From positions 6,362,001 to 6,426,000 of the forward strand of contig NZ_CP120717.1 in the NCBI RefSeq assembly GCF_032883915.1: a stretch of 64,000 nt of DNA, read 5' to 3'. Both the position numbers and the translations under genes were made by a program. The notes under the pieces were generated by a model that saw only the letters and a list, made by a program, of their open reading frames with translations, did not search any database and had not been told where the DNA came from. Positions 1 through 64,000 of the stretch are shown here, in pieces. The stretch's first letter is position 1. Every line of letters starts with the position of its first letter. The stretch comes from Endozoicomonas sp. 8E. GTDB lineage: Bacteria; Pseudomonadota; Gammaproteobacteria; Pseudomonadales; Endozoicomonadaceae.

Positions 1-167
1 GCCTAATGGCCTGGAGTTCAGTGCGGGCAGCCTTTATAAAAGGCTGGAAGAATCCGGTAAACTGGTTAAGCCAGCTGCATAGGTATTATCCTCTAAATAA
101 GTTGCCTATGGGGCAAATAAGTTTTTAAGACTGAAACAAAGTGAGCTTTTGCCGTCAGGCCCCCGGT

Positions 168-572
168 TCAAGGCTCCCACGGGTTTAATAGTTTCACCCC
201 TGTCTGTTCGAAGTCCCTGATGTTCCGGGTAACGAGGGTCATTTGGTGAATGATCGCGGTGGCGGCAATCATTTCGACACGCTCAGATTTTGGGTTTGGA
301 ACATGAAGCTGGGCGCAGGTCCGGGCAATTGGGGTATCCAGCACTATAATGCGCCCTTCAAAGGCTGGTAGCATTCGCTGGTTCATCCAGGCTCTGAGCG
401 TTTCGCCCTGCTGCGGGTCTTTCCTCTCTTTTTACAGGATGCCCATTTCTATTTCCAATACGCTGACGACCGAAAGTTAGAGTTCATTCGGTGCCACGGA
501 CCTGGCCCATTGACCTACTGAGGTGCTGCATTTGCGTAGCTCCGAGACAACGTTGGTATCAAGCAGGTACAT
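168..572 (-). pseudogene. VapC-type PIN-domain toxin, inactivated by two stop codons
   Basis: Read from the ATG at 572 the frame starts MYLLDTNVVSELRK, the usual first strand of a PIN-domain ribonuclease with its first acidic residue. It ends with a PIN C-terminus containing LVTRNIRDFEQTGVKLLNPW. Two in-frame TAA codons, after APNEL and after EMGIL, break it without changing frame. The total of 135 codons is normal for the family. A Phd-like antitoxin fragment overlaps its start (TGATG), the normal antitoxin-toxin coupling. The toxin is therefore dead by point mutation, although a 72-residue C-terminal piece remains open. VapC toxins cleave RNA; this copy lacks a continuous active site. Confidence 0.85.
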
Positions 573-733
573 CAGGAAAAATCTACCGGTTTCAGAAAGT
601 TGTCTTTTAAAGGCTCTGCTACCAGATCGACATCCTTCGCTTCGGGCATAGCCAGCAGTTCAAGAATATTGGCAGCATTGCGGGTGATCTCTTTATAGTG
701 ATCAATATTGAGCAGGACGTGAGTAACGGTCCC
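572..733 (-). pseudogene. Phd/YefM-type antitoxin, N-terminus lost
   Basis: The minus frame ending in the TGA that overlaps the vapC start reads VTHVLLNIDHYKEITRN, then LLAMPEAKDVDL, and ends in KPVDFS. This is the C-terminal toxin-binding half of Phd-family antitoxins paired with VapC. The DNA-binding N-terminus is missing: the frame runs straight into the MITE-like repeat that starts at 734. The insertion or an associated deletion removed the start and presumably the operon promoter. Confidence 0.75.
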
Positions 734-850
734 TAACTCCCTATTGCGCTGAAGATTTGAGTCTTAATCCTGTGTTGGCGATCGTCGCCTTGTCTTAAGG
801 CTCAAATCTCCATGCTTATCATGGGAGTTAGAAAGCACGATTGGCATAAT
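734..850. repeat. MITE-like palindromic repeat, copy 1 (left-truncated)
   Basis: This element contains inverted segments (gaagatttgag near the left, ctcaaatctcc near the right) and ends in ttagaaagcacgattgg. A second copy lies at 62118-62281 with the same internal sequence (attgcgc, ttggcgatcgtcgcc, cttgtcttaaggctcaaatc). Copy 1 lacks the outer left terminus found in copy 2 and the internal stretch around gctaagactatgac. It contains no coding sequence and abuts the truncated Phd antitoxin. Confidence 0.75.
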
Positions 851-1094
851 ATGCAGTAATGTGGCTACATTGTTTGTGGTTTTCAAAGTTTATGAATCAA
901 GTTTTTGTTGCCGGGCACCAGGGCTGGTAGGGACAATTATTGTGTGGCAGCTGGAGGGTGAGGCGTTACTGAGCTGATTACCCGGAGTCAGCATCGGGAT
1001 TACCGATGGTTTACCACTGATGAGCTGTTGACTTCTGAGCAAGTGTATTAAGACACCAAAGATTATTTTTTAAAAAAACTGCACCTTAAAAATT
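851..1094. other. Intergenic, no gene seen
   Basis: No ORF with recognisable content is present. The stretch just before manC is A/T-rich (tttaaaaaaactgc). I see no convincing promoter or ribosome binding site. Confidence 0.5.
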
Positions 1095-2579
1095 ATGAAT
1101 TTAATACCCATAATCATGTCCGGCGGCTCCGGCAGCCGCCTCTGGCCCCAGTCCCGTTCTTTATACCCAAAGCAGTTTCTGCCGCTGGTCAATGAACAGA
1201 CCATGCTGCAAAACACATTGAGCCGGTTGGATGGGCTAAACTCTGTTTCCGCTCCAATGGTGATTGCCAATGAAGAGCACCGCTTCCTGGTAGCAGAGCA
1301 GTTTCGCCAGATGAATCGCAAAGCCTCTGCAATTATTCTGGAGCCAGTGGGGCGGAATACTGCACCTGCTGTTGCCTTGGCTGCTTTAAAAGCCAAGACC
1401 CTCTCCGAAGATGAAGAACCGCTGTTATTGGTATTGGCTGCGGATCATGTGATCAATGATGTCAATGCTTTTCATCAGGCTGTTGAGGCTGCGTTGCCTG
1501 CGGCTCTTGATGGCAAGCTGGTCACTTTCGGGATTGTGCCTGGTCATCCGGAAACAGGGTACGGTTATATAAAAGCCTTGAACGACAGTGAGACAAAGGC
1601 ACAAGGCTTTTCTTCTGATGAGCAAAAAGAAACCTTTGAGCCTTCGAGCCTTTCTGCTGAAAAAATAATGCCTGTGGAGCAGTTTGTAGAGAAACCAGAT
1701 CTGGAAACGGCACAGGGTTATCTGGCTTCAGGTGACTATTACTGGAACTCCGGCATGTTCCTGTTCAAAGCCTCGCGCTATCTGGAGGAATTGAACAAGT
1801 TCCGTCCGGATATTCTGGAAGCCTGCCAGAAAGCCATGGAAGTACAAACTGCTGATCTGGACTTCGTCCGTTTGGATGAATTGGCCTTTAAAGCCTGCCC
1901 GGAGGAGTCCATAGATTACGCCGTGATGGAAAAAACCACCGATGCAGTGGTGGTTCCCTTGGATGCAGGCTGGTCTGATGTTGGCTCCTGGTCATCGCTG
2001 GCAGATATTTCTGAAAAAGATGAGGTTGGAAACTCCACTCTGGGTGATGTTCTGCTTCATGATACCCGTAACACTTACGTGCGCAGTGAGAAAAAACTGA
2101 TTGCCACCTTGGGCGTCGATGATCTGGTGATCACCGAAAGCGACGACGCCATTCTGGTTGCCCATAAAAACCGGGTGCAGGATGTTAAAAAGATTGTTGA
2201 ACAGCTAAAGGCAGCTAACCGGTCTGAAGCTAAATTACACCGTAAGGTTTATCGCCCCTGGGGTGCCTATGACTCGATTGATATGGGCGACCGCTTTCAG
2301 GTTAAGCGCATTACTGTTAAGCCGGGGGCACAGCTTTCTTTACAGATGCACCATCACCGGGCCGAACACTGGATTGTTGTGAAAGGCACAGCGCTGGTCA
2401 CCAATGGCGATCAGGAAATTCTGCTGACTGAAAACCAATCGACTTATATTCCGATTGGTGTCGTGCATCGACTGGAAAACCCCGGCAAGTTTGACCTTGA
2501 GTTGATTGAGGTGCAGAGCGGTGGGTATCTGGGTGAGGATGATATTGTGCGGTTTGAGGATACGTACGGTAGGGCTTGA
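1095..2579 (+). CDS. manC: Mannose-1-phosphate guanylyltransferase / mannose-6-phosphate isomerase (ManC/AlgA type)
   Basis: This bifunctional enzyme would make GDP-mannose from mannose-1-phosphate and GTP and interconvert fructose-6-P and mannose-6-P for exopolysaccharide synthesis. The N-terminal nucleotidyltransferase signature [10 protein letters not shown] is at residues 9-18, followed by YPKQFLPL, and a FVEKPD motif sits in mid-protein. The C-terminal type II isomerase cupin contains [20 protein letters not shown]. The length of 494 aa is slightly above the usual 470-485 because of a charged insert around residues 165-190. The matching phosphomannomutase lies at 7682; the 5 kb between them is filled with TA and IS debris. 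Ribosome binding sequence is weak. Confidence 0.95.
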
Positions 2580-2774
2580 TTGACGCCGCCCGCTGCCTGA
2601 AAAAGCACAGCTCTTATCTTTTATGGGGAGCGGGAGGCGAGCAGCACATTAACTGTTCATTTTAACCGCTTTGGTGATTACCGGTCGTATTTCGATATAA
2701 CGGTGTCCAGGCTGGAGTACGATTTGCTTATTTCCCTGATGCCTTGATGTTTCACAATTTTCAGAAATCCTACA

Positions 2775-2797
2775 TTGTGGTACATTGATTACTACAA
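2775..2797. promoter_or_regulatory. Candidate autoregulatory operator of the RelE/HigA module
   Basis: An interrupted palindrome, TTGTGGTA-n7-TACTACAA (one mismatch between arms), lies 14 bases before the start of the toxin pseudogene. Type II TA operons are normally repressed at such a site by their antitoxin, here the HTH protein at 3126. The function is inferred from position and symmetry only. Confidence 0.4.
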
Positions 2798-2810
2798 AAT
2801 GGGATTAAAT

Positions 2811-3133
2811 ATGGAATTTGTAGAAGCCAGCATATTTACCAGAATCATCACCTAGTTCATGTCTGATGATGAGTATCGATCCATGCAAAAAGCCTTGATC
2901 GCACAGCCTGATCTTGGCTTATCAAAGGTACTCGGGGGCTCCGGAAGTTCCGCTGTCCGCTGGAAGTCGGGTGACTCGGGAAAGCGAGGATATGTGCGAA
3001 CGATCTATTACTGGCAGGTCAGTGAGAAACCTTCTACATGCTGTATGCCTACACCAAAAACCGACAAAAAGACTTAACAAGTGCCGAGAGAAAGTTACTG
3101 TCAGAACTAGCGAGGGAGTTTTGCAATGAGTGA
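2811..3133 (+). pseudogene. RelE/HigB-type toxin, disrupted by nonsense and frameshift mutations
   Basis: Starting at the ATG at 2811 the frame reads MEFVEASIFTRIIT, then an in-frame TAG, then MSDDEYRSMQKALIAQPDLG, RWKSGDSGKRG and VRTIYYWQVSEK. After that a one-base slip moves the rest (FYMLYAYTKNRQKDLT, ERKLLSELAREFCNE) to another frame. Around 2925 the reading also looks disturbed. The joined product is about 106 residues, normal for RelE-superfamily endoribonucleases of the HigB/NadT type. Its end overlaps the start of the intact antitoxin at 3126, as in functional modules. The toxin is dead and the antitoxin remains open. Confidence 0.8.
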
Positions 3134-3422
3134 CCATGAATTTAACTTTGATGAATTGGTGGAGAGCGTCAGGGAAGCGATCGACATTAACAAAGGTATT
3201 AAGAAACCTTCACGGTCGTTCAAATATGAAGAGATTGACGTCTTTGCTATCAGAAAGGCAACGCACCTTTCACAGGAGAAGTTTGCCGCCCTCCTTGGGG
3301 TAAGCATCAAGACAGTACAGAGTTGGGAACAAAAGGTGAGAAAACCGCTCGGGCCAGCCAGATCGCTACTTATTATGTTTCGCAACAACCCTGCCCAGGC
3401 AATGGCTTTGCTTCATCAATGA
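3126..3422 (+). CDS. HTH antitoxin, HigA/NadS-like (orphaned)
   Basis: This 98-residue protein carries an XRE-type helix-turn-helix at about residues 45-75 (IRKATHLSQEKFAALLGVSI, KTVQSWEQ), the pattern of antitoxins encoded after RelE-like toxins. It would bind the toxin and repress the operon from the palindrome at 2775. The toxin frame upstream is destroyed, so this is an antitoxin without its partner and could still act in trans on related toxins. The start is set by the ATGAGTGA overlap with the toxin end; gggagttttgca supplies a reasonable ribosome binding site. Confidence 0.85.
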   Translation: MSDHEFNFDELVESVREAIDINKGIKKPSRSFKYEEIDVFAIRKATHLSQEKFAALLGVSIKTVQSWEQKVRKPLGPARSLLIMFRNNPAQAMALLHQ

Positions 3423-3473
3423 GAACGCGAGATAGACCTGTTAACGAAGGACTCTCGAAAAAGAAAAAAGATT

Positions 3474-3539
3474 TTATGCAGGCTGTTCAATGTGTTGCGA
3501 GCCATAACGCAACAGCACATTGGTAGCCACAGCAATCAT
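3474..3539 (-). pseudogene. VapC toxin N-terminal remnant (22 codons)
   Basis: The start codon overlaps the stop of the AbrB-type antitoxin (ATGA), as in intact modules. The peptide MIAVATNVLLRYGSQHIEQP matches the first strand of PIN toxins, where the usual sequence is MIAVDTNVLLRY. The first catalytic Asp has become Ala, and a stop follows after 21 residues. This is a truncated, catalytically dead toxin start. Confidence 0.7.
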
Positions 3540-3784
3540 TGTTTGTCCCGGAATTTTCTGGCGGCTTTGTCTTTGATGACTTTTTTGGTGTTCTCTAGCG
3601 TCAGGGGCAGATGGGGATCAGCGGATAATTTGATGATACCAGAGAGATCATCGGAGTTCATTTTTACCAAATGTGCCACACCGTCGCGCTCGAAAGCCTG
3701 TATAAAGTCGCCTGGTTTTAGCCCGAGCTTTTGGCAGATGCTTTGAGGAATAGTCACTTGCCTCTTGGCCGTTAATTTATGCAC
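3536..3784 (-). CDS. AbrB/MazE-family antitoxin (orphaned)
   Basis: The N-terminus MHKLTAKRQVTIPQSICQKL, followed by GLKPGDFIQA, is the swapped-hairpin SpoVT/AbrB DNA-binding fold of antitoxins that pair with PIN toxins. The remaining 40 residues are charged and likely bind the toxin. It is 82 aa, normal for this class. The downstream toxin at 3474-3539 survives only as its first codons, so this gene is an antitoxin without partner. It is transcribed toward the HigA-like gene. Confidence 0.85.
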   Translation of the reverse strand: MHKLTAKRQVTIPQSICQKLGLKPGDFIQAFERDGVAHLVKMNSDDLSGIIKLSADPHLPLTLENTKKVIKDKAARKFRDKQ

Positions 3785-3877
3785 ATCGCACCTCTTTATG
3801 TATCTCTTTATGTATTTCTACGTTGCAATAGTAATACTATCTGTAGGCACAGATTGTACACAGCGCAAGTGTTACCG

Positions 3878-3982
3878 CTACCCGCTGCCCGAAAAGCGGA
3901 AAATGATCTTGACCAGCCAAACTTCGCTGTTTCTGTTGGACGCGTCAATCAGGATGCATGCATCAAGGTATACTCGTTTCAC
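3878..3982 (-). pseudogene. PIN-domain toxin N-terminal remnant
   Basis: A GTG start overlapping the TGA of the preceding small antitoxin begins KRVYLDACILIDASNRNSE. This matches the first strand and helix of PIN toxins with the first Asp present (YLDACILID). The frame loses similarity after about 20 residues and stops at residue 34. It is a truncated third PIN toxin in this region. The identification rests on a short motif plus the antitoxin-toxin overlap. Confidence 0.55.
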
Positions 3983-4143
3983 TGGTTGATCTCCGAACGG
4001 TTATCTTCCAGTAATGCTTCAAATTCCTCAGGCTCCAGAGAAGGCTGGAAGCGATCAAATATCTCATCAATACTTGGCCTTACTTTTTTGTCAGGTACCT
4101 GCAGGATGATTTCTCCAGTAGGAGTCATGGATATCATTACCAT
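3979..4143 (-). CDS. Probable small antitoxin paired with the PIN remnant
   Basis: A minus-strand frame of 54 codons (starts possible at 4143 and 4128) reads GEIILQVPDKKVRPSIDEIF, then DRFQPSLEPEEFEALLEDN, and stops overlapping the PIN fragment start. The small acidic product, the translational coupling and the neighbour indicate an antitoxin of a PIN module. The family is not recognised with certainty. AAAGG five bases before the 4143 start favours that start. It overlaps the divergent ORF at 4127 by 17 bases. Confidence 0.5.
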   Translation of the reverse strand: MVMISMTPTGEIILQVPDKKVRPSIDEIFDRFQPSLEPEEFEALLEDNRSEINQ

Positions 4144-4456
4144 TGAACCTTTTTTAAAAGAATTGAGTGCTGAGCTTAAGTCTATTGATCATTGTGGCGT
4201 TGTCGTATTTGACCTTTTGGTTTTTAATGGACGGTCTGATGACCGTTTTTCCACATTACTTTTTAATGGAAAGAGCTTCGACGGAGCATCGTTTAAAATC
4301 CTGTCTGATATTGACCAAAATATAATAAATAAACTGGATGATTACTTTCGTACTCATCCGGTTTTACCGAAAAAGAGTGTTTTGTCTTTTTCATTGCTCA
4401 AAAATTTCCTAAAAGAAAACCTAAAGAAAAATTCTGGGACAAAGTTTTCTTTTTGA
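4127..4456 (+). CDS. Hypothetical protein, 109 aa
   Basis: The open frame extends upstream to 3779, but that portion is antisense to the TA remnants and low in coding character. From the ATG at 4127, preceded by AGGAG, the product starts MDIITIEPFLKELSAEL, continues HCGVVVFDLLVFNG and ends in a lysine-rich tail. No family is recognised and no signal peptide or membrane segment is evident. It could be a small immunity or regulatory protein, or a chance ORF. The AGGAG is only two bases from the ATG, which is short. Confidence 0.35.
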   Translation: MDIITIEPFLKELSAELKSIDHCGVVVFDLLVFNGRSDDRFSTLLFNGKSFDGASFKILSDIDQNIINKLDDYFRTHPVLPKKSVLSFSLLKNFLKENLKKNSGTKFSF

Positions 4457-4478
4457 AATTCATTAGCCGTTTAAAATT

Positions 4479-4895
4479 TTAGCCGGGGAGTCGGGATAGT
4501 ATGATTTTTAACGTTCCTTTGATTTCCCCAACATCTTCCTTGAGGACTTTGACATCTTCCTTGAGGACTTTGACATCTTCCTTGAGGACTTTGACATCTT
4601 CCTTTAAGACTGTGACATCTTCCTTTAAGACTGTGACATCTTCCTTTAAGGCTGTGACATCTTCCTTTAAGACTGTGACATCTTCCTTTAAGGCTGTGAC
4701 ATCTTCCTTTAAGACTGTGACATCTTCCTTTAAGACTGTGACATCCGATTTCAATGCAGCAATTTCTTTATCTTGATGATCAAACCTCCGGAGCATTTCG
4801 CCACGGGTATTGCTGGCGTAATTGACCATACCCGTCAGGGTGTCTCGGATATGGTCAAGTTCTCTGTCGGACGGTCGTTGATTGTTCAAGTTCAT
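4479..4895 (-). CDS. Coiled-coil heptad-repeat protein, 138 aa
   Basis: The start at 4895 is chosen because AGGAGT lies five bases before it; the longer frame up to 5066 runs through the transposase fragment. The N-terminal 48 residues (MNLNNQRPSDRELDHIRDTL and on) are followed by ten near-identical heptads, DVTVLKE or DVKVLKE. These put Val and Leu at a/d positions and predict a long coiled coil. A short tail GTLKIILSRLPG ends the protein. The architecture resembles short DUF-type coiled-coil proteins that sit next to mobile elements. The function is unknown and the repeat number is likely to vary between strains. Confidence 0.6.
   Translation of the reverse strand: MNLNNQRPSDRELDHIRDTLTGMVNYASNTRGEMLRRFDHQDKEIAALKSDVTVLKEDVTVLKEDVTALKEDVTVLKEDVTALKEDVTVLKEDVTVLKEDVKVLKEDVKVLKEDVKVLKEDVGEIKGTLKIILSRLPG
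4531..4740. repeat. Ten tandem copies of a 21-bp unit (in-frame heptads)
   Basis: The unit acatcttcctttaagactgt(g), with variants ttgagg/tttaag and gact/ggct, repeats ten times without interruption. It encodes seven residues per unit in the coiled-coil gene. The three leftmost units (encoding DVKVLKE) are identical to each other, suggesting recent expansion by slippage or recombination. Confidence 0.95.
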
Positions 4896-4954
4896 GCTGT
4901 ACTCCTGACAGGTGGGTGAGGGATCAGCATAGCACACAAAAAGAAATTGGCATT

Positions 4955-5110
4955 TTGATGAGTTAGTGAATTTTTCCCTTGACTGGCCGGGTTTAAAAAC
5001 CCTGGGAATGGCGCTGTCATCGCAAGAAATTGAAGGTGAGCTGGTAAACCTGGATGGTGACTGCACTTGCTACTGCATCAGTTCTGCAGAGTTAACGTCC
5101 GAGCAATTAG
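4955..5110 (+). pseudogene. ISAs1-type transposase fragment
   Basis: These 156 bases align without gaps to 6070-6225 of the intact transposase (shared tggccgggtttaaaaacc and atcgcaagaaattga/atcgagagaaattga). They keep a frame reading DWPGLKTLGMALSSQEIEGE. No start or stop belonging to the gene is present. This is a decayed piece of an older copy or close relative of the adjacent element. Confidence 0.85.
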
Positions 5111-5230
5111 TTTACCAGCAGCACTTATTCCCAATTCAATCATGACTGGTCATCCAGTCTGTCTAGAATTTTCAGAGCTACCTTTGGATTGTCTGATTCT
5201 GCTCTGGTCAGGTAACGGTTACCCATATTG

Positions 5231-6486
5231 GCAGGGAAAAATCATGAAAACCCCTGAAATTATTGACCCGTAGCTTATATTTATTTTCTTCTTAATACGT
5301 CTATGGCCTTATACCTGCACATCAGGATAAGGCCTCAGCATGAGTGCTCACGATTTGATTTCACAACTCTCTATCATCAGTGACCCACGCCAAGCATGGA
5401 AAGTCGGTCACAAGCTAACAGACATCCTTTTTCTGACCATCTGTGCTGTCATTGCTGGCGCAGAAGGCTGGGGTGAAATCGAAGACTTTGGTCATGAACG
5501 GCTGGACTGGCTTAAGCAGTACGGTGACTTTGAAGAAGGCGTTCCTTCTAATGACACCATAGCGCGAGTCGTGAGTACCATTAGCCCAAAGCGATTCCAG
5601 AAGTGCTTTATTGACTGGATGAATGCCTGTCATAACGTCTCTCAAGGAGACGTTATAGCCATCGACGGCAAGACGCTCAGACGTTCTTACGATAAAGGTA
5701 AAAAACGCGGCGCGATTCATAGGGTTAGTGCTTTTTCTGCGGCCAATAACGTGGTGCTTGGGCAACTTAAAACAGAAGAGAAATCTAATGAAATAACCGC
5801 CATCCCCGAACTCCTGAAGCTCTTGGAAATAAAGGGCTGTCTGGTGACACTCGATGCCATGGGATGTCAGCGAGATATAGCCCGGGCCATAGTCGAAAAG
5901 GGGGCTGACTATCTGCTGGCGGTCAAGGGCAATCAGGGCAAGCTTGAAAAGGCCTTCGATCATCACTTCTCTTTGGAGAAGCTGAACCAATGGCAAGGTG
6001 ATAGCTATATGACCCGAGAAACAGGTCATGGCCGCACAGAAAGCCGGATGTATTTTGTCAGTGATATCTTCGATGAGTTTGTGAATTTTTCGTTCGACTG
6101 GCCGGGTTTAAAAACCTTGGGAATAGCACTGTCATCGAGAGAAATTGAGGGTGAGCTGGTGAGCTTGGATGATGTCTACATTCGCTACTACATCAGCTCT
6201 GCAGAGCTAACGGCTGAGCAATTGGGTAAGGCCAGCCGGGAGCATTGGCACATCGAGAATAAGCTTCACTGGAAACTCGATGTTGCGATGAGAGAAGACG
6301 AGTGTCGCATTCGAAGAAATGACGGAGCAGAAATTTTAGCAGGCTTTAGACATATTGCAGTCAATCTGATGAACAACACGAAAACCTTCAAAGCAGGTCT
6401 GAAGAGAAAACAAAAGAAGGCCGCTATGAGTACACGCTATCTGGCTGAAGTCCTTGCTGGGCAGGTACTTTCATGATTTTGCCGTG
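5231..6486 (+). mobile_element. ISAs1-family insertion sequence
   Basis: The element carries a single complete transposase. Short inverted termini are visible as AAAATCATGAAA near 5238-5249 and its complement near 6469-6480. The right end lies inside a BrnA-type antitoxin gene. The exact ends and any target duplication were not resolved, so the limits are approximate. Confidence 0.6.
5340..6476 (+). CDS. ISAs1-family DDE transposase
   Basis: The 378-residue protein has the complete family layout: an N-terminal DDE_Tnp_1-associated domain (ISDPRQAWKVGHKLTDILFL), then the catalytic core with AIDGKTLRRSYDKG and VTLDAMGCQR. A C-terminal ENKLHWKLDVAMREDECRIR segment carries the final acidic residue. 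The length matches intact ISAs1 and H-repeat transposases, with no frameshift, so it may be active. It would catalyse cut-and-paste or copy-out transposition of this element. A fragment of a related copy lies just upstream. Confidence 0.93.
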   Translation: MSAHDLISQLSIISDPRQAWKVGHKLTDILFLTICAVIAGAEGWGEIEDFGHERLDWLKQYGDFEEGVPSNDTIARVVSTISPKRFQKCFIDWMNACHNVSQGDVIAIDGKTLRRSYDKGKKRGAIHRVSAFSAANNVVLGQLKTEEKSNEITAIPELLKLLEIKGCLVTLDAMGCQRDIARAIVEKGADYLLAVKGNQGKLEKAFDHHFSLEKLNQWQGDSYMTRETGHGRTESRMYFVSDIFDEFVNFSFDWPGLKTLGIALSSREIEGELVSLDDVYIRYYISSAELTAEQLGKASREHWHIENKLHWKLDVAMREDECRIRRNDGAEILAGFRHIAVNLMNNTKTFKAGLKRKQKKAAMSTRYLAEVLAGQVLS

Positions 6487-6593
6487 ATTCGACGGGTTTC
6501 CAGGCCGGGACGCTGAGCGCTGGACCAGTCAATATGTTCATCAATGCTGTCGTGGCCCTCATCAAAGGCCTGGTCAAATTCTTTGGCTTTCAT
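6471..6593 (-). pseudogene. BrnA/CopG-type antitoxin truncated by the ISAs1 insertion
   Basis: The frame MKAKEFDQAFDEGHDSIDEH followed by IDWSSAQRPGLETRRI is the conserved N-terminus of BrnA-type antitoxins. Normally a ribbon-helix-helix follows (about 40 more residues). Here the frame enters the IS right end after LETRRITA and stops. The DNA-binding part is not found on the other side of the element. Confidence 0.75.
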
Positions 6594-6721
6594 AAGCGGC
6601 TATCTCTTTGGATCTTGAGCAACGTATTGAAATAATTGAGGTTTTATCTTTACTGGCGTAAATACGGCAGTCCAGTGCTTCCCGGCGTATTTGGCAATGA
6701 ACAGGAAACCAGCGACATTAG
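6574..6721 (-). pseudogene. BrnT-like toxin C-terminal remnant
   Basis: The frame ending just inside the BrnA start reads [20 protein letters not shown], the usual C-terminus of BrnT toxins (IISxRxxxxxExxxYE). The preceding codons ([16 protein letters not shown]) are in another frame, so a frameshift is present. The 5' part has been replaced by a manB-derived fragment. The order toxin then antitoxin matches brnTA. Confidence 0.55.
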
Positions 6722-6811
6722 GGTCACGGCCAACCAAAACCCGAAAGACTACAACGGTATGAAGCTGGTGCGGGAAGAGAGCAAGCCGATTTCCGGGGAT
6801 ACCGGGTTGCG
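6722..6811 (+). pseudogene. 90-bp fragment of the phosphomannomutase gene
   Basis: Bases 6722-6811 match 7963-8052 of the intact manB with only three differences. They cover the active-site serine loop ([12 protein letters not shown] in manB; the first residues are altered here). It has no start and is fused to the BrnT remnant. The high identity implies a recent duplication or recombination event. Confidence 0.9.
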
Positions 6812-6887
6812 GAAGACGGGTAGCGTTCATTAACTATTTCCGACTCACTCGAAATCGCCCATCCAGTCTGACCAGAACTTTCAGAGC

Positions 6888-7211
6888 TTATGGCTGAGGC
6901 ACGATCTGAACCTGCAATGAAACCTGCATTTTTTCTCGCAGTGCAGAAAATATATCTGCCAGATTATCCATACTGGGGTTTCCTTTGCCCGATAACATTC
7001 GATGAAGGCTTTTGCCGGATTTTTGGGTAGTATTCGCCAGCTGCTCGAAACCGATCGTGGCATTTACCAGATCCCTTAGAACCATTCGGGCGGCATCGGG
7101 CTCACCGTTAAGGAACAGGGTTGCGGCTTCGTCCAGAAGGGCACAGGCAAAATCAGGATCTCGTTCTGCCCTGGCCTGTATTGTCTGTTTGAAATCCCGT
7201 GTTAATGGCAT
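6888..7211 (-). CDS. HigA-type HTH antitoxin
   Basis: The 107-residue protein starts MPLTRDFKQTIQARAERDP; the start at 7211 is chosen over 7226 because GGAG precedes it. It has an addiction-module antitoxin layout: an N-terminal helical part, then a helix-turn-helix region (ANTTQKSGKSLHRMLSGKGN, PSMDNLADIFSAL) at about residues 60-95. It lies 42 bases after its toxin partner at 7254, in the same direction, the usual toxin-first order of this class. This is the only apparently intact TA pair of the left region. Confidence 0.85.
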   Translation of the reverse strand: MPLTRDFKQTIQARAERDPDFACALLDEAATLFLNGEPDAARMVLRDLVNATIGFEQLANTTQKSGKSLHRMLSGKGNPSMDNLADIFSALREKMQVSLQVQIVPQP

Positions 7212-7253
7212 AGAAATGTTCTCCATGGTTTGTCGCTTATACCAGCATTAAAG

Positions 7254-7577
7254 CTAGTTTGTTTTTCTTGCCCGATAATCGGACCAATGTTCTTTTGCCC
7301 GAGCGATATCTCTGCGTTGTGATGATTTATCGCCACCACCCAGCAACAGGATGATTTTTTCTCCATCTCGAGCCAGGTAAATGCGTAATCCGGGACCCCA
7401 GTGGATACGGTACTCGCCAATGCCATCAAACCATTTGATGGCAGAGATATTACCCAGTTCCATCCTGACTTTCGCGGTTGCAACTTTGGCTGCGGCCTGC
7501 GCAGGTAGTTGGTCAAACCACTGCTGGTAAGGGCTTTTGCCGTCTTGTTGCAGGTATTCCTGAACAGTCATTTTCAT
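7254..7577 (-). CDS. HigB-type (phage Gp49-like, RelE superfamily) toxin
   Basis: A 107-residue toxin with the family features MTVQEYLQQDGKSPYQQWFD at the N-terminus and IHWGPGLRIYLARDGEKIIL in the core. GGGDKSSQRRDIARAKEHW follows near the C-terminus. Such proteins are ribosome-dependent or free mRNA interferases blocked by their HTH antitoxin, here the downstream gene. The frame is intact and of normal length. A GTAAC-n6-GTTAC palindrome immediately upstream is the likely operator. Confidence 0.9.
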   Translation of the reverse strand: MKMTVQEYLQQDGKSPYQQWFDQLPAQAAAKVATAKVRMELGNISAIKWFDGIGEYRIHWGPGLRIYLARDGEKIILLLGGGDKSSQRRDIARAKEHWSDYRARKTN

Positions 7578-7584
7578 ATTTATG

Positions 7585-7600
7585 GTAACCTATATGTTAC
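7585..7600. promoter_or_regulatory. Candidate HigA operator
   Basis: The palindrome GTAACCTATATGTTAC lies eight bases before the toxin start, where antitoxin binding would block transcription. The assignment is from symmetry and position only. Confidence 0.45.
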
Positions 7601-7681
7601 TTTTGACAAGTGGCATTTATTGTGATGTCAACGTAGTCAATAAATCAGCTGGTTGCCGGAGTTTTATTATTAGGATTTACA

Positions 7682-9064
7682 ATGAACAAACTCTCTTGTT
7701 TCAAGGCCTACGATATCCGTGGCCGCATGCCTGATGAATTGAATGAAGCTATCGCCTGGCGGATTGGCCGGGCAACAGCGGAATATTTAAAGCCCAAAAC
7801 GATGGTGGTGGGGGGCGATATTCGCTTGTCTACGCCTGAGTTAAAAGCTGCCCTGAGCGAGGGTCTTCGGGCTGGCGGGGCGGATGTGATTGATATCGGC
7901 CTGTGTGGCACCGAAGAGGTTTATTTCGCTACTTCGCACCTGAAGGCAGATGGCGGCATTATGGTCACGGCCAGCCATAACCCGAAAGACTACAACGGTA
8001 TGAAGCTGGTGCGGGAAGAGAGCAAGCCGATTTCCGGAGATACCGGGTTGCGTGAAATTCAGCGGTTGGCTGAAGAGGTTTTTGTTGAACCACAAAGGCA
8101 CAAAGACACAGAACTTTCTTTTGGTTCTTATCGGCAGATCAGCAACCTTGCTCCCTATGTCGATCACATTCTGGGGTATATCAAACCGGATGAGCTAAAG
8201 CCTCTGAAACTGGTGGTCAATGCCGGTAATGGCGCTGCCGGGCATGTGATCGATGCCATTGAGGAACGGTTTAAGGCATCTGCTGTGCCGGTGGAGTTTG
8301 TGAAGATTCATCATGAGCCGGATGGTCACTTTCCCCATGGCATTCCTAACCCGTTGTTACACGACTGTCGACAGGCAACGGTGGATGCGGTACTTGAGCA
8401 CAAGGCCGATATGGGCATTGCCTGGGATGGGGATTTTGACCGTTGCTTCCTGTTTGATGAAAAAGGCCAGTTTATTGAGGGGTATTATATTGTCGGGCTA
8501 TTGGGCGAGGCGTTCCTGGCTCACTATCCCGGTGCCAAAATTATCCATGACCCCCGATTGACCTGGAATACTATTGATCAGGTTGCCAGTGCCGGTGGTG
8601 TGCCAGTGTTGTGTAAAACCGGCCATGCTTTTATCAAGGAACGGATGCGGGAAGAAGATGCCGCCTATGGTGGCGAGATGAGTGCGCACCATTATTTCCG
8701 TGACTTTGCCTACTGTGATTCCGGGATGATTCCGTGGCTACTGGTGGCGGAGTTGATGTCCCATAAAGGCAAGAAGCTTTCTGAACTGGTGGCCGAGCGG
8801 ATTGCCCTGTTTCCATCCTCTGGTGAGATCAACAGTACATTGGATAATCCACAAACGGCTATTGATCGCACTCTGGCTATTTATGAAAAGGATGCGGTAG
8901 CGGTGGACCATACCGATGGTATCTCTCTGGACATGGGTGATTGGCGATTTAACTTGCGCCTTTCCAACACTGAGCCGGTGATACGGCTGAATGTCGAGAG
9001 CCGGGGGGATGTGGCGCTAATGGAAGAAAAAACATCTGAACTGTTGAGTTTGATTCGGCAGTGA
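7682..9064 (+). CDS. manB: Phosphomannomutase/phosphoglucomutase (ManB/AlgC type)
   Basis: This enzyme interconverts mannose-6-P and mannose-1-P (and often glucose phosphates), supplying ManC and GalU. The phosphoserine loop [15 protein letters not shown] places the catalytic Ser at residue 98. The metal loop WDGDFDRCF lies in the middle, the sugar-binding [20 protein letters not shown] at about 320-340, and the phosphate loop [16 protein letters not shown] near the C-terminus. Length 460 aa is normal. AGGA six bases before the ATG supports the start. It heads the exopolysaccharide gene block. Confidence 0.95.
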
Positions 9065-9147
9065 TTTTTTTGGACACGGAGGCACGGAGTTTTTCTTTTT
9101 AAAAAAGCTTCTCTCCCTGCCTTTATCGCCAATAAACAGAGTTGTGA

Positions 9148-9525
9148 ATGGTACGGATTATAGCGGCTGGCTGGCTGACCTTTGTGGTGATTCTTTCCGT
9201 CAGTAAGAGTCTGGGCTATGGCAAATGGGCCTGGGGCAGTATTGAGCATTTTCTGGGCGGCAACTTGCAGATGCATTTTGTCATGGCGTTTATCCTCTCT
9301 GCATTGGCACATCTGGCCAGCTCACGATTCTGGCACCGTGGCTGGTTGCTAATGCTATTGATTACCGGCTGTGCACTGGATGAAAGTGTTCAGTTTTTTT
9401 TCCCCTTGCGGAATTTTAACCTGCTGGATTTTCTCGTAACCTGTGTCGGGTTGTTGCTAGCTGCTTTGCCGTTTATGGTCGCGCAGTGGAGAATTCTGAA
9501 GAAGAGTTATACTCCAAAAAGATAG
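9148..9525 (+). CDS. VanZ-like integral membrane protein
   Basis: The 125-residue protein has about four hydrophobic segments: VRIIAAGWLTFVVILSVS, LQMHFVMAFILSALAHLAS, RGWLLMLLITGCALDE and LLDFLVTCVGLLLAALPFMV. It contains the acidic ALDESVQFFFPLRNFNLLDF motif typical of VanZ-like proteins, where E-x-x-Q is conserved. Small VanZ-like proteins are often encoded in exopolysaccharide operons; their exact task there is not established. It sits between manB and the priming transferase with short gaps, so it is probably cotranscribed. Confidence 0.8.
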   Translation: MVRIIAAGWLTFVVILSVSKSLGYGKWAWGSIEHFLGGNLQMHFVMAFILSALAHLASSRFWHRGWLLMLLITGCALDESVQFFFPLRNFNLLDFLVTCVGLLLAALPFMVAQWRILKKSYTPKR

Positions 9526-9536
9526 AGTCTATGTAA

Positions 9537-10907
9537 ATGCCTACCTCGTTGTTATCGGGCCGCTCCCGGCTGCCTCTTTTTTCTCTGGTGATTATGGACA
9601 TAGCCATCGCACTTGGTTGTGCTGAGCTGTCCGAATATATCCGTTTTGGGAATCATGCCACCCATTATGTGAATGTAATGGCCATACAGGCCCTTTTAGT
9701 CGTGGTTTTTTCGTTTTTGTGTGAGGTCTACTCGCCGTGGCGAGGGCGTAAACTCATTGAACGGCTCAGCAGAGTTTTTGCTGCTTGGCTTCTGTCGTTT
9801 ATGACGTTGTTTGCCATTTTGGTATTGACCAAAACCTCTGCGCAGTATTCCCGAATCTGGTTATTGATCTGGGGGGTGGGAGGCATTTTCATGGCGCTGC
9901 TGACCCGCTTTGTTCTCTATCGTATATTGATGTCGATTCGACGGCGCGGTCGCAATACCCGGCATGTGCTGGTGATTGGCGAAGGCCGTAACTTTGAGGC
10001 AATGCGCGCCTATTTTTCTAAAGACAACAGCTTGGGTTTCCGTTTGCAACATGTGATTGAGCATCACAATAATGAGCAGGCACTGGCAGAGCTTCAACAA
10101 TACCTTGCTGAAAATAAAAGCTTTGATGAGTGCTGGCTTTGTATTCCCTTTAACAAAAACTCTCTTCTTCAGCCGGTGCTGTTTACCCTGCGCCACAGTA
10201 CCGCCAATATTCGTTACATGCCAGGGCTGCAGGATCTGCCGCTGTTAAACCATAGCATTACTAAAGTCGGTGATTTTCTTACCCTGGATATCAGTTGCTC
10301 CCCCATGGACAACAGTAACGCTTTTATTAAACGGGTGTCTGATATTCTGTTTGCTAGCCTGATTCTGCTGTTGATATCACCGGTGATGATCGGTGTCGCC
10401 ATTGCCGTGAAGCTCTCGTCAACGGGGCCAGTGTTTTTCAGGCAATACCGTCACGGTGCTTCTGGCAAGCAGGTGAAGGTGTATAAGTTTCGCAGTATGA
10501 AGGTACATAAGGAAGGCGAAGGTAAAGTAACCCAGGCCACCAAAGGTGATCCTCGGGTAACTAAAGTAGGTACTTTTATTCGACGTACCAGCTTGGATGA
10601 GCTGCCTCAGTTTATTAATGTGCTGCAGGGGCGGATGTCCATTGTTGGTCCAAGGCCCCATGCACTGGCTCATAATGAATATTACAAAGATCTGGTGGAA
10701 TCCTATATGAAGCGCCATAAAGTGAAGCCGGGTATTACCGGGTTGGCCCAGGTGCGCGGCTTCAGGGGTGAGACCGATACACTGGATAAGATGCAGCGAC
10801 GGGTGGAATGTGATCTGGAATACATCAACAACTGGTCGCTGTGGTTGGATATCAGGATTATCATCGGTACGGTGTTTAAAGGGTTTATGAACCCTAACGC
10901 CTATTGA
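9537..10907 (+). CDS. Undecaprenyl-phosphate sugar-1-phosphate transferase (WbaP/WcaJ-type)
   Basis: This membrane enzyme should start the polysaccharide repeat unit by moving a hexose-1-phosphate to undecaprenyl phosphate. The N-terminal half has four to five membrane helices and a CoA-binding-like domain (RRRGRNTRHVLVIGEGRNF). A further helix (SDILFASLILLLISPVMIGV) precedes the C-terminal transferase domain. That domain has KVYKFRSMKVHKEGEG, FIRRTSLDELPQFINVLQG and MSIVGPRPHALAHNEYY, including the catalytic Asp-Glu pair. Length 456 aa is normal. Which sugar is transferred cannot be read from sequence. Confidence 0.92.
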   Translation: MPTSLLSGRSRLPLFSLVIMDIAIALGCAELSEYIRFGNHATHYVNVMAIQALLVVVFSFLCEVYSPWRGRKLIERLSRVFAAWLLSFMTLFAILVLTKTSAQYSRIWLLIWGVGGIFMALLTRFVLYRILMSIRRRGRNTRHVLVIGEGRNFEAMRAYFSKDNSLGFRLQHVIEHHNNEQALAELQQYLAENKSFDECWLCIPFNKNSLLQPVLFTLRHSTANIRYMPGLQDLPLLNHSITKVGDFLTLDISCSPMDNSNAFIKRVSDILFASLILLLISPVMIGVAIAVKLSSTGPVFFRQYRHGASGKQVKVYKFRSMKVHKEGEGKVTQATKGDPRVTKVGTFIRRTSLDELPQFINVLQGRMSIVGPRPHALAHNEYYKDLVESYMKRHKVKPGITGLAQVRGFRGETDTLDKMQRRVECDLEYINNWSLWLDIRIIIGTVFKGFMNPNAY

Positions 10908-10981
10908 TTTGATGCTGCTCGCCTCAGGCTGCTCGAAGCAGATAAGACAGAGGCTTTTACAGGCAGCGGATTTAAATAAAC

Positions 10982-12400
10982 ATGAAACAAGCTCTTTTCT
11001 TATCGTTGCTGGCGGTGATGCTCTGGCTGCCCTTACCCGAAGGCAGCAAGCCCGAGTGGGCGATGGGGGTTTTGATGATGCTGGTCTTAGGGCTGGCGTT
11101 GTTTTGGTTACTCGGTTATGCCCTGAATCGGCTGCCGCTGACTGTTGTTTTTCAGAAAGCCCGCTGGTTTCATGTTGGGTTTATTCTGATCACCAGCTGG
11201 CTGTTTATACAACAAACACCGCTACCGGCTGATTGGGTAAAAACGATTTCCCCCCATGCGTGGGATGTTCATTCTCAGGCCTACCTGGCATTGGAATTGC
11301 CTCTGCCTGAGTTGCTCCCACTCTCTATTGACCCTTTTGCCACCCTGGTTACGGCCTTGCTGACAATGGCTTATTACCTGCTGTTTTGCCTGTGTCTTCT
11401 GCTGATTGACCGGCCTGAGAAACTGAAAATCTTTGCCTGGGTGCTGGTAATATCCGGTATTTTTCAAGCAGTGTTTGGTTCGTTAACTACGCTTTCAGGT
11501 CTGGAGGTTTTGCTGTTCCGGGATAAGCCCTCTTACTTCGGTGTCGCCACTGGTACCTTTGTGAACCGTAACAGCTTTGCCGGTTTTCTGGAGATGACCC
11601 TGGCTGCAGGTATGGGGTTGCTGATTGCCCAGCTTAATGAGCGACCTTCCCAAAGTTGGCAGGAATGGCTGCACCGCACCCTGAAAACCCTGATGAGTAA
11701 TAAGGTGATCCTCCGCACCGGCTTGGCCATCATGGTGATTGGTCTGGTGCTCTCGCGCTCACGTATGGGAAATACTGCGTTTTTCACAAGCCTGATGGTG
11801 ACCGGCTTTTTGTACGTCATCTGTCGAAAACAGCTGAGCCGGAGTATGATGTTGCTGTTTGTCAGTTTACTGGTGATCGACACCGCTATTGTCAGCCAAT
11901 GGTTTGGCCTGGAGAAGGTGGTGGAGCGTCTTGAGCAGACTTCGCTGGAACGGGAGACCCGTCCTAATGTCTCCGAAGTGACATTGAATGCCATTGGCGA
12001 TTATGGCCTGACCGGCTCCGGTGGCGGCTCCTTCTATACGACACTACCTTCTTATCACGATGGTAGCTGGAGGGGGTATTATGACTTGGCCCACAATGAT
12101 TTTCTGCAGTTTCCCCTGGAGTTTGGTTTGCTCGCTTATGCCATTCTGGCGCTGATGGTGCTCACTGCGGCCTGGCATGCCATTGTGGCCATGCGCAAGC
12201 GTCGTAACCGGCTGATGATCGGTATGGGCTTTACTGCCTTTATGGGCATTCTGGCCATTATGATTCACTCATCTGTGGATTTTAATCTGCAAATCCCTTC
12301 TAACTCGGCATATTTTGTCTGCATGATGGCGCTGGCATTGCTGGCGCGGTATTTGCCGACGGTTGGCAAAACACGTCGGCAAAAGATCTGTGGTGAATAG
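10982..12400 (+). CDS. O-antigen ligase / Wzy-type polysaccharide polymerase
   Basis: The 472-residue protein has about ten to twelve hydrophobic helices and a large periplasmic loop. Within the loop, GSGGGSFYTTLPSYHDGSWR and YYDLAHNDFLQFPLEFGL form the hallmark of the O-antigen ligase/polymerase superfamily (the conserved H-N-D/x-L-Q). In this locus it most likely polymerises or ligates the exopolysaccharide built on the upstream priming enzyme. It follows that gene by 74 bases in the same direction. Confidence 0.85.
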   Translation: MKQALFLSLLAVMLWLPLPEGSKPEWAMGVLMMLVLGLALFWLLGYALNRLPLTVVFQKARWFHVGFILITSWLFIQQTPLPADWVKTISPHAWDVHSQAYLALELPLPELLPLSIDPFATLVTALLTMAYYLLFCLCLLLIDRPEKLKIFAWVLVISGIFQAVFGSLTTLSGLEVLLFRDKPSYFGVATGTFVNRNSFAGFLEMTLAAGMGLLIAQLNERPSQSWQEWLHRTLKTLMSNKVILRTGLAIMVIGLVLSRSRMGNTAFFTSLMVTGFLYVICRKQLSRSMMLLFVSLLVIDTAIVSQWFGLEKVVERLEQTSLERETRPNVSEVTLNAIGDYGLTGSGGGSFYTTLPSYHDGSWRGYYDLAHNDFLQFPLEFGLLAYAILALMVLTAAWHAIVAMRKRRNRLMIGMGFTAFMGILAIMIHSSVDFNLQIPSNSAYFVCMMALALLARYLPTVGKTRRQKICGE

Positions 12401-12417
12401 CCTTTCAGCCACTGATT

Positions 12418-12999
12418 TCAGTGGCCGAAAGCAATACCTCCGGCTGACTGACAGCTATCCAGAAGATACTGTTGTGAGGTATCAATCACCGCCAGGTCAT
12501 CCAGCGTATTCCGGCCAAGCAGAATACTCTGGGGAAATTTGGAACGTGAGGTAAGGCTGAATTCGGTGGTGGTTTTTATATTGCCCAGTTCAATAGTGGC
12601 TTCAATGACTGGCCGTCGTTGTGGTTTCCCGGAATGGGTTAGTACACGAATAAACCGTTTAACGGGTTTGAGCAGGGTCACCTCCCGACCATAACCGCCC
12701 CGTTCCGTCAGGATCTTGAACCTTACCCAGTCTGAACCATTGACTGAGGTTTCGAAATTAATATCCCTGGCATCCATAGAGGATGTGGTGGAACCGGAGT
12801 CAATCAGTGCGGGAAGTTGGGTATCAAACTGATGGTCAATGCGAGTCACGGTTTCCAGATGGCCCACCAGGTAACGGTTGCCAACATTGCACTGTTGAGA
12901 CGTGCTGGCCGAAAGGGGCTGAGACAGTGGCGGGAATAACAGCATCAGAGTCAGTAAAAGAAAACCAGCTGCATAGCGCAGCCTGAGAGAATACAACAT
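12418..12999 (-). CDS. Secreted retropepsin-like protein (RimB/Zn_protease family)
   Basis: A start at 12999 is preferred because GGAGGA lies a few bases before it. The product (193 aa) opens with a signal peptide (LRYAAGFLLLTLMLLFPPLS). It then has the aspartic-protease-like core of the family often annotated as ATP-dependent zinc protease: the motif PALIDSGSTTSSMDA, where RimB proteins have DTGAKTSSL, then FPQSILLGRNTLDDLAVIDT at the C-terminus. It is a secreted relative of RimB at 56633. It faces the exopolysaccharide genes and is convergent with the polymerase gene, 17 bases apart. Confidence 0.8.
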   Translation of the reverse strand: MLYSLRLRYAAGFLLLTLMLLFPPLSQPLSASTSQQCNVGNRYLVGHLETVTRIDHQFDTQLPALIDSGSTTSSMDARDINFETSVNGSDWVRFKILTERGGYGREVTLLKPVKRFIRVLTHSGKPQRRPVIEATIELGNIKTTTEFSLTSRSKFPQSILLGRNTLDDLAVIDTSQQYLLDSCQSAGGIAFGH

Positions 13000-13299
13000 A
13001 TCTTCCTCCATGAAGGTACTACTTCTTTTAACCTTTCCCTAAGTGTATTCATGGAGGATGGTGTTGCCGGATGGTGCTGACCAGAGGCATTAAATGGCGA
13101 TATACCCAATTATCCCGATGGTTGCTCAGGGTCAGGGCGTCAGGAGTTCAGCACTGCGAACGGGCTTATCGGGTTTCTGGTGAATGAGCTTTGTGAAAAC
13201 GTCAATATCACGGCGAAAATCATGAACAAGCGTTTACTGACTAATGCCACCATTCTTTCACCAAAAACTTTATGCCTTTGTGGTGAATAGCTTTTTCAC
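13000..13299. other. Intergenic, no gene seen
   Basis: About 300 bases between two divergent genes hold no ORF with family similarity. It must contain promoters for both directions, but no strong sigma-70 match was picked out by eye. Confidence 0.45.
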
Positions 13300-14058
13300 A
13301 TGATCGATATTCATAACCATATTATCCCCGCCATTGATGATGGCCCGGACACTCTGGAGCAGTCCCTGGAACTGCTGCGTATAGCCGAAGCCAATAATAT
13401 CCAGCGGTTAGTCTGTACGCCCCATATGCACCCCGGCCGTTACGATAACGATATCACCACCATTGCTCCTGCCTTTGATGCACTGGTGGGCTTCGCCCTT
13501 GAAGCAGGCGTAGGTATTCAACTGGCCATGGGCGCCGAAGTGCGCTTCAGTGATGAGCTGATGTTTCAATTGCGTAATGAGCGTATTCCGGTGATCGGCA
13601 AGTGGGAGGGCAACGACTGTCTGTTGCTGGAGATGCCGCACCAGAATATTCCCATGGGCATTGAAGAGATGCTTGAGTGGCTGGCCCGGCAGCATGTGAG
13701 GGTAGTGATTGCTCACCCGGAACGTAATAAAGAATTGATGGCCTACCCGGAGCGGATCTTCCCCCTGGTGGAGAGGGGCGCTTTGTTGCAGGTGACCGCG
13801 GGATGCATTCCCGGTTTTTTTGGTGAAAAGGCGCAGACCACAGCCCGCTGGCTGCTGGATCATGAACTGGTGCAATTTGTGGCTTCTGATGCTCATAACA
13901 GCAAACATCGACCACCCGCGATGAAGGCTGCTGCAGAGGTGTTGGATGACTGGTACGGTAAAGAGCTTCGGGATCAGTGGACGCTGATCAATCCGGACTT
14001 GTTGACCTTGTCGCTCTTTGGTGGCCAATCACTCTTAAAGGTTGGACGTGATGTTTAA
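13300..14058 (+). CDS. PHP-type tyrosine-protein phosphatase (CpsB/CapC family)
   Basis: The metal ligands of the PHP fold are all visible: MIDIHNHIIPAIDDGP at residues 1-16, CTPHMHPGRY near 40, LLEMPHQ near 110, IAHPERNKELM near 143, and FVASDAHNSKHRPPAM near 200. Such manganese-dependent phosphatases remove phosphate from the tyrosine kinase (Wzc/CpsD) that controls capsule or exopolysaccharide length. The kinase itself is not in this window. The gene overlaps the next by eight bases, indicating an operon. Confidence 0.92.
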   Translation: MIDIHNHIIPAIDDGPDTLEQSLELLRIAEANNIQRLVCTPHMHPGRYDNDITTIAPAFDALVGFALEAGVGIQLAMGAEVRFSDELMFQLRNERIPVIGKWEGNDCLLLEMPHQNIPMGIEEMLEWLARQHVRVVIAHPERNKELMAYPERIFPLVERGALLQVTAGCIPGFFGEKAQTTARWLLDHELVQFVASDAHNSKHRPPAMKAAAEVLDDWYGKELRDQWTLINPDLLTLSLFGGQSLLKVGRDV

Positions 14059-14668
14059 GCGATGGTTGATGGTTTTTCCAGCGGTAGTTCTGCTGGTAAC
14101 CGCCTTGAATACTTCATGGAATCTGGTGCAGTCGCAGATATGGCGCTCCCAGACAGAGAATTTTCTGGATCATTGGGCTGCTAAAACGAAAGAAGATGCC
14201 GACTTCTCGGTGGATAAAGAAGAGTGGCAGCTCACTCTGGACGGTGCTGATAAGGCGTTAGCCAATATGCCTGGCTCACCAGACTTGCTGGTGATGCGTG
14301 CCAAAGTATTGGATCGGAGAGTACAAGTGAGCTGGTCAAACCATGATTCTGGAGAGTTGTCAGAACTTGACGCCTGGCAACAATCCATTCTGTCAAGACC
14401 CGGCTGGCCTTATAGCTGGAGCAGCTATGCCCAGGCTCGTTCACAGCGATCATTAATTGACTCGTCGTTTGAGCAGGCATTGGTTCGCGCTGACCAACTG
14501 GGTCCATGGGAACAATACGTGATGGAAAATGCCAGCATTCTTGGCAGATATTATCACGGATGGTTGACTGAGCCGACTCAGCAGATGCTTAATAGCAGTC
14601 ATCAGCGGCTGGTAACGCTTTATCCTCATCGGGCTAAACAGATAGAACAGATATACCCACTGCCTTAA
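14051..14668 (+). CDS. VpsP-like exopolysaccharide accessory protein
   Basis: The 205-residue product has an N-terminal membrane anchor or signal (RWLMVFPAVVLLVTALNTSW) and an otherwise soluble, tryptophan-rich helical body (WQLTLDGADKALANMPGSPD, SRPGWPYSWSSYAQARSQ) that resembles TPR-like periplasmic proteins. Position in the exopolysaccharide block and overall form resemble proteins annotated VpsP in Vibrio-type loci; this is a tentative match. ATG at 14051 overlaps the phosphatase stop, suggesting translational coupling. Confidence 0.55.
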   Translation: MFKRWLMVFPAVVLLVTALNTSWNLVQSQIWRSQTENFLDHWAAKTKEDADFSVDKEEWQLTLDGADKALANMPGSPDLLVMRAKVLDRRVQVSWSNHDSGELSELDAWQQSILSRPGWPYSWSSYAQARSQRSLIDSSFEQALVRADQLGPWEQYVMENASILGRYYHGWLTEPTQQMLNSSHQRLVTLYPHRAKQIEQIYPLP

Positions 14669-14732
14669 AAAGTATTAGCCACTTTCCCCAAAGGGCATAA
14701 ACAGCCCTTAAACCACCCAAGTACAATTGATT

Positions 14733-15560
14733 ATGCTGAAAAAATGTCTTTTCCCTGCTGCCGGTTACGGTACGCGCTTTCTGCCTGCCACAAAGAGTAT
14801 GCCCAAAGAGATGATGCCGGTGGTCTCCAAACCGCTGATTGAATACGGTGTAGAAGAATCCCTGCAAGCTGGGTTATCGGACATCTGTATGGTGACTGGT
14901 CGCGGTAAGCGGGCATTGGAGGATCACTTCGATACCAATTACGAGCTGGAGCACCAGATCGCGGGTTCAGATAAAGAAACATTGTTGACCAATATTCGAC
15001 AGTTGATCGACAGCTGTACTTTCTCGTATACCCGACAGCGAGAGATGAAAGGTCTCGGCCACGCCATTCTCTGTGGTGAAACATTAATTGGCAAGCAGCC
15101 CTTTGGTGTGGTCCTGGCCGATGATCTGTGTATTAACGCCGATGGGCCTGGTGTACTGGCACAAATGGCACAGCTCTACAAACAGTTCCGTTGCTCAATT
15201 GTTGCGGTAATGGAAGTGCCGGAAGATGAAGTCCATAAATACGGTGTCATTGCCGGACAGGCTATTTCTGATGACCTGATTCGTGTAGAAAATATGGTGG
15301 AAAAACCTGCCAGAGAAGAGGCTCCCAGTAATCTGGCCATTATTGGGCGCTATATTCTCACTCCGGACATTTTCGACCTGATCAGAGATACCCAACCGGG
15401 CAAGGGAGGTGAAATCCAGATTACCGATGCACTGATGACCCAGGCTCAGCTTGGCTGTGTGCTGGCTTATAAATTCAAGGGCAGACGGTTTGATTGCGGC
15501 AGTATTGAAGGTTTCATCGAAGCCACCAACTATTGCTACGATAAGCTTTACGCTCATTAA
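14733..15560 (+). CDS. galU: UTP-glucose-1-phosphate uridylyltransferase
   Basis: The N-terminus KKCLFPAAGYGTRFLPATK is the nucleotide-binding signature of GalU. IEYGVEESLQAG, VVLADDLCI (metal-binding Asp) and MVEKPAREEAPSNLAIIGRY follow in the expected order. At 275 residues from the ATG at 14733 it is of normal length. It makes UDP-glucose for exopolysaccharide and lipopolysaccharide synthesis, fitting its place at the end of the locus. No strong ribosome binding site is visible. Confidence 0.95.
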   Translation: MLKKCLFPAAGYGTRFLPATKSMPKEMMPVVSKPLIEYGVEESLQAGLSDICMVTGRGKRALEDHFDTNYELEHQIAGSDKETLLTNIRQLIDSCTFSYTRQREMKGLGHAILCGETLIGKQPFGVVLADDLCINADGPGVLAQMAQLYKQFRCSIVAVMEVPEDEVHKYGVIAGQAISDDLIRVENMVEKPAREEAPSNLAIIGRYILTPDIFDLIRDTQPGKGGEIQITDALMTQAQLGCVLAYKFKGRRFDCGSIEGFIEATNYCYDKLYAH

Positions 15561-15615
15561 TAATAAGTGGTTGACTTTGAATCCACTTTTTGAATAATAA
15601 GCCTCAGGTTTCTCC

Positions 15616-15980
15616 GGGGGCGATCTGGATTCGACGACGGTTACGAAACCTTAGGTGCATGTCGAGAATGTAGTGATTCTCGTAAATCAAAACACTACAA
15701 CCTTTTAGTTGCTAACGAAGACAACTTCCAAGGAGCTCTGGCAGCTTAAAACCTGCCTACTCCCGGTCACTCTGACTTGCCTGTTGGCTGGAAATGACCG
15801 CTACTGAAAACAGGATCGCCTTGATGTCTGCCTGGGGCTGACAGGTTAAACTTTTCAGGATCGCGCAGTGTCACCCTGACCGTTGGGTCGTTCTGCGTTA
15901 ACCTAAAAACGGAATCTAAACATGTAGAGCCGAAGGCGGAGAATCGGCGGACGCGGGTTCAATTCCCGCCGCCTCCACCA
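15616..15980 (+). ncRNA. ssrA: Transfer-messenger RNA (tmRNA), copy 1
   Basis: The 5' end GGGGGCGATCTGGATTCGAC pairs with the 3' CGCCTCC before ACCA to make the seven-pair acceptor stem. The T arm is CGGGTTCAATTCCCG. The tag reading frame resumes at GCT (15711) and runs to TAA at 15749, coding ANEDNFQGALAA, with the usual ALAA protease-recognition end. The typical TAGT sequence precedes the resume codon. Length is 365 nt. It rescues stalled ribosomes with SmpB. A second, different copy lies at 53982. Confidence 0.97.
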
Positions 15981-15990
15981 ACGTATAAAC

Positions 15991-16028
15991 AGCCCTAATG
16001 AGCTCTTGGTAGCCGTTAGGGCTTTTTA
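15991..16028 (+). terminator. Rho-independent terminator of tmRNA copy 1
   Basis: AGCCCTAA pairs with TTAGGGCT across a 17-base loop and is followed by a run of five T, eleven bases after the tmRNA CCA end. Confidence 0.85.
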
Positions 16029-16192
16029 TTAACCCTCAAATTTACTATCAAACATCCTCAAACCTACTCTATCGCGAACAACTTGCCCCATACTCCAGTC
16101 CATCTTCAATATCAAACTGCTAAAAAGCCTGCGCTTGCTTGGTATCGACATACCTGACCCCGTTAGAGCCATCAATCTCGAACCACTTCAAC

Positions 16193-16672
16193 TCACCGGG
16201 ACTGGCGATCAAAACTGACCCAGACTTTAATCTTGTTGCTATCGGTATTATCAATCCACAATAATCCATATGGATCTGCGTCTTCATAGACACTGGCACT
16301 GGGATCCTGACCAAGTTTTTTCTCCCACCAAAGTTGTGCCACTCTCTCAGTATGTTCCACGCTTTTCACCACGAAGAGCTGGGTAGCAGCCGACATTTCG
16401 CTACAAAAACTCGTTTCAAGGTAATGAATATTCATGGTTTGAGCGTTTTCATATCCCGGAACCGTCTGCACAGAACGAGGCAAGACAAAGTCAACACATA
16501 CGCCCGATGAGTCCCACTCTGCCGTAACTGTGTAGTGGTCCGAATCGGTCCCGATTTTCTGTAAGAATTCTATCTGTTTCACACCGTCGGAGAGAACATT
16601 CTGAGAGCACAAAGAGAACACAACCCCTAAAAATGCGAGTTTAAAGGCCTGGCTGGTATTTTGCCTCAACAT
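16193..16672 (-). CDS. Secreted hypothetical protein, possibly frameshifted at its end
   Basis: A 159-residue product with a signal peptide (FKLAFLGVVFSLCSQNVLS) and no recognised domain. It has three Cys residues after the signal that could form a disulfide. The frame stops soon after KIKVWVSFD, but the next frame continues for about 30 codons as SPGELKWFEIDGSNGVRYVD to 16120. This suggests a one-base shift near 16205 that shortened the C-terminus. It precedes the acyltransferase-like array and is read in the same direction. Confidence 0.6.
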   Translation of the reverse strand: MLRQNTSQAFKLAFLGVVFSLCSQNVLSDGVKQIEFLQKIGTDSDHYTVTAEWDSSGVCVDFVLPRSVQTVPGYENAQTMNIHYLETSFCSEMSAATQLFVVKSVEHTERVAQLWWEKKLGQDPSASVYEDADPYGLLWIDNTDSNKIKVWVSFDRQSR

Positions 16673-16764
16673 AATGGAACCTCTCGCTGTATCATGACGG
16701 TTTACATTCTAGAATACTCAGGCATTAATGCTAATCACCAGCAGTAAACACCGCCCACACTGAT

Positions 16765-18507
16765 TTATTTTTCCTGCCCCGGGGGGGGCATATCCAGCAG
16801 ATCAATATTCATTTTCATCCACAGCAGGGTAGCAGCCAGGTTCACTTTGTTATGGCAGGTTCTATCATTGACGGACAAAAAGCCCCGAGTTTCATCAATC
16901 ACCTGATTTACCTCCTTCTGGCGTTCCTTAGGAAATTTTTCCAGTAACCGCTTCAGATTCTGCTGTCCTTGTGTCAGATGTGCAAACCTCGGAGGAAACT
17001 GACGCAACTGATACAACTTAACCAAATCCGGTTCCAGCCCCGATTCCTTCCAGGTGCTAAGCGCCATAACAATAAAGGAGTCCAGATCTTCCATATCAAA
17101 GGCAGGTTGGTCTGCTGTTTCGATAAAGTCCTTACTCACCCCATTGATTACTAATTGTCCCAATTGTTTAGTCCCCTCCAGATACATAATTTGCAAAAAA
17201 AAGTTCAACATATTTTCTTTAGCAAGGGGTTCTTTGTCCGCATAATATCCGTTTTGAGCCAACATGGGAGATTCCAACAATGTTTCCAGATCATGCAACA
17301 TAAATGACTCACAGCCAAAGGCACTGACTTGACGTCGAGGCAAAAAGAAAAACCGGGAATCAGTAAAGCCATGATATTTTATCGCCAGCGTTAATGCTAA
17401 AGCGACAAAATGCGACATGGGTGAATGCGTTTGTTCCGGGCAATAGTGTTTAAAAGTACTTAGACTATCAACAACAAAAATCCGGTAATGGCCTTTACTA
17501 TTTCTCCTGATAGAAAAAACAATAACGTGCCCCGTTTTATCCTGAAAAATATAGTTTTTTGGTTCTTCTGTTGCCATTAATGGCAGCTGGTTCAGAAACA
17601 ACACAAACAGCTGGTGAAGACACTGATGCATGCCAAGATAAGTATGCATGAGTTTTATAATATTCAGACTGGCAGTACCCAAAAGTCTGTCAATTGACTC
17701 TTCACTGGACAGCTCTTCAGGTAATGCAAGCTCAGGAAGCATAGCTTTGGTAAATAGTCTTATTAATTTTTCTGGATATGTCTTGAACTCTGGATAGTCA
17801 AATAAAATATGGGTCATTTCACCTTTTTCCAGCTTTCCGGGAAAATAAAGCTGAAGTAGCCTCAGAATCGCTTTCCAACGGTATTCTCTGCTTTCCAGGG
17901 AGCCCTTTTCTTCTAAAAGTCCGGGATTTACCCGATACAATTCTTCCAATTCTGTATAAAAGTCATCAATATTTTTTTCCTGATTCATCGTTTTCAACGA
18001 CTTTTTAGCGGCCTTTAGTATTGCTTTCAATTTTTCAAGATGCCTGACATGACTCTCGTCGTTACCGGAAGCCGATGCAGACGCTGCACCAGAGCCTGAG
18101 GGACCTGAAGAGCCTGCCCTGCCCTGCCCTTTATTCTGTTGTTTTTTACTTTGTCGCTCCTGCGACGGTGGCGGCGATTTACCGTCACTTTTAGTCTGTT
18201 CCTTGTTTTCATTACCACAACGGTTTAACTCAAATGGATAACCAGTGAACTCCGTTCCTTTATCCGGTTGCAGCCCATGCCCTTCAAACAAAGACAAACT
18301 GATTGCTGCACCTTTTTTAACTTTTTGAAGCAGCAACTGTGGAGCAATATTAGATTTTGGTAAACGAACGGGGTCAGATAAGAGAGAAGAAAGAATCGCA
18401 TCAACACCACCACCGGAGACCAATGACGAAGCATAAGGAATTACAGCTTGGCTGCCAGCTGACAAAAAAATGCTGGCAAAAATAAAGACACAACACAGAT
18501 TCTTCAT
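16765..18507 (-). CDS. Secreted YopJ/CE-clan-like cysteine acyltransferase or protease, paralogue A
   Basis: The 580-residue protein has a Sec signal peptide (residues 1-21, cut after AGSQA). A low-complexity Pro/Lys/Gln/Ser/Gly linker runs from about 100 to 150, followed by a helical region and a C-terminal catalytic-like domain. In that domain GHVIVFSIRR (His327), RIFVVDSLS (Asp347) and RRQVSAFGCESFMLHD (Gln393, Cys399) match the order and spacing of the YopJ/C55 and Ulp1/C48 triads (His, 19-20 residues to the acid, about 50 to Cys, Gln six before Cys). YopJ proteins acetylate host kinases; Ulp-like ones remove ubiquitin or SUMO. The function here is inferred. The signal peptide is atypical for type III effectors. 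Confidence 0.65.
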   Translation of the reverse strand: MKNLCCVFIFASIFLSAGSQAVIPYASSLVSGGGVDAILSSLLSDPVRLPKSNIAPQLLLQKVKKGAAISLSLFEGHGLQPDKGTEFTGYPFELNRCGNENKEQTKSDGKSPPPSQERQSKKQQNKGQGRAGSSGPSGSGAASASASGNDESHVRHLEKLKAILKAAKKSLKTMNQEKNIDDFYTELEELYRVNPGLLEEKGSLESREYRWKAILRLLQLYFPGKLEKGEMTHILFDYPEFKTYPEKLIRLFTKAMLPELALPEELSSEESIDRLLGTASLNIIKLMHTYLGMHQCLHQLFVLFLNQLPLMATEEPKNYIFQDKTGHVIVFSIRRNSKGHYRIFVVDSLSTFKHYCPEQTHSPMSHFVALALTLAIKYHGFTDSRFFFLPRRQVSAFGCESFMLHDLETLLESPMLAQNGYYADKEPLAKENMLNFFLQIMYLEGTKQLGQLVINGVSKDFIETADQPAFDMEDLDSFIVMALSTWKESGLEPDLVKLYQLRQFPPRFAHLTQGQQNLKRLLEKFPKERQKEVNQVIDETRGFLSVNDRTCHNKVNLAATLLWMKMNIDLLDMPPPGQEK

Positions 18508-18602
18508 TGTAGATAGCCAAGCTCAAATAGAAACAAAAACATCACACTGGAATATTCAGGAATTAGTACTAACCACCGACAGTGAATACTGAACTGACTG
18601 AT

Positions 18603-20336
18603 CTATTTTTTCTGTCCGGGGCTGCACTTATCCAGTAAATCAATATTCATTTGCATCCACATCAGGGTAGCAGCCAGGTTCACGTTGTTATGGCAGGTTC
18701 CATCATTGACCGATAACAGACCTCGAGTCTGATCGATCACCTGATTCACCTCCTGTTGGCATTCTTCAGAAAAACCCTCCAGCAACCGTTTCAGACGATG
18801 CTGCCCCTGGGTCAGATATGCAAACCTCAGAGGAAACTGGCGCAACTGATACAGTTTAACCAAATCTGATTCCAGCCCCCATTCCTTCCAATTTCGGAGT
18901 GCTATCATAGCAAGGAATTCCAGATCATGTTTATCAAAGGCAGGCTTGTCTACTGTGTCGATAAAGTCCTTATCCTCCCCATTGATTACCAATCGTCCCA
19001 GTTGTTCGCTGCCCTCCAGATACATTATTTGCAAAAAAAACCTCAACATTTTCTCTTTAGTAAGAGGTTCTTTTTCCGAATAATAACCGTTATCAGCCAA
19101 CATGGGGGATTTCAACAATGTTTCCAGATCGTGAAAAACGAATGACTCACAACCAAAGCGACTGACTTGACGTTGAGGAAAAAAGTAAAACCGGGAATCA
19201 GTAAAGCCGTGATATTTTATCGCCAGCGTTAATGCTAAAGCGACAAAATGCGGCAAGGGTGAATAAGTTTGTTCATCATTATAGTGCTTAAAAACATTCA
19301 GACTATCAGCGACAAAAACCCGATAATGTCCCTTGCTATTTCTCCTGATAGAAAAAACACTAATGTGGCCTGTTTTAACCTGAAAAATATAGTTTTTTGG
19401 CTCTTCAGCTGCCATTAATGGCAGCTCGGTTATAAATAACGCAACCAGCTGGTAAAGACACTGAGGGAAGCCAATATAAATATGCATGAGTTTTATGATA
19501 TCCGTGCTGGCAGCATCCAAAACCCTGCCAACTAACTCATCGTCGGGCAGTTCTTCGGGTAACTCAAGATCAGGAAGCACTGCTTTGGCAAAAAATTTGA
19601 TTAAATTTACTGGCAAAGACTTAAGCTTGGGATAGTCAAGTAGAACATGTGTCATTTCACCATCTTCCAGCTTTCCAGGAAAATAAAGCTGAAGTAAGCT
19701 TAGAATCGCTTTCCAACGGTATTGACTGTTCTCCAGAGAGCCTTTATCTTCCAGAATACCGGGGTTTACGGCATAGAATTTTTTCACTTCTTCAATAAAG
19801 TCATCAATATTTTTTTTCTGATCCATTGTTTTCAACGACTTTTCAGTGGCCTTAAGTATTTCTTTCAGTTTTTCAAGATATCTGGCATGACCCTCATCGT
19901 TTCCGGAAGCTAACGCTGCACCAGAACCAGAACCAGAGGAACCTGAACTGCCCTGCCCTTCACTGTGTTGTTTTTTGCTTTTTCGCTCCTGCTGTGGTGG
20001 TGGCGATTGACTGCCCGTTTTGGTCTGTTTCTTGTTTTCATTACCAAAACGGTTCAATTCGAATGGATAGGCAGAAAACACCGTTCCTTTATCTGGCTGT
20101 AATCCTCCCCATTCAAGGACAGGCGAACGGACTATCGAACCTTTTTTTCCCTTCTGTAACAGCAAAAACGGAACAACCTTAGACTCAGGTAAACGAATGG
20201 GGTCAGATAAGAAAGAGGAAAAAATCGCATCGACACCAGCACCGGAGACCAATGACGAAGCATAAGGAATTACAGCCTGGCTGCCAGCTGACCAAAAGAT
20301 GCTGGCAAAAATAAAGACATGGCTCATATTCTTCAT
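18603..20336 (-). CDS. Secreted YopJ/CE-clan-like cysteine acyltransferase or protease, paralogue B
   Basis: This 577-residue protein is collinear with paralogue A, with many identical blocks (QAVIPYASSLVSG, EEPKNYIFQ, LALTLAIKYHGFTDSRF). It keeps the signal peptide and the variable Ser/Gly/Gln linker. The catalytic-like residues are all kept: His324 in KTGHISVFSIRRN, Asp344 in VFVADSL, Gln390 and Cys396 in QRQVSRFGCESFVFHDLE. Conservation of the triad while the linker drifts argues that the activity is selected. It lies about 100 bases upstream of paralogue A on the same strand, a tandem duplication. Confidence 0.65.
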   Translation of the reverse strand: MKNMSHVFIFASIFWSAGSQAVIPYASSLVSGAGVDAIFSSFLSDPIRLPESKVVPFLLLQKGKKGSIVRSPVLEWGGLQPDKGTVFSAYPFELNRFGNENKKQTKTGSQSPPPQQERKSKKQHSEGQGSSGSSGSGSGAALASGNDEGHARYLEKLKEILKATEKSLKTMDQKKNIDDFIEEVKKFYAVNPGILEDKGSLENSQYRWKAILSLLQLYFPGKLEDGEMTHVLLDYPKLKSLPVNLIKFFAKAVLPDLELPEELPDDELVGRVLDAASTDIIKLMHIYIGFPQCLYQLVALFITELPLMAAEEPKNYIFQVKTGHISVFSIRRNSKGHYRVFVADSLNVFKHYNDEQTYSPLPHFVALALTLAIKYHGFTDSRFYFFPQRQVSRFGCESFVFHDLETLLKSPMLADNGYYSEKEPLTKEKMLRFFLQIMYLEGSEQLGRLVINGEDKDFIDTVDKPAFDKHDLEFLAMIALRNWKEWGLESDLVKLYQLRQFPLRFAYLTQGQHRLKRLLEGFSEECQQEVNQVIDQTRGLLSVNDGTCHNNVNLAATLMWMQMNIDLLDKCSPGQKK

Positions 20337-20598
20337 TGCTGATAACCAAGCTCAGATAAAGACAAAAACATCATACTAGACAAAAAACTCAGATTTGCCC
20401 GACTACCTGGTGACTTCTTTTTGTCTTAAGCAGATCACAAGCTCAATATATACGACATCAACTAACTAAAAACCGGGAATTCCGTCTATGTGACCTTTAG
20501 ACGTATTTTCAGAACTGATTGAAGTTCAGGCAGATAATCACAAATACCCGCTACTCCATTTTGTGATAAATATTGCCGTTAAAACATGCCCAACGGAA

Positions 20599-22089
20599 TC
20601 AATCTTTGACTACCTGACCAGTTGATTTTGCATACTCTTCAAATTCAGTTTTTGCAGATTGGTAGCCGGGAGCACCAGAAGCAAAGTAGAGTTCATCAAA
20701 TAAATCATTTGTTTGAATATATGCAGATTCCCCCCATGTATATTCTTCTGAAAATCTTGTCTCGCTAACAGTTTGAGTTACAGTCAATAACACTTCACCC
20801 CTGTAATAGACATGATAATAAGTATCGCTAAAACCATCACAACATGAACAAAAATTATTCCCATCATGAACATCTTCACCTTTTGAAATATCGCAAGGTT
20901 GAAGATATTCAAGTAATTGAATGCCATTCTCGAATACCTGAATATTCGGGTTAGGTTTTTTTGCGCGATAGTGCTCATCGTTTTCAGTCAGGATTTTTTT
21001 TAACCTGTTCATATGCTTTATGATGCCTGGCACAGTTTTATGCACTTTTGAAGCGGTCAAAGAAGTGCTACGCCTACGCTTCGCTTGCGCGGTGATAGAA
21101 GAGGCGTCAACATGCTTATCTACTTCCTCAAACCTGCGCTTTCTTGACGCTTTCTCCCTTTTCTCTTTTTTCCTTTTCTCTTTTTTCCTTTTCTCCTTTT
21201 TCCGTTTCTCTTTTTTTCTTTTCTTAGCTTTGCTCTCTACTTTTGCAATAGTCTTATCTGCGCGTCGCTGAGAGCGTTGTGTTTCTGTCATCGCGCGATG
21301 ACTATGGCTTGTCGAACTTTCCAGGGAATTCAGCGCCCCTTCATCCGACTCACTACTGTTGGATGATAGTCGGAATTTACAAAGGCCATAACAGGAAGCG
21401 ACGTAGCAATTTAAACCAAAAGTATGCTGTTCTTGTTCAGGGTCTTCCTTTCCATCGTCAGAGTCGGACGACACTAGGTAAGTGAAATAGCCTGCAACAC
21501 GGGTAGTTGTCCCTGAGCCTGAGGCTTGCTGACCGGATGATACTAACTGTGGGTTTTGTTGGTCAGTTTGTTGTTGGCTTTGTCCGGGTAGCATCAAACT
21601 GGTGATCTCAAACGAGTCATTATGACTTACCCCTAGCTGGCCCATTGGCTTAAACAGCAGTGAATCGGGGTTCCAATAGCTTTTTAAAAGCCAGCCGAAG
21701 GTGACAAACACTTCTGCAGCAGGTATCCACGAATAATGTTTGCCACTCAGAGCGGGGGCATTGGTGATCAGGATCAGTTGGAAAGCAACCAGCAGATTGG
21801 TGGCGAAAAGCAATCGCCATGAAATGGACTCAATAAAAGTCATTTTTAGCCAATAAACACCCTGCCTGCCTGGCTTGTCATCATGTGGCAAAGTTAATCC
21901 TGCACAGCCGTTTGTGTCAGCAAAGTCTGTCGGACTGCCCAGCAACGGATTGAAGTTGTACTTCACAGAAAAGCTCTGAGTGGTCGTTGTGTGCACGTTA
22001 ACAAAATGTATTGTCAACGATTCTGCCCGGCAGATAATAGACAGCGGTAAAAGCAAGAACAGCAGTGTTGCAAAAAACGATTGTTTCAT
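20599..22089 (-). CDS. Secreted modular protein with lysine/arginine repeats (family 2, copy 1)
   Basis: The 496-residue protein starts with a signal peptide (FFATLLFLLLPLSIICRAES). Its N-terminal half is shared with the genes at 24206 and 57289: DTNGCAGLTLPHDDKP, two hydrophobic segments (FIESISWRLLFATNLLVAF and EVFVTFGWLLKSYW), MLPGQSQQQ, and a Cys motif LNCYVASCYGLCKFR. Unlike the other copies it then has a basic repeat, KRKKE five times (around residues 290-315), flanked by RKRR and AKRRR, which resembles a eukaryotic nuclear localisation signal. The C-terminal 140 residues again match the copy at 24206. Function unknown. Confidence 0.65.
   Translation of the reverse strand: MKQSFFATLLFLLLPLSIICRAESLTIHFVNVHTTTTQSFSVKYNFNPLLGSPTDFADTNGCAGLTLPHDDKPGRQGVYWLKMTFIESISWRLLFATNLLVAFQLILITNAPALSGKHYSWIPAAEVFVTFGWLLKSYWNPDSLLFKPMGQLGVSHNDSFEITSLMLPGQSQQQTDQQNPQLVSSGQQASGSGTTTRVAGYFTYLVSSDSDDGKEDPEQEQHTFGLNCYVASCYGLCKFRLSSNSSESDEGALNSLESSTSHSHRAMTETQRSQRRADKTIAKVESKAKKRKKEKRKKEKRKKEKRKKEKREKASRKRRFEEVDKHVDASSITAQAKRRRSTSLTASKVHKTVPGIIKHMNRLKKILTENDEHYRAKKPNPNIQVFENGIQLLEYLQPCDISKGEDVHDGNNFCSCCDGFSDTYYHVYYRGEVLLTVTQTVSETRFSEEYTWGESAYIQTNDLFDELYFASGAPGYQSAKTEFEEYAKSTGQVVKD
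21150..21235. repeat. 15-bp tandem repeat coding KRKKE
   Basis: A pyrimidine-rich run built of units such as ttctcttttttcctt, repeated four to five times with small changes. It encodes the KRKKE repeats of the minus-strand gene. Such purine/pyrimidine-biased tracts expand and contract by slippage. Confidence 0.8.
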
Positions 22090-22123
22090 TATTGGACCTG
22101 TTCACTGTGACACTCCCCACCTT

Positions 22124-22142
22124 ATCGAGGGTGTCGCAAAAG
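22124..22142. repeat. Solo terminus of the 33131-33290 MITE-like element
   Basis: ATCGAGGGTGTCGCAAAAG matches the terminal repeat of the palindromic element at 33131-33290, which reads AATCGAGGTTGTCGCAAAAG on the complementary strand at its right end. Only one end is present. It lies between family 2 copy 1 and the pseudogene at 22159. Confidence 0.5.
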
Positions 22143-22158
22143 AGTGAGCGAGGCTGAT

Positions 22159-23900
22159 TTATTTTCCTTGCCCCGGACAGTTCCTATCCAACAAATCAAT
22201 ATTTAATTTCATCCATAGCAGAGTAGCAGCCAGGTTCACGTTGTTACGGAGAGTTCCATCATTGGCGGTTAACAGGCCCCGAGTTTCATCGATCACCTGA
22301 ATCACTTCCTTTTGACGTTCTTCAGGTAATTTCTCCAGCAACCGATTCAGATTCTGCTGTCCTTGAGTCAGATGTGCAAACCTCAGAGGAAACTGGCGTA
22401 ACTGATACAATTTAACCAAATCTGGCTCCAGCCCTGACTTATTCAAAATGTGGATCATCATGTAAATAAAGGAGTCGAGATCTTGCGCATCAAAGGCGGG
22501 TTTGTTTACTGTTTCGATAGAGTCCTTTCTCTCCCCATTGATTACCAATTGTCCCAGTTGTTTGGCCCCCGGCACATACATTATCGACTTATAAAAACGA
22601 CACATGTTGTCTTTAGTAAGAGGATCTTTATCCACATAATAACCGTTTTGAGCCAACATGGGGGATTCCAACAATGTTTCCAGATCGTGAATCATAAATG
22701 ACTCACAGCCAAAGCTGTCGACTTGACGTCGAGGCAGAAAGAAAAACCGGGAATCAGTAAAGTTGTGATATTCTATCGCCATTGTTAACGCTAAACCGAC
22801 AAAATCTGACATGGGTAAAGAGTTTTCTTCTGCATCGTAGCGCCTAAAAGTACTTAGACTATCAGCAAAAAAAACCGATAACGCCCTTTGCTATTTCTCC
22901 TGATAGAAACAACAATAACGTGACCTGTTTTATCCTGAAAAATATAGTTTTTTGGTTCTTCTACTGTCATTAAAGGCAGCTGAATAATAAACATTGCAAG
23001 TAGCTGACGAAGACAATGATGGAAGCCAAGATAAGCATGCATGAGTCTTATAATATGCGGGTTATCAGTACCCACAAGCCTGTCAACTAACTCGTCTTTG
23101 GGCAGCTCTTCAGATAACTTAAGCTCAGGAACCACTTCTCTGGTAAATACTTTGATTAAAACTGCTGGCAATGTCTTAAACTCAGGATAGTCAAATAAAA
23201 CATGTCTCAATTTACCTTCTTCCAGCTTGCCGGGAAAATAAAGCTGGAGTAGCCTCAGAATCGCTTTCCATCGGTGCTCTTTGTCTTCCAGAGAGCCTTT
23301 TTGTTCTAAAAGATCAGGGTTTGCGCGATACAATTCTTGCAGTTCTGCATAAAAGTCACCAATATTTTTTTTCTGATCTATTGTTTTCAATGACTTTTTA
23401 GCGGCCTTAAGTATTTCTTTCAGTTTTTCAAGATGCCTGGCATGACTCTCATCGTTTCCGGAAGCCGATGCTGACGCTGCACCAGCGCCTGAGGAACCTG
23501 AATAGCCAGAACTAGCCTGTCCTTTATTACTTTGTTTTTTACTTTGTTGCTCTTGCTGCGGTGGTGGCGATTTACCGTCGGTTTTAGACTGTTCCTTGTT
23601 TTCGTTGCCATAATGGTTTAATTCGAATGGATAGGCGGTAAACTCCGTTCCCTTATCCGGCTGCAACCCATGCTGTTCAAATACAGGTAAACTGATTGCC
23701 GAACCTTTTTTACCTTTCTGTAACAGCAACAGCGTTGCAACCTTAGATTTTGGTAAACGGACGGGGTCAGATAAGAGAGAAGACAGAATCGTATCAACAC
23801 CATAACCAGAGACCAATGATGAAGTGTAAGGTATTGCAGCCTGACTGCCAGCTGGCAAAAATATGCTGGAAAAAATAAAGACACAGCAACTATTCTTCAT
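22159..23900 (-). pseudogene. Secreted YopJ/CE-clan-like paralogue C, split by a frameshift
   Basis: The reading is continuous with paralogues A and B, but it shifts frame at an A8 run (22867-22874 on the plus strand). The first frame ends RYRFFLLIV and stops. The second, resumed one base off, gives ADSLSTFRRYD and continues through RRQVDSFGCESFMIHDLETL to the normal C-terminus. One more base in the run would restore a 580-residue protein with the His, Asp, Gln and Cys all present. The signal peptide, linker and catalytic blocks are otherwise intact, so the lesion is recent, reversible or a sequencing error. N-terminal 348-residue product lacks the Asp and Cys. Confidence 0.75.
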
Positions 23901-24205
23901 TATTGATAACCAAGCACAAAAAGAAGCGAAAACATCATTCTAGACAAAAAACTCAGATTTTCCTCACTCTTGGATAACTTATTTAATCTGAACCAGAGCA
24001 CCCGCTCACAATATACGTCACTATATGTCTAAATATTTAAGGTGGCGTATATGAGTTGTTTTGGAGTATTTTCAGAACTGAATGAGGTTTGCGTAGACAA
24101 TCATACATTCTCGCTGCTATTTTTCTTGATCTTAAAAATTTCCATCGGCACTTAATCAAATAGCCTCAATATATAAACACTGCCGTTTAAAGATGATCAA
24201 CGGAA
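23901..24205. other. Duplicated intergenic segment
   Basis: No gene is present. The sequence resembles 20337-20598 in several blocks (gataaccaagc, agacaaaaaactcagattt, gtattttcagaactga), showing that the intergenic DNA was copied along with the two flanking genes. Confidence 0.6.
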
Positions 24206-25450
24206 TCAATTGTTAAGTACCTGACCAGTTGATTTCTTACACGCCTCAAATTCATTTTTTGCAGATTGGTAACCGGGAGCGTCAGGAGCATAATAGAGTT
24301 CGTCAAATAACGTGCTGGTTTTAATATTTGCAAAATGCTCACATCTGCACTCATTTGAAAACCTTCTTTCACCAACAGTTTCATTAACAGTTTCATTAAC
24401 AGTGAATAACACATCACCTTTATAATAAACATGATAATAATATTCGATACCAAAATCATAGTTACCAAAGGCATCAGACACGAGTTTGACATCTTCACCT
24501 TTTGAAATATCCCAAGGTTGAAGATATTCAAGTAATTGGATGGCATTCTCGACTATCTGAATATCCGGGTTAGGATTTTTTGCGCCATAATGTTCACCGT
24601 TTTCAATCAGATTTTTTTTAAAAGAGTTCATCTGCGCTATAATGCCTGACACAGTTTCATGAGCTTTTGAGACTGCCGAAAAAGTGCTGTACTCCGCTGG
24701 AACGGCGTTAAAAAGTGGCTCACTACTATCAGATGATTGTCGGAGTTCACAAACGCCACAACAGGAATCAACGTAACAATTTAAATCCAAAGTATGCTGA
24801 TTTTGTTCAGGTTCTTCCTTTCCGCCACCAGATCCAGACGACAGTAGACTGGTGATAGAGCCTGTAACACGGGTAGTTTTTCCTGAGGCTTGCTGACCGG
24901 ATGATTCTGGTGGCGGCTTTTGTTGATCACTTTGTTGTTGGTTTTGTCCCGGGAGCATCATAGTGGTGATTGCAAACGAGTCATCCTGCCTTGCCTCCAG
25001 TTGATCTCTTGGGTTAAACAGCGATGAATCGGAGTTCCAGTAGCTTTTTAAAAGCCAGCTAACAGCAACAAATGCTTCTGCAGTTATCCATGAATAAGGT
25101 TTGCCTCTGGTAGCAGCGTCACTTGTGGTATGGATCAGTTCGTAAGCAACCAGCAGATTGGTGGCGAAAAGCAATCGCCATGAAATGGACTCGATAAAGC
25201 CATTTTTTAGCCCGTAAACACCAAGTCTTCGTAGTTGGTCATCAGGCCGAAAAGTTGCCGATACATAGTCGTTTGTATCGGCAATGTCTGACGGGGTGTA
25301 CTGCATTGAATTTAAGTCGCGCTTAATAGAAAAGCTCCGATATGACTGTGTATTTTCGACAAGAAAACGTGTTGTCAACGATTCTGCCTGACAGATGACA
25401 GACAGCGACAAAAGCGGCAGGAGTAGTGTCGTAAAAAACGGCTGTTTCAT
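24206..25450 (-). CDS. Secreted modular protein (family 2, copy 2)
   Basis: A 414-residue paralogue of the gene at 20599. It has a signal peptide (LLLPLLSLSVICQAES), the same two hydrophobic segments (IESISWRLLFATNLLVAYE and EAFVAVSWLLKSYWN), MLPGQNQQQ, and the Cys motif LNCYVDSCCGVCELRQSS. It lacks the Lys/Arg repeat and joins directly to the C-terminal half (HETVSGIIAQMNSFKKNL, LLEYLQPWDISKGEDV, YYHVYYKGDVLFTV). It precedes pseudogene C on the same strand, repeating the family 2 plus acyltransferase-like order seen at 18603-22089. Confidence 0.65.
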   Translation of the reverse strand: MKQPFFTTLLLPLLSLSVICQAESLTTRFLVENTQSYRSFSIKRDLNSMQYTPSDIADTNDYVSATFRPDDQLRRLGVYGLKNGFIESISWRLLFATNLLVAYELIHTTSDAATRGKPYSWITAEAFVAVSWLLKSYWNSDSSLFNPRDQLEARQDDSFAITTMMLPGQNQQQSDQQKPPPESSGQQASGKTTRVTGSITSLLSSGSGGGKEEPEQNQHTLDLNCYVDSCCGVCELRQSSDSSEPLFNAVPAEYSTFSAVSKAHETVSGIIAQMNSFKKNLIENGEHYGAKNPNPDIQIVENAIQLLEYLQPWDISKGEDVKLVSDAFGNYDFGIEYYYHVYYKGDVLFTVNETVNETVGERRFSNECRCEHFANIKTSTLFDELYYAPDAPGYQSAKNEFEACKKSTGQVLNN

Positions 25451-25691
25451 TATCCGGTCTATACAATTTAATTTTGTGGAGAGTAATTGTTAGACCAGAA
25501 AAGTGGCAAATCAAAAAAATATCTGTAATTTACCTTCAGAAACAAACAAAAGGTTACCGCAAAAAGAGTCTGCAGACACTATTGCCGCTAGCCCCATCGC
25601 AGTCTCTTGAGAGCCGGGAAGAAGGCAGTCCATACGCTGAGCAATACCTCAGGCCTTGCCCCTTCTGTCACTTTTCTTCATCAAGATAGGT

Positions 25692-26960
25692 TTACAGCCT
25701 GAAATCCTGATGCAAGTTTTTCCAATGCTCTGTTAACTTTTCTTTGTGTTTCACATTCATCGGAAGTTCTTTAATAGTGGAATGCCACAATGTTCGGGCC
25801 CTAAACATTACATCTTCTAAATGAGGCCTTACTGCCCGCCATGGTATGCCCGATTTTTCTGACCACGCCTTGAAATTTGAGAATGACACAGCATACCAAT
25901 CTTTTATTTTTCCCAAATTCAAAGCAAAGTTTCGCTCCCCGTCGATATACACATTTGTCGTTACTATGTCATAAGCAGGAGATAGCCTTGGTGTCACCTT
26001 GTCTTCGTATAAAAGACTCCAGTTTTTTAAATGCGCATCACCATTTGCCAACAAAATATTCACTAACAGTCGTCTTGCAAACTGCTGTACATCTGTTAAC
26101 GCATCACCAGAAAACTGGTACAGGACCCTGGCAATCTGTTCATAGTTTGCGGTGTGATATTTTTCATGGGGATACTTCACCAATACTTGCGCGAAGTCTT
26201 CCATATGAACTCGCCTGCTTTTTTTTCGATCAAAACGCTTTATCGCAAAAGCAAGGGATTCTTCAGGTAAATTGATTTGTGGCAGGTTATCCAACTGTCC
26301 CATATCAACCAGCTTGATTTCCGGTATTTCAATACCTGCTATGGATGCCAGTGTCATCGCCGTATATTCATTAACAGGAACATCTTTATATTTTGTTGAC
26401 GGCGTTTTTATAATCCAATCACCTAAAACCCCGGAATTAGAAAGGTTATAACGCCCATCCTTTTCTTCCATTGAAAACTTCATCTGAACGCCTGCCAGGG
26501 AAAATTTATTCTCTCGTTCTAATTTTTCGAACTTAACCACTTTCGCATTTCGATAATGACCTCTGGAAATAAGGGATACAATATCATCAGGTACGTCTTC
26601 TGGCTCTAATGGTGTGGCAATGATTGCTCCGGGCAAATCTTCCCCCAGATAAGAGAAGATTTGAAATTCATTATCAACATGCACCTTTAATCCCTGTGCA
26701 ATGAGTTCTCGTAGCGATCCTTCTGGCAATAAATTTGATAACGTTGGATGCAAGCGTTGATTTCGTGCCCAAGGCTCTGACATCAATTTATCAGAATGAG
26801 GGAATGCAGGATGAGTGATCAGGCTAAACGTTGACCGATGAACATTACTGGTAAATTCATCGGCAAAAAAAAGTACATTCCTGCCGCTCTGGTAGCCAGC
26901 CAAATAGCCCACGCACTCTCCGTGAAGCGTCAGCTTAATGACGTTGACATCGTTGCTCAC
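25692..26960 (-). CDS. hipA: HipA-type serine/threonine kinase toxin
   Basis: The 422-residue protein has the HipA N-terminal subdomain (ending near LPGAIIATPLEP), then the kinase core. The core shows FSLAGVQMKFSM, a Lys in GDWIIKTPSTKYKDVPVNEY, the catalytic loop LLVNILLANGDAHLKNWSLL and the metal motif LSPAYDIVTT. HipA kinases phosphorylate glutamyl-tRNA synthetase or other translation factors and cause growth arrest unless bound by HipB. All key residues and the length are normal. The start overlaps the hipB stop by four bases. Confidence 0.93.
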   Translation of the reverse strand: MSNDVNVIKLTLHGECVGYLAGYQSGRNVLFFADEFTSNVHRSTFSLITHPAFPHSDKLMSEPWARNQRLHPTLSNLLPEGSLRELIAQGLKVHVDNEFQIFSYLGEDLPGAIIATPLEPEDVPDDIVSLISRGHYRNAKVVKFEKLERENKFSLAGVQMKFSMEEKDGRYNLSNSGVLGDWIIKTPSTKYKDVPVNEYTAMTLASIAGIEIPEIKLVDMGQLDNLPQINLPEESLAFAIKRFDRKKSRRVHMEDFAQVLVKYPHEKYHTANYEQIARVLYQFSGDALTDVQQFARRLLVNILLANGDAHLKNWSLLYEDKVTPRLSPAYDIVTTNVYIDGERNFALNLGKIKDWYAVSFSNFKAWSEKSGIPWRAVRPHLEDVMFRARTLWHSTIKELPMNVKHKEKLTEHWKNLHQDFRL

Positions 26961-27310
26961 GAATCATCTCCAAGCAAATCTTGCCATGGATCATCAAACA
27001 AGCTTTTTTTGTTCACTGAATTAGACGGGTCTCGTTGGCCTGAGCTAATGCCTTCAGATCCTGCCTCCTGCTCTTCGTTAACGCTCCTCTCCAGGACGGC
27101 CAGAACCGCGCCAAGCTTCTCTTTGGGTATAAGCACTACCTCGCTATTTAAGCCCTTTGCTATCAATTGGAGCGTGTCTAACCGAGGATTCCCTTTGGAT
27201 TCCAGGCGCTGATATTGCTGGCGGGAAACGCCAACACGCAGCATCATGTCGTTTTGTTTCAGACCTAAATCTAATCGCCTTTTTTTAAGTTGTTGAAGCA
27301 GAGTATCCAT
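26957..27310 (-). CDS. hipB: HipB-type HTH antitoxin
   Basis: A 117-residue XRE-family regulator. The helix-turn-helix is in residues 5-65 (KKRRLDLGLKQNDMMLRVGV, SRQQYQRLESKGNPRLDTLQ), and a longer acidic C-terminal tail is likely to contact HipA. It lies upstream of and overlaps hipA (ATGA), the usual hipBA order. Inverted GTTGCTTTT/AAAAGCAAC elements upstream are candidate binding sites. Confidence 0.9.
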   Translation of the reverse strand: MDTLLQQLKKRRLDLGLKQNDMMLRVGVSRQQYQRLESKGNPRLDTLQLIAKGLNSEVVLIPKEKLGAVLAVLERSVNEEQEAGSEGISSGQRDPSNSVNKKSLFDDPWQDLLGDDS

Positions 27311-27330
27311 ATTGTCTTGTCAACTTACTA

Positions 27331-27383
27331 GTTGCTTTTAGCTATAAAGAAACACATTAGTTTCATTTTTGATAAAAAGCAAC
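27331..27383. promoter_or_regulatory. Candidate HipB operators upstream of hipBA
   Basis: GTTGCTTTT at 27331-27339 and AAAAGCAAC at 27375-27383 are inverted copies about 35 bases apart, just before hipB. HipB dimers bind paired inverted sites in this position in known modules. The assignment is inferred. Confidence 0.4.
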
Positions 27384-27931
27384 CAATGTATTGCTTTAAA
27401 GAAAGAATCCTCAAAAAGTCCAAGGGTTCAATCCCCTAAATGTGTCAGGACAGGTGTCAAGCTGTTGGTGCATAAGACTCGTCCCCAGGCTCCAAAGGCT
27501 GTCGCAGAGCCTCTGGCTGAAGGGGCTGGCCAGGCAGGCAATGGCGAATTTATTAATGGCTTCTCAATGAGCTCACTCATCAATGAACTCGACGCTAAGT
27601 TCTGGTGTCGTAAAAGATCAACAGAAAAGTCAGAAAAAAACAGGTCACCCATATATTCCTTGATCGCCCGAGCTAAAAATGTGGGTATCTTCTTTATTCA
27701 CGGCACAATAAAAAAATACTCCTGCCTCACTATCAAGATACCTTCCATTTCTTTCTTCCCTCATCATCGAAAGACACTGACTCCAGACAGAACACCGTTA
27801 ATCTGGACACCACCTTCCAAAAATTTTTCCAATCCTTTGAATCAGGCCCAAAGCAGCCAGATTTGCACGTTTTCAGTCAAATGCTATTTTTTCATGTCCA
27901 ATCATGAATTAATTACCATTGAGGTCGCTTT
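27384..27931. other. Intergenic; right part belongs to a tandem duplication
   Basis: An open plus frame (27369-27935) lacks any family feature and is judged non-coding. From about 27637 the sequence (aacaggtcacccatatattc and onward) is copied at about 28377, forming the upstream part of a duplication unit that ends with each small secreted gene. Confidence 0.5.
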
Positions 27932-28378
27932 ATGAAGAATTACCTGTTTCTAATAATGCTTGGGTATACGAGTATTTTCTCAAGCGCTGCCCGCTCCAAT
28001 GACGTCTGCGTCGTCCCTCGCAGCTACGATCAAGAACCCATATTGTCAGGTTTATACGATGAGGAAAACACCAATGATGACTACGTTGTCCCTCACAGCC
28101 ACAATCGAGAACCCATGTTGTGGGGTTTATACGATGAAATAAGCTTGAGGAGGACCTTGCTGGCATTGCACGCAATGGGGCTTGTTGTTTATTGGGTGAT
28201 TCCACGTGCATGTTTAGGCGCTGTTGGAGGCTATTATTTTTTCTCTGGATCACCCCACATCAGGGCGTTGAAGGGTGCTGCAATTCTGGGAGGGCTATCA
28301 GCATGTGCATTTTCAACTGCAGCTGGCGTTATGCTTTATAATTGTCGTATAGATAATGTAAAAGAGGGGTCGCACTGA
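27932..28378 (+). CDS. Small secreted/membrane protein, tandem copy 1
   Basis: The 148-residue product has a signal peptide (MKNYLFLIMLGYTSIFSSAA), then a polar stretch with an internal repeat (VVPRSYDQEPILSGLYDE and VVPHSHNREPMLWGLYDE). Two hydrophobic helices follow (LLALHAMGLVVYWVIPRACL and ALKGAAILGGLSACAFST). No family is recognised. The downstream paralogue keeps the helices and SPHIRAL. It may be an inner-membrane or host-directed small protein; the function is unknown. Confidence 0.6.
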   Translation: MKNYLFLIMLGYTSIFSSAARSNDVCVVPRSYDQEPILSGLYDEENTNDDYVVPHSHNREPMLWGLYDEISLRRTLLALHAMGLVVYWVIPRACLGAVGGYYFFSGSPHIRALKGAAILGGLSACAFSTAAGVMLYNCRIDNVKEGSH

Positions 28379-28663
28379 AAGAAAAACAGATCACCCGTAT
28401 ATTTCTTAATCTCCCTGGCTTAAAGCGTGGACACCCTCTATTGTTCCCTGCACAATATATAGTCTGCTGCCTCATTCTCAAGGTAGCTTTCGTTTCTTTC
28501 TTGCCTTTTAACCAAAGATGCTGATTCCAATCAGGACCCTCTTAGCCTGGACGCTGGTTCAAGAATTTTTTCAATCATGCTCAAAGCAGTCTGGCTTGCA
28601 AGCTTTCAGTCGAATGCTATTCTCCGTGTTCAATCAGGAACTAATGGCCATTGAAATCATCTA

Positions 28664-29080
28664 ATGAAAAACTTCCTGTTTGTCATAATGCTTGGGTATG
28701 TGAGTGTTTTCTCAGGCGCTGTCTTCTCCAGTGCCGACAGTGATCATGGCAATTACAATTATGGCTGCTGCGATGATGATGACAACTTTGGTCCTGACAG
28801 CTACAGCAAAAAACCCATTTTGTGGGGTTTATACACTCCGGAAAGCTTGATGAAAACTTTGGTGGCATTGTTCGGAACGGGGGTTGTTGTTTTTACTGTG
28901 ACTCCACACGCATTTATAGGCGCTGTTACAGGGTATTGTATTTACGATGGATCACCCCACATCAGGGCGTTGAGAGGCGCTTTAATCTATGGAGGCCTGG
29001 CAGCATGCGTATATTCACCTCGAGTTGGCATTATGCTTTATGACTGGAGCAGAGGTAATGTAGAAGGAGGATCAGAGTGA
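28664..29080 (+). CDS. Small secreted/membrane protein, tandem copy 2
   Basis: This 138-residue paralogue of the preceding gene has a signal peptide (MKNFLFVIMLGYVSVFSGAV). Its mature start is rich in Asp, Tyr and Cys (YNYGCCDDDDNFGPDS) and contains one KPILWGLY unit instead of the two GLYDE repeats of copy 1. The two hydrophobic helices with GSPHIRALRGALIYGGLAAC are conserved. The membrane part is thus constrained while the exposed part varies. Group II intron sequence begins just downstream on the other strand. Confidence 0.6.
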   Translation: MKNFLFVIMLGYVSVFSGAVFSSADSDHGNYNYGCCDDDDNFGPDSYSKKPILWGLYTPESLMKTLVALFGTGVVVFTVTPHAFIGAVTGYCIYDGSPHIRALRGALIYGGLAACVYSPRVGIMLYDWSRGNVEGGSE

Positions 29081-29126
29081 TAGAGTAGGGAACGTGTTCC
29101 TGTAGACAGGTTACCGTTTCCACCGG

Positions 29127-31022
29127 GTAGAAGGAGCTACCAATTGTAGCTCCAACCCCCTCAGATCCCGGCGTGCGGATTTCCCGCACCGGGCTCTTCG
29201 ATATTTGACTCACAGCACAGCCATGGATTTCATTGCCATAAAAGGCAGCATTATCCTCGGTTTCTGTAGCGGCAGAAGCTGCTTGAGGTTATGGTACTTT
29301 TCCCATGGAATCTTGCCTTTCCGGCATCGGCTACACAGCATCTTGTACCAGTAGCGGTCAACAAACCGGTAAAGCTTCTCCATACTTCGGAAGTTTCCTC
29401 CCAGACCGTAATACGCATAATGCCCTCTCAACCGTCGATTGATCGCTGTCACTTGTTCGTGCAGCGGATCATGGCGTATTCGTCTCAGCAGTTCCTTCAG
29501 TTTGGCTATGCTGCGTCTTAGGCGGGATTTTTCCGTTCTCCTTCCCACCATGAAGTTTCCTTTCAGATTCCTTGTGCAGTAGTGCGTAAAGCCAAGGAAG
29601 TAAACCGTCTCCGATCGTCTTCCCCCACGACTGGCAAAACGTCCGAACCTGACTAACCGGGTTTTATCCGGCTCCAGTTTCAACGCAAATTTCTCCAGTC
29701 GCTGTGGCAGCACATTCATGAACCGCTCCGCATCACTGCGATACTGAAAACACACCACAAAGTCATCAATGTACCTGATCAGCCATGCCTCGCCTTTTAG
29801 CCGGGGCTTGACCTTGCACTCGAACCAGAGGTCAAGCACATAATGCAGGTACAGGTTGCTCAGAACTACGCTGATCGGCCCACCCTGAGGCGTACCTTCT
29901 TCACACTCTTGCAACTCCCCGGCCTCCATCACCCCGGCTTTCAACCAGCGCCGTATAAGGTTCAGAATTCTGGGATCACCGACCCGGTGTTCCACAAAAC
30001 GAAGCAGCCATCCATGGTCAAGACTCCCAAAGAAGTTCTTCAAGTCCGCTTCCAGCACCCAGCTGACCTTTCGGCCTGAAACCACCTCGTTAAAAGTGGA
30101 CAGGGCATGGTGCGCTCCCAGTCGTGGCCTGCCACCCATGGAACAGGGCAAAAAGTCCTGCTCATAAATAGCATTCAGCACATCAGCAACACTTCGCTGC
30201 AAAGCCCGGTCATTGATGCAGGGAACACCCAGAGTGGCGCTTTTCCTTTTTCCCCGGCTTGGGTATCCATGCCCTTTTGACCGGCGGTGCCTTGTAGCCT
30301 TGCCGATGGATAGACGTCAGTGTCTGTTGCAACCACCGCTTAAAGTCTTTCTTTGTCTCTTCGACAGTCAGCCCATCGACTCCGGGCGATGTGTTGTGTG
30401 GAATCTTGTTCAGATTCATACACAGGCTCGCCGGGGTAATATGATGTGCCAGACTTGTGAAGCGAAGTTTCGGATAACTCCGGGCTTTCGCTGCTACCCT
30501 CTCCAGTCCCGTTGCCATGGCTGGTTTACCTTCTCACTGCGTAAAAGACCGTAACTCCCTCAGATGTGGAGCCCATGTTTCCCTGGAAAGGCTCAAATAC
30601 CGCCAGCCGCTTCCCCATGTGACGGGCTCTCCCCGCCTCGGAGTACTATCAGCTGGTCTGACTTCCTGAACGTCATCAAGTCGTTCTTGCTTTACAGGCT
30701 CGTCGGACCCTACAGGCTCCGCCTGAACGTTCAGGATCTCCCTTGTTCACGTAAAATCATTCGATAACATGCCGTGGGTACGAACCCCGGAAGCAGTCGG
30801 GATGCCTTGTCATTAGCGGAGCTCCCGACTTCCGCTTTCCCCATTGAGAGAGAAGGTCAGCCACTTCAACCACGTTCAATTTCGGGGCTAATTATCCCTT
30901 AGCAGACGTTACGGCCTGTTATCACCCTGTCTACGCTTCGCAGTAGTCGTTACCTTCTACCACGCAAGACTCGGTACACGGCTGCCGACCACAGCTTTAC
31001 CGCGATGACCATTTCAGGTCAC
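29127..31022 (-). mobile_element. Group II intron (near full length, maturase broken)
   Basis: Read on the minus strand, the element begins near GTGACCTGAAATGGTC (about 31022). It has about 500 bases of structured 5' RNA, the maturase gene, and a domain V at 29196-29165 (GAGCCCGGTGCGG, GAAA-like loop, CCGCACGCCGGGAT). A domain VI-like hairpin (GGAGCTACaattGGTAGCTCC) ends near 29127. Domain V shape and the lack of an HNH domain on the maturase suggest the IIC or a related bacterial class. Boundaries are approximate. Confidence 0.75.
29210..30518 (-). pseudogene. Group II intron reverse transcriptase/maturase, frameshifted
   Basis: The N-terminal 102 residues (SPGVDGLTVEETKKDFKRWL and PVKRAWIPKPGKKEK) and the C-terminal 330 residues (ADLKNFFGSLDHGWLLRFVE, EGTPQGGPISVVLSNLYLHY, WLIRYIDDFVVCFQ with the catalytic YIDD, then the maturase X domain) are in different frames. 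The slip lies near 30215, where KRPLGVPCINDRALQ would be expected. The joined length of about 435 residues is normal for a maturase without an endonuclease domain. As sequenced it cannot be made in one piece, so the intron depends on a partner for mobility. Confidence 0.88.
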
Positions 31023-31039
31023 AAGATTTTACGCGCTTG

Positions 31040-31336
31040 CAAGGCGCAACCCCCTCCGAACCGTGCGTGCAGCTTTCACTGCACACGGCTCTCCATGCTG
31101 TTACGAGGACTGTACCTGTTGTCTGGCATCTTGCCAGCATGCAACAGATCATGGCATTCAACACAAAGTACGAGAGTTTTGCGATTTCTCGCTATCATGA
31201 GTCTTTGCCATGTTTTTGTACCATCATTAATGTCCTTTAGCTTGCGTACATGGTGTACTTCAAACTTTCCTTCAGTCTTGCCGCAATATTCACAGCGTTT
31301 TGCCAGCATTCTAGTAATTGGGGTCTGGGGCTTCAA
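31040..31336 (-). mobile_element. 3' remnant of a second group II intron with HNH endonuclease domain
   Basis: The frame to 31076 reads LAKRCEYCGKTEGKFEVHHV, then RKLKDINDGTKTWQRLM and RKTLVLCVECHDLLHAGKM. This is the C-terminal zinc-binding HNH domain of LtrA-type maturases (CxxC, HH, CxxCH). It is directly followed by a second domain V at 31091-31058 (GAGCCGTGTGCAGTGAAAGC, then GCACGCACGGTTC). The reverse transcriptase part is absent. It differs in domain V and in having an HNH from the adjacent intron, so it is a different lineage. The first intron starts within or just after its end. Confidence 0.8.
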
Positions 31337-31458
31337 ACCCCTGAAAGCAATTTTGCAGGCCGAACACTATGTGGTGAAGCAATTAATTTATTGGTTAATG
31401 AACTTCCTGTATGCCATAATGACACACATCTATTCAATAACTAACTGATAGGTGATTT

Positions 31459-31752
31459 ATGGCCTCAATTCCAGATCGTAAAGAAACACGGCTTGTAGCC
31501 CGAACATCCAAGGATATTCAGGAGATTATCCAACGAGCTGCTGATTATTCCGGTGCATCTCTTTCTCAGTTTCTAATTGATTCTGCAATGGAGAAGGCTC
31601 GCACTGTGATAACACAAACTGAATCATTACAACTTTCCATGAAGGGGGCTGATGCCCTATTTGAAGCCCTGGAAAATCCTCCTAAAGCAAATGGGAAATT
31701 ATTGGAAGCAGCCAGGAATTATAAGGACACTGTGAATGTCACTAATCATTGA
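31459..31752 (+). CDS. TacA-type DUF1778 antitoxin
   Basis: A 97-residue ribbon-helix-helix protein with the DUF1778 signature: RKETRLVARTSKDIQEIIQR followed by AADYSGASLSQFLIDSAME. The C-terminal part (PPKANGKLLEAARNYKD) normally wraps the toxin. It neutralises and represses the GNAT toxin that overlaps it by 17 bases. The ATG is preceded by taggtgattt. The pair appears intact. Confidence 0.92.
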   Translation: MASIPDRKETRLVARTSKDIQEIIQRAADYSGASLSQFLIDSAMEKARTVITQTESLQLSMKGADALFEALENPPKANGKLLEAARNYKDTVNVTNH

Positions 31753-32260
31753 GGAAATCACACGCAATCATGATCGCAAGATCTTTGATTGCGGTATTGG
31801 AGAATTAAATAGATTTTTACAACAGCAGGCGCGACAAAAGAGTGTAAAACACATTTCAAAAACCTATGTGGCTTGCCAGGAATCGTTATCAAAGACTATC
31901 ACCGGTTATTACACTCTGACTGGATATTCAGTAACAGTTCCTCCGGCACATCAATATTACCAGAAGTACCCGCATCCTCTGAGTGCAGTAAAGCTTGCAA
32001 GACTCGCTGTAGCTACCTCATATCAAGGGCAGAGATTAGGGGAAATGTTACTAATTGATGCTATTTATCGAACGGTACTTGTTGCAGACCAGATTTCAAC
32101 TATCGGATTATTTGTTGATCCAATGATGGCAGCCGTTGTTTCATTTTATGAACAATATGGTTTTTGTCTAGCCTATCCAGAAGATGAAACAAAACTTGAT
32201 ATGTGGCTGCCCATCGAAACATGTATAGAATTAGCCAGCACGCTAGCAAAAACGCCGTAA
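31736..32260 (+). CDS. TacT-type GNAT toxin (aminoacyl-tRNA acetyltransferase)
   Basis: The 174-residue protein begins with a typical toxin N-terminus (FDCGIGELNRFLQQQARQ) and has the acetyl-CoA motif ARLAVATSYQGQRLGEMLL at about residues 88-106. FYEQYGFCLAYPEDETKLDM near the end carries the conserved Tyr. Toxins of this class acetylate the amino group of charged tRNAs and stop translation, and are neutralised by a DUF1778 antitoxin, here the overlapping gene. Length and motifs are intact. Confidence 0.92.
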   Translation: MSLIIEEITRNHDRKIFDCGIGELNRFLQQQARQKSVKHISKTYVACQESLSKTITGYYTLTGYSVTVPPAHQYYQKYPHPLSAVKLARLAVATSYQGQRLGEMLLIDAIYRTVLVADQISTIGLFVDPMMAAVVSFYEQYGFCLAYPEDETKLDMWLPIETCIELASTLAKTP

Positions 32261-32372
32261 TCCCTCGCCCAATCATGTCACCCGAGTCATTTGAACTGCT
32301 TTTCACCACCCCGATTGATATTTGTCTAAAGTCTGTTGTCAAAGAAATAAACAGACATTCAGGTACACCAAC

Positions 32373-33080
32373 ATGCCTCAAGCTCAATACCAGTCTAAGA
32401 ACCTCAACCACCTTGGCTTGGTTGCCGCTATGTGCCGGGACGATGCATTGAAGGCTTTTGCCTTGTGGCAGAAACAATCGAAACTTTGCCAAAGCGAAAC
32501 AGAGCCTGAGATTATCTGTAAACCCTGCTATTCGGGCAATGGAAGACCATCGCCGGATAGCAAGCCTGATCACTTCGAGTAGTTTGTGCAAACTGAATGC
32601 TATGTTTCCTGCGAGAAAAGGGAGCATGCAGAGGCCTCACTGGGTTGTTTTATCCTAAGCACCAATGAACTGGATAAAAATAGTTTGAATGCCTCTGAGC
32701 TGCTGTCTACTTATAAGTCGCAACAAAAAGTTGAAGGCGGCTTTCGGTTCCTGAAGAGCCCGGACTTTCTGGTCTCTTCGCTCTATCTGAAGAAAGCGGA
32801 ACGTATTGAAGCCCTGTTAATGGTGATGACTCTACGCCTGATAGTCTATGCTGCTATCCAGCACAGAATCAGGCAGGAACTGAAAAAGCAAAGTTGTGTA
32901 TTTCCAGACCAGAAAAAAAAGCCCTGCCAGAACCCAACAGCAAGATGGGTATTTTTCTGTTTCCAGGGGCTTAGTGTATTAAGGGTCAATAATCAGGAGG
33001 AACATGTGATTGGCTTGAAGGAAAGGCAGTGGACGATCGTTCAAATTTTGGGCATTTTTTACGAGTCCGTGTATTCCTGA
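32373..33080 (+). pseudogene. IS4/IS1634-type transposase, internally deleted
   Basis: The N-terminal piece (MPQAQYQSKNLNHLGLVAAM, CRDD) and the C-terminal piece (FILSTNELDKNSLNASELLS, TYKSQQKVEGGFRFLKSPDF, LMVMTLRLIVYAAIQHRIRQ) match the two ends of IS1634-family transposases. The middle, including most of the catalytic core, is missing, and the parts are in different frames. About 235 of the usual 540 codons remain. The element cannot transpose itself. Confidence 0.8.
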
Positions 33081-33130
33081 CAGGTGTGGTGAAAGGCGGA
33101 TACACCGTTTACACGGCGCACTTATATCCG

Positions 33131-33290
33131 CGCCCGATTGAGTGTGTCGCAAAACCCTGATCCCCATGCACCAGCGTGGGAACCTACACCTCATCTCACG
33201 CTGTAGAGTGCGGTTTTCAGGCGAGGTATGCATTCCCACGCAGAGTGAGGGAACGAGTTACTGGGCTTTTGCGACAACCTCGATTGGGCG
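33131..33290. repeat. MITE-like palindromic element
   Basis: The ends are inverted: CGCCCGATTGAGTGTGTCGC at the left, and GCGACAACCTCGATTGGGCG at the right. Inside are GTGGGAAC/GTTCCCAC-type hairpin segments (cagcgtgggaac, cattcccacgcag). About 160 bp long, without coding capacity. One solo terminus is found at 22124. Confidence 0.7.
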
Positions 33291-33481
33291 AGGGTTTACG
33301 GCGATTTTGCTAAACCAGCAATTTTCGTCAAAGCAGTCCTTCACCGGCCAGTGGCAACACCTGTCGTCTATAAACACAACCCTTTTTCATGAACAAACTT
33401 TAATCTACTGGACACGATCTGTTTATCCACAACCCTCTACACTTTAGCCATGACTAACCCCCTCCCTAATCGAGGTAAATC

Positions 33482-33799
33482 ATGGAAAAATGGCTCAATC
33501 AACTAAAAAATGGCTTTAATCAAATTAAGACTGCTTTTTTTGAGCAGCGCAGTGGCGCTGCCATCAGCCCGTTTAAAGCGATTCTGGGTACCCTTATTCT
33601 CACCGGCCTGTTTGTAATGATGCTGCCGCTGATCATGTTGATTTTTATGGTCCAGATGGGGCTGATTCTGGTGGGTATGGTTGCCGTTCTTTTTATGGGG
33701 ACCCGAAAACGGAGTGGTCAATGGCCCAGAGAGGAAAAGCTGGTTAATCCTAAACCTGAGTCCGCAGAAACCGACAGGGAAGGGGAGATAGGCGGCTGA
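33482..33799 (+). CDS. Small membrane protein, unknown function
   Basis: The 105-residue protein has an amphipathic N-terminus (EKWLNQLKNGFNQIKTAFFE), one or two long hydrophobic helices (LGTLILTGLFVMMLPLIMLI and FMVQMGLILVGMVAVLFMG), and a charged cytoplasmic tail. No domain is recognised. A GAGG-like site (cgaggtaaatc) precedes the ATG. It lies 57 bases before the FKBP gene and may be cotranscribed with it. Confidence 0.65.
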   Translation: MEKWLNQLKNGFNQIKTAFFEQRSGAAISPFKAILGTLILTGLFVMMLPLIMLIFMVQMGLILVGMVAVLFMGTRKRSGQWPREEKLVNPKPESAETDREGEIGG

Positions 33800-33856
33800 T
33801 ATTTTTGAGCTAGCTGTCCGGATAAGGTATTTTTCATCGACTTATCCACAGATCGG

Positions 33857-34339
33857 GTGATCCTTGTGTCTACTGCTATCCTCATTATTTTTATTGCTAT
33901 CATCTTGTTCTGGGGCAAACGCCGCTTTGACCAGAAAAAACAACTGGCTCAGGAAGCCTTGGTTCAGGGTCAGGCTTTTCTGGAAAAAAACCACAATGAA
34001 GAAGGTGTGATCACCACAGAGTCCGGATTGCAGTACAAAATTCTTGAGAAAAGTGAACATTCCGATCACCCCTCAGCCACCAGCAAAGTGAAAGTGCACT
34101 ATCATGGTACGTTAGTTAATGGTCAGGTGTTTGACAGTTCTGTAGATCGTGGACAGCCTATTTCTTTTGGACTGAATCAGGTGATTCCGGGCTGGACCGA
34201 AGGTCTGCAACGGATGTCAGTAGGCGACAAGTTCCGACTGTTTATTCCTGCCAATCTGGCGTACGGCAGCGGGGGTGCCGGTAAAATCCCCGGCAACTCT
34301 GCGCTGATCTTTGATGTGGAACTGCTGGGTATCGAATAA
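33857..34339 (+). CDS. Membrane-anchored FKBP-type peptidyl-prolyl isomerase
   Basis: A 160-residue protein with an N-terminal membrane anchor (STAILIIFIAIILFWGKRRF), a short charged spacer and a C-terminal FKBP domain: TTESGLQYKILEKSEHSDHP, VKVHYHGTLVNGQVFDSSVD, QVIPGWTEGLQRMSVGDKFR, FIPANLAYGSGGAGKIPGNS. The residues lining the FKBP active site (Tyr, Phe, Asp, Val-Ile-Pro-Gly-Trp, Tyr) are present. It likely assists folding at the periplasmic face. Starts with GTG; another GTG three codons later is possible. Confidence 0.92.
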   Translation: MILVSTAILIIFIAIILFWGKRRFDQKKQLAQEALVQGQAFLEKNHNEEGVITTESGLQYKILEKSEHSDHPSATSKVKVHYHGTLVNGQVFDSSVDRGQPISFGLNQVIPGWTEGLQRMSVGDKFRLFIPANLAYGSGGAGKIPGNSALIFDVELLGIE

Positions 34340-34385
34340 ACCATTCATTCATATAAGGGCAGAGACCCTCTGCCCCATTAATCAC

Positions 34386-35984
34386 TTATTCTTCAACAAC
34401 CCCCTGCTTGCGCAGGTAATCGTCGTAAGTTCCATGGAAATCGACGATGCCATTTTCGGTAATTTCAATGATGCGGGTCGCCAGAGACGATACAAACTGA
34501 CGATCATGGCTGACAAAGATCAGTGTGCCCGGATAGTTTTCCAACGCCAGGTTCAAAGATTCAATGGATTCCATATCCATGTGGTTAGTCGGCTCGTCCA
34601 TTAGCAATACGTTAGGCTTTTGTTGAATCAGTTTACCGAACAACATACGGCCCTGCTCACCACCGGAAATAACGCGGACTGACTTTTTGATGTCGCTCTG
34701 GGAGAACAGCATACGGCCCAGAACACCACGGATTACCTGCTCGTCGTCGCCTTCGTTCATCCACTGACTCATCCAGTCGAACAGGTTCATATCCTTATCG
34801 AACTCGTCGCTGTGGTTCTGGGCGTAGTAACCGATATCAGCGTTTTCAGACCACTGGATAGTGCCGCCCTTTGGTGTCATCTTACCGGCCAGAGTATGCA
34901 GCAGTGTGGACTTGCCAATACCGTTCTGACCAATGATGGCAATGCGCTCACCCACTTCAACCATCAGGTCAACGTCGTTGAACAGCATGCTGTCCTGATA
35001 ACCCTGAGACATTTTTTCCATCACCAGCGCATTCCGGAACAGTTTCTTTTCCTGTTCAAAACGGATAAACGGATTCTGTCGGCTGGAAGGTTTAACCTCT
35101 TCGAGCTTGATCTTGTCGATCAGCTTGGCTCTGGAGGTCGCTTGCTTGGCTTTGGAAGCATTGGCAGAAAAGCGACTGACAAAACTCTGAAGCTCGGCAA
35201 TCTGGGCTTTCTTCTTGGCATTGTCAGCCTGCATACGCTCACGAACCTGGGTAGCCGCAATCATGTACTCATCGTAATTACCCGGGAACATTCGCAACTC
35301 ACCGTAGTCCAGATCAGCCATGTGAGTACAGACACTGTTCAGGAAGTGACGGTCGTGGGAAATGATGATCATGGTGCAGTCGCGCTGCTTGAGTATCCCT
35401 TCCAGCCAGCGGATCGCATTGATGTCCAGGTTGTTTGTGGGTTCGTCCAGCAGCATGATGTCCGGATCAGAAAACAATACCTGAGCCAACAGAACACGTA
35501 GCTTCCAGCCCGGAGCAACAGCACTCATTGGACCATAGTGTTGTTCCAGAGGAATATCCAGACCCAGCAGCAGTTCACCGGCGCGGGCTTCAGCGGAATA
35601 ACCGTCCATTTCACCAAACAGAACTTCCAGATCTGCGACACGCATACCTTCTTCTTCCGTCATGTCACTCTTGGCATAAATGCGGTCACGCTCTTCCTTG
35701 ACCTTCCAGAGTTCGGCATGACCCATGATCACGGTATCAATCACCGTGTTTTCTTCATAGGCAAACTGATCCTGATTCAACTTTGCAATTCGCTCGTTGG
35801 GATCGTAGCTGACATTACCGGCAGAGGGTTCCAGTTCGCCACTGATAATTTTCATCAAGGTGGACTTACCACAACCGTTAGCACCAATCAGACCGTAACG
35901 GTTGCCGTCGCCAAATTTGACGGAGATATCTTCAAACAGGGGTTTGTCCCCGAATTGCATGGTCACATTAGACGTTATCAGCAT
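34386..35984 (-). CDS. ybiT: ABC-F family ATPase YbiT
   Basis: Two ATPase cassettes in one 532-residue chain: Walker [10 protein letters not shown] and GQNGIGKST, Walker [11 protein letters not shown] and [10 protein letters not shown]. The first signature is the variant [12 protein letters not shown] typical of YbiT, and the second is [12 protein letters not shown]. The linker ([40 protein letters not shown]) is nearly that of E. coli YbiT. ABC-F proteins act on the ribosome E site. No membrane segments, as expected. It is convergent with the FKBP gene. Confidence 0.95.
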
Positions 35985-36249
35985 AAACTAGCTCCCCCTT
36001 GGCGATCTGCCTGACCAGACACCCTATACATCATTTAAAAGGTAAACGGCCAATTATTACACAAATGCGCCGTTTTAGTTATCAGAGGTACTCCATACTT
36101 CCCTGTTGACAGTGATAGTGTCTGCCAGCATACGGCTATAGCCTCCCGGTTTGCCGCTGGCAATAGAAGAAGGATCTCACTATCATCAGGTAACTGCCCT
36201 GGGAGGCTGACATACAGGCTTATCCAAAGGAATTAATAATTTATATTCT

Positions 36250-37158
36250 ATGACCATCTTCGCATTTCTTTCAGGCATCCTGTTAACTTGGCTGGTAATG
36301 TCAGGACTTTTGTCCCAGCTGATCAGTCTGATCGTCAATATCTGGTGGCCCCCTTCTAATGGAGAGCGTGGCATGCTGGCTGATCAGTGGCTTTTGAACA
36401 GTGGTGTATCAACTTCTTCCGGCTGGAGGCTGATCGGTTATTGGCGCGAAACTTCCGATTATGGTCATGCCTGTTCCGAGCTGGCAGGTCTGCTTGCCGA
36501 TAAAGCCTGTCTCTCCAATCAGGACAAGGTGCTGGATGTGGGTTTTTCCAGCTACGATCAGCTTTTGGTCTGGCTCGATTATTATCAGGTTGAATCACTC
36601 ACCGCATTGGCTGAAACAGAACAACTACTGGCGGGCGCGCAGGACCAGTGTGATCACTATGACCAGCTAAAGCTGGTAAGAGGCCACGAGCTGGAGCTGG
36701 CCAAGCTGGAGTCAGACTCTTTTGACAAACTACTGGCCCTTGATTGCGCTTACCAGTTTGAAAATAAATCGCGCTTTTTCAACAACGCCAGAAAAGTCCT
36801 TAAGGATGGCGGCAGCCTTACCCTGACCGATATGATACTCAGCCGCCCTTTCAGGGATCGCATGGAACGGAGAATGGTAAAGCTACTGGCAAGGCCCTGT
36901 GGTATCTCCGTGAAAGGCTTAATGATCCGGCAAAAGTATGAATCCCATCTGAAAGAAGCGGGCTTTGAAAAAATTGAGACTGTAGACATCAGTCAGGATG
37001 TTCTCTCTGGCTTCTGCTTCTGGTTCTCGCAGCACTATCGCCAACTGTCGCCTGTTACCCGCCCAAAAGTCTGGATTCGTTTGAGGCTTCTGGTCTGGTT
37101 TATCCGCTGGATGCAACACCGGGGATTGCTGGAATATCACGTCATATCTGCACGATGA
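36250..37158 (+). CDS. Membrane-anchored SAM-dependent methyltransferase-like protein
   Basis: The 302-residue protein has an N-terminal membrane helix (IFAFLSGILLTWLVMSGLLS) and a Rossmann methyltransferase fold: VLDVGFSSYDQLLVWLDYYQ is motif I (normally DVGCGxG), FDKLLALDCAYQFENKSRFF motif IV, and RKVLKDGGSLTLTDM motif V-VI. Ending (WIRLRLLVWFIRWMQHRGLL) is amphipathic. The altered glycine loop leaves catalytic activity uncertain. It lies near the RpoE-ChrR lipid genes and could modify a lipid or quinone; that is inference. Confidence 0.7.
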   Translation: MTIFAFLSGILLTWLVMSGLLSQLISLIVNIWWPPSNGERGMLADQWLLNSGVSTSSGWRLIGYWRETSDYGHACSELAGLLADKACLSNQDKVLDVGFSSYDQLLVWLDYYQVESLTALAETEQLLAGAQDQCDHYDQLKLVRGHELELAKLESDSFDKLLALDCAYQFENKSRFFNNARKVLKDGGSLTLTDMILSRPFRDRMERRMVKLLARPCGISVKGLMIRQKYESHLKEAGFEKIETVDISQDVLSGFCFWFSQHYRQLSPVTRPKVWIRLRLLVWFIRWMQHRGLLEYHVISAR

Positions 37159-37174
37159 TGACAGTTATGTTTCA

Positions 37175-37197
37175 TTATCCACAAATATTGTGGATAA
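37175..37197. promoter_or_regulatory. Paired perfect DnaA boxes
   Basis: TTATCCACA at 37175-37183 and its complement TGTGGATAA at 37189-37197 face each other across five bases. Another TGTGGATAA lies at 37334-37342. All match the strict DnaA consensus. Further copies are at 33423, 33842 and 54409. DnaA binding is inferred from sequence alone. Confidence 0.5.
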
Positions 37198-37226
37198 CCT
37201 TGTGACTTCTTTCTGGATACATTTGG

Positions 37227-37252
37227 AAGCCCCATTAAATGGGGTTTTTTTA
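37227..37252 (+). terminator. Rho-independent terminator after the methyltransferase gene
   Basis: AAGCCCCATT pairs with AATGGGGTTT in a short hairpin followed by a run of seven T. It lies about 70 bases after the stop codon at 37158. Confidence 0.85.
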
Positions 37253-37383
37253 TTATCTGATCAAAAAACAACCAGTCAGTTCTGTGAATATTTTAAGCCT
37301 GTCGTTTAAATTCAGTTCTCGAAATGCAAAGGGTGTGGATAACCCATGCAACCCGTAAGACTCCCTATAATTTAATGACTCAC

Positions 37384-38037
37384 TCAAAGCTGGAAGAAGG
37401 GTTGCAGAAGCCTGGGAACGAGACCATTGAATCGTAAAGGTGCATCAGTAGCAATCAGACAAATGCAGTCTTCACCGGTGTCTGCCACCGGTTGGTGTTG
37501 AACATCCGGGTCCAGATCGGCTACGTCGCCAGCGCAGAATCGACCCAGCTCATCAGAATAGGAACCCCTCAATACCATGGTAAGTTCTGAACCGGTATGC
37601 CCGTGGGAAGGCATGCAGGTGCCCGGTGCGATCTTTAAGAGCCTCAGGTTACTACTGCCGGATGCTGGCAGTACGAATTGCTTCAGGCCCGGAGCCATAT
37701 ACCTCCAGTGCAGATCGTCCAGGTAATACCCGAGCAATGGTCTGAAGGGAGCCGGTACATCGGCATCGTCCGGTATATTCTGCTCCTGCCTGCTGTTGAC
37801 AGGAGCCTGCTCAGTGTCATCAAGTAGAGCAAGAATGTCGTCTTTAGCACGGTCAGACATGGGTGCTGGCTCTAGCTCTTCCAGTAAACTGATACCGATT
37901 AGTTCAGCTTCCTGAACCTGTTGTCTGCAATGACTGCAAACACTCAGATGAGCAGCAACCACAGTAGCAATGGCATCAGCCAGACTGCCCGCAGAGTAGC
38001 TCATCAGGGTGCTGAGGTCAGGGTGATGTGTAGTCAT
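37384..38037 (-). CDS. chrR: ChrR-type zinc anti-sigma factor with C-terminal cupin
   Basis: The N-terminal anti-sigma domain has the zinc motif H-x3-C-x2-C at His30, Cys34 and Cys37 (AAHLSVCSHCRQQ), plus His near residue 4-5, as in Rhodobacter ChrR. The C-terminal cupin (LRLLKIAPGTCMPSHGHTGS, ELTMVLRGSYSDELGRF, DLDPDVQHQPVADTG) supplies the second metal site needed to sense singlet oxygen. Length 217 aa is normal. Its start overlaps the sigma factor stop (ATGA), showing translational coupling. It holds the sigma factor inactive until photo-oxidative stress. Confidence 0.93.
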   Translation of the reverse strand: MTTHHPDLSTLMSYSAGSLADAIATVVAAHLSVCSHCRQQVQEAELIGISLLEELEPAPMSDRAKDDILALLDDTEQAPVNSRQEQNIPDDADVPAPFRPLLGYYLDDLHWRYMAPGLKQFVLPASGSSNLRLLKIAPGTCMPSHGHTGSELTMVLRGSYSDELGRFCAGDVADLDPDVQHQPVADTGEDCICLIATDAPLRFNGLVPRLLQPFFQL

Positions 38038-38591
38038 TTTAACCCTCCCGCCTGACTACGAAGTTTGTTGAAAGCCAGTCTCAAGCCTGACTTGACACTG
38101 CCCAGTGGCATGTCCATGTCTTCAGAGATTTCCCGGTGGCTTTTTCCTTCGTAGTAGACTTTATACACCAGCTGGGCCTGTTGTTGAGGCAGGCTTTTCA
38201 GAGCGGACTTGATCTTTTCTGAATCAAGCTCTGTCATGGCTGGCTCAAAATGGCTTTCCGGGTAATTATCCAACGGTGTCATCAAGTCCGCTTTTTCCTT
38301 TCTTAACCGATCAATCCACAGGTTGCGCGCAATCCGGAAAATCCAGGTGGACGCCGTGGATTTCTCGGGGTCGTAACTTTTGCAATGTCTCCAGACAGAG
38401 AGCATGGTTTCCTGAACCAGCTCTTCAGCCATTTCTCCGTGTGCGCCTTTAGTCATCAAGTGTCTTTTGAGTCTGGGTGCAAAAAAACTATACAGGAGCG
38501 CAAACGTTTGTTTGTCCCGGTAGCGGCCCAGATCAACCAATGACTGCTTGAGCTTGTCTGGCATTTCAGAGTGACTGTTTTCTGAATCCAT
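38034..38591 (-). CDS. rpoE: RpoE-type ECF sigma factor (ECF11, ChrR partner)
   Basis: Region 2 (FALLYSFFAPRLKRHLMTKG, VQETMLSVWRHCKSYDPEKS, STASTWIFRIARNLWIDRLR) and region 4 (LPQQQAQLVYKVYYEGKSHR, EISEDMDMPLGSVKSGLRLA) are complete. The open frame begins at 38714, but that lies upstream of the likely promoter at 38682-38656. I therefore place the start at the ATG at 38591 (MDSENSHSEMPDKLK, 185 aa), which gives the usual length. The gene is coupled to chrR and divergent from the lipid-modification operon. Confidence 0.9.
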   Translation of the reverse strand: MDSENSHSEMPDKLKQSLVDLGRYRDKQTFALLYSFFAPRLKRHLMTKGAHGEMAEELVQETMLSVWRHCKSYDPEKSTASTWIFRIARNLWIDRLRKEKADLMTPLDNYPESHFEPAMTELDSEKIKSALKSLPQQQAQLVYKVYYEGKSHREISEDMDMPLGSVKSGLRLAFNKLRSQAGGLK

Positions 38592-38655
38592 TGTGCTTTT
38601 GTTCGTAGATGGACTTATCATCAGGATATAGTGTGTCCAGCTCATTTGTCTCTCT

Positions 38656-38682
38656 TTACGCAATGAAACGTCGTTTGGATCA
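38656..38682 (-). promoter_or_regulatory. RpoE (ECF11) promoter of rpoE-chrR
   Basis: TGATCC (38682-38677) and CGTAA (38660-38656) are separated by exactly 16 bases, the known promoter consensus for sigma factors of the Rhodobacter RpoE-ChrR type. It predicts a transcript start near 38649 and autoregulation of the operon. Confidence 0.85.
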
Positions 38683-38706
38683 TCTGGATTCCGATTTTTT
38701 AGTGAG

Positions 38707-38733
38707 TGATCCAAATAAATCGTTATAGCGTAA
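38707..38733 (+). promoter_or_regulatory. RpoE (ECF11) promoter of the lipid-modification operon
   Basis: TGATCC (38707-38712) and CGTAA (38729-38733), again 16 bases apart, point toward the oxidoreductase gene. The two promoters are 24 bases apart and divergent. This site also shows that the oxidoreductase start at 38706 is too far upstream. Confidence 0.87.
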
Positions 38734-38765
38734 AAATATTGAAGATTATGTTTACAGGTCGCCCT

Positions 38766-40163
38766 ATGACAGCTAAAGGACTCAGCATTGCTGTAATTGG
38801 ATCAGGCATCAGTGGGCTTTCCAGCGCCTGGTTATTGTCCAAGCAGCATCAAATCACCTTATTTGAAAAAGATGATCGTTTTGGAGGTCACAGTAACACG
38901 GTGATGGTTCAGGATGATGATCAGTCTATACCCGTGGATACCGGTTTTATTGTCTTCAATGATAAAACTTACCCCAATCTAACGGCACTTTTTGACCACT
39001 TGGATGTACCTGTCACCAATACGGATATGTCTTTTGCGGTTTCCATGAATAAAGGACGGACTGAATATTCCGGAACAGACCTGAATGGACTCTTTGCCCA
39101 AAGATTGAATGCTGTTAAGCCCGGATTTCTGAAAATGTTGCTGGATATTTTCCGGTTCTATCAGTCCAGTGCAGAGTTAATGAAAAAGCTGGACCCATCA
39201 GTCACGCTCCGGGAACTGCTCACTGGTCGGGGCTACAGCCAACGTTTTATAGATGATCACCTGGTTCCGATGGGGGCGGCTATCTGGTCAACGCCATCCG
39301 ATCGAATGCTGGATTATCCCGCCCTGGCTTTTATGCGTTTTTGCAAGAATCACGGCTTACTGCAGCTGACAAATCGTCCTCAGTGGCAAACTGTCAATGG
39401 CGGTAGCAAAGAATATGTTCGCCGCATTCTGGATGACATGGACGGCCTGGCCATCAAGAATCGCTGCGTTCGAAAGGTCAAGCGCCATGCTGACCGGGTT
39501 ATCATTACCGATTTGCAGGGAGATACTCACGAGTTTGATCATGTTGTCATGGCCTGTCACGCAGATACTTCTCTGGCAATGTTGAGCGAGCCCAGTGAGT
39601 TGGAACAATTACTGTTGGGTTCGTTCAGTTTCCAGCGTAACCGGGCTATTTTGCACAGTGATGAACGACTAATGCCTTCCCGTAAAAGAGCCTGGGCGAG
39701 CTGGAACTACTTTGGCACCCAGAGCAATGAAGGTCCTTCCGTCACTTACTGGATGAATCGTCTTCAGCAGCTGGAAGGTCTTCCTCTGTTTGTCACTCTC
39801 AACCCTTCCACAGAGCCTGAATCTATTCATGGTTGCTACCTTTACGACCACCCTGTGTTTGATCGAAATGCTCTGGAGGCACAGTCAAGATTATGGGAGT
39901 TACAGGGCCGTAATCGTACATGGTTCTGTGGCGCCTGGTTTGGTTACGGTTTTCATGAAGACGGCCTTCAATCCGGGCTGGCCGTTGCGGAAGCACTGGG
40001 TGGAAAAAGAAGACCCTGGTCTGTTGAAAACCAGAATGACAGGTTGATCTGGCCCGAACATGGTATCGGGAAAAGGCCGGTTACTCTTTTTGCAAACCAC
40101 AGTACAAGCAACATTACCAACAACGTTACGGACAGCAGTGTCAGTAACGGGAGGCGGACATGA
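38766..40163 (+). CDS. FAD-dependent amine-oxidase-like oxidoreductase of the cfa operon
   Basis: The 465-residue protein starts with a dinucleotide fold (IAVIGSGISGLSSAWLLSKQ, then FEKDDRFGGHSNTV) followed by VDTGFIVFNDKTYPNLTALF. It ends with the FAD-binding WFCGAWFGYGFHEDGLQSGL. The start is set at 38766 because the RpoE promoter lies at 38707-38733. Homologues are regularly encoded with DUF1365 and CFA-synthase genes and belong to RpoE-ChrR regulons; a role in fatty-acid modification (as proposed for UfaD- or FufL-like furan or unsaturated lipid pathways) is plausible but not shown here. The stop overlaps the next start. Confidence 0.88.
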   Translation: MTAKGLSIAVIGSGISGLSSAWLLSKQHQITLFEKDDRFGGHSNTVMVQDDDQSIPVDTGFIVFNDKTYPNLTALFDHLDVPVTNTDMSFAVSMNKGRTEYSGTDLNGLFAQRLNAVKPGFLKMLLDIFRFYQSSAELMKKLDPSVTLRELLTGRGYSQRFIDDHLVPMGAAIWSTPSDRMLDYPALAFMRFCKNHGLLQLTNRPQWQTVNGGSKEYVRRILDDMDGLAIKNRCVRKVKRHADRVIITDLQGDTHEFDHVVMACHADTSLAMLSEPSELEQLLLGSFSFQRNRAILHSDERLMPSRKRAWASWNYFGTQSNEGPSVTYWMNRLQQLEGLPLFVTLNPSTEPESIHGCYLYDHPVFDRNALEAQSRLWELQGRNRTWFCGAWFGYGFHEDGLQSGLAVAEALGGKRRPWSVENQNDRLIWPEHGIGKRPVTLFANHSTSNITNNVTDSSVSNGRRT

Positions 40164-41014
40164 AGTCAGCGGTCTATTGGGGGCAGTTGATGCATAACCG
40201 TATTCGGCCCCGGAAGCACCGTTTCAGTTACCGGGTGGCTTCCTGGCTTATCGATCTGGATGAGCTGAATCAGCTTGATAACGAGCTAAAGCTGTTTTCA
40301 GTGAGCCGATTCAACCTACTCTCTTTCCATCCAAAAGACTTTGCTGACGGTTCCGGAAACTGTCTCAAAACCCAGGCAACCGAGCTTTTGTCGGCACATG
40401 ATATACCGACACCTGAGCGAATCTTTATGCTGTGTTACCCCAGAGTGCTTGGCTACATCTTTAATCCTCTGACGGTCTATTACTGTCTGGACTCAGATGA
40501 GAAACTGTCTACCCTTATCTATGAAGTGTCCAACACCTTTGGTGAACGACACAGTTACGTTATTCCGATAGCAAACAGTGAGGGTAAAAAAACAACCTTT
40601 CACCAGTCCGTCAAGAAGCAACTTCACGTTTCACCCTTTTTTGAAACCGAATGTGAATACCGTTTCAAGGCTCACTTGCCCGACCAGATTCTGAAACTGG
40701 GCATTCATCTGCATAATGCTGACGGTCGGCTATTTGCAGCCGTTCTCAAAGGCGAGCGACAGGCGCTCAGTGATCTGAACATTCTCAGGCAGTTTTTTGT
40801 TCTGCCATTGCAGGCTTTCAAGGTGACTCTGGCCATTCATTGGGAAGCTCTCCGGCTTTTCATTAAAGGTATTCGGGTCGTTCGACATGTTCCAAAAGAT
40901 CGCTTCTTCAGTTGGAGTCGCGGCATCACAAACCGATTGAGTAGCACTGTGGAACAGACAGGAAAAACAACAACCATGAACGAACAAAAAAAGTACCAGA
41001 AACAGGGGGCATAA
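40160..41014 (+). CDS. DUF1365 protein of the cfa operon
   Basis: The 284-residue protein has the DUF1365 features: VYWGQLMHNRIRPRKHRFSY at the start, FNLLSFHPKDFADG, MLCYPRVLGYIFNPLTVYYC in the middle and EVSNTFGERHSYVI. The family is always found with the FAD oxidoreductase and CFA synthase and is thought to act on the same membrane lipids; its reaction is not established. It overlaps the upstream gene by four bases and abuts the next. Confidence 0.92.
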   Translation: MKSAVYWGQLMHNRIRPRKHRFSYRVASWLIDLDELNQLDNELKLFSVSRFNLLSFHPKDFADGSGNCLKTQATELLSAHDIPTPERIFMLCYPRVLGYIFNPLTVYYCLDSDEKLSTLIYEVSNTFGERHSYVIPIANSEGKKTTFHQSVKKQLHVSPFFETECEYRFKAHLPDQILKLGIHLHNADGRLFAAVLKGERQALSDLNILRQFFVLPLQAFKVTLAIHWEALRLFIKGIRVVRHVPKDRFFSWSRGITNRLSSTVEQTGKTTTMNEQKKYQKQGA

Positions 41015-42322
41015 ATGTTGGATATCTCAGGAAAAACCCTGTCGCAGAATGGATTGCCTCCCGGGCAGAGTGCAGCTAACCTCCATAGTGAAAGAAGCGC
41101 CCATAACAAAGGAAATACCTTTGGCGAAAGTGAATTGTTTCTCAATAAAACATCGTCCAAAGCTGTTAATTGGCTGGTTAAACGGTTGCAGAAGGCTTCG
41201 CTGAGTCGTATTGAGTTAGTGCAAAAGAACAGTGTCATAAAAGTAGGTTCGTCTCTGCGGGACGTTCCCATTGCCAGAGTCATGATTAATCGTCCTTTCA
41301 GCATGCTCCTGGCAGCCAACCGGGGGATCATCGGGCTGGCAGAATCTTACATGAAAGGCGACTGGGATACGCCAGACCTGCAGGCTCTACTGGACTGGGG
41401 AATGTTCAATGAAAAGCAGATAGACAGGCAATTTTCCTCAAACTGGCTGTTTCGAAAGCTGCATCGTTTAAGTCATCTTTTAAACAACAATAGTCGTTCA
41501 GGGAGCCGTCGCAATATTGCTGCCCATTATGATCTGGGCAATGACTTCTACCGGTTGTGGCTGGATGACTCCATGACCTATTCCAGTGCCTTATTCAGCG
41601 ACAACAATGAAACACTTGAACAGGCTCAGGCCAATAAATACAAACGGGTACTGGACTGGCTGGATGTGATGCCAGAGCATTCCGTGCTGGAGATTGGTTG
41701 TGGCTGGGGAGGCTTTGCCCGGTCACTACAGCAGCAGGGAGGACAGAATTATTCGGGAGTGACGCTGTCCAGAGAGCAGTTACAGTTTGCCCGTGATTCG
41801 CTTCAGCTGGATGCCGGTTTCAACTTTCAGCTAAAGGATTACCGGGATATCCAGGGACAGTACGACCGCATTGTCTCCATAGAGATGTTAGAAGCCGTAG
41901 GAGAGAACCACTGGCCCATTTATTTCCGGAAAGTGTTTGATGCCCTCAAGCCTGGCGGAGTGGCAGTGATTCAGGTGATTACCATTGATGAAGAGCGCTT
42001 CAGCGATTATCGGGCGGAGGCCGACTTTATTCAGCGTTATATCTTCCCGGGCGGCATGCTCCCGACCGACCAGGTGATCCAGGATCAATGTCATCAGGCA
42101 GGTCTGAATATCGAGAACACTCATTCCTTTGGCCGTGATTACGCCAGAACACTTTCAATCTGGGCTGAATCATTCAGACAACACTGGCCAGAGATTGTGA
42201 CTCTGGGCTTTGACGAACATTTTAAACGTATGTGGTTGTTCTACCTGGCTTATTGTGAAGCCGGCTTTAAGCAGGACAGTATTGACGTGAGACTTTATCG
42301 AATCAGTAAGCCGGGTTTATGA
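41015..42322 (+). CDS. cfa: Cyclopropane-fatty-acyl-phospholipid synthase
   Basis: A 435-residue SAM enzyme adding a methylene group to unsaturated acyl chains in the membrane. RRNIAAHYDLGNDFYRLWLD, MTYSSALFSDNNETLEQAQ, the SAM loop VLEIGCGWGGFARSL, IVSIEMLEAVGENHWPIYF and RYIFPGGMLPTDQVI are all in place. The long N-terminal part with VMINRPFSMLLAANRGIIGL is normal for CfaA types. Control by the RpoE promoter at 38707 fits the known singlet-oxygen regulon, in which cfaA is a core member. Confidence 0.96.
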   Translation: MLDISGKTLSQNGLPPGQSAANLHSERSAHNKGNTFGESELFLNKTSSKAVNWLVKRLQKASLSRIELVQKNSVIKVGSSLRDVPIARVMINRPFSMLLAANRGIIGLAESYMKGDWDTPDLQALLDWGMFNEKQIDRQFSSNWLFRKLHRLSHLLNNNSRSGSRRNIAAHYDLGNDFYRLWLDDSMTYSSALFSDNNETLEQAQANKYKRVLDWLDVMPEHSVLEIGCGWGGFARSLQQQGGQNYSGVTLSREQLQFARDSLQLDAGFNFQLKDYRDIQGQYDRIVSIEMLEAVGENHWPIYFRKVFDALKPGGVAVIQVITIDEERFSDYRAEADFIQRYIFPGGMLPTDQVIQDQCHQAGLNIENTHSFGRDYARTLSIWAESFRQHWPEIVTLGFDEHFKRMWLFYLAYCEAGFKQDSIDVRLYRISKPGL

Positions 42323-42344
42323 AGCAGGCAGGGAGGTCATATTT

Positions 42345-42890
42345 ATGCGGGAAGCAATACAGAAACGTTACAGGCAGGACCAACCTGTTCTGACCATTGA
42401 ACAATATTTCCAGGGCACCACCTATGCCTGGGGTGAGTTTGTTGATCGCTTCGGTAAAGTACAGAACTACTTTGAAGTCATCATGAAAGGTCGAATAGAA
42501 GACAATATACTAATACTGGATGAAGACTTTATTTATGAAGATGGCACTGCATCCAACCGGCTGTGGAAAATAAAAATACTGGATGACAGCCACTATGAAG
42601 GTCAGGCAGATGATTTGATCGGTCTGGCCACAGGCAGCAGTCAGGGCAACACCTTTAACTGGACCTATAAAATGAATTTACCCATCAAGGGAATCAACTG
42701 GCAGGTGAAATTTGATGACTGGCTGTTCCTGCAGGAAAATGGCCAGATTCTCAATATTGCTGATGTCAGCAAATGGGGATTCAGGCTGGGCACCCTGACC
42801 TTCTATTTCAGTAAAGACCCTTCGCTGATCAGTACCTCATCGTTGGAAAAGCTACAACCTTCGAACACAGAATCAGAGAAGGAACAATGA
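42345..42890 (+). CDS. DUF3833 protein
   Basis: The 181-residue protein has the DUF3833 pattern LTIEQYFQGTTYAWGEFVDR, FEVIMKGRIEDNILILDEDF, YEDGTASNRLWKI and KWGFRLGTLTFYFSKD. The family is usually a periplasmic lipoprotein-like barrel; this copy has no signal peptide at the predicted start. It is encoded between the CFA synthase and the SDR, overlapping the latter by four bases. Probably a lipid-handling accessory protein. Confidence 0.88.
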   Translation: MREAIQKRYRQDQPVLTIEQYFQGTTYAWGEFVDRFGKVQNYFEVIMKGRIEDNILILDEDFIYEDGTASNRLWKIKILDDSHYEGQADDLIGLATGSSQGNTFNWTYKMNLPIKGINWQVKFDDWLFLQENGQILNIADVSKWGFRLGTLTFYFSKDPSLISTSSLEKLQPSNTESEKEQ

Positions 42891-43660
42891 ACAAACTCCC
42901 GTCTCTGAAAAACAAGGTAATCTGGATTACCGGCGCCAGTCAGGGAATCGGTCGCCAGCTAGCTTTAACGATGGCCCGCCAAGGTGGCACGGTCATAGCC
43001 ACGGCCCGAAGCTTCGGCAATCTGGACAGGCTGCAGAATGAAGCACTTGATCTGGAGGGAATTATTATCCCTCTACCCGCCGACGTGACCCGTCATGATG
43101 AGGTAACGCGGGTAGCCGAGGAGATTATGAGCCGCTTTGGTCAGGTGGATATTGCCGTATTGAATGCAGGCACATTTATCAAGACAGCAGGCATGGATTT
43201 CAGATCCACCCATATGCGTCAACACTTCGAATTGAATGTGATGGGCGTCTGTCATTGTCTGGATGCGTTAATCCCAACGATGGTGAACCAGCAGTCGGGA
43301 ACCCTGGCGATTAATGCCTCGCTGGCCGGCTATCGTGGTTTACCTGCGGCCGCCGCCTATGGAGCCAGCAAGGCGGCTCTGATCAATATGGCTGAGTCCC
43401 TGTACACGGATCTGAAACCGAAAGGTGTGGATATCAAACTGATCAATCCGGGATTTGTAAAAACCCCTCTGACGGATAAAAACACCTTTGAAATGCCTTT
43501 TTTGATGGATGTTGAGCCGGCAGCGGAAGCTATTCTGCGCGGTTTAAATGGCAAACATTTTGAGATTCGATTTCCGAAGGTGTTTGGCATGATGATGGGA
43601 ATGCTCAGAATTTTGCCCTATAGGGCCTATTTTGGTGTGACCCGTCGGCTGAATCAATAA
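42887..43660 (+). CDS. Short-chain dehydrogenase/reductase of the cfa operon
   Basis: A 257-residue classical SDR: cofactor motif TGASQGIGRQLALTMARQGG, IAVLNAG, catalytic Ser in INASLAG and Tyr/Lys in YGASKAALINMAESLY. It would reduce or oxidise a keto/hydroxy group using NAD(P). A helix near the end (MMMGMLRILPYRAYFG) may attach it to the membrane. It is the last intact gene of the RpoE-driven operon. Confidence 0.92.
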   Translation: MNKLPSLKNKVIWITGASQGIGRQLALTMARQGGTVIATARSFGNLDRLQNEALDLEGIIIPLPADVTRHDEVTRVAEEIMSRFGQVDIAVLNAGTFIKTAGMDFRSTHMRQHFELNVMGVCHCLDALIPTMVNQQSGTLAINASLAGYRGLPAAAAYGASKAALINMAESLYTDLKPKGVDIKLINPGFVKTPLTDKNTFEMPFLMDVEPAAEAILRGLNGKHFEIRFPKVFGMMMGMLRILPYRAYFGVTRRLNQ

Positions 43661-43751
43661 TAGTCTCTTCAGGTTGTGCCAGAATGGACTCATCGGCGCC
43701 CTGTTTCGGAGACTCGGGAGGCTGACCAACCAACAACAGATCTGGCTCCTT

Positions 43752-44151
43752 ATGAAATTTGCCAAGTACCTCATCATCCTGATCATTGTCCTGGCTGCCA
43801 TTGTCTGGTTTGGGGTAATGGACTCGTTCAGCCCATTGGTGAGAGAGGATATTACCCACCCCATATTTACCATTGGTGATGCCAGCTATCAGAGCGCCCT
43901 GTCGGAAGGCAAAAGTATCATCAAGTTTGGACCTGTGTTCTGGGGGTTATATCCCGGTGGATTGGCGTTTAAAAACTGCCAGAGAAGCCACAGCCTTTAT
44001 GCAAAATAACCAAAGTGAACTGGATAACTTTTCTTCCGGCTGGGCAGTTTACGAATTGACCGGGGATTTTGAAATGGATACACATTCATCAGGCCAGCAT
44101 CGCTATTTAAATCAATCGTTACTGGTCTGGCAGCGAGTGGGCCAACCTTAG
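43752..44151 (+). pseudogene. Membrane-anchored DUF2878/DUF-type small protein, frameshifted
   Basis: From the ATG at 43752 the frame gives an anchor (FAKYLIILIIVLAAIVWFGV) and a soluble part (REDITHPIFTIGDASYQSAL, FGPVFWGLYPGGLA). A slip near 43965 then moves the rest (LKTAREATAFMQNNQSELDN, GWAVYELTGDFEMDT, NQSLLVWQRVG) to another frame. The joined protein would be about 132 residues. I do not recognise the family with confidence; the DUF label is only a placeholder for an unknown small protein. The frame also extends the cfa operon by one gene. Confidence 0.6.
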
Positions 44152-44178
44152 CCAATAAAAAAACCGTAACATGATCGG

Positions 44179-44266
44179 CTATATCGAAACTATATCGAAA
44201 CTATATCGAAACTATATCGAAACTATATCGAAACTATATCGAAACTATATCGAAACTATATCGAAA
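44179..44266. repeat. Eight perfect tandem copies of an 11-bp unit
   Basis: The unit CTATATCGAAA is repeated eight times without a mismatch, ending exactly at the stop codon (44267-44269) of the photolyase gene. The unit length is close to one helical turn. Perfect identity means recent expansion, so copy number probably differs among strains. Confidence 0.98.
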
Positions 44267-45814
44267 CTAAAGCCGGTCTATTTTCTTCAAATACACCTCT
44301 GCCTGATGAGTAATAACTGCCCGTTCATCACCGGACTGTTTGTCCCAGTTCTTGTAAATCATACCGATTCTGGGGTTCTTGCTCAGTTGCTCTCTGTGTT
44401 TGACCATAAAATGCCAGTAAAGACTGTTGAATGGGCAAGCTCGCTCACCGGTTTTTCGCTTCACGTCGTAGTGACAGCTTTTGCAGTAGTCACTCATCTT
44501 GTTGATGTAGTTACCACTGGCGGCATAAGGTTTTGAAGCTAACAAACCGCCGTCTGCAAACTGGCTCATGCCACGGGTGTTTGGGAGTTCGACCCACTCA
44601 ATAGCGTCCACATAAATGCCCAGGTACCACTCATCAACCTGACCGGGGTCGATTCCTGCCAACAAGCAGAATGTGCCGGTAATCATCAATCTCTGGATAT
44701 GGTGGGCATAGGCATAATCCAGAGACTGAGCAATTGCCTCCTGCAGACAGGTCATTCGGGTTTCGCCAGTCCAGAAAAAGCCTGGCAATGCACGCTGAGC
44801 CTTGAAGTAGTTGAGTGAGGAATACTCAGGCATGTTGACCCAGTAAATGCCCCGAACATACTCCCGCCAGCCAAGTATCTGTCGGATAAATCCTTCCACC
44901 TGAGCAATGGAGATGGACTCAGGGTCTGCCCGCCAGGCTCTGACTGCGGCCTGAATCACCTGCATCGGGGTCAGCATTTTACTGTTCAGGGCAAAGGACA
45001 GACGGGAGTGATAGAGGCTCCATTTTTTATCACTCTGGTGAGTCATAGCGTCCTGAAACTGCCCGAACCGCGGCAGTCCGTGTTGACAAAAGTAGCGCAG
45101 TTGTTTGAGTGACTGCTGCCTCGTAATCGGCCAGATCAGCTCGGGAGTGGCTTTACCAAAATATTGGATATTGTGTCTGTTCAGCCTTTCCAGAATGCCT
45201 GCCACCGGGTTAGTGAACACCAGTGGCTCTGGGATCTCTTCAAGATCACTGGCTTTAAAGTGGTTGCGGTTCTCCTGGTCATAATTCCACTGCCTGCCCT
45301 CTGGCTGATTGCCGTCCATCAGAATGTCGAATCGCTTTCGCATCTTGCGATAAAAATGCTCCATCCTTGTGGCTTTGCCCTGACCGAAATAGCTTGAAAT
45401 CTCATCAAACGGCAGCAGAAAGTGTTCGCTATCGACTTCCTGGACAGGGACACCGATATTCATGCCCTGCAACTGCCTCAGAAGCCGGTATTCATCGGCT
45501 CTCTGGTATTGAAACTGTTTGATCCCGTGGGTTTTGACCAGTGCTTGCAGAAGGGATGGCAAATCCTCGTATTGAGCCGTCTCATCGAGGGTTAAATGCA
45601 AAACTTCATGGCCGGATTTTGCCAGTGCCGCTGCAAAGGCTTCCATAGCTGCAAAGAACGCACAGATCTTTTGTACATGGTGCTTTACATAGGAGGCTTC
45701 CTGATGGAGCTCTGCTATCAGATAGAGGGTATCCGGCTCTTTGTTAGTGAACCAGCTATGGCCAGCGTATAGCTGGTCTCCGAGGATGAGCCTCAGTGTT
45801 GAATAGGTTTTCAT
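44267..45814 (-). CDS. FeS-type (6-4) photolyase / bacterial cryptochrome
   Basis: The 515-residue protein begins STLRLILGDQLYAGHSWF, and the start at 45814 is set by AAGG five bases before it; the longer frame runs into a palindromic repeat. It has the FAD-binding photolyase fold, and the cluster Cys residues: CKSC-x12-C in DYCKSCHYDVKRKTGERACP plus a Cys in TGTFCLLAGIDPGQ. This matches the spacing in PhrB of Agrobacterium. Such enzymes repair (6-4) photoproducts using light. It is convergent with the cfa operon; in Rhodobacter-type bacteria a photolyase-like gene also belongs to the RpoE regulon. Confidence 0.93.
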   Translation of the reverse strand: MKTYSTLRLILGDQLYAGHSWFTNKEPDTLYLIAELHQEASYVKHHVQKICAFFAAMEAFAAALAKSGHEVLHLTLDETAQYEDLPSLLQALVKTHGIKQFQYQRADEYRLLRQLQGMNIGVPVQEVDSEHFLLPFDEISSYFGQGKATRMEHFYRKMRKRFDILMDGNQPEGRQWNYDQENRNHFKASDLEEIPEPLVFTNPVAGILERLNRHNIQYFGKATPELIWPITRQQSLKQLRYFCQHGLPRFGQFQDAMTHQSDKKWSLYHSRLSFALNSKMLTPMQVIQAAVRAWRADPESISIAQVEGFIRQILGWREYVRGIYWVNMPEYSSLNYFKAQRALPGFFWTGETRMTCLQEAIAQSLDYAYAHHIQRLMITGTFCLLAGIDPGQVDEWYLGIYVDAIEWVELPNTRGMSQFADGGLLASKPYAASGNYINKMSDYCKSCHYDVKRKTGERACPFNSLYWHFMVKHREQLSKNPRIGMIYKNWDKQSGDERAVITHQAEVYLKKIDRL

Positions 45815-45867
45815 AGAACCTTCGCAAGTATCTGTCTTCATCCTTACCTTTAATGCCTCCTGGGGCA

Positions 45868-46078
45868 AGCAGCCTGTCGGACTTAAGACTGTCCTACACG
45901 GCAACTGCTCCTGCGTTGCTCTAGCTCCTGCATCCATGCAGTCGTGCGGTTGCAAGAAATTGAGGATAAAAATCCCTGTTTCTTCGTCAAATAGCTCGCT
46001 ATTCTCCTCAGAAACAGAGATTTTTATCCTCAATTTCTTGCAATCCTCGCTACGGACGCTTAAGTCCGACAGGCTGCT
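45868..46078. repeat. Large palindromic MITE-like element with a 34-bp near-perfect stem
   Basis: Outer inverted ends AGCAGCCTGTCGGACTTAAG and CTTAAGTCCGACAGGCTGCT are perfect complements. Inside, a 34-base arm at 45950-45983 (starting ttgcaagaaattgaggataa) pairs with 46010-46043 with one mismatch across a 26-base loop. The 211-bp element separates the photolyase gene from the secreted protein gene. Confidence 0.93.
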
Positions 46079-46145
46079 AGGGGAACTTTGTCACCCTTAG
46101 TCGTGTCTAAATAATTAAACGGATTTACTATGAGGAGATACCATT

Positions 46146-47201
46146 ATGAAGTATTTATGGACAATTCTATTGGTTCTGGCCCTGCCACTTCAGGCTCCAG
46201 CTGAAGAAATCAATCAGGGAATGATTGATTTGGTTTCCACAGCCTACGGTTTGAGCGTATCGGGCGCTTATCCCGAGACTGCTGTAATGGTCGGCAATTC
46301 TGCTTATTATGAACAGATGCTCGCTGCCGGAGCCATCGGTGACGATCACGCTGTGGACCCTGCTTTCTCTGAAGCCTTTACAGCTCTTGGAGCCAAGGCT
46401 GAGGAGAATTTTTCCAAACTCTGTGAAGCTTATAAATTGTCAGCTTCCGAGAATAAACCCACGGCACAGGATGTTCTGGATGCCATGAAGGCGCTGGACT
46501 TCGGCAGGCAATTTAATGCCGGCATTGAGGCATCTCGCAGCAGAGATGACGGTTTCGTACTTTACAAAACGCCTTCACTGATTAAAAAAGCTTTTAAGTC
46601 ACTCCTGCCTTCTCGCGCAAGAAGTTTCAGAAAGCTCATAGAAAGCAGCCATGCCAGAACCATGGTTTTCAATATCAATAAAGATCTTGTTAATTTACTG
46701 GGCATCGGTTCAAAGGCGCGTACGGATCAGGTTAATGACATCGTCAGCTTTACCTCGAACAGCAAAGATTCAAGACTCATAAGGAGTAACACCGGCAATG
46801 CCGAGGGCATGAGCAAAGGATTTAATGCCGTAGCCGGTGGATCTGGCCTGCAACTAAGTAAAGTAGACCCCGGAAAAGTCGTCAGCCATTACAGTGGCAA
46901 GAGTCAGGCCGATGTCATCATTGCTGCCGTTACCGAACATGCTGCAAAACATGAAGACGTCGTCTATCTGCTGGCATTTTATGGTCAGTCCAAATACCAG
47001 TATTTCACTGTCAGCATTGCCAGGGGGTTCATCAACATTACCTTTGCGGCTGATGATAACAGACCGATTCCGGTCGTCATTACCTCAATGCCCGCAAGCA
47101 GAGTTGATTATTCAACCCTGGCGGCAGCCATTAATGACTTTATGAGAGGCAAGGATGAAGTGCCGGATCTGCTGGGAATCTGGAGAATGGCTGACCTGTA
47201 A
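46146..47201 (+). CDS. Secreted hypothetical protein, 351 aa
   Basis: A signal peptide (MKYLWTILLVLALPLQAPAE) is followed by an alpha-helical soluble protein with no recognised family. A middle basic region (LIKKAFKSLLPSRARSFRKL) and a C-terminal alpha/beta stretch (VVYLLAFYGQSKYQYFTVSI, INITFAADDNRPIPVVITSM) are visible. gaggagatacc is a strong ribosome binding site. It stands alone between two palindromic repeats. Likely a periplasmic or secreted protein; no function can be assigned. Confidence 0.65.
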   Translation: MKYLWTILLVLALPLQAPAEEINQGMIDLVSTAYGLSVSGAYPETAVMVGNSAYYEQMLAAGAIGDDHAVDPAFSEAFTALGAKAEENFSKLCEAYKLSASENKPTAQDVLDAMKALDFGRQFNAGIEASRSRDDGFVLYKTPSLIKKAFKSLLPSRARSFRKLIESSHARTMVFNINKDLVNLLGIGSKARTDQVNDIVSFTSNSKDSRLIRSNTGNAEGMSKGFNAVAGGSGLQLSKVDPGKVVSHYSGKSQADVIIAAVTEHAAKHEDVVYLLAFYGQSKYQYFTVSIARGFINITFAADDNRPIPVVITSMPASRVDYSTLAAAINDFMRGKDEVPDLLGIWRMADL

Positions 47202-47253
47202 ACCCTCTTGACTCCGGGCTAAGAGTCCATGAGAGCCTGCCGGAGCGTCACAG

Positions 47254-47420
47254 TTAAGTACCTGGCCAGTTGGTTTCGCATATTCTGGCGAGTGGATTTT
47301 TTCATCCTTCAAGGCGCAACGACGGGCGCGTAGCCTTAGCTACGCAACCAGAGTTGGAACGCATAAGGATGGAAAAAGCCGCCGTCCAGAATATGCGAAA
47401 CCAACTGGTTAGGTACTTAA
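47254..47420. repeat. Palindromic element with 35-bp inverted ends
   Basis: The left end TTAAGTACCTGGCCAGTTGG continues ttcgcatattctgg. The right end is its inverted copy with two differences and finishes AGGTACTTAA. The right end carries the stop codon of the acyltransferase gene. The end sequence also resembles the last codons of the family 2 secreted genes at 20599 and 24206. Confidence 0.92.
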
Positions 47421-48181
47421 TCACCCTTTCTGGGAAAAAGCTTGTGACGAACCCAGCCTCTCAGGCTGTTCCCCCCCAAAACATAGCGATCCAGTTCCTC
47501 CTGCATGCGTAGGAAACGATCGCTGTCCCGGAACATAAATTCTCTTTTCAGCATCCGGCGTTGGGGGTTCAGCTTTTTAATGACTTTGGCCGGATTACCT
47601 CCCACTACCGTATTGGGAGGCACATCTTTCACAACCACAGCACCTGCTGCCACAACACTGTTCTCGCCTATGGTGATACCCTTGCCAACTTTCGCACCGT
47701 GCCCCACCCAGACATTATCTTCCAGCACAATAGGTTTGCTGCAACGGAAGGGGCGCAGGCGGTTATAGAGACCGTGCCAGTCGCTGTCGGATATGTAGCA
47801 ATCGGCGGCTAACATACAGTTGTCACCAATGCTAATGCTGGCTGCTGAAGAGAGGGTGGTTCCCGGAGATATCAGGCAATGATCACCAATTTTGATATTG
47901 CCCTGGATTCCCCGGCCGCTCCAGGTGGAGAGACTGACCGGGTTATGGCGGATACTGATCAGGTGGACAAAACGACCGATGGAAATACCGGCACCGTGCA
48001 CATTGACTGTAGAAGGGTGAACCACCATAGGGTGTTCGCCCAGATGTTCAAAATGTTTGCTGAAAAAGTGCTGGATATAAAACCGCTGCCAGCGGTCTGA
48101 GAGCATCTTGATCCAGAAAGGTTTATGATTTTTACGCACTGAACAAGCCTGATTTGTTATTATGCCTTTGCAGCCAGTCAT
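47417..48181 (-). CDS. Left-handed beta-helix acyltransferase
   Basis: The 254-residue protein has hexapeptide repeats (ISIGRFVHLISIR, IKIGDHCLISPGTTLSSAAS, ISIGDNCMLAADCYISD) and the active-site region VWVGHGAKVGKGITIGENSV, ending VVGGNPAKVIKKLN, typical of WcaF/CysE-like sugar O-acetyltransferases. The substrate is not readable. It is divergent from the methyltransferase at 48209, with 27 bases between them, so both share a control region with the sugar-modification cluster. The stop codon lies in the terminal repeat of the palindromic element. Confidence 0.87.
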   Translation of the reverse strand: MTGCKGIITNQACSVRKNHKPFWIKMLSDRWQRFYIQHFFSKHFEHLGEHPMVVHPSTVNVHGAGISIGRFVHLISIRHNPVSLSTWSGRGIQGNIKIGDHCLISPGTTLSSAASISIGDNCMLAADCYISDSDWHGLYNRLRPFRCSKPIVLEDNVWVGHGAKVGKGITIGENSVVAAGAVVVKDVPPNTVVGGNPAKVIKKLNPQRRMLKREFMFRDSDRFLRMQEELDRYVLGGNSLRGWVRHKLFPRKGD

Positions 48182-48208
48182 CTGACTGAACTACTTCCGA
48201 CGTATAAG

Positions 48209-48886
48209 TTGAAAAAACGAACGACCTCTTTACAAACAGGTCTTTTACAAACGGGTCTTTTACAAGCTATGCCTCTAAAACTGCCACTCAATATCGATTC
48301 GATTAAAGGCTTTCTGGCGCCGGATGAAGGTGAAGCACTTTATCAGTTCGCTCTGGAAGCCAGCCAGCTGGGCCCCTGTCTGGAAATTGGCAGTTACTGT
48401 GGCAAGTCTACGGTCTACCTGGGTGTTGCCTGCCAGCAAAATAACAGTGTGCTCTACGCCGTGGATCACCATCGTGGGTCAGAAGAGCACCAGCTGGGAG
48501 AAGAGTACCACGACAGTGACCTCTACGATGCCAGCATTCAACAGATGGATAGCTTTAAAGCGTTCCGAACCACCATGCGCGAAGCCAGACTGGAAGACAC
48601 GGTTGTCCCTGTTGTAGCTCCTTCTGCGGTAGCATCCCGTCACTGGGCCACCCCTCTGGGCATGGTGTTTATTGACGGTGGTCACAGTGAAGCAGCCGCC
48701 CGGACGGATTTTCGCAGCTGGGTCAGCTTTATCAAGCCCGGCGGTATTCTGGCCATACACGATATCTTTCCCGATCCGAAAGACGGTGGGCAGGCACCCT
48801 ACAATATCTGGAAGCTGGCGAAAGCCTCCGGATTATTTGAAGAGCTGCCCATGGTCAACACTCTGGGGCTTTTCCGCCGCCTTTAA
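48209..48886 (+). CDS. Class I SAM methyltransferase (Methyltransf_24 type)
   Basis: Motif I is CLEIGSYCGKSTVYLGVACQ, followed by VLYAVDHHRGSEEHQL (acidic loop) and the metal/substrate loop MVFIDGGHSEAAARTDFRSW, KPGGILAIHDIFPDPKDGGQ. These are the features of small-molecule methyltransferases related to macrocin and cephalosporin O-methyltransferases. The start may be TTG at 48209 or ATG at 48269; the intervening codons contain a short repeat. It converges with the toroid gene at 48883, with a four-base overlap. Confidence 0.87.
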   Translation: MKKRTTSLQTGLLQTGLLQAMPLKLPLNIDSIKGFLAPDEGEALYQFALEASQLGPCLEIGSYCGKSTVYLGVACQQNNSVLYAVDHHRGSEEHQLGEEYHDSDLYDASIQQMDSFKAFRTTMREARLEDTVVPVVAPSAVASRHWATPLGMVFIDGGHSEAAARTDFRSWVSFIKPGGILAIHDIFPDPKDGGQAPYNIWKLAKASGLFEELPMVNTLGLFRRL

Positions 48887-49974
48887 TTGTTGACTGCTGC
48901 CAGAGCTTCCTCGGTTTCTGGCAGTTCCACTTCCGGTTTTATCTCCAGACTCGACTCCAGAAACAGACGGGAAGCGGTTGTGTGCTCAGTCAGAGCATCG
49001 GCTGCCAGCAAAATAGCGCCGGCTGTCCAGGTCGTTTTTTCCTGCGGCCAGATCACGTCTTCAACGTATTGATAGCCTGTCCAATAGCCGCCATCACTGT
49101 CACGCCAGTTGTGCAACCAGCTGAAGAGCTGAGTGGCTTTCTGCTTTTCACCCGCAGCCAGCAGCGCCATGGTCAGCTCGCAGGATTCAGCGATGGTGAT
49201 CCAGGGTTGATCACTGACACAGAGACAGCCCATGTCCTTACGTACAAACTTGTCCCAGAATGTCTGGATTCGGTCGCGGGCTTCCTGACCCCGGAAGACA
49301 CCGGCCAGAATGGGGTAAAACCAGTCCATGGAAAAACGCTCTTTGCTTTCCCAGGTGCGGTCGAAGTTCTCGGGATGGAATTTCAGAGCCTGCCCCAGCT
49401 GTTGCCAGGCATCGAGCCATGGCTCAACGTTCCTGTTCAGCGCTTCAGCGATCAGAATGGCGCATTCCAGACTTTTCAGAACCGAAGAGCAGCCTGTAAT
49501 CAGCGCGTCTTTGTGTGGCTCACCATCTTCCATGACGGCCCAGTAAATTTCACCAGTAGGCGACTGTTGTCGCAGTACAAACTGGATAGCACTTTCGACC
49601 ATGGGCCAGTTCAGTTCCAGAAACCCGATATTTTCAGTAATCAGGTAGTGATGCCAGACACCGGTCGCCACATAGGCGACAAAGTTCGTTTCTCGCTTGT
49701 CGCTGTACAGAGGCTTGCCGTCCTGATAGTTGGCGAACCAGCTGCCATCTTCCAGCTGCTCTTTTCGCAGCCAGCCATAGGCGCTTTCAGCTTCAGAATA
49801 ATGACCAATAATACTCAGTCCCATGGCCGCTTCGGTATGGTCCCAGGGGTCCAGCTTGCCACCGGTAAACCAGGGAATGCTGCCATCTTTCTGCTGTACA
49901 GAGAGGATGTGCTCTGCCGTTTTGTTGAGAAAATCTCTTGGGAACAGGCCTTTGGTCAGCAGCAGGCTATCCAT
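48883..49974 (-). CDS. Alpha/alpha-toroid (prenyltransferase/terpenoid-cyclase-like) protein
   Basis: The 363-residue protein has the QW-like repeats of the toroid fold: AEHILSVQQKDGSIPWFTGG, AYGWLRKEQLEDGSWFANYQ, AIQFVLRQQSPTGEIYWAVM and LFSWLHNWRDSDGGYWTGYQ. Such proteins are often annotated as prenyltransferase or phenyltransferase. No aspartate-rich DxDD or zinc motif of known cyclases is evident, so it may bind rather than cyclise. It overlaps the methyltransferase at 49967 by eight bases and thus belongs to one operon with it and the glycosyltransferase. Confidence 0.75.
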   Translation of the reverse strand: MDSLLLTKGLFPRDFLNKTAEHILSVQQKDGSIPWFTGGKLDPWDHTEAAMGLSIIGHYSEAESAYGWLRKEQLEDGSWFANYQDGKPLYSDKRETNFVAYVATGVWHHYLITENIGFLELNWPMVESAIQFVLRQQSPTGEIYWAVMEDGEPHKDALITGCSSVLKSLECAILIAEALNRNVEPWLDAWQQLGQALKFHPENFDRTWESKERFSMDWFYPILAGVFRGQEARDRIQTFWDKFVRKDMGCLCVSDQPWITIAESCELTMALLAAGEKQKATQLFSWLHNWRDSDGGYWTGYQYVEDVIWPQEKTTWTAGAILLAADALTEHTTASRLFLESSLEIKPEVELPETEEALAAVNN

Positions 49975-50725
49975 AACAGACCTCCTTGTTGGTATCGTTG
50001 GATTTATCTCTGCCCGGCTCCCACTCGAAGTACATCACCACACTTTTTCCCATGACCGGATCAAGCAGCTTTTCGGTAATGCGGGTCACCTTCGGCTTTT
50101 TCATAAGATCCCATACCAGCAGCTTGTGATAGTGATCGACCAGTTTGGAGGGCTGTTCCCATTTCCAGCATTTCAGCCACCAGTAGGGAACGTGCAAGGC
50201 GTGGGCCCAGTGCCGTGAATAACGGCGCCAGCCAAGCGATTCGATATCATGGCGCAGATGCGTGGCGTTAAAGATGCGAATATGGCCGCCCTCGACCTCA
50301 TGGTAAGCCTTGCTCAGACGCCAGCAGATCTCTTCCGGCCAGGCTCTGGGTACACTGACTGCCAGCAAACCATCGGGCTTCAATACCCGTTTGATCTCAG
50401 CCAGTACCTCCAGATAATCGGGAATATGTTCCAACACTTCGGAACAGATTATTTTGTCGAACGTGTCGTCTTCAAAAGGCAACTCCAGAGCGTTGCCCTG
50501 AATAAAACGAAGACTGCGACCGTCTTCTGACCCCTGCAGAAATTGTTCAGACTCCTGCTGCCTGTCACGGGCTGTTTGCAGGTCTTTTTCGCACAGGTCC
50601 AACCCTGTCACATCGACTCTGGCCTCCAGCCAGGCTGCAATGGAGTGACGGCCCTCACCGCAACCCACGTCCAGCACTTTATCGCCACTGCGTAACTTCA
50701 GACGATTAAAATCTATGGTTTGCAT
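49967..50725 (-). CDS. Class I SAM methyltransferase (Methyltransf_11 type)
   Basis: A 252-residue protein with a full SAM fold: VLDVGCGEGRHSIAAWLEAR (motif I), VTGLDLCEKDLQTARDRQQ (acidic residue), FDKIICSEVLEHIPDYLEVL (motif IV), IKRVLKPDGLLAVSVPRAWP (motif V). Likely a small-molecule or sugar/lipid methyltransferase. It lies between the glycosyltransferase (24-base gap) and the toroid protein (overlap), on the same strand. The substrate is unknown. Confidence 0.9.
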   Translation of the reverse strand: MQTIDFNRLKLRSGDKVLDVGCGEGRHSIAAWLEARVDVTGLDLCEKDLQTARDRQQESEQFLQGSEDGRSLRFIQGNALELPFEDDTFDKIICSEVLEHIPDYLEVLAEIKRVLKPDGLLAVSVPRAWPEEICWRLSKAYHEVEGGHIRIFNATHLRHDIESLGWRRYSRHWAHALHVPYWWLKCWKWEQPSKLVDHYHKLLVWDLMKKPKVTRITEKLLDPVMGKSVVMYFEWEPGRDKSNDTNKEVCYG

Positions 50726-50748
50726 GTTGTTTCAGTTATCCTCGGGCA

Positions 50749-52131
50749 TCACCCGCTGACAGCGGTCCGCTGGTCAAGCTCAGCATCGGCAGCCATTGTG
50801 GCTTTTAATTCTTCGGGTTCTTGTTCAATATCCAGCAGGTTCAGGTAATACTGACTGAACTGTCTGGCGGCTACTTTCCAGCAGAAAGTATCCAGAATTC
50901 GTTGTCGGCCAAGCTGACCGTATTGAATCCGCTGTTCAGGGTTTTCCAACAGTGTCCGCAAGGCTTGTGCCAGGGCTTTGCTGTTGCCAGCCCGGACAAT
51001 CAGGCCAGCATCACCCACAACTTCAGGAAGAGCGCCTCCGTCTGAAGAAATTACCGCACATCCACAGGACATGGCTTCTCCGGCCGGTAGCCCAAAACCC
51101 TCATAGAGTGAAGGGGTCACTGCAATGGCGGCTTGGGAATAGTATTCCACCATTTGTTCAGTGGAAATGCCGGACACAAAAGTTACCGCTGAGCCAAGAT
51201 TCAGTTGTTTCAGCTGCTGCTCTGTCTGACCACCTTCTTTCAGTTTGCCTACCACCAGCAGTTCCAGCTCAGGATAGTCCGGTTTTAACAAAGCCATGGC
51301 TTCCAGGAGATGTTTTAAACCTTTCAAAGGCTGGTCCGCAGAAGCTGTTGTCATAATTCTGAACGGCTTGCGTTCGATATTAGGTTGAGGGCTGAAGGCT
51401 TCGGTATCAATCCCATTATAAATAAGATTGATGTCGTCAGCTGGACGCTCAAAGGCTTCAGCGATATCCCCCCGGGACTGCTCCGAAACAGTGACAATGT
51501 GCTTCAGTTCACGAACCACTCTGCCCTGCATGGTCAGGAAAGAATACCAGCGCCGGGTCAACAGACGGTGCTTCCAGTCTGGCGCGGCATCCAGAGCCAG
51601 CTGTCTGTCCCGGGTGATGGGGTGATGGACGGTGGCTACAACGGGAATACCCTGTTTTTGCAGGTCCAGAAGGCCATAGCCCAGACTCTGGTTGTCGTGA
51701 ATAATGTCGTAGTCATGAGTGTTTTTGCGCAGGTATTTCACGACACGACGGGTAAATGTGTAGGGCTCGGCAAAGCCTCCGGTCAGCATGGCCCACCATT
51801 CAAAGAAATCAGACCAGGATTTCAGGTGTCTGGGTCTCAGGGCTGTGACATGACTTTCCTGGCTGAACAGATCCAGACTGGGGATTTCAATCAGGCCCAC
51901 CCGGGGATCAAGATCCGGATAAGGAGGGCCGGAAATAACATCCACCTGATGACCGGCTTCCACCAGAGCCTTGCTCAGGTACTTGAGATAGATGCCCTGA
52001 CCACCCACAAAGGGATGACTTCGATAACACAGCAGACAGATTTTAAGCGACCTGGCAGGCTGTTTAGATACCTCAGACGACAGAGGGCTTGCTGACGTCA
52101 GTGTGTTGGGTAGTTTTTCTTGTATGGTCAT
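50749..52131 (-). CDS. GT4-family glycosyltransferase
   Basis: A 460-residue GT-B protein. N-terminal domain: LKICLLCYRSHPFVGGQGIY, with the donor-side HHPITRD. C-terminal donor-binding domain: FRIMTTASADQPLKGLKHLL, LELLVVGKLKEGG, and the GT4 E-x7-E motif in SLYEGFGLPAGEAMSCGCAV. The first gene of the operon with the methyltransferase and toroid gene. ATG at 52131 (MTIQEKLPNTLT) is preferred over 52146. Nucleotide-sugar and acceptor are not readable. Confidence 0.92.
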   Translation of the reverse strand: MTIQEKLPNTLTSASPLSSEVSKQPARSLKICLLCYRSHPFVGGQGIYLKYLSKALVEAGHQVDVISGPPYPDLDPRVGLIEIPSLDLFSQESHVTALRPRHLKSWSDFFEWWAMLTGGFAEPYTFTRRVVKYLRKNTHDYDIIHDNQSLGYGLLDLQKQGIPVVATVHHPITRDRQLALDAAPDWKHRLLTRRWYSFLTMQGRVVRELKHIVTVSEQSRGDIAEAFERPADDINLIYNGIDTEAFSPQPNIERKPFRIMTTASADQPLKGLKHLLEAMALLKPDYPELELLVVGKLKEGGQTEQQLKQLNLGSAVTFVSGISTEQMVEYYSQAAIAVTPSLYEGFGLPAGEAMSCGCAVISSDGGALPEVVGDAGLIVRAGNSKALAQALRTLLENPEQRIQYGQLGRQRILDTFCWKVAARQFSQYYLNLLDIEQEPEELKATMAADAELDQRTAVSG

Positions 52132-52439
52132 TGAATAACCTGTCACCAGACTGGTTTATGGGCTTGAAACAGCGCAGTTTGCTGAATGTGACGGGACAAA
52201 GGCCACCGTTTTCTACCCGTATCATTTGCGGGTGAGTCCTTTCTGTCAGACTCGGACAGGCTCCTGATCGTCAGGGTCGTGGGAAAATAGCATAAAGTGA
52301 AGCGGGCGTGAAATGGCGGGTGCATATCGAATGAATCTCTGAGAGTCATGCTCTCATTGTCTGCAGCGAACTAATGACAGATCTACCTTCATGCCTGATC
52401 TTTTGGACAGAATGTTGGTCACGCAAAAAAACTGTTATA
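52132..52439. other. Intergenic, no gene seen
   Basis: This region lies between divergent genes. No ORF of substance and no tRNA. The right part leads into the 20-bp inverted repeat at 52440-52496. Confidence 0.5.
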
Positions 52440-52496
52440 ACACTTTTATGCGCAATAAAATGTTATAAAAATACACTTTATTGCGCATAAAAGTGT
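52440..52496. repeat. Perfect 20-bp inverted repeat before the DUF4143 ATPase gene
   Basis: ACACTTTTATGCGCAATAAA at 52440-52459 and its exact complement at 52477-52496 are separated by 17 AT-rich bases. A third partial copy (acactttattg) follows at about 52504. The gene starts 47 bases further on. It may be an operator for self-repression or the end of a mobile element. Confidence 0.85.
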
Positions 52497-52543
52497 ATAC
52501 ACCTACACTTTATTGAAGAACGATCAAAAATCCGACATAACCC

Positions 52544-53854
52544 ATGAAAAGATTGTTGCTGAAAAAACTGCTTGATTGGAAGCAAAGCCCCTCAAGAAAG
52601 CCTGTTCTGCTTGATGGTGCAAGGCAAACGGGCAAATCTTTTCTCCTTGAAACACTGTTCGGTGGACACTTTGAACAAGTCATACGCCTGGATTTTCTTG
52701 AGCAGCCCGGTTTGGCGAACCTGTTTGCCGACTCTCTCAAACCAGACGATATTATCACCAATATCGAGATTGAACTGAACATCAGCATTGACAGGCAAAA
52801 GGATCTCATCATTTTTGATGAGGTTGGAGAGTGTCTGGCGGCCCTTCACTCCCTGAAGTTTTTTGCTGAACAGTGTCCTCAAATGTATCTCTGTGCATCG
52901 GGGTCAAATATTGGTCTTCTGGATTCATTTCCTGTTGGTAAGGTGGAATGGCTTGAACTCTACCCACTGACATTTGAGGAATTCCTCCTGGCCTCCAATC
53001 AACCGCCTCTGGTTAAAGCTTTTGAACAAGTGAATCTGGGTAAGGTAGCTCATGAAAAGCTCTTCAGTTTGCTTATTGACTATTACTTTGTTGGAGGGAT
53101 GCCAGAAGCAGTAAAGGCCTGGTTTGAGGTTGATAAAGACATCACTGAAAGAACCCGGACAGTCCAACAAATACATGCTTCACTTCTCTCGGGCTATGAG
53201 CGTGATTTCGGAAAATACTCCGATAAACTTTCTGCACAACATATACAGGCAATCTTTAAAAATGTGCCAGTTCAGTTATCGAATACCATGGACGACTCGG
53301 TTAAACGGTTTAAGTTCAAAGACGTTTTAGAGAAAAAAAGTCGCTACAAAGAGCTGGCGGGCCCCATTAACTGGCTGGAAAATTGCCGACTGATATCCAA
53401 GTGTCACCCCATAGACTGCAAGCCTGACTCCCCCCTTAAACCACTGGCCAAAGAAAATATCTTCAAACTGTTTTTATTCGATATTGGCTTACTGGGACAC
53501 ATGCTGCAGATCAACTACAAGGAGCATCGGGATCAGAAGTATCACTACAAGGGTTTTATCGCAGAAAACTTCATACAAAACGAACTCATCACCCTGATCG
53601 GCAAGCCAACCTATTCATGGGAATACGCCAGAAGTGAAATCGAATTTCTGTATAAAACCGAAGCAGGTGACATAGTACCTGTAGAAGTAAAAAGTGGCAA
53701 AAGGACTCGAGCCAAATCGCTGCAAACTTATGTCCAGCGATATAGCCCAAATACAACACTCAAGCTGATTGGTTCAACAGGCTCACTGGATGACCCTGCT
53801 GCCAGGGTCCTGCCTTTGTATTACATTTCTAAAGTCAAAGAGATTCTGGGGTAA
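52544..53854 (+). CDS. AAA_14/DUF4143 ATP-binding protein
   Basis: The 436-residue protein has a Walker A loop (LLDGARQTGKSFLLETLF), Walker B (QKDLIIFDEVGECLAALHSL), sensor residues in MYLCASGSNIGLLD, and WLELYPLTFEEFLLA. Its C-terminal DUF4143 domain has a restriction-endonuclease-like core (FIAENFIQNELITLIGKPTY, IEFLYKTEAGDIVPVEVKSG with the D-x-EVK pattern). The family is widespread, frequently mobile and uncharacterised. Base content and the palindromic upstream region suggest an acquired gene. Confidence 0.92.
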   Translation: MKRLLLKKLLDWKQSPSRKPVLLDGARQTGKSFLLETLFGGHFEQVIRLDFLEQPGLANLFADSLKPDDIITNIEIELNISIDRQKDLIIFDEVGECLAALHSLKFFAEQCPQMYLCASGSNIGLLDSFPVGKVEWLELYPLTFEEFLLASNQPPLVKAFEQVNLGKVAHEKLFSLLIDYYFVGGMPEAVKAWFEVDKDITERTRTVQQIHASLLSGYERDFGKYSDKLSAQHIQAIFKNVPVQLSNTMDDSVKRFKFKDVLEKKSRYKELAGPINWLENCRLISKCHPIDCKPDSPLKPLAKENIFKLFLFDIGLLGHMLQINYKEHRDQKYHYKGFIAENFIQNELITLIGKPTYSWEYARSEIEFLYKTEAGDIVPVEVKSGKRTRAKSLQTYVQRYSPNTTLKLIGSTGSLDDPAARVLPLYYISKVKEILG

Positions 53855-53981
53855 TTTGGATAGCCGGACTTCTGTGCGCCAGGAGCTGCTGGAACAATAA
53901 GAGATGGGAGCGAGATATATAAAAAATTGTCTTACTTCTATAGATAGCCTATAACTAAATGATCCAATGAAGTTTTGATCC

Positions 53982-54397
53982 GGGGGCGATCTGGATTCGA
54001 CGACGGTATCGAAACCTTAGGTGCATGCCGAGGACGTAGTGGTTCTCGTTAATCAAAACACTACAAACCTTATAGTTGCCAACCTGGTAGCTCTTGGAGA
54101 CGCTCAAAACGACCTCTTCGATCAAGAAGAGTTCGCACTTGCAGCTTGATCGTAGCTAAACCCTACGAGTCTCCCAGTCTCTCCGGCTCGTCTGCTGGCC
54201 GGTTTTCGGACTGTCACCGTAAGTAGACTCGCGAGGCCCTGTATGCCTGTGGCTGGCCAGCTAAAACTTAACAGGATCGCTCAGTAGAACCCCGACCGCT
54301 GGGTCGTTTCTGAGTTAAATCCAAAGGCGGATCTAAGCATGTAGAGCCGAAGGCTGAGAATCGGCGGACGCGGGTTCAATTCCCGCCGCCTCCACCA
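53982..54397 (+). ncRNA. ssrA: Transfer-messenger RNA (tmRNA), copy 2, with a long tag
   Basis: The first about 95 bases (acceptor and D-like part, GGGGGCGATCTGGATTCGAC) and the last about 60 bases (GTAGAGCCGAAGG to CGCCTCCACCA) are nearly identical to copy 1. The middle is different and 51 bases longer. The tag frame resumes at GCC (54078) after TATAGTT and ends at TGA (54149), coding 23 residues that begin ANLVALGDAQ and end EEFALAA. Acceptor pairing and the T arm are intact, so the RNA can fold and be charged. It is transcribed as the gene before rimK. Confidence 0.93.
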
Positions 54398-54403
54398 ATA
54401 TAC

Positions 54404-54437
54404 AGCCCTGTGGATAATTGATCTGCAGGGCTTTTTT
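54404..54437 (+). terminator. Rho-independent terminator of tmRNA copy 2
   Basis: AGCCCTG pairs with CAGGGCT across a loop and is followed by six T, seven bases after the CCA end. The arrangement copies the terminator of the first tmRNA. Confidence 0.8.
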
Positions 54438-54459
54438 GTGTCTGACAAGACTCTTTTTC

Positions 54460-54633
54460 TTCAGGGTTCCGAAAAAGTATCAAAGGTTTGTCGAGCGAAA
54501 CTTCCACGCGTTTTTGGCAGGTTTATCCCTGGATCGTGAAATTCCGGATCGCATGATCATCATGAACTTTCGCCACCTGCCTGAAAAACATCATCCCGGA
54601 CGAGCTATTTTTGAGGAAATAAAGATTTCTTAT
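54460..54633 (+). pseudogene. IS5-family transposase fragment
   Basis: The frame contains RFVERNFHAFLAGLSLDREI, PDRMIIMNFRHLPEKHHPGR, and AIFEEI, matching the F-x-LSLDxxxPDxxTxxxFRxxLEKH segment near the N-terminus of IS5-type transposases. No start or remaining catalytic region follows. The fragment lies directly after tmRNA copy 2. Confidence 0.65.
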
Positions 54634-54684
54634 CAAGTCTATTTGTTCCCATAGACTTCTACCTTGAAGTAATTTGGAGTCAAT

Positions 54685-55587
54685 ATGAAAATTGCAGTAC
54701 TGTCTCGCAACCCCAAATTGTACTCTACTCGTCGTTTAAAAGAAGCCGGCGAAGAAAGAGGACATGAAGTTGATATTATTGACACTCTCCGATGTTATAT
54801 GGATGTAACACGCAGTCGCCCAACTGTTCGCTGTGATGGCGAGTCTCTTCCATACTACGACGCAGTAATACCAAGAATTGGAGCTTCTATTACATTTTAT
54901 GGCACTGCCATCGTCAGGCAATTTGAAATGATGGGCACATTCTGTGTGAATGAATCTGTTGCCATTACTCGCTCTCGCGACAAATTACGTTCTCTACAAT
55001 TGTTGTCACGAAAAGATATTGGATTACCGAGAACAGGCTTTGCCTGTAAACCCGAGAATGTAAAGGACCTCATCAAAAACGTAGGTGGAGCCCCACTGGT
55101 AATAAAATTACTGGAAGGTACTCAGGGTATCGGCGTAGTTCTCGCAGAGAATCAGAAAGCAGCAGAAGCGATAATTGAGGCTTTTTTTGGGCTGAAAGCT
55201 AATATTCTAGTTCAGGAGTTTATTAAAGAAGCAGGAGGTGCAGATCTCCGTTGCTTTGTGATCGGCAGCAAAGTCGTAGCCGCTATAAAACGACAGGGAG
55301 CAGATGGAGAATTTCGCTCAAACCTTCATCGCGGTGGAACAGCTACGCTTGTCCGCTTGTCAAAAGAGGAGCGAGCGACTGCAGTTAATGCCGCAAAAGC
55401 AATGGGGCTGAATGTCTGCGGTGTCGACCTTTTACAATCTGATAACGGGCCAGTAGTTATGGAAGTTAACTCCTCTCCGGGACTGCGCGGTATTGAAACA
55501 GCAACAGGAAAAAATGTTGCTGGCATGATCTACGAATTTATTGAAAGCAAAGCAACTAAATCAACCCGAACCCGTGGAAAAGGCTGA
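54685..55587 (+). CDS. rimK: Ribosomal protein S6-L-glutamate ligase
   Basis: An ATP-grasp ligase of 300 residues, adding glutamates to the C-terminus of ribosomal protein S6. Landmarks: [40 protein letters not shown], the ATP-binding [32 protein letters not shown], and the metal-binding [15 protein letters not shown]. Length is normal. It heads a tight operon with an aspartoacylase-like gene and rimB (gaps of 2-12 bases). It begins 287 bases after the second tmRNA. Confidence 0.95.
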
Positions 55588-55598
55588 AGGTGACAAAG

Positions 55599-56627
55599 AT
55601 GTTAGTATCAGATATTAGTATCGGTGGCTCTGTGATCAAGGCTGGGCAAACCAGACAAATTCGTCTGGAGGTTGCAAAGCTATGTACCAATACAGACTTT
55701 TCACTACCTGTACATGTTATACACAGTAAAAAAACTGGTCCAAAAGTCTTTGTATCGGCAGCCGTTCATGGCGATGAGCTGAACGGTATTGAGATTATTC
55801 GTCGCCTAATAAATTTGAAGACATTTAAAGTTACTATGGGTACCTTGATTCTTGTACCAATGGTTAATGTCTATGGAGTGCTTTATCAAAGCCGATATCT
55901 CCCAGATCGTCGGGATTTGAACAGAAGCTTTCCCGGTTCACCAAAAGGTTCATTGGCCAGCCGGTTAGCTCATATATTCCTGAAAGAAATAGTCAGCCTC
56001 TGTGAATACGGCATAGACCTCCACACAGGCGCTATTCATCGCTCAAACTTGCCTCAGATTCGTGCCAATCTGATGGATAAAGAAACACTCTCTCTGGCCC
56101 GTGCATTCGGTGTACCCGTTTTATTGAATGCCAATATTCGTGACAATTCTCTTCGACAGGCAGCTGAAGAGTTCAATGCGCGTGTACTGCTTTATGAAGC
56201 CGGAGAAGCTTTAAGGTTTGATGAAGTCAGTATACGTGCGGGAGTTCATGGCGTTATCAATGTGTTAGCTGAGCTGAGGATGCTTAGACTGAGGCGCAAG
56301 GTAAAAGCTTTCACTCCCTATATAGCGAACAAAAGTTCGTGGGTCAGGGCTAATGCCAGCGGCATTATCAACTCTCTTAAAAATCTTGGTGATCAGGTTG
56401 ATAAGGGAACTCCATTAGCCACTATTGGAAGCCCACTTGGTGAAATCATTGATGTAGTAAAAGCGACACAGGCAGGCATCATTATTGGTAAACAGAATAT
56501 CCCTCTCGTTCAGGAGGGTGAGGCTATGTTTCATATCGCTTTCTTTACTGCATCCGATGGTGATGTTGCTGAAGATATAGAAATGATGCAGGAAGAGCTG
56601 CAAACTGAATCGTCCGTTTTAGAGTAA
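55599..56627 (+). CDS. Succinylglutamate desuccinylase/aspartoacylase-family zinc hydrolase
   Basis: The M14-like domain shows the zinc ligands: AAVHGDELNGIEIIRRL (His, Glu), GIDLHTGAIHRSNLPQIR, and a catalytic Glu in LLYEAGEALRFDE. The C-terminus is a small lipoyl-like domain (SGIINSLKNLGDQVDKGTPL). Start at the ATG at 55599 with GAAGGTGAC before it, rather than the GTG at 55590. Family members are often found with rimK and rimB and may trim or process glutamate-modified substrates; this is not shown. Confidence 0.9.
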   Translation: MLVSDISIGGSVIKAGQTRQIRLEVAKLCTNTDFSLPVHVIHSKKTGPKVFVSAAVHGDELNGIEIIRRLINLKTFKVTMGTLILVPMVNVYGVLYQSRYLPDRRDLNRSFPGSPKGSLASRLAHIFLKEIVSLCEYGIDLHTGAIHRSNLPQIRANLMDKETLSLARAFGVPVLLNANIRDNSLRQAAEEFNARVLLYEAGEALRFDEVSIRAGVHGVINVLAELRMLRLRRKVKAFTPYIANKSSWVRANASGIINSLKNLGDQVDKGTPLATIGSPLGEIIDVVKATQAGIIIGKQNIPLVQEGEAMFHIAFFTASDGDVAEDIEMMQEELQTESSVLE

Positions 56628-56632
56628 CTCAA

Positions 56633-57082
56633 ATGTTTAAAAAAATACAAAAGGCAAACAACAAGCCTGTTATTGGCTGTGTAGAGCTATGCGATCTGCC
56701 AGACCTGGGTATTTTTGGCGTTGAAGTACGCATTGATACCGGAGCAAAAACCTCCTCCCTGCATGTGGACAACTTAATATCCTTTGAAGACGAGGGAAGC
56801 CCCTGGGTTATGTTTGACCTGCATCCAAACCTCCATAACGTGGGTGAAGTTCTAAATTGTAAAGCGCCTGTTAAAGATATCAAAACCATAAGGTCATCAA
56901 ACGGAATTAAAGAAAAACGGTATGTCATTAGTACCACATTAAAATTACATGATTACATCTGGCCTATCGATGTAACACTTTCTAACCGTGCAAAGATGAC
57001 ATATTTGATGTTACTTGGAAGAGAAGGGATGGGTAATTTTTTTTTAGTAGACCCTTCTCGGAAATTTATGAAGAACGAATAG
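56633..57082 (+). CDS. rimB: Retropepsin-like protease RimB
   Basis: A 149-residue protein of the Zn_protease (PF05618) family: VRIDTGAKTSSLHVDNLISF holds the aspartic-protease DTG, and YLMLLGREGMGNFFLVDPSR closes the fold. In Pseudomonas, RimB works with RimK to adjust S6 glutamylation. It follows the aspartoacylase gene by five bases. The C-terminus is intact and normal in length. Confidence 0.93.
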   Translation: MFKKIQKANNKPVIGCVELCDLPDLGIFGVEVRIDTGAKTSSLHVDNLISFEDEGSPWVMFDLHPNLHNVGEVLNCKAPVKDIKTIRSSNGIKEKRYVISTTLKLHDYIWPIDVTLSNRAKMTYLMLLGREGMGNFFLVDPSRKFMKNE

Positions 57083-57091
57083 GGTATACAC

Positions 57092-57192
57092 ATTCTCTGG
57101 GTGTGAATGCCGAACCATGCTGGCAGCAACAGTCAGTTCTGCCTGCCGGTGGCAACCTGTACATTCTCGTTGATGATGAAGTGGAGCCGTGA
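57092..57192 (+). pseudogene. 5' fragment of the 58828 secreted-protein gene
   Basis: About 100 bases match 58871-58970 with few changes (gaatgccgaaccatgctggc, cagcaacagtc, gcaacctgt) and code NAEPCWQQQSVLPAGG before a stop. It lacks the signal peptide start. This is a leftover of a duplicated copy, with the gene at 57289 now between the fragment and the full gene. Confidence 0.85.
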
Positions 57193-57288
57193 TTCAGCTT
57201 CCAATTAAACTTAGAAAACACTTATTTTCTTGATCTGTCACTTTCTCAATCTACCCTTACTCCCTAGAAATTAGAATGCACGGATAGA

Positions 57289-58653
57289 ATGATGAACAAC
57301 TCACTCTTTGCGGCATTGTTTATACTGCCGGTATCGATATCTTCCATCTGTCAGGCTGACTCGTTGAAAAGACGTTTTGTTATCGAGTTTCAGCAGGATG
57401 GTGCAGGTTCTCCGATCCAGAGCGTTTCTATAAAACATAACCTCAATACTCTGTCGTACAACCCGTCAGACATTGCCGACACAAACGGCTATGCGGGGTT
57501 AGATTTACCACCTGATGATAAACCTCATGGAATTAACGGTTACGGATTAAAAACCACCCTTATTGAGTCCATTTCGTGGCCATTGATTTACGCCTCTCAT
57601 CTGCTGGTGGCTTACGAAATGATCCTGATCACACATGACACCTCTCTGAGCGCCAAACCTTTTTCATGGCTACCTGTAGAAGCGTTTGTTGTTATTGGCT
57701 GGCTTTTGAAAAACGATTGGAACTCTGATTCGTCACTGTTTATCCCGATAGATCAACCGGAGGCCAGTCAGGATGACCCGTTTGCAATCACCACCATGAT
57801 GCTACCCGGAAATAGCCAACAAAAAAATGACCACCAAAACCCGCCATCTACATCATCCAGTCAGCAAGCCACAGGAGGGGCAACCAGCACCCGGACTACA
57901 GGCTATGCCAGCGGCTCCCCTTCTTCTGGCTCTGGCGACGATGACAAAAACCCTGAACCACACCAGCATACTTTCGATTACAACTGTCACTTCGGTTCCT
58001 GTCATGGTGTTTGTAAACTCCGATCATCATCTGTTGGTGGAGGGTCCGCCAGAAGGCCGCGGAATTCCCTAGCCAGTTCAGCAAGCCTCATCACACTGGC
58101 AACATTAGCACAGAGCATACATCCTCCCTCAGCAGTCCCGATCGGGCAACCAGAGCCAGCCAGTAAAACTTGTAAAAGTGGAGTTACTGATCCCACCGGG
58201 CCGTTTGTCTGTGAGGTGCTGCTGAAAGTGAAGAGTGGCGAACGGCTGTGCGGGAAGCGCTTAAGGGACAGAGAGATGCTGTCAAATCACAGAATGCAAT
58301 ACCACACTGCGCCAAGATTCTGTGATGTGATAGTAGTCGGGGGTAATGGCGAGCAGCGAGTATGTGGGGCCGTCTTCAATATACTAAAGCAGCAGCGTCA
58401 CAACAGGAGATACCACGAAGGTGAAGAAAATATCAGATGGTCCGATCCCGATAGAAGCGACCAAGATATTGGGTCAGTATTCTGTGATGTGATTGCATAC
58501 GTGCAGAATTACGAGGAACGCATACAGGTAACATCACGACAACTATGCGGGAGGATCTTCGAGACTAGCGAAAGACTGCGTCGTCACAGAAGAAGTTGCC
58601 ACCAGGGACGCCATTCCAGATGGAAAGACATCAGGAGACCACCGGTGGAGTAA
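57289..58653 (+). CDS. Secreted modular protein with C2H2-like fingers (family 2, copy 3)
   Basis: The N-terminal half matches the proteins at 20599 and 24206: signal peptide (LFILPVSISSICQADS), DIADTNGYAGLDLPPDDKP, TLIESISWPLIYASHLLVAY, MLPGNSQQKND, and the Cys motif YNCHFGSCHGVCKLRSSS. The C-terminus is quite different: three finger-like units, C-x13-C-x12-H-x4-H in CEVLLKVKSGERLCGKRLRD and on, then units starting CDVIVVGGNG and CDVIAYVQN, each ending in H-x4-H. This resembles eukaryotic C2H2 fingers with long Cys spacing. Likely secreted; a host target is inference. Confidence 0.7.
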   Translation: MMNNSLFAALFILPVSISSICQADSLKRRFVIEFQQDGAGSPIQSVSIKHNLNTLSYNPSDIADTNGYAGLDLPPDDKPHGINGYGLKTTLIESISWPLIYASHLLVAYEMILITHDTSLSAKPFSWLPVEAFVVIGWLLKNDWNSDSSLFIPIDQPEASQDDPFAITTMMLPGNSQQKNDHQNPPSTSSSQQATGGATSTRTTGYASGSPSSGSGDDDKNPEPHQHTFDYNCHFGSCHGVCKLRSSSVGGGSARRPRNSLASSASLITLATLAQSIHPPSAVPIGQPEPASKTCKSGVTDPTGPFVCEVLLKVKSGERLCGKRLRDREMLSNHRMQYHTAPRFCDVIVVGGNGEQRVCGAVFNILKQQRHNRRYHEGEENIRWSDPDRSDQDIGSVFCDVIAYVQNYEERIQVTSRQLCGRIFETSERLRRHRRSCHQGRHSRWKDIRRPPVE

Positions 58654-58827
58654 TTTTCGGATTTTTAACCATGCAGCAGTCATCAGCTACTGTTTTTCGG
58701 GAACTTACACAGGGTTCAACGTGTCTTAAGTGTATGGCTTAAATAATTTTAAATATCAGCTCATTCAAATTAATTCACTACACTTCTTGACTGATGCGTA
58801 GTGTTCTGAAGACAGGAGAATAGTGTA

Positions 58828-59688
58828 ATGAAGAAATTTCTCAAACTTGGCCTTCCTTTCACCCTGTTATTTTCTCTGGGTGCGAATGCCGAACCATGCT
58901 GGCAGCAACAGTCGGTTCTGCCTGCCGATGGCAACCTGTGCATTCTCGTCGATGATAAAGTGCAGCCAGGTCAACCAAAATGGTTCTTCGGCAGAGCGGC
59001 ACTGGATCTGGATGAAACCGACCAGACGGCTGGCAAAATAAAGCACTTTTGTGTTTATGAAGTAAGGAGTGAAGGTGGCTATGACATCAAGCGCAGCAGT
59101 GACTATTTCTGGCTGGATGCGACAGAAAGTGAGGTCCAGTCAAGATTTCAAGTACTGCCAAAGCACAAAAATGATCCACTCAGCCCTGATCAGTCTGATA
59201 AATGGGTGTTGAGTTCAGGCGCTCTGGCAGATTTGTTCAAGTTCTGCTCTGCTGAAAAACCAAAAGTGGTTGAATCAAGCGATATCAGTATGTGTGCAAA
59301 ACCTTTGAAGAGCGAGAGCATTGCTTTTGGGAAACTTTCCACACAGGCCAAATGCAAGGTGTTTGATGCGGCGGTGGGCAAAGATGTAGTGCCCATGCCT
59401 ATTGTACAGGCTATGCGTCACGATCTGCCTGATGCCACTTGGGTAGGCGTTGGTTGGGCTGTGCGCGATGGTCAGCCATTTGCCACGCATACGGTTTATG
59501 GCCCTCCATACTCTACCGAGTATTGCCTGCTTCAAGCTATGATACGAGGTCACCAGTACTGTAGCGTTGATAAAACCGGTCACTATCAGACAGGCAATGA
59601 GATTGACTACGATGATACAGCCGACGGAATAAACGACGCCTATATTTTAAATTATCCTGATCAACCCTCAGGCAAACCGGAACTGTAA
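58828..59688 (+). CDS. Secreted hypothetical protein, 286 aa, Cys-rich
   Basis: A signal peptide (FLKLGLPFTLLFSLGANAE) is followed by a soluble protein with about nine Cys residues. There is no recognised domain. Features are WFFGRAALDLDETDQTAGKI, SDYFWLDATESEVQSRFQVL and AWVGVG-like TWVGVGWAVRDGQPFA. The Cys content suggests disulfides in the periplasm or outside. gacaggagaat before the ATG is a good ribosome binding site. A partial duplicate lies at 57092. Confidence 0.65.
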   Translation: MKKFLKLGLPFTLLFSLGANAEPCWQQQSVLPADGNLCILVDDKVQPGQPKWFFGRAALDLDETDQTAGKIKHFCVYEVRSEGGYDIKRSSDYFWLDATESEVQSRFQVLPKHKNDPLSPDQSDKWVLSSGALADLFKFCSAEKPKVVESSDISMCAKPLKSESIAFGKLSTQAKCKVFDAAVGKDVVPMPIVQAMRHDLPDATWVGVGWAVRDGQPFATHTVYGPPYSTEYCLLQAMIRGHQYCSVDKTGHYQTGNEIDYDDTADGINDAYILNYPDQPSGKPEL

Positions 59689-59819
59689 TATCAGGGATTA
59701 CTCCTAACAATCGACAGTTCTGGAGGCCTTGAGTAAAAAAAACGGCTATCATAACATGTCAGTGGCTGATAAATTCTGAAAGCCATTTTTTGTAAAAAAG
59801 CAGTAGATCCCTGACAACA

Positions 59820-60296
59820 ATGGAAATAAGAAAAGCACAACGCAGCGATGCCCATAGGGCTTTTGAGCTTCGAACTCTGGCGATACGTTCTGAATGCAAA
59901 GGCCATTACAGTGATGAAGCTCTGGCTCGTTGGACTGAAGGTTCTGCCACTGAGAAATTTATGAATGACGTTGAGCAGAATTTTCATGTTGTGATGATGA
60001 AAGGTGAAGTGGCCGGTACAGGAATGATTGATATCGGGAACGGCATGGTCGATGCCATCTTTGTGGACCCCCGATTTATGAGAGTGGGCGTTGCCCGCAG
60101 GATGATGACTCATCTGGAACAGATTGCGAGGGAAGCCGGTCTACCTGAAATGAAGCTGAATTCAACATTGAATGCAGCCGCCTTTTATCGGCGTTGTGGT
60201 TTTGACGGAGATGCAGTATCGACTTATCATTCTCCCAGAGGGTTTCAGCTGGATTGCATTCCCATGACTAAAAACCTCTCTGAAGCTGCCTACTGA
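59820..60296 (+). CDS. GNAT-family N-acetyltransferase
   Basis: A 158-residue enzyme with the GNAT fold: MEIRKAQRSDAHRAFELRTL, VVMMKGEVAGTGMIDIGNGM, the acetyl-CoA loop VDPRFMRVGVARRMMTHLE (R/Q-x-x-G-x-A) and LNSTLNAAAFYRRCGF. The substrate is unknown. It stands alone, with a palindromic repeat downstream. Confidence 0.9.
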   Translation: MEIRKAQRSDAHRAFELRTLAIRSECKGHYSDEALARWTEGSATEKFMNDVEQNFHVVMMKGEVAGTGMIDIGNGMVDAIFVDPRFMRVGVARRMMTHLEQIAREAGLPEMKLNSTLNAAAFYRRCGFDGDAVSTYHSPRGFQLDCIPMTKNLSEAAY

Positions 60297-60324
60297 CTCA
60301 TTGTTGTGGTTTCACCCAGACTTC

Positions 60325-60457
60325 TAAGAGGCTGTCGCAGAAGTACTGCGCTTCCACGAGGGCGGCTGGGATGCTCATTTACTCGCTGTAAACTGGCCTT
60401 TTTCGCCAGTCAGTGCTGTGTCTCAGCTTGTCTCGCTAGTTTTTCAGCAGCCTCTTA
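60325..60457. repeat. Palindromic element with TAAGAGGCTG ends
   Basis: TAAGAGGCTG at 60325-60334 and CAGCCTCTTA at 60448-60457 are perfect inverted ends of a 133-bp non-coding element. Internal hairpins include ctggcc/ggcca-like segments. The remaining DNA up to 60590 has no gene. Confidence 0.75.
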
Positions 60458-60590
60458 ACCATTGTTATTCCTGACTTTCAGCTGAACCGTATAGACGGGA
60501 TTTGTACCTATCTATCATCGTTTATTCATCTATTTTATATGGAAATAATAACAAACAAACTTTATGTCATATTAATATTCCGGAAGTACT

Positions 60591-62063
60591 ATGAACGATT
60601 TCATTTCTGCCTCGAATAATCTTCTTTGGGGAAGTATCCTGATTTACCTGCTGCTTGGAGCCGGTATTTTATTCACCATTCGTACCCGCTTCGTGCAGTT
60701 TCGCCGCTTCGGTATGGCCGCGAAAACCATGATGGGAAGTCGCAGAACCCACTCCCAGCGCCAGATTTCTGCGTTCCAGGCATTCTGCACCAGTCTTGCA
60801 GCCCGAATAGGTACTGGTAATATCGCCGGTGTTGCCGTTGCCATCTATCTGGGTGGACCCGGTGCTATCTTCTGGATGTGGCTGATCGCCCTGCTGGGTA
60901 TGGCGACCAGCTTTTCAGAAAACACTCTCGCCCAGATCTACAAAACCAACAATGGCGATGGCACCTATCGCGGAGGTCCCGCTTACTATATGCAAAAAGC
61001 GTTGGGTCAGCGCTGGATGGGCGTTGCTTTTTCCATCTCCCTGATTATCGCATTCGGATTTGCTTTCAACAGTGTTCAGTCCAACTCTATTGCGGCTGCT
61101 TTTTCGGATTATAACATTGCTCCTGAGTACATCGGTGCAGGTCTGGTAGTAGTCAGCGGCATTGTTATCTTTGGCGGCATTCGTTCCATCGCCAAAGTCG
61201 CTGAAATGATTGTTCCTGTCATGGCTCTGGGCTACCTGGCTGTGGCTCTTGTGATCGTTGCCATGAATGTCTCTGAACTGCCTGCTGTATTCACTCTGAT
61301 TTTCAAGAGTGCTTTCGGTCTTGAAACAGCTATGGGTGGCGGTGTTGGCTACATGGTTTCTCAGGCGATGATGCAAGGTATCAAGCGCGGTCTGTTCTCC
61401 AACGAAGCGGGTATGGGAAGCGCACCTAACGCTGCAGCAACTGCTCACTCCACTCACCCGGTTAGCCAGGGCATGATGGGGATGCTGGGGGTATTTATAG
61501 ACACTATCGTCGTATGTACAGCCACGGCTGCTATCATCCTGATGTCCGGCATGCTGGAACCGGGCAATGGCCTGACCGGCGTTGCATTGACTCAGGCTGC
61601 CTTGTCCAGTGAGATAGGCCCTTTGGGTGGACACCTGATTGCAGTAGCCATTCTGCTCTTTGCTTTCACTTCCATCATTGCCAACTATTACTACGGTGAG
61701 TCCAACCTGCTGTTTATCAAAAACAGCAAGCCGCTGCTGGTGATTTATCGAGTAGCTGTGCTGGTTATGGTGTTCTGGGGCTCTGTTGGCAATCTGCCTG
61801 CCGTTTGGGCTTTTGCTGATCTGTCCATGGGTATCATGGCCCTGATTAACATTACCGCTATTCTGTTACTGTCAGGTATCGTTGTGCAGGTTCTGAAAGA
61901 CTTTGATGAGCAGGTGGCTGACGGCGTTGTCCCGGTATTTAACCGTAAGAAGTTTCCATTGCTTGATAAGACCATGGATAAAGACGTATGGCAGGAGCAC
62001 AATGCTGGCGAAGCTCGACCATACCCTATCCCGAAAGTGAAGATCCAGACGGCTACTGAATAA
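60591..62063 (+). CDS. Sodium:alanine/glycine symporter (AGCS family)
   Basis: A 490-residue membrane transporter with about eleven helices. AGCS signatures: IGTGNIAGVAVAIYLGGPGA, FWMWLIALLGMATSFSENTL, GGPAYYMQKALG and GIKRGLFSNEAGMGSAPNAA. It would take up alanine or glycine with sodium, in agreement with a marine habitat. The frame is intact and normal in length. Confidence 0.94.
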   Translation: MNDFISASNNLLWGSILIYLLLGAGILFTIRTRFVQFRRFGMAAKTMMGSRRTHSQRQISAFQAFCTSLAARIGTGNIAGVAVAIYLGGPGAIFWMWLIALLGMATSFSENTLAQIYKTNNGDGTYRGGPAYYMQKALGQRWMGVAFSISLIIAFGFAFNSVQSNSIAAAFSDYNIAPEYIGAGLVVVSGIVIFGGIRSIAKVAEMIVPVMALGYLAVALVIVAMNVSELPAVFTLIFKSAFGLETAMGGGVGYMVSQAMMQGIKRGLFSNEAGMGSAPNAAATAHSTHPVSQGMMGMLGVFIDTIVVCTATAAIILMSGMLEPGNGLTGVALTQAALSSEIGPLGGHLIAVAILLFAFTSIIANYYYGESNLLFIKNSKPLLVIYRVAVLVMVFWGSVGNLPAVWAFADLSMGIMALINITAILLLSGIVVQVLKDFDEQVADGVVPVFNRKKFPLLDKTMDKDVWQEHNAGEARPYPIPKVKIQTATE

Positions 62064-62117
62064 CACCTATTGAGGTCGAGCCACCTGCCCGACCTCTTTT
62101 TCCATGAAAACACCTCT

Positions 62118-62281
62118 AATACCAATCGAACTTTCCAACTCCCTATTGCGCCGAAGATTTGAGCCTTAATACCGCGTTGGCGATCGTCGCCATTGCTAAG
62201 ACTATGACTCCTCACGCCGCCTTGTCTTAAGGCTCAAATCTCCATGCTCATCACGGCAATTAGAAAGCACGATTGGTATAA
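62118..62281. repeat. MITE-like palindromic repeat, copy 2 (complete)
   Basis: The ends are inverted: TAATACCAATCG at the left and CGATTGGTATA at the right. Internal GATTTGAGCCTTAA and TTAAGGCTCAAATC are perfect complements. It is the complete form of the element at 734-850. It lies between the symporter and xseB without touching a gene. Confidence 0.85.
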
Positions 62282-62475
62282 AAATACTCTCCTGTGTGAC
62301 ATAAAACCGCTTCAGCAGAATCTGCCCTAATCAGGATTTGTGATATGCTTGAGCCCGTTTAAAGTTATCCAGGTGAGTACCGTCCTTTTTGCCATGCACT
62401 GAAGCACTCTGGCTTTGAAAGGTCATCCCAAAAGCAGGTATTCCCTCACCAAGTCAATGGAAAAGGTTTCTGAGC
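62282..62475. other. Promoter region of xseB-ispA-dxs, nothing specific assigned
   Basis: No ORF is present. The transcripts of xseB, ispA and dxs presumably start here. A TTGTGATATGCTTGAGCCCG stretch could form part of a promoter, but no convincing -35/-10 pair was found. Confidence 0.4.
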
Positions 62476-62718
62476 ATGCCGGAAAAAAAGCAGGGCTTCG
62501 CCTTTGAGCAGTCGCTCACAGAACTGGATACACTGGTCCAGCAAATGGAATCCGGTGATATGTCGCTGGAAGAGTCACTGAAGGCCTTTGAAAAAGGGGT
62601 AAAGCTGACACGTGAATGTCAGAAAGCCCTGACTGAAGCAGAACAGAGAGTCCAGCAGCTTCTGGAAAATCAGGGTCAGCCGGAAACCCGCCCGTTCGAT
62701 CCGACAGAAGGCCAATAA
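62476..62718 (+). CDS. xseB: Exodeoxyribonuclease VII small subunit
   Basis: An 80-residue protein with the family pattern [56 protein letters not shown]. It joins XseA in degrading single-stranded DNA. It is followed after three bases by ispA and then dxs, the conserved gammaproteobacterial order. Confidence 0.95.
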
Positions 62719-62721
62719 CCC

Positions 62722-63609
62722 ATGACTCTGCTGGAATACATCAAGGGTTGTCAAAGCCGCGTTGATGAGCAGCTCAAAAATCATCTTCCCGGAATCAGTC
62801 AGGTCAGCGAAAGACTGGTTGAGGCTATGTCCTACTCCGTTTTTAACGGCGGCAAACGTGTTCGACCGATCCTGGTTTATGCCGCCTCTGAAGCCCTGGG
62901 CGGCGAGCAGACTCAGGCAGACCCTGCTGCCTGCGCTGTAGAGCTGATCCACGCGTACTCCCTGGTGCATGATGATCTTCCAGCGATGGATGACGATGAC
63001 CTTCGAAGAGGCAAACCCACCTGCCACAAAGCTTTTGATGAAGCCACCGCCATTCTGGCCGGTGACGCTTTGCAAACCCTGGCTTTTGAAGTACTGGCTA
63101 GCAACAGTCATGAATTACCCGCGCCTGTCCGTCTGCAACTGGTCGGGGAGCTGGCCCGTGCTTCTGGCCATGGGGGTATGTGCGGTGGCCAATCCATGGA
63201 CCTCAACTCGGTAGGCAGTCCTCTGAATCAGGAACAGCTGCAGTTAATGCACAGCCACAAAACCGGGGCGCTGATTCGCGCCAGTGTTGTCATGGGCGCC
63301 ATCTCAAGCGGTAAAGTCGAAAGGGAACAACTGACCCACCTTATTCGTTATGCGGACGCTATTGGTCTGGCTTTTCAGGTTCAGGATGACATTCTTGACG
63401 TCACTGTCGACACCAAATTGCTGGGCAAACAACAGGGGGCAGACCTGGCTCTCGACAAGCCCACCTACGTATCGCTCATGGGACTGGATGGAGCCAGGGA
63501 ACTCGCCAGCTCCCTTTGTCAGCAGGCGATTCACTCCCTTGAAAGCTTCGGGGGTCGAGCCAAAATCCTCAGACAAATGGCAGAGTATGTCATCCAGAGA
63601 TCTCATTGA
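62722..63609 (+). CDS. ispA: Farnesyl diphosphate synthase
   Basis: A 295-residue polyprenyl synthase. First Asp-rich motif: VHDDLPAMDDDDLRRGKPT (DDxxxxD type). Second: AFQVQDDILDVTVDTKLLGK. GGKRVRPILVYAASEALGG and GGMCGGQSMDL are also in place. It condenses IPP and DMAPP to FPP for quinones and undecaprenyl phosphate. The ATG overlaps no other gene and lies three bases after xseB. Confidence 0.95.
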   Translation: MTLLEYIKGCQSRVDEQLKNHLPGISQVSERLVEAMSYSVFNGGKRVRPILVYAASEALGGEQTQADPAACAVELIHAYSLVHDDLPAMDDDDLRRGKPTCHKAFDEATAILAGDALQTLAFEVLASNSHELPAPVRLQLVGELARASGHGGMCGGQSMDLNSVGSPLNQEQLQLMHSHKTGALIRASVVMGAISSGKVEREQLTHLIRYADAIGLAFQVQDDILDVTVDTKLLGKQQGADLALDKPTYVSLMGLDGARELASSLCQQAIHSLESFGGRAKILRQMAEYVIQRSH

Positions 63610-63934
63610 ACCGATGTGAGCAGTATTCCCATAGAAAAAACCTCCTGTTCAGGTACAATCCTATAATTCACCGATGACATTTACTGTTATCATTCTTTGC
63701 CCTTTGGGTAGAGTGTGGAATGATATCAGTCTCTCATGACTGTGTTATGACGCTGTCAGGCTTCGATACCCTCAAACCTGGCAAACTGCCGGAAGCATCA
63801 AGGTTTCCCCTTCCCGTCCCATGCAAGTTGTGGTGAATGAGGAACTACGTCGAATTTTTGAAAAGCGACCTGGAAGATCGGTTCCCCTGAAAAAGTCGCT
63901 TTTTATGGCTGAGAGGCCTGGATCGCAAGCAAAC
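63610..63934. other. Intergenic between ispA and dxs
   Basis: No confident gene. A frame in phase with dxs is open from an ATG at 63821 (MQVVVNEELRRIFEKRPGRS), which could be an N-terminal extension, but DXS homologues start at MFHEIP. gaaaaagtcgcttttt forms a small hairpin. Confidence 0.45.
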
Positions 63935-64000
63935 ATGTTTCACGAAATACCCAAGACAAAACCTGATACTCCGCTGTTGGATCAGGTCAATACTCCTGAA
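63935..64000 (+). CDS. dxs: 1-deoxy-D-xylulose-5-phosphate synthase, N-terminus (cut by window end)
   Basis: The 22 codons present read MFHEIPKTKPDTPLLDQVNT, then PE, the standard DXS N-terminus. Its place after ispA agrees with the conserved xseB-ispA-dxs order. The rest of the gene continues beyond the window. Confidence 0.9.
   Translation, partial: MFHEIPKTKPDTPLLDQVNTPE

Follow-up and report, generated by a model that had tools for sequence, protein, structure and literature searches.

The present data indicate that Endozoicomonas sp. 8E carries two complete tmRNA genes, the second of which, beta, is probably an old paralogue that arose by duplication within the Endozoicomonadaceae, has mostly been kept beside the first gene, alpha, and would act as a functional second tmRNA. 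In the window, that is, the whole stretch of 64,000 nucleotides analysed here, ARAGORN found exactly two tmRNA genes, both on the forward strand: alpha at 15616-15980, with the 12-residue tag ANEDNFQGALAA, and beta at 53982-54397, with the 23-residue tag ANLVALGDAQNDLFDQEEFALAA. The two names are labels by gene length, genes shorter than 370 nt being called alpha and longer ones beta. Both loci were matched over all 374 positions of the Rfam model RF00023, at 205.1 bits for alpha and 175.3 bits for beta against a gathering score of 47, and this covariance search, which the original prediction had proposed for both loci, bore out its two complete genes; the resume contexts, frames, stops and common tRNA-like ends were also as it had read them. 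The whole genome (7,377,917 bases in a single contig) gave 13 matches to RF00023, of which only alpha and beta exceeded the cut-off and the other 11 were of tRNA size, leaving no third tmRNA over the cut-off in this genome. A single SmpB (189.1 bits) was found in it. The terminators said to flank both genes were confirmed by scan for beta, 3' of which a terminator-like hairpin (54404-54432) is followed by a T run to 54438, whereas the scan returned none 3' of alpha, where a longer-looped hairpin and then a T run are visible by eye. Between the two genes lie, on the reverse strand, a HipA-like gene (25692-26960) and a stretch at 29122-31093 with a reverse transcriptase/maturase gene and two Intron_gpII (group II intron) matches separated by 1.8 kb.

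Alpha and beta are paralogues. In this genome their identity is 97% over the tRNA-like end regions and 68% over the middle, and it reaches 84% along a stretch of 175 columns running from inside PK3 to just beyond the 3' end. The pseudoknots of the two genes are therefore related, contrary to the earlier reading that they had nothing in common; the strongest differences are in the tag frame and the helix 5 region. Family-wide, middle-part identity is 0.63 between alphas and betas, whether taken from the same genome or across genomes, whereas alphas compared with one another reach 0.785 and betas 0.765. That the tRNA-like ends are converted within genomes was considered and set aside, as the difference between pairs from one genome (0.908) and pairs between genomes (0.879) is too small to support the claim.

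A secondary structure of 79 pairs in 15 helices was drawn for beta from the window's own sequence. It places pseudoknot 1 at 54029-54064 (drawn helices 4 and 5), pseudoknot 2 at 54175-54228 (helices 7-9), pseudoknot 3 at 54235-54275 (helices 10 and 11) and pseudoknot 4 at 54280-54330 (helices 12-14), and, in agreement with RF00023, the T arm, 3' acceptor strand and ACCA end of the tRNA-like domain at 54370-54397. Covariation was counted over 23 of the 33 betas (groups g1, g6 and g7), across which 96.5% of the drawn structure is paired. Pairs changed on both sides numbered 24, of which 18 fall in pseudoknots 2-4; shuffles gave 12.7, and none of 500 reached 24. By the number of further pair types the structure did not surpass the shuffles, 54 of 500 of which did as well. 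The covariation score was 0.210 against at most 0.056 when the structure was slid, a control over which the drawn fold is favoured because it was drawn from the window's sequence. Pseudoknot 1 is nearly invariant, being paired in all 23 betas with one compensatory pair. Helix 5 is 84% paired, most departures being unpaired positions, and these arise largely from the three g6 sequences, in which the hairpin is shifted. Pairing is 100% in both acceptor stem and T arm, and the third acceptor pair is G-U in all 23 betas counted; a G-U at this position is a mark of alanine identity. Pseudoknots unable to fold, which the original prediction had named as grounds for calling beta a pseudogene, were thus not what was found, since pseudoknots 2-4 covary in this subset. 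With this covariation, with complete genes of the beta kind in 33 family genomes, with tag frames that are open and end in A in all 33, and with a genome assembled as a single contig, it is hardly credible that beta should be a pseudogene or an assembly artefact.

The distribution of the two genes was followed through 57 genomes, 36 of them (the present one included) from the same family. Two-thirds of the family (24/36) possess a complete alpha of 365-369 nt together with a complete beta of 385-418 nt. One further genome (G033) has a complete beta of 384 nt and, located after smpB, an alpha cut off half-way and devoid of its 3' half including the tRNA-like end. Eight genomes have a single gene of the long kind (G010, G011, G012, G014, G016, G017, G021 and G023), with tags of 16-24 residues, four of them (G010, G011, G016 and G021) being assigned by length and not by descent; two copies are therefore not required. 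The beta kind is accordingly the sole complete tmRNA found in 9 of the 36 genomes, and must serve as such if these genomes, mostly drafts, are complete. Alpha alone was found in two drafts (G015 and G018), and one draft rated 96% complete (G013) yielded no tmRNA over the cut-off, though SmpB is present, and nothing tmRNA-like in a stretch of 8 kb around its smpB (L167). No remnant of alpha was seen in stretches of 3.4 to 8 kb beside smpB in G011, G012, G013, G014, G017, G023 or G057, a search limited in that alpha may sit further off, as it does, by 45 kb, in the window's genome. Left out of these counts were a second beta of G005 (also removed before the tree), the truncated alpha of G033, and G038, which passes the Rfam cut-off and has no ARAGORN call. 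One SmpB is encoded in each of 37 family genomes. An exact pattern derived from several betas was met at 19 places in the genome collection, a figure that counts exact matches only and perhaps leaves out the window's genome; the records are named Endozoicomonas, Parendozoicomonas and Kistimonas, which we take to be genera of the Endozoicomonadaceae, together with two “Oceanospirillales bacterium” and one “Salinisphaera sp.” The last of these, Salinisphaera sp. G21_0 (L149), carries beta under a genus name that is probably wrong. Judging by the record titles, corals, sponges and tunicates are among the hosts.

Outside the family a second tmRNA was found in 1 of 279 genomes of the order and in none of the 376 genomes examined from the rest of the class, in searches at E <= 1e-30 that scored three or four candidates per genome, five of the 376 being also in the order-level search; the same order-level search returned a second tmRNA in 8 of 14 family members. 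The tmRNA gene is therefore nearly always single-copy. The sole outside case (G104, L165, of another family) has two identical genes with the same tag, 2.2 kb apart in a 638-base near-perfect repeat near a contig end. Within the family, G005 has two betas with the same tag on two contigs (L047 and L048), one of them followed by a phage integrase; an integrated element may have duplicated beta once more here, unless the assembly has produced the second copy. Genomes with more than one ssrA are mentioned in print in a sentence, which, so far as the available text goes, concerns more than one copy, as here, and describes no diverged pair kept across a family. Two tmRNA types in one assembly, again as here, are recorded for Hydrogenivirga sp., for which the authors allow, in the portion of the article available, duplication, contamination or an assembly artefact; that case, unlike the present one, concerns one genome of the Aquificales, with 10-residue tags (PMC4227106). 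No published description of the Endozoicomonas pair was found in literature searched mainly outside subscription journals.

Descent was examined in a maximum-likelihood tree of 76 tmRNAs from which gappy columns had been left out. All family tmRNAs fall in one clade with support of 99/95. The free tree search did not resolve alpha and beta into one clade each, and the branches starred in the tree force at least two label changes for beta; holding alpha as a clade, or beta without G010 and G011, gave trees about 12 log units above the free search (p-AU 0.70 and 0.71), and holding all 33 betas as a clade cost 2.9 log units (p-AU 0.44). These p-AU values do not decide between the arrangements, and a single duplication within the family is compatible with the sequence data rather than established by them. 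The placement of the single copies of G010 and G011 with alpha or beta was left undecided by the tree, and those of G016 and G021 group with the g5 betas despite adjoining smpB. Certain groups, among them g7, g5 and G004/G006/G007/G009, are met among the alphas and again among the betas, which argues, with the common clade, against import of beta by a mobile element from outside. Such a replacement had been offered in the original prediction, and integrases do lie near some copies. However, plasmids, phages and viral contigs yielded no full-length tmRNA copy, the best matches extending over no more than 58% of the gene and one exact pattern being absent from viral contigs; we regard an outside origin as very improbable. 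Phage-borne tmRNA genes are known from mycobacteriophages and Bacillus phage G and, like beta, are additional to the usual ssrA, at least as described in the accessible part of the source, but they are phage-encoded (PMC4131195), whereas beta lies on the chromosome and clusters with the gene native to the family.

The place beside smpB is kept by alpha: the SmpB cluster lies near 25 of the 26 alphas, the exception being the window's genome, in which smpB is about 45 kb upstream. Both genes share one contig in 14 genomes, are 6-92 kb apart in 13 of these, and in 10 of the 14 beta is downstream of alpha on the same strand. The neighbours upstream of beta are common within clades and those downstream vary. 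Integrase genes follow beta at 43 bases in G035 and at 100 bases behind one G005 copy, and one follows alpha at 749 bases in G008, so that integration probably takes place at the 3' ends of the genes. The frequent position of beta, 6-92 kb downstream of alpha, also suggested the second copy as the boundary of an island integrated at ssrA; this reading was rejected, as it leaves unexplained why 24 genomes have, next to alpha, a gene that is both complete and diverged. The strongest rival to a dedicated role for beta starts from the same integrases. It proposes that the 3' ends of the genes are hit by islands and phages, that a complete second gene keeps rescue going, and that beta otherwise has no job while its tag drifts, nothing but the tag's end being of consequence; the integrases behind both kinds of gene, the varying downstream neighbours and the truncated alpha of G033, with its beta intact, would all fit. 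We judge it possible but rather unlikely, as the two sequence classes stay apart to the degree given above and as many betas share an upstream element unlike that of alpha. Directly upstream of beta in the window there is an AAA_14/DUF4143 ATPase gene (52544-53854), and members of the same ATPase cluster (c19) recur near tmRNA genes in G002, G006 and G009.

The promoter-like element upstream of beta reads TTGTCT-17-TATAAC in the window (53927-53955). Its general form, TTG-N3-N17-TATAA[AC], precedes 21 of the 33 betas and 0 of the 26 alphas, its carriers being all ten g1, all ten g7 and G019 (g6), so that it spans two groups and one g6 genome; the other 12 betas are without it, and the pattern was chosen after the sequences had been seen and its carriers are related. 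Its last base is A or C instead of the T of sigma-70 promoters, and a generic promoter scan, which accepts no other base than T in that place, found nothing upstream of the window's beta. That scan placed a sigma-70-like match, TTGACT-16-AATAAT, 5' of alpha at 15571-15598. TTGAC occurs in the same upstream stretch in 16 of the 26 alphas and in 3 of the 12 other betas (G014, G016 and G021), each of these three being the sole complete tmRNA found in its genome. The upstream elements of alpha and beta thus differ, and beta, with covarying pseudoknots 2-4 and a promoter-like element in most copies, looks functional. The suggestion in the original prediction of a second rescue RNA accordingly draws support, at the level of sequence, from this covariation and element, from beta's standing as sole complete tmRNA in nine family genomes, and from the single SmpB available to both genes.

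The main structural difference between the two genes concerns the stop codon of the tag. In the usual layout of one-piece tmRNA the stop codon lies in the loop of helix 5 (PMC1168896). Alpha conforms, with a tag frame at 15711-15749 (ARAGORN) ending in TAA within the hairpin found at 15740-15757. The window's beta departs from it: the frame at 54078-54149 (ARAGORN and tag survey), opened by the resume context TAGTT-GCC and comprising 23 codons and a TGA stop, ends GCT-TGA, and the hairpin TCGTAG-CTAAACC-CTACGA (54150-54168; hairpin search and drawn structure) follows directly, its loop retaining a relic TAA. The stop codon is within the helix 5 hairpin in 26 of 26 alphas and 14 of 17 genes outside the family, the other three of which also failed the hairpin test, as against 5 of 33 betas; in the remaining betas it lies before the hairpin (26) or overlaps its first base (2). 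The search for helix 5 was restricted, as the most stable hairpin close to the stop is often another helix. Among the five betas scored as inside, the stop is clearly kept within the hairpin in G010, G025 and G029, whereas in G008 and G012 the usual hairpin is nevertheless visible directly 3' of the stop. How the stop may have moved is suggested by G016, G021 and G027, in which a GCTGCYTAA segment occurs twice, at the tag end and in the hairpin, and by G011, in which a shorter segment, CTGCTTAA, is likewise repeated at both places; the doubled Ala-Ala-stop segment is probably the product of a small tandem duplication, by which the tag was released from pairing.

With its stop at or before helix 5, the beta tag would be free to change, which is the likely reason for its variability, although the three stops clearly inside the hairpin show that release from helix 5 accounts for long tags only in part. 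Alpha tags have 12 residues in 25 of 26 cases and 13 in one. Beta tags range from 13 to 28 residues, with 29 different sequences among 33, their starts being placed at the TAGTT-type resume context (set by hand in G010, G019, G022 and G027) and the ARAGORN tag being shorter than the one counted in G008, G031 and G034. The length of the beta tag is by itself not unusual, since the available portion of a review gives a range of 8-35 residues (PMC8012679). In the same order, the one tmRNA of G052 (L096) has a tag of 18 residues, AENVPMNDADWGTASLAA, which no other of the 17 genes read from outside the family exceeds in length, and its stop is still inside helix 5. Compared with canonical one-piece tmRNA (ssrA, RF00023, as in E. 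coli and alpha), beta shares the tRNA-like domain, resume codon, tag frame, helix 5 and four pseudoknots, and differs in the position of the stop in 28 of 33 cases and in its very variable tag.

The ends of the tags are more constant: A is the last residue in every one of the 33 beta tags and is preceded by another A in 29, the other four ending in KLA, MVA, LVA and AVA. A strict SspB-like motif, N[DE]xx[FYW], occurs in 24 of 26 alpha and 19 of 33 beta tags, and a looser form is present in all 26 alpha tags and in 29 of 33 beta tags, counts reached by 0 of 2000 shuffles, which leave the shared descent of the sequences uncontrolled. A gene for SspB is present in all but one of the 37 family genomes. 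The use of such tag motifs by SspB and ClpX is known from work in E. coli. It was initially supposed that the long tag might route products to another protease or adaptor, and the four tags without the AA end, together with the window's own tag, which has the SspB-like motif only in its loose form and off-spacing, would suit a fate other than ClpXP, whether another protease or slower decay. However, the AA ends, the loose motif in most beta tags and the near-universal SspB argue against the supposition as stated, and we consider such a fate improbable.

These observations allow the construction of a model for the origin and operation of beta. Beta would have arisen by duplication inside the Endozoicomonadaceae and mostly been retained next to alpha. 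Like alpha it would be charged with alanine and bound by the single SmpB, would enter ribosomes stalled on broken messages, and would have its tag frame and stop translated. The main structural change would have been the displacement of the stop from the inside of helix 5 to its start or before it, probably by way of the small tandem duplication of the Ala-Ala-stop segment, upon which the hairpin could keep its fold while the tag frame, freed from pairing, could grow, shrink and change in whole codons. What has been retained may be what proteolysis needs, namely the Ala-Ala end and, in most, the SspB-like motif, and beta-tagged proteins would still go mainly to ClpXP with SspB. The pair may persist through expression of the two genes under different conditions, in line with the condition-specific RNA that the original prediction had allowed, and a separate role and expression for beta are inferred from sequence. 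More tentatively, one SmpB could run two trans-translation RNAs, with beta separately regulated, its tag diversified under selection, and the ordinary tmRNA displaced by it in several lineages; we hold this fuller account to be a fair possibility rather than a probability.

A long-lived, family-wide pair with one SmpB would amount to a natural experiment on the purpose of the tag and of helix 5. Beta offers a tmRNA with its stop outside helix 5 that has been kept across genera, and a tag that varies between relatives by as much as 13 to 28 residues while its end stays nearly fixed. The questions thereby opened are whether helix 5 depends on the stop codon, what in a degradation tag is indispensable, and whether a cell is able to choose between two tags. 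If the reading of two working RNAs is true, the same stalled ribosome in these bacteria could receive either of two degradation tags, depending on conditions.
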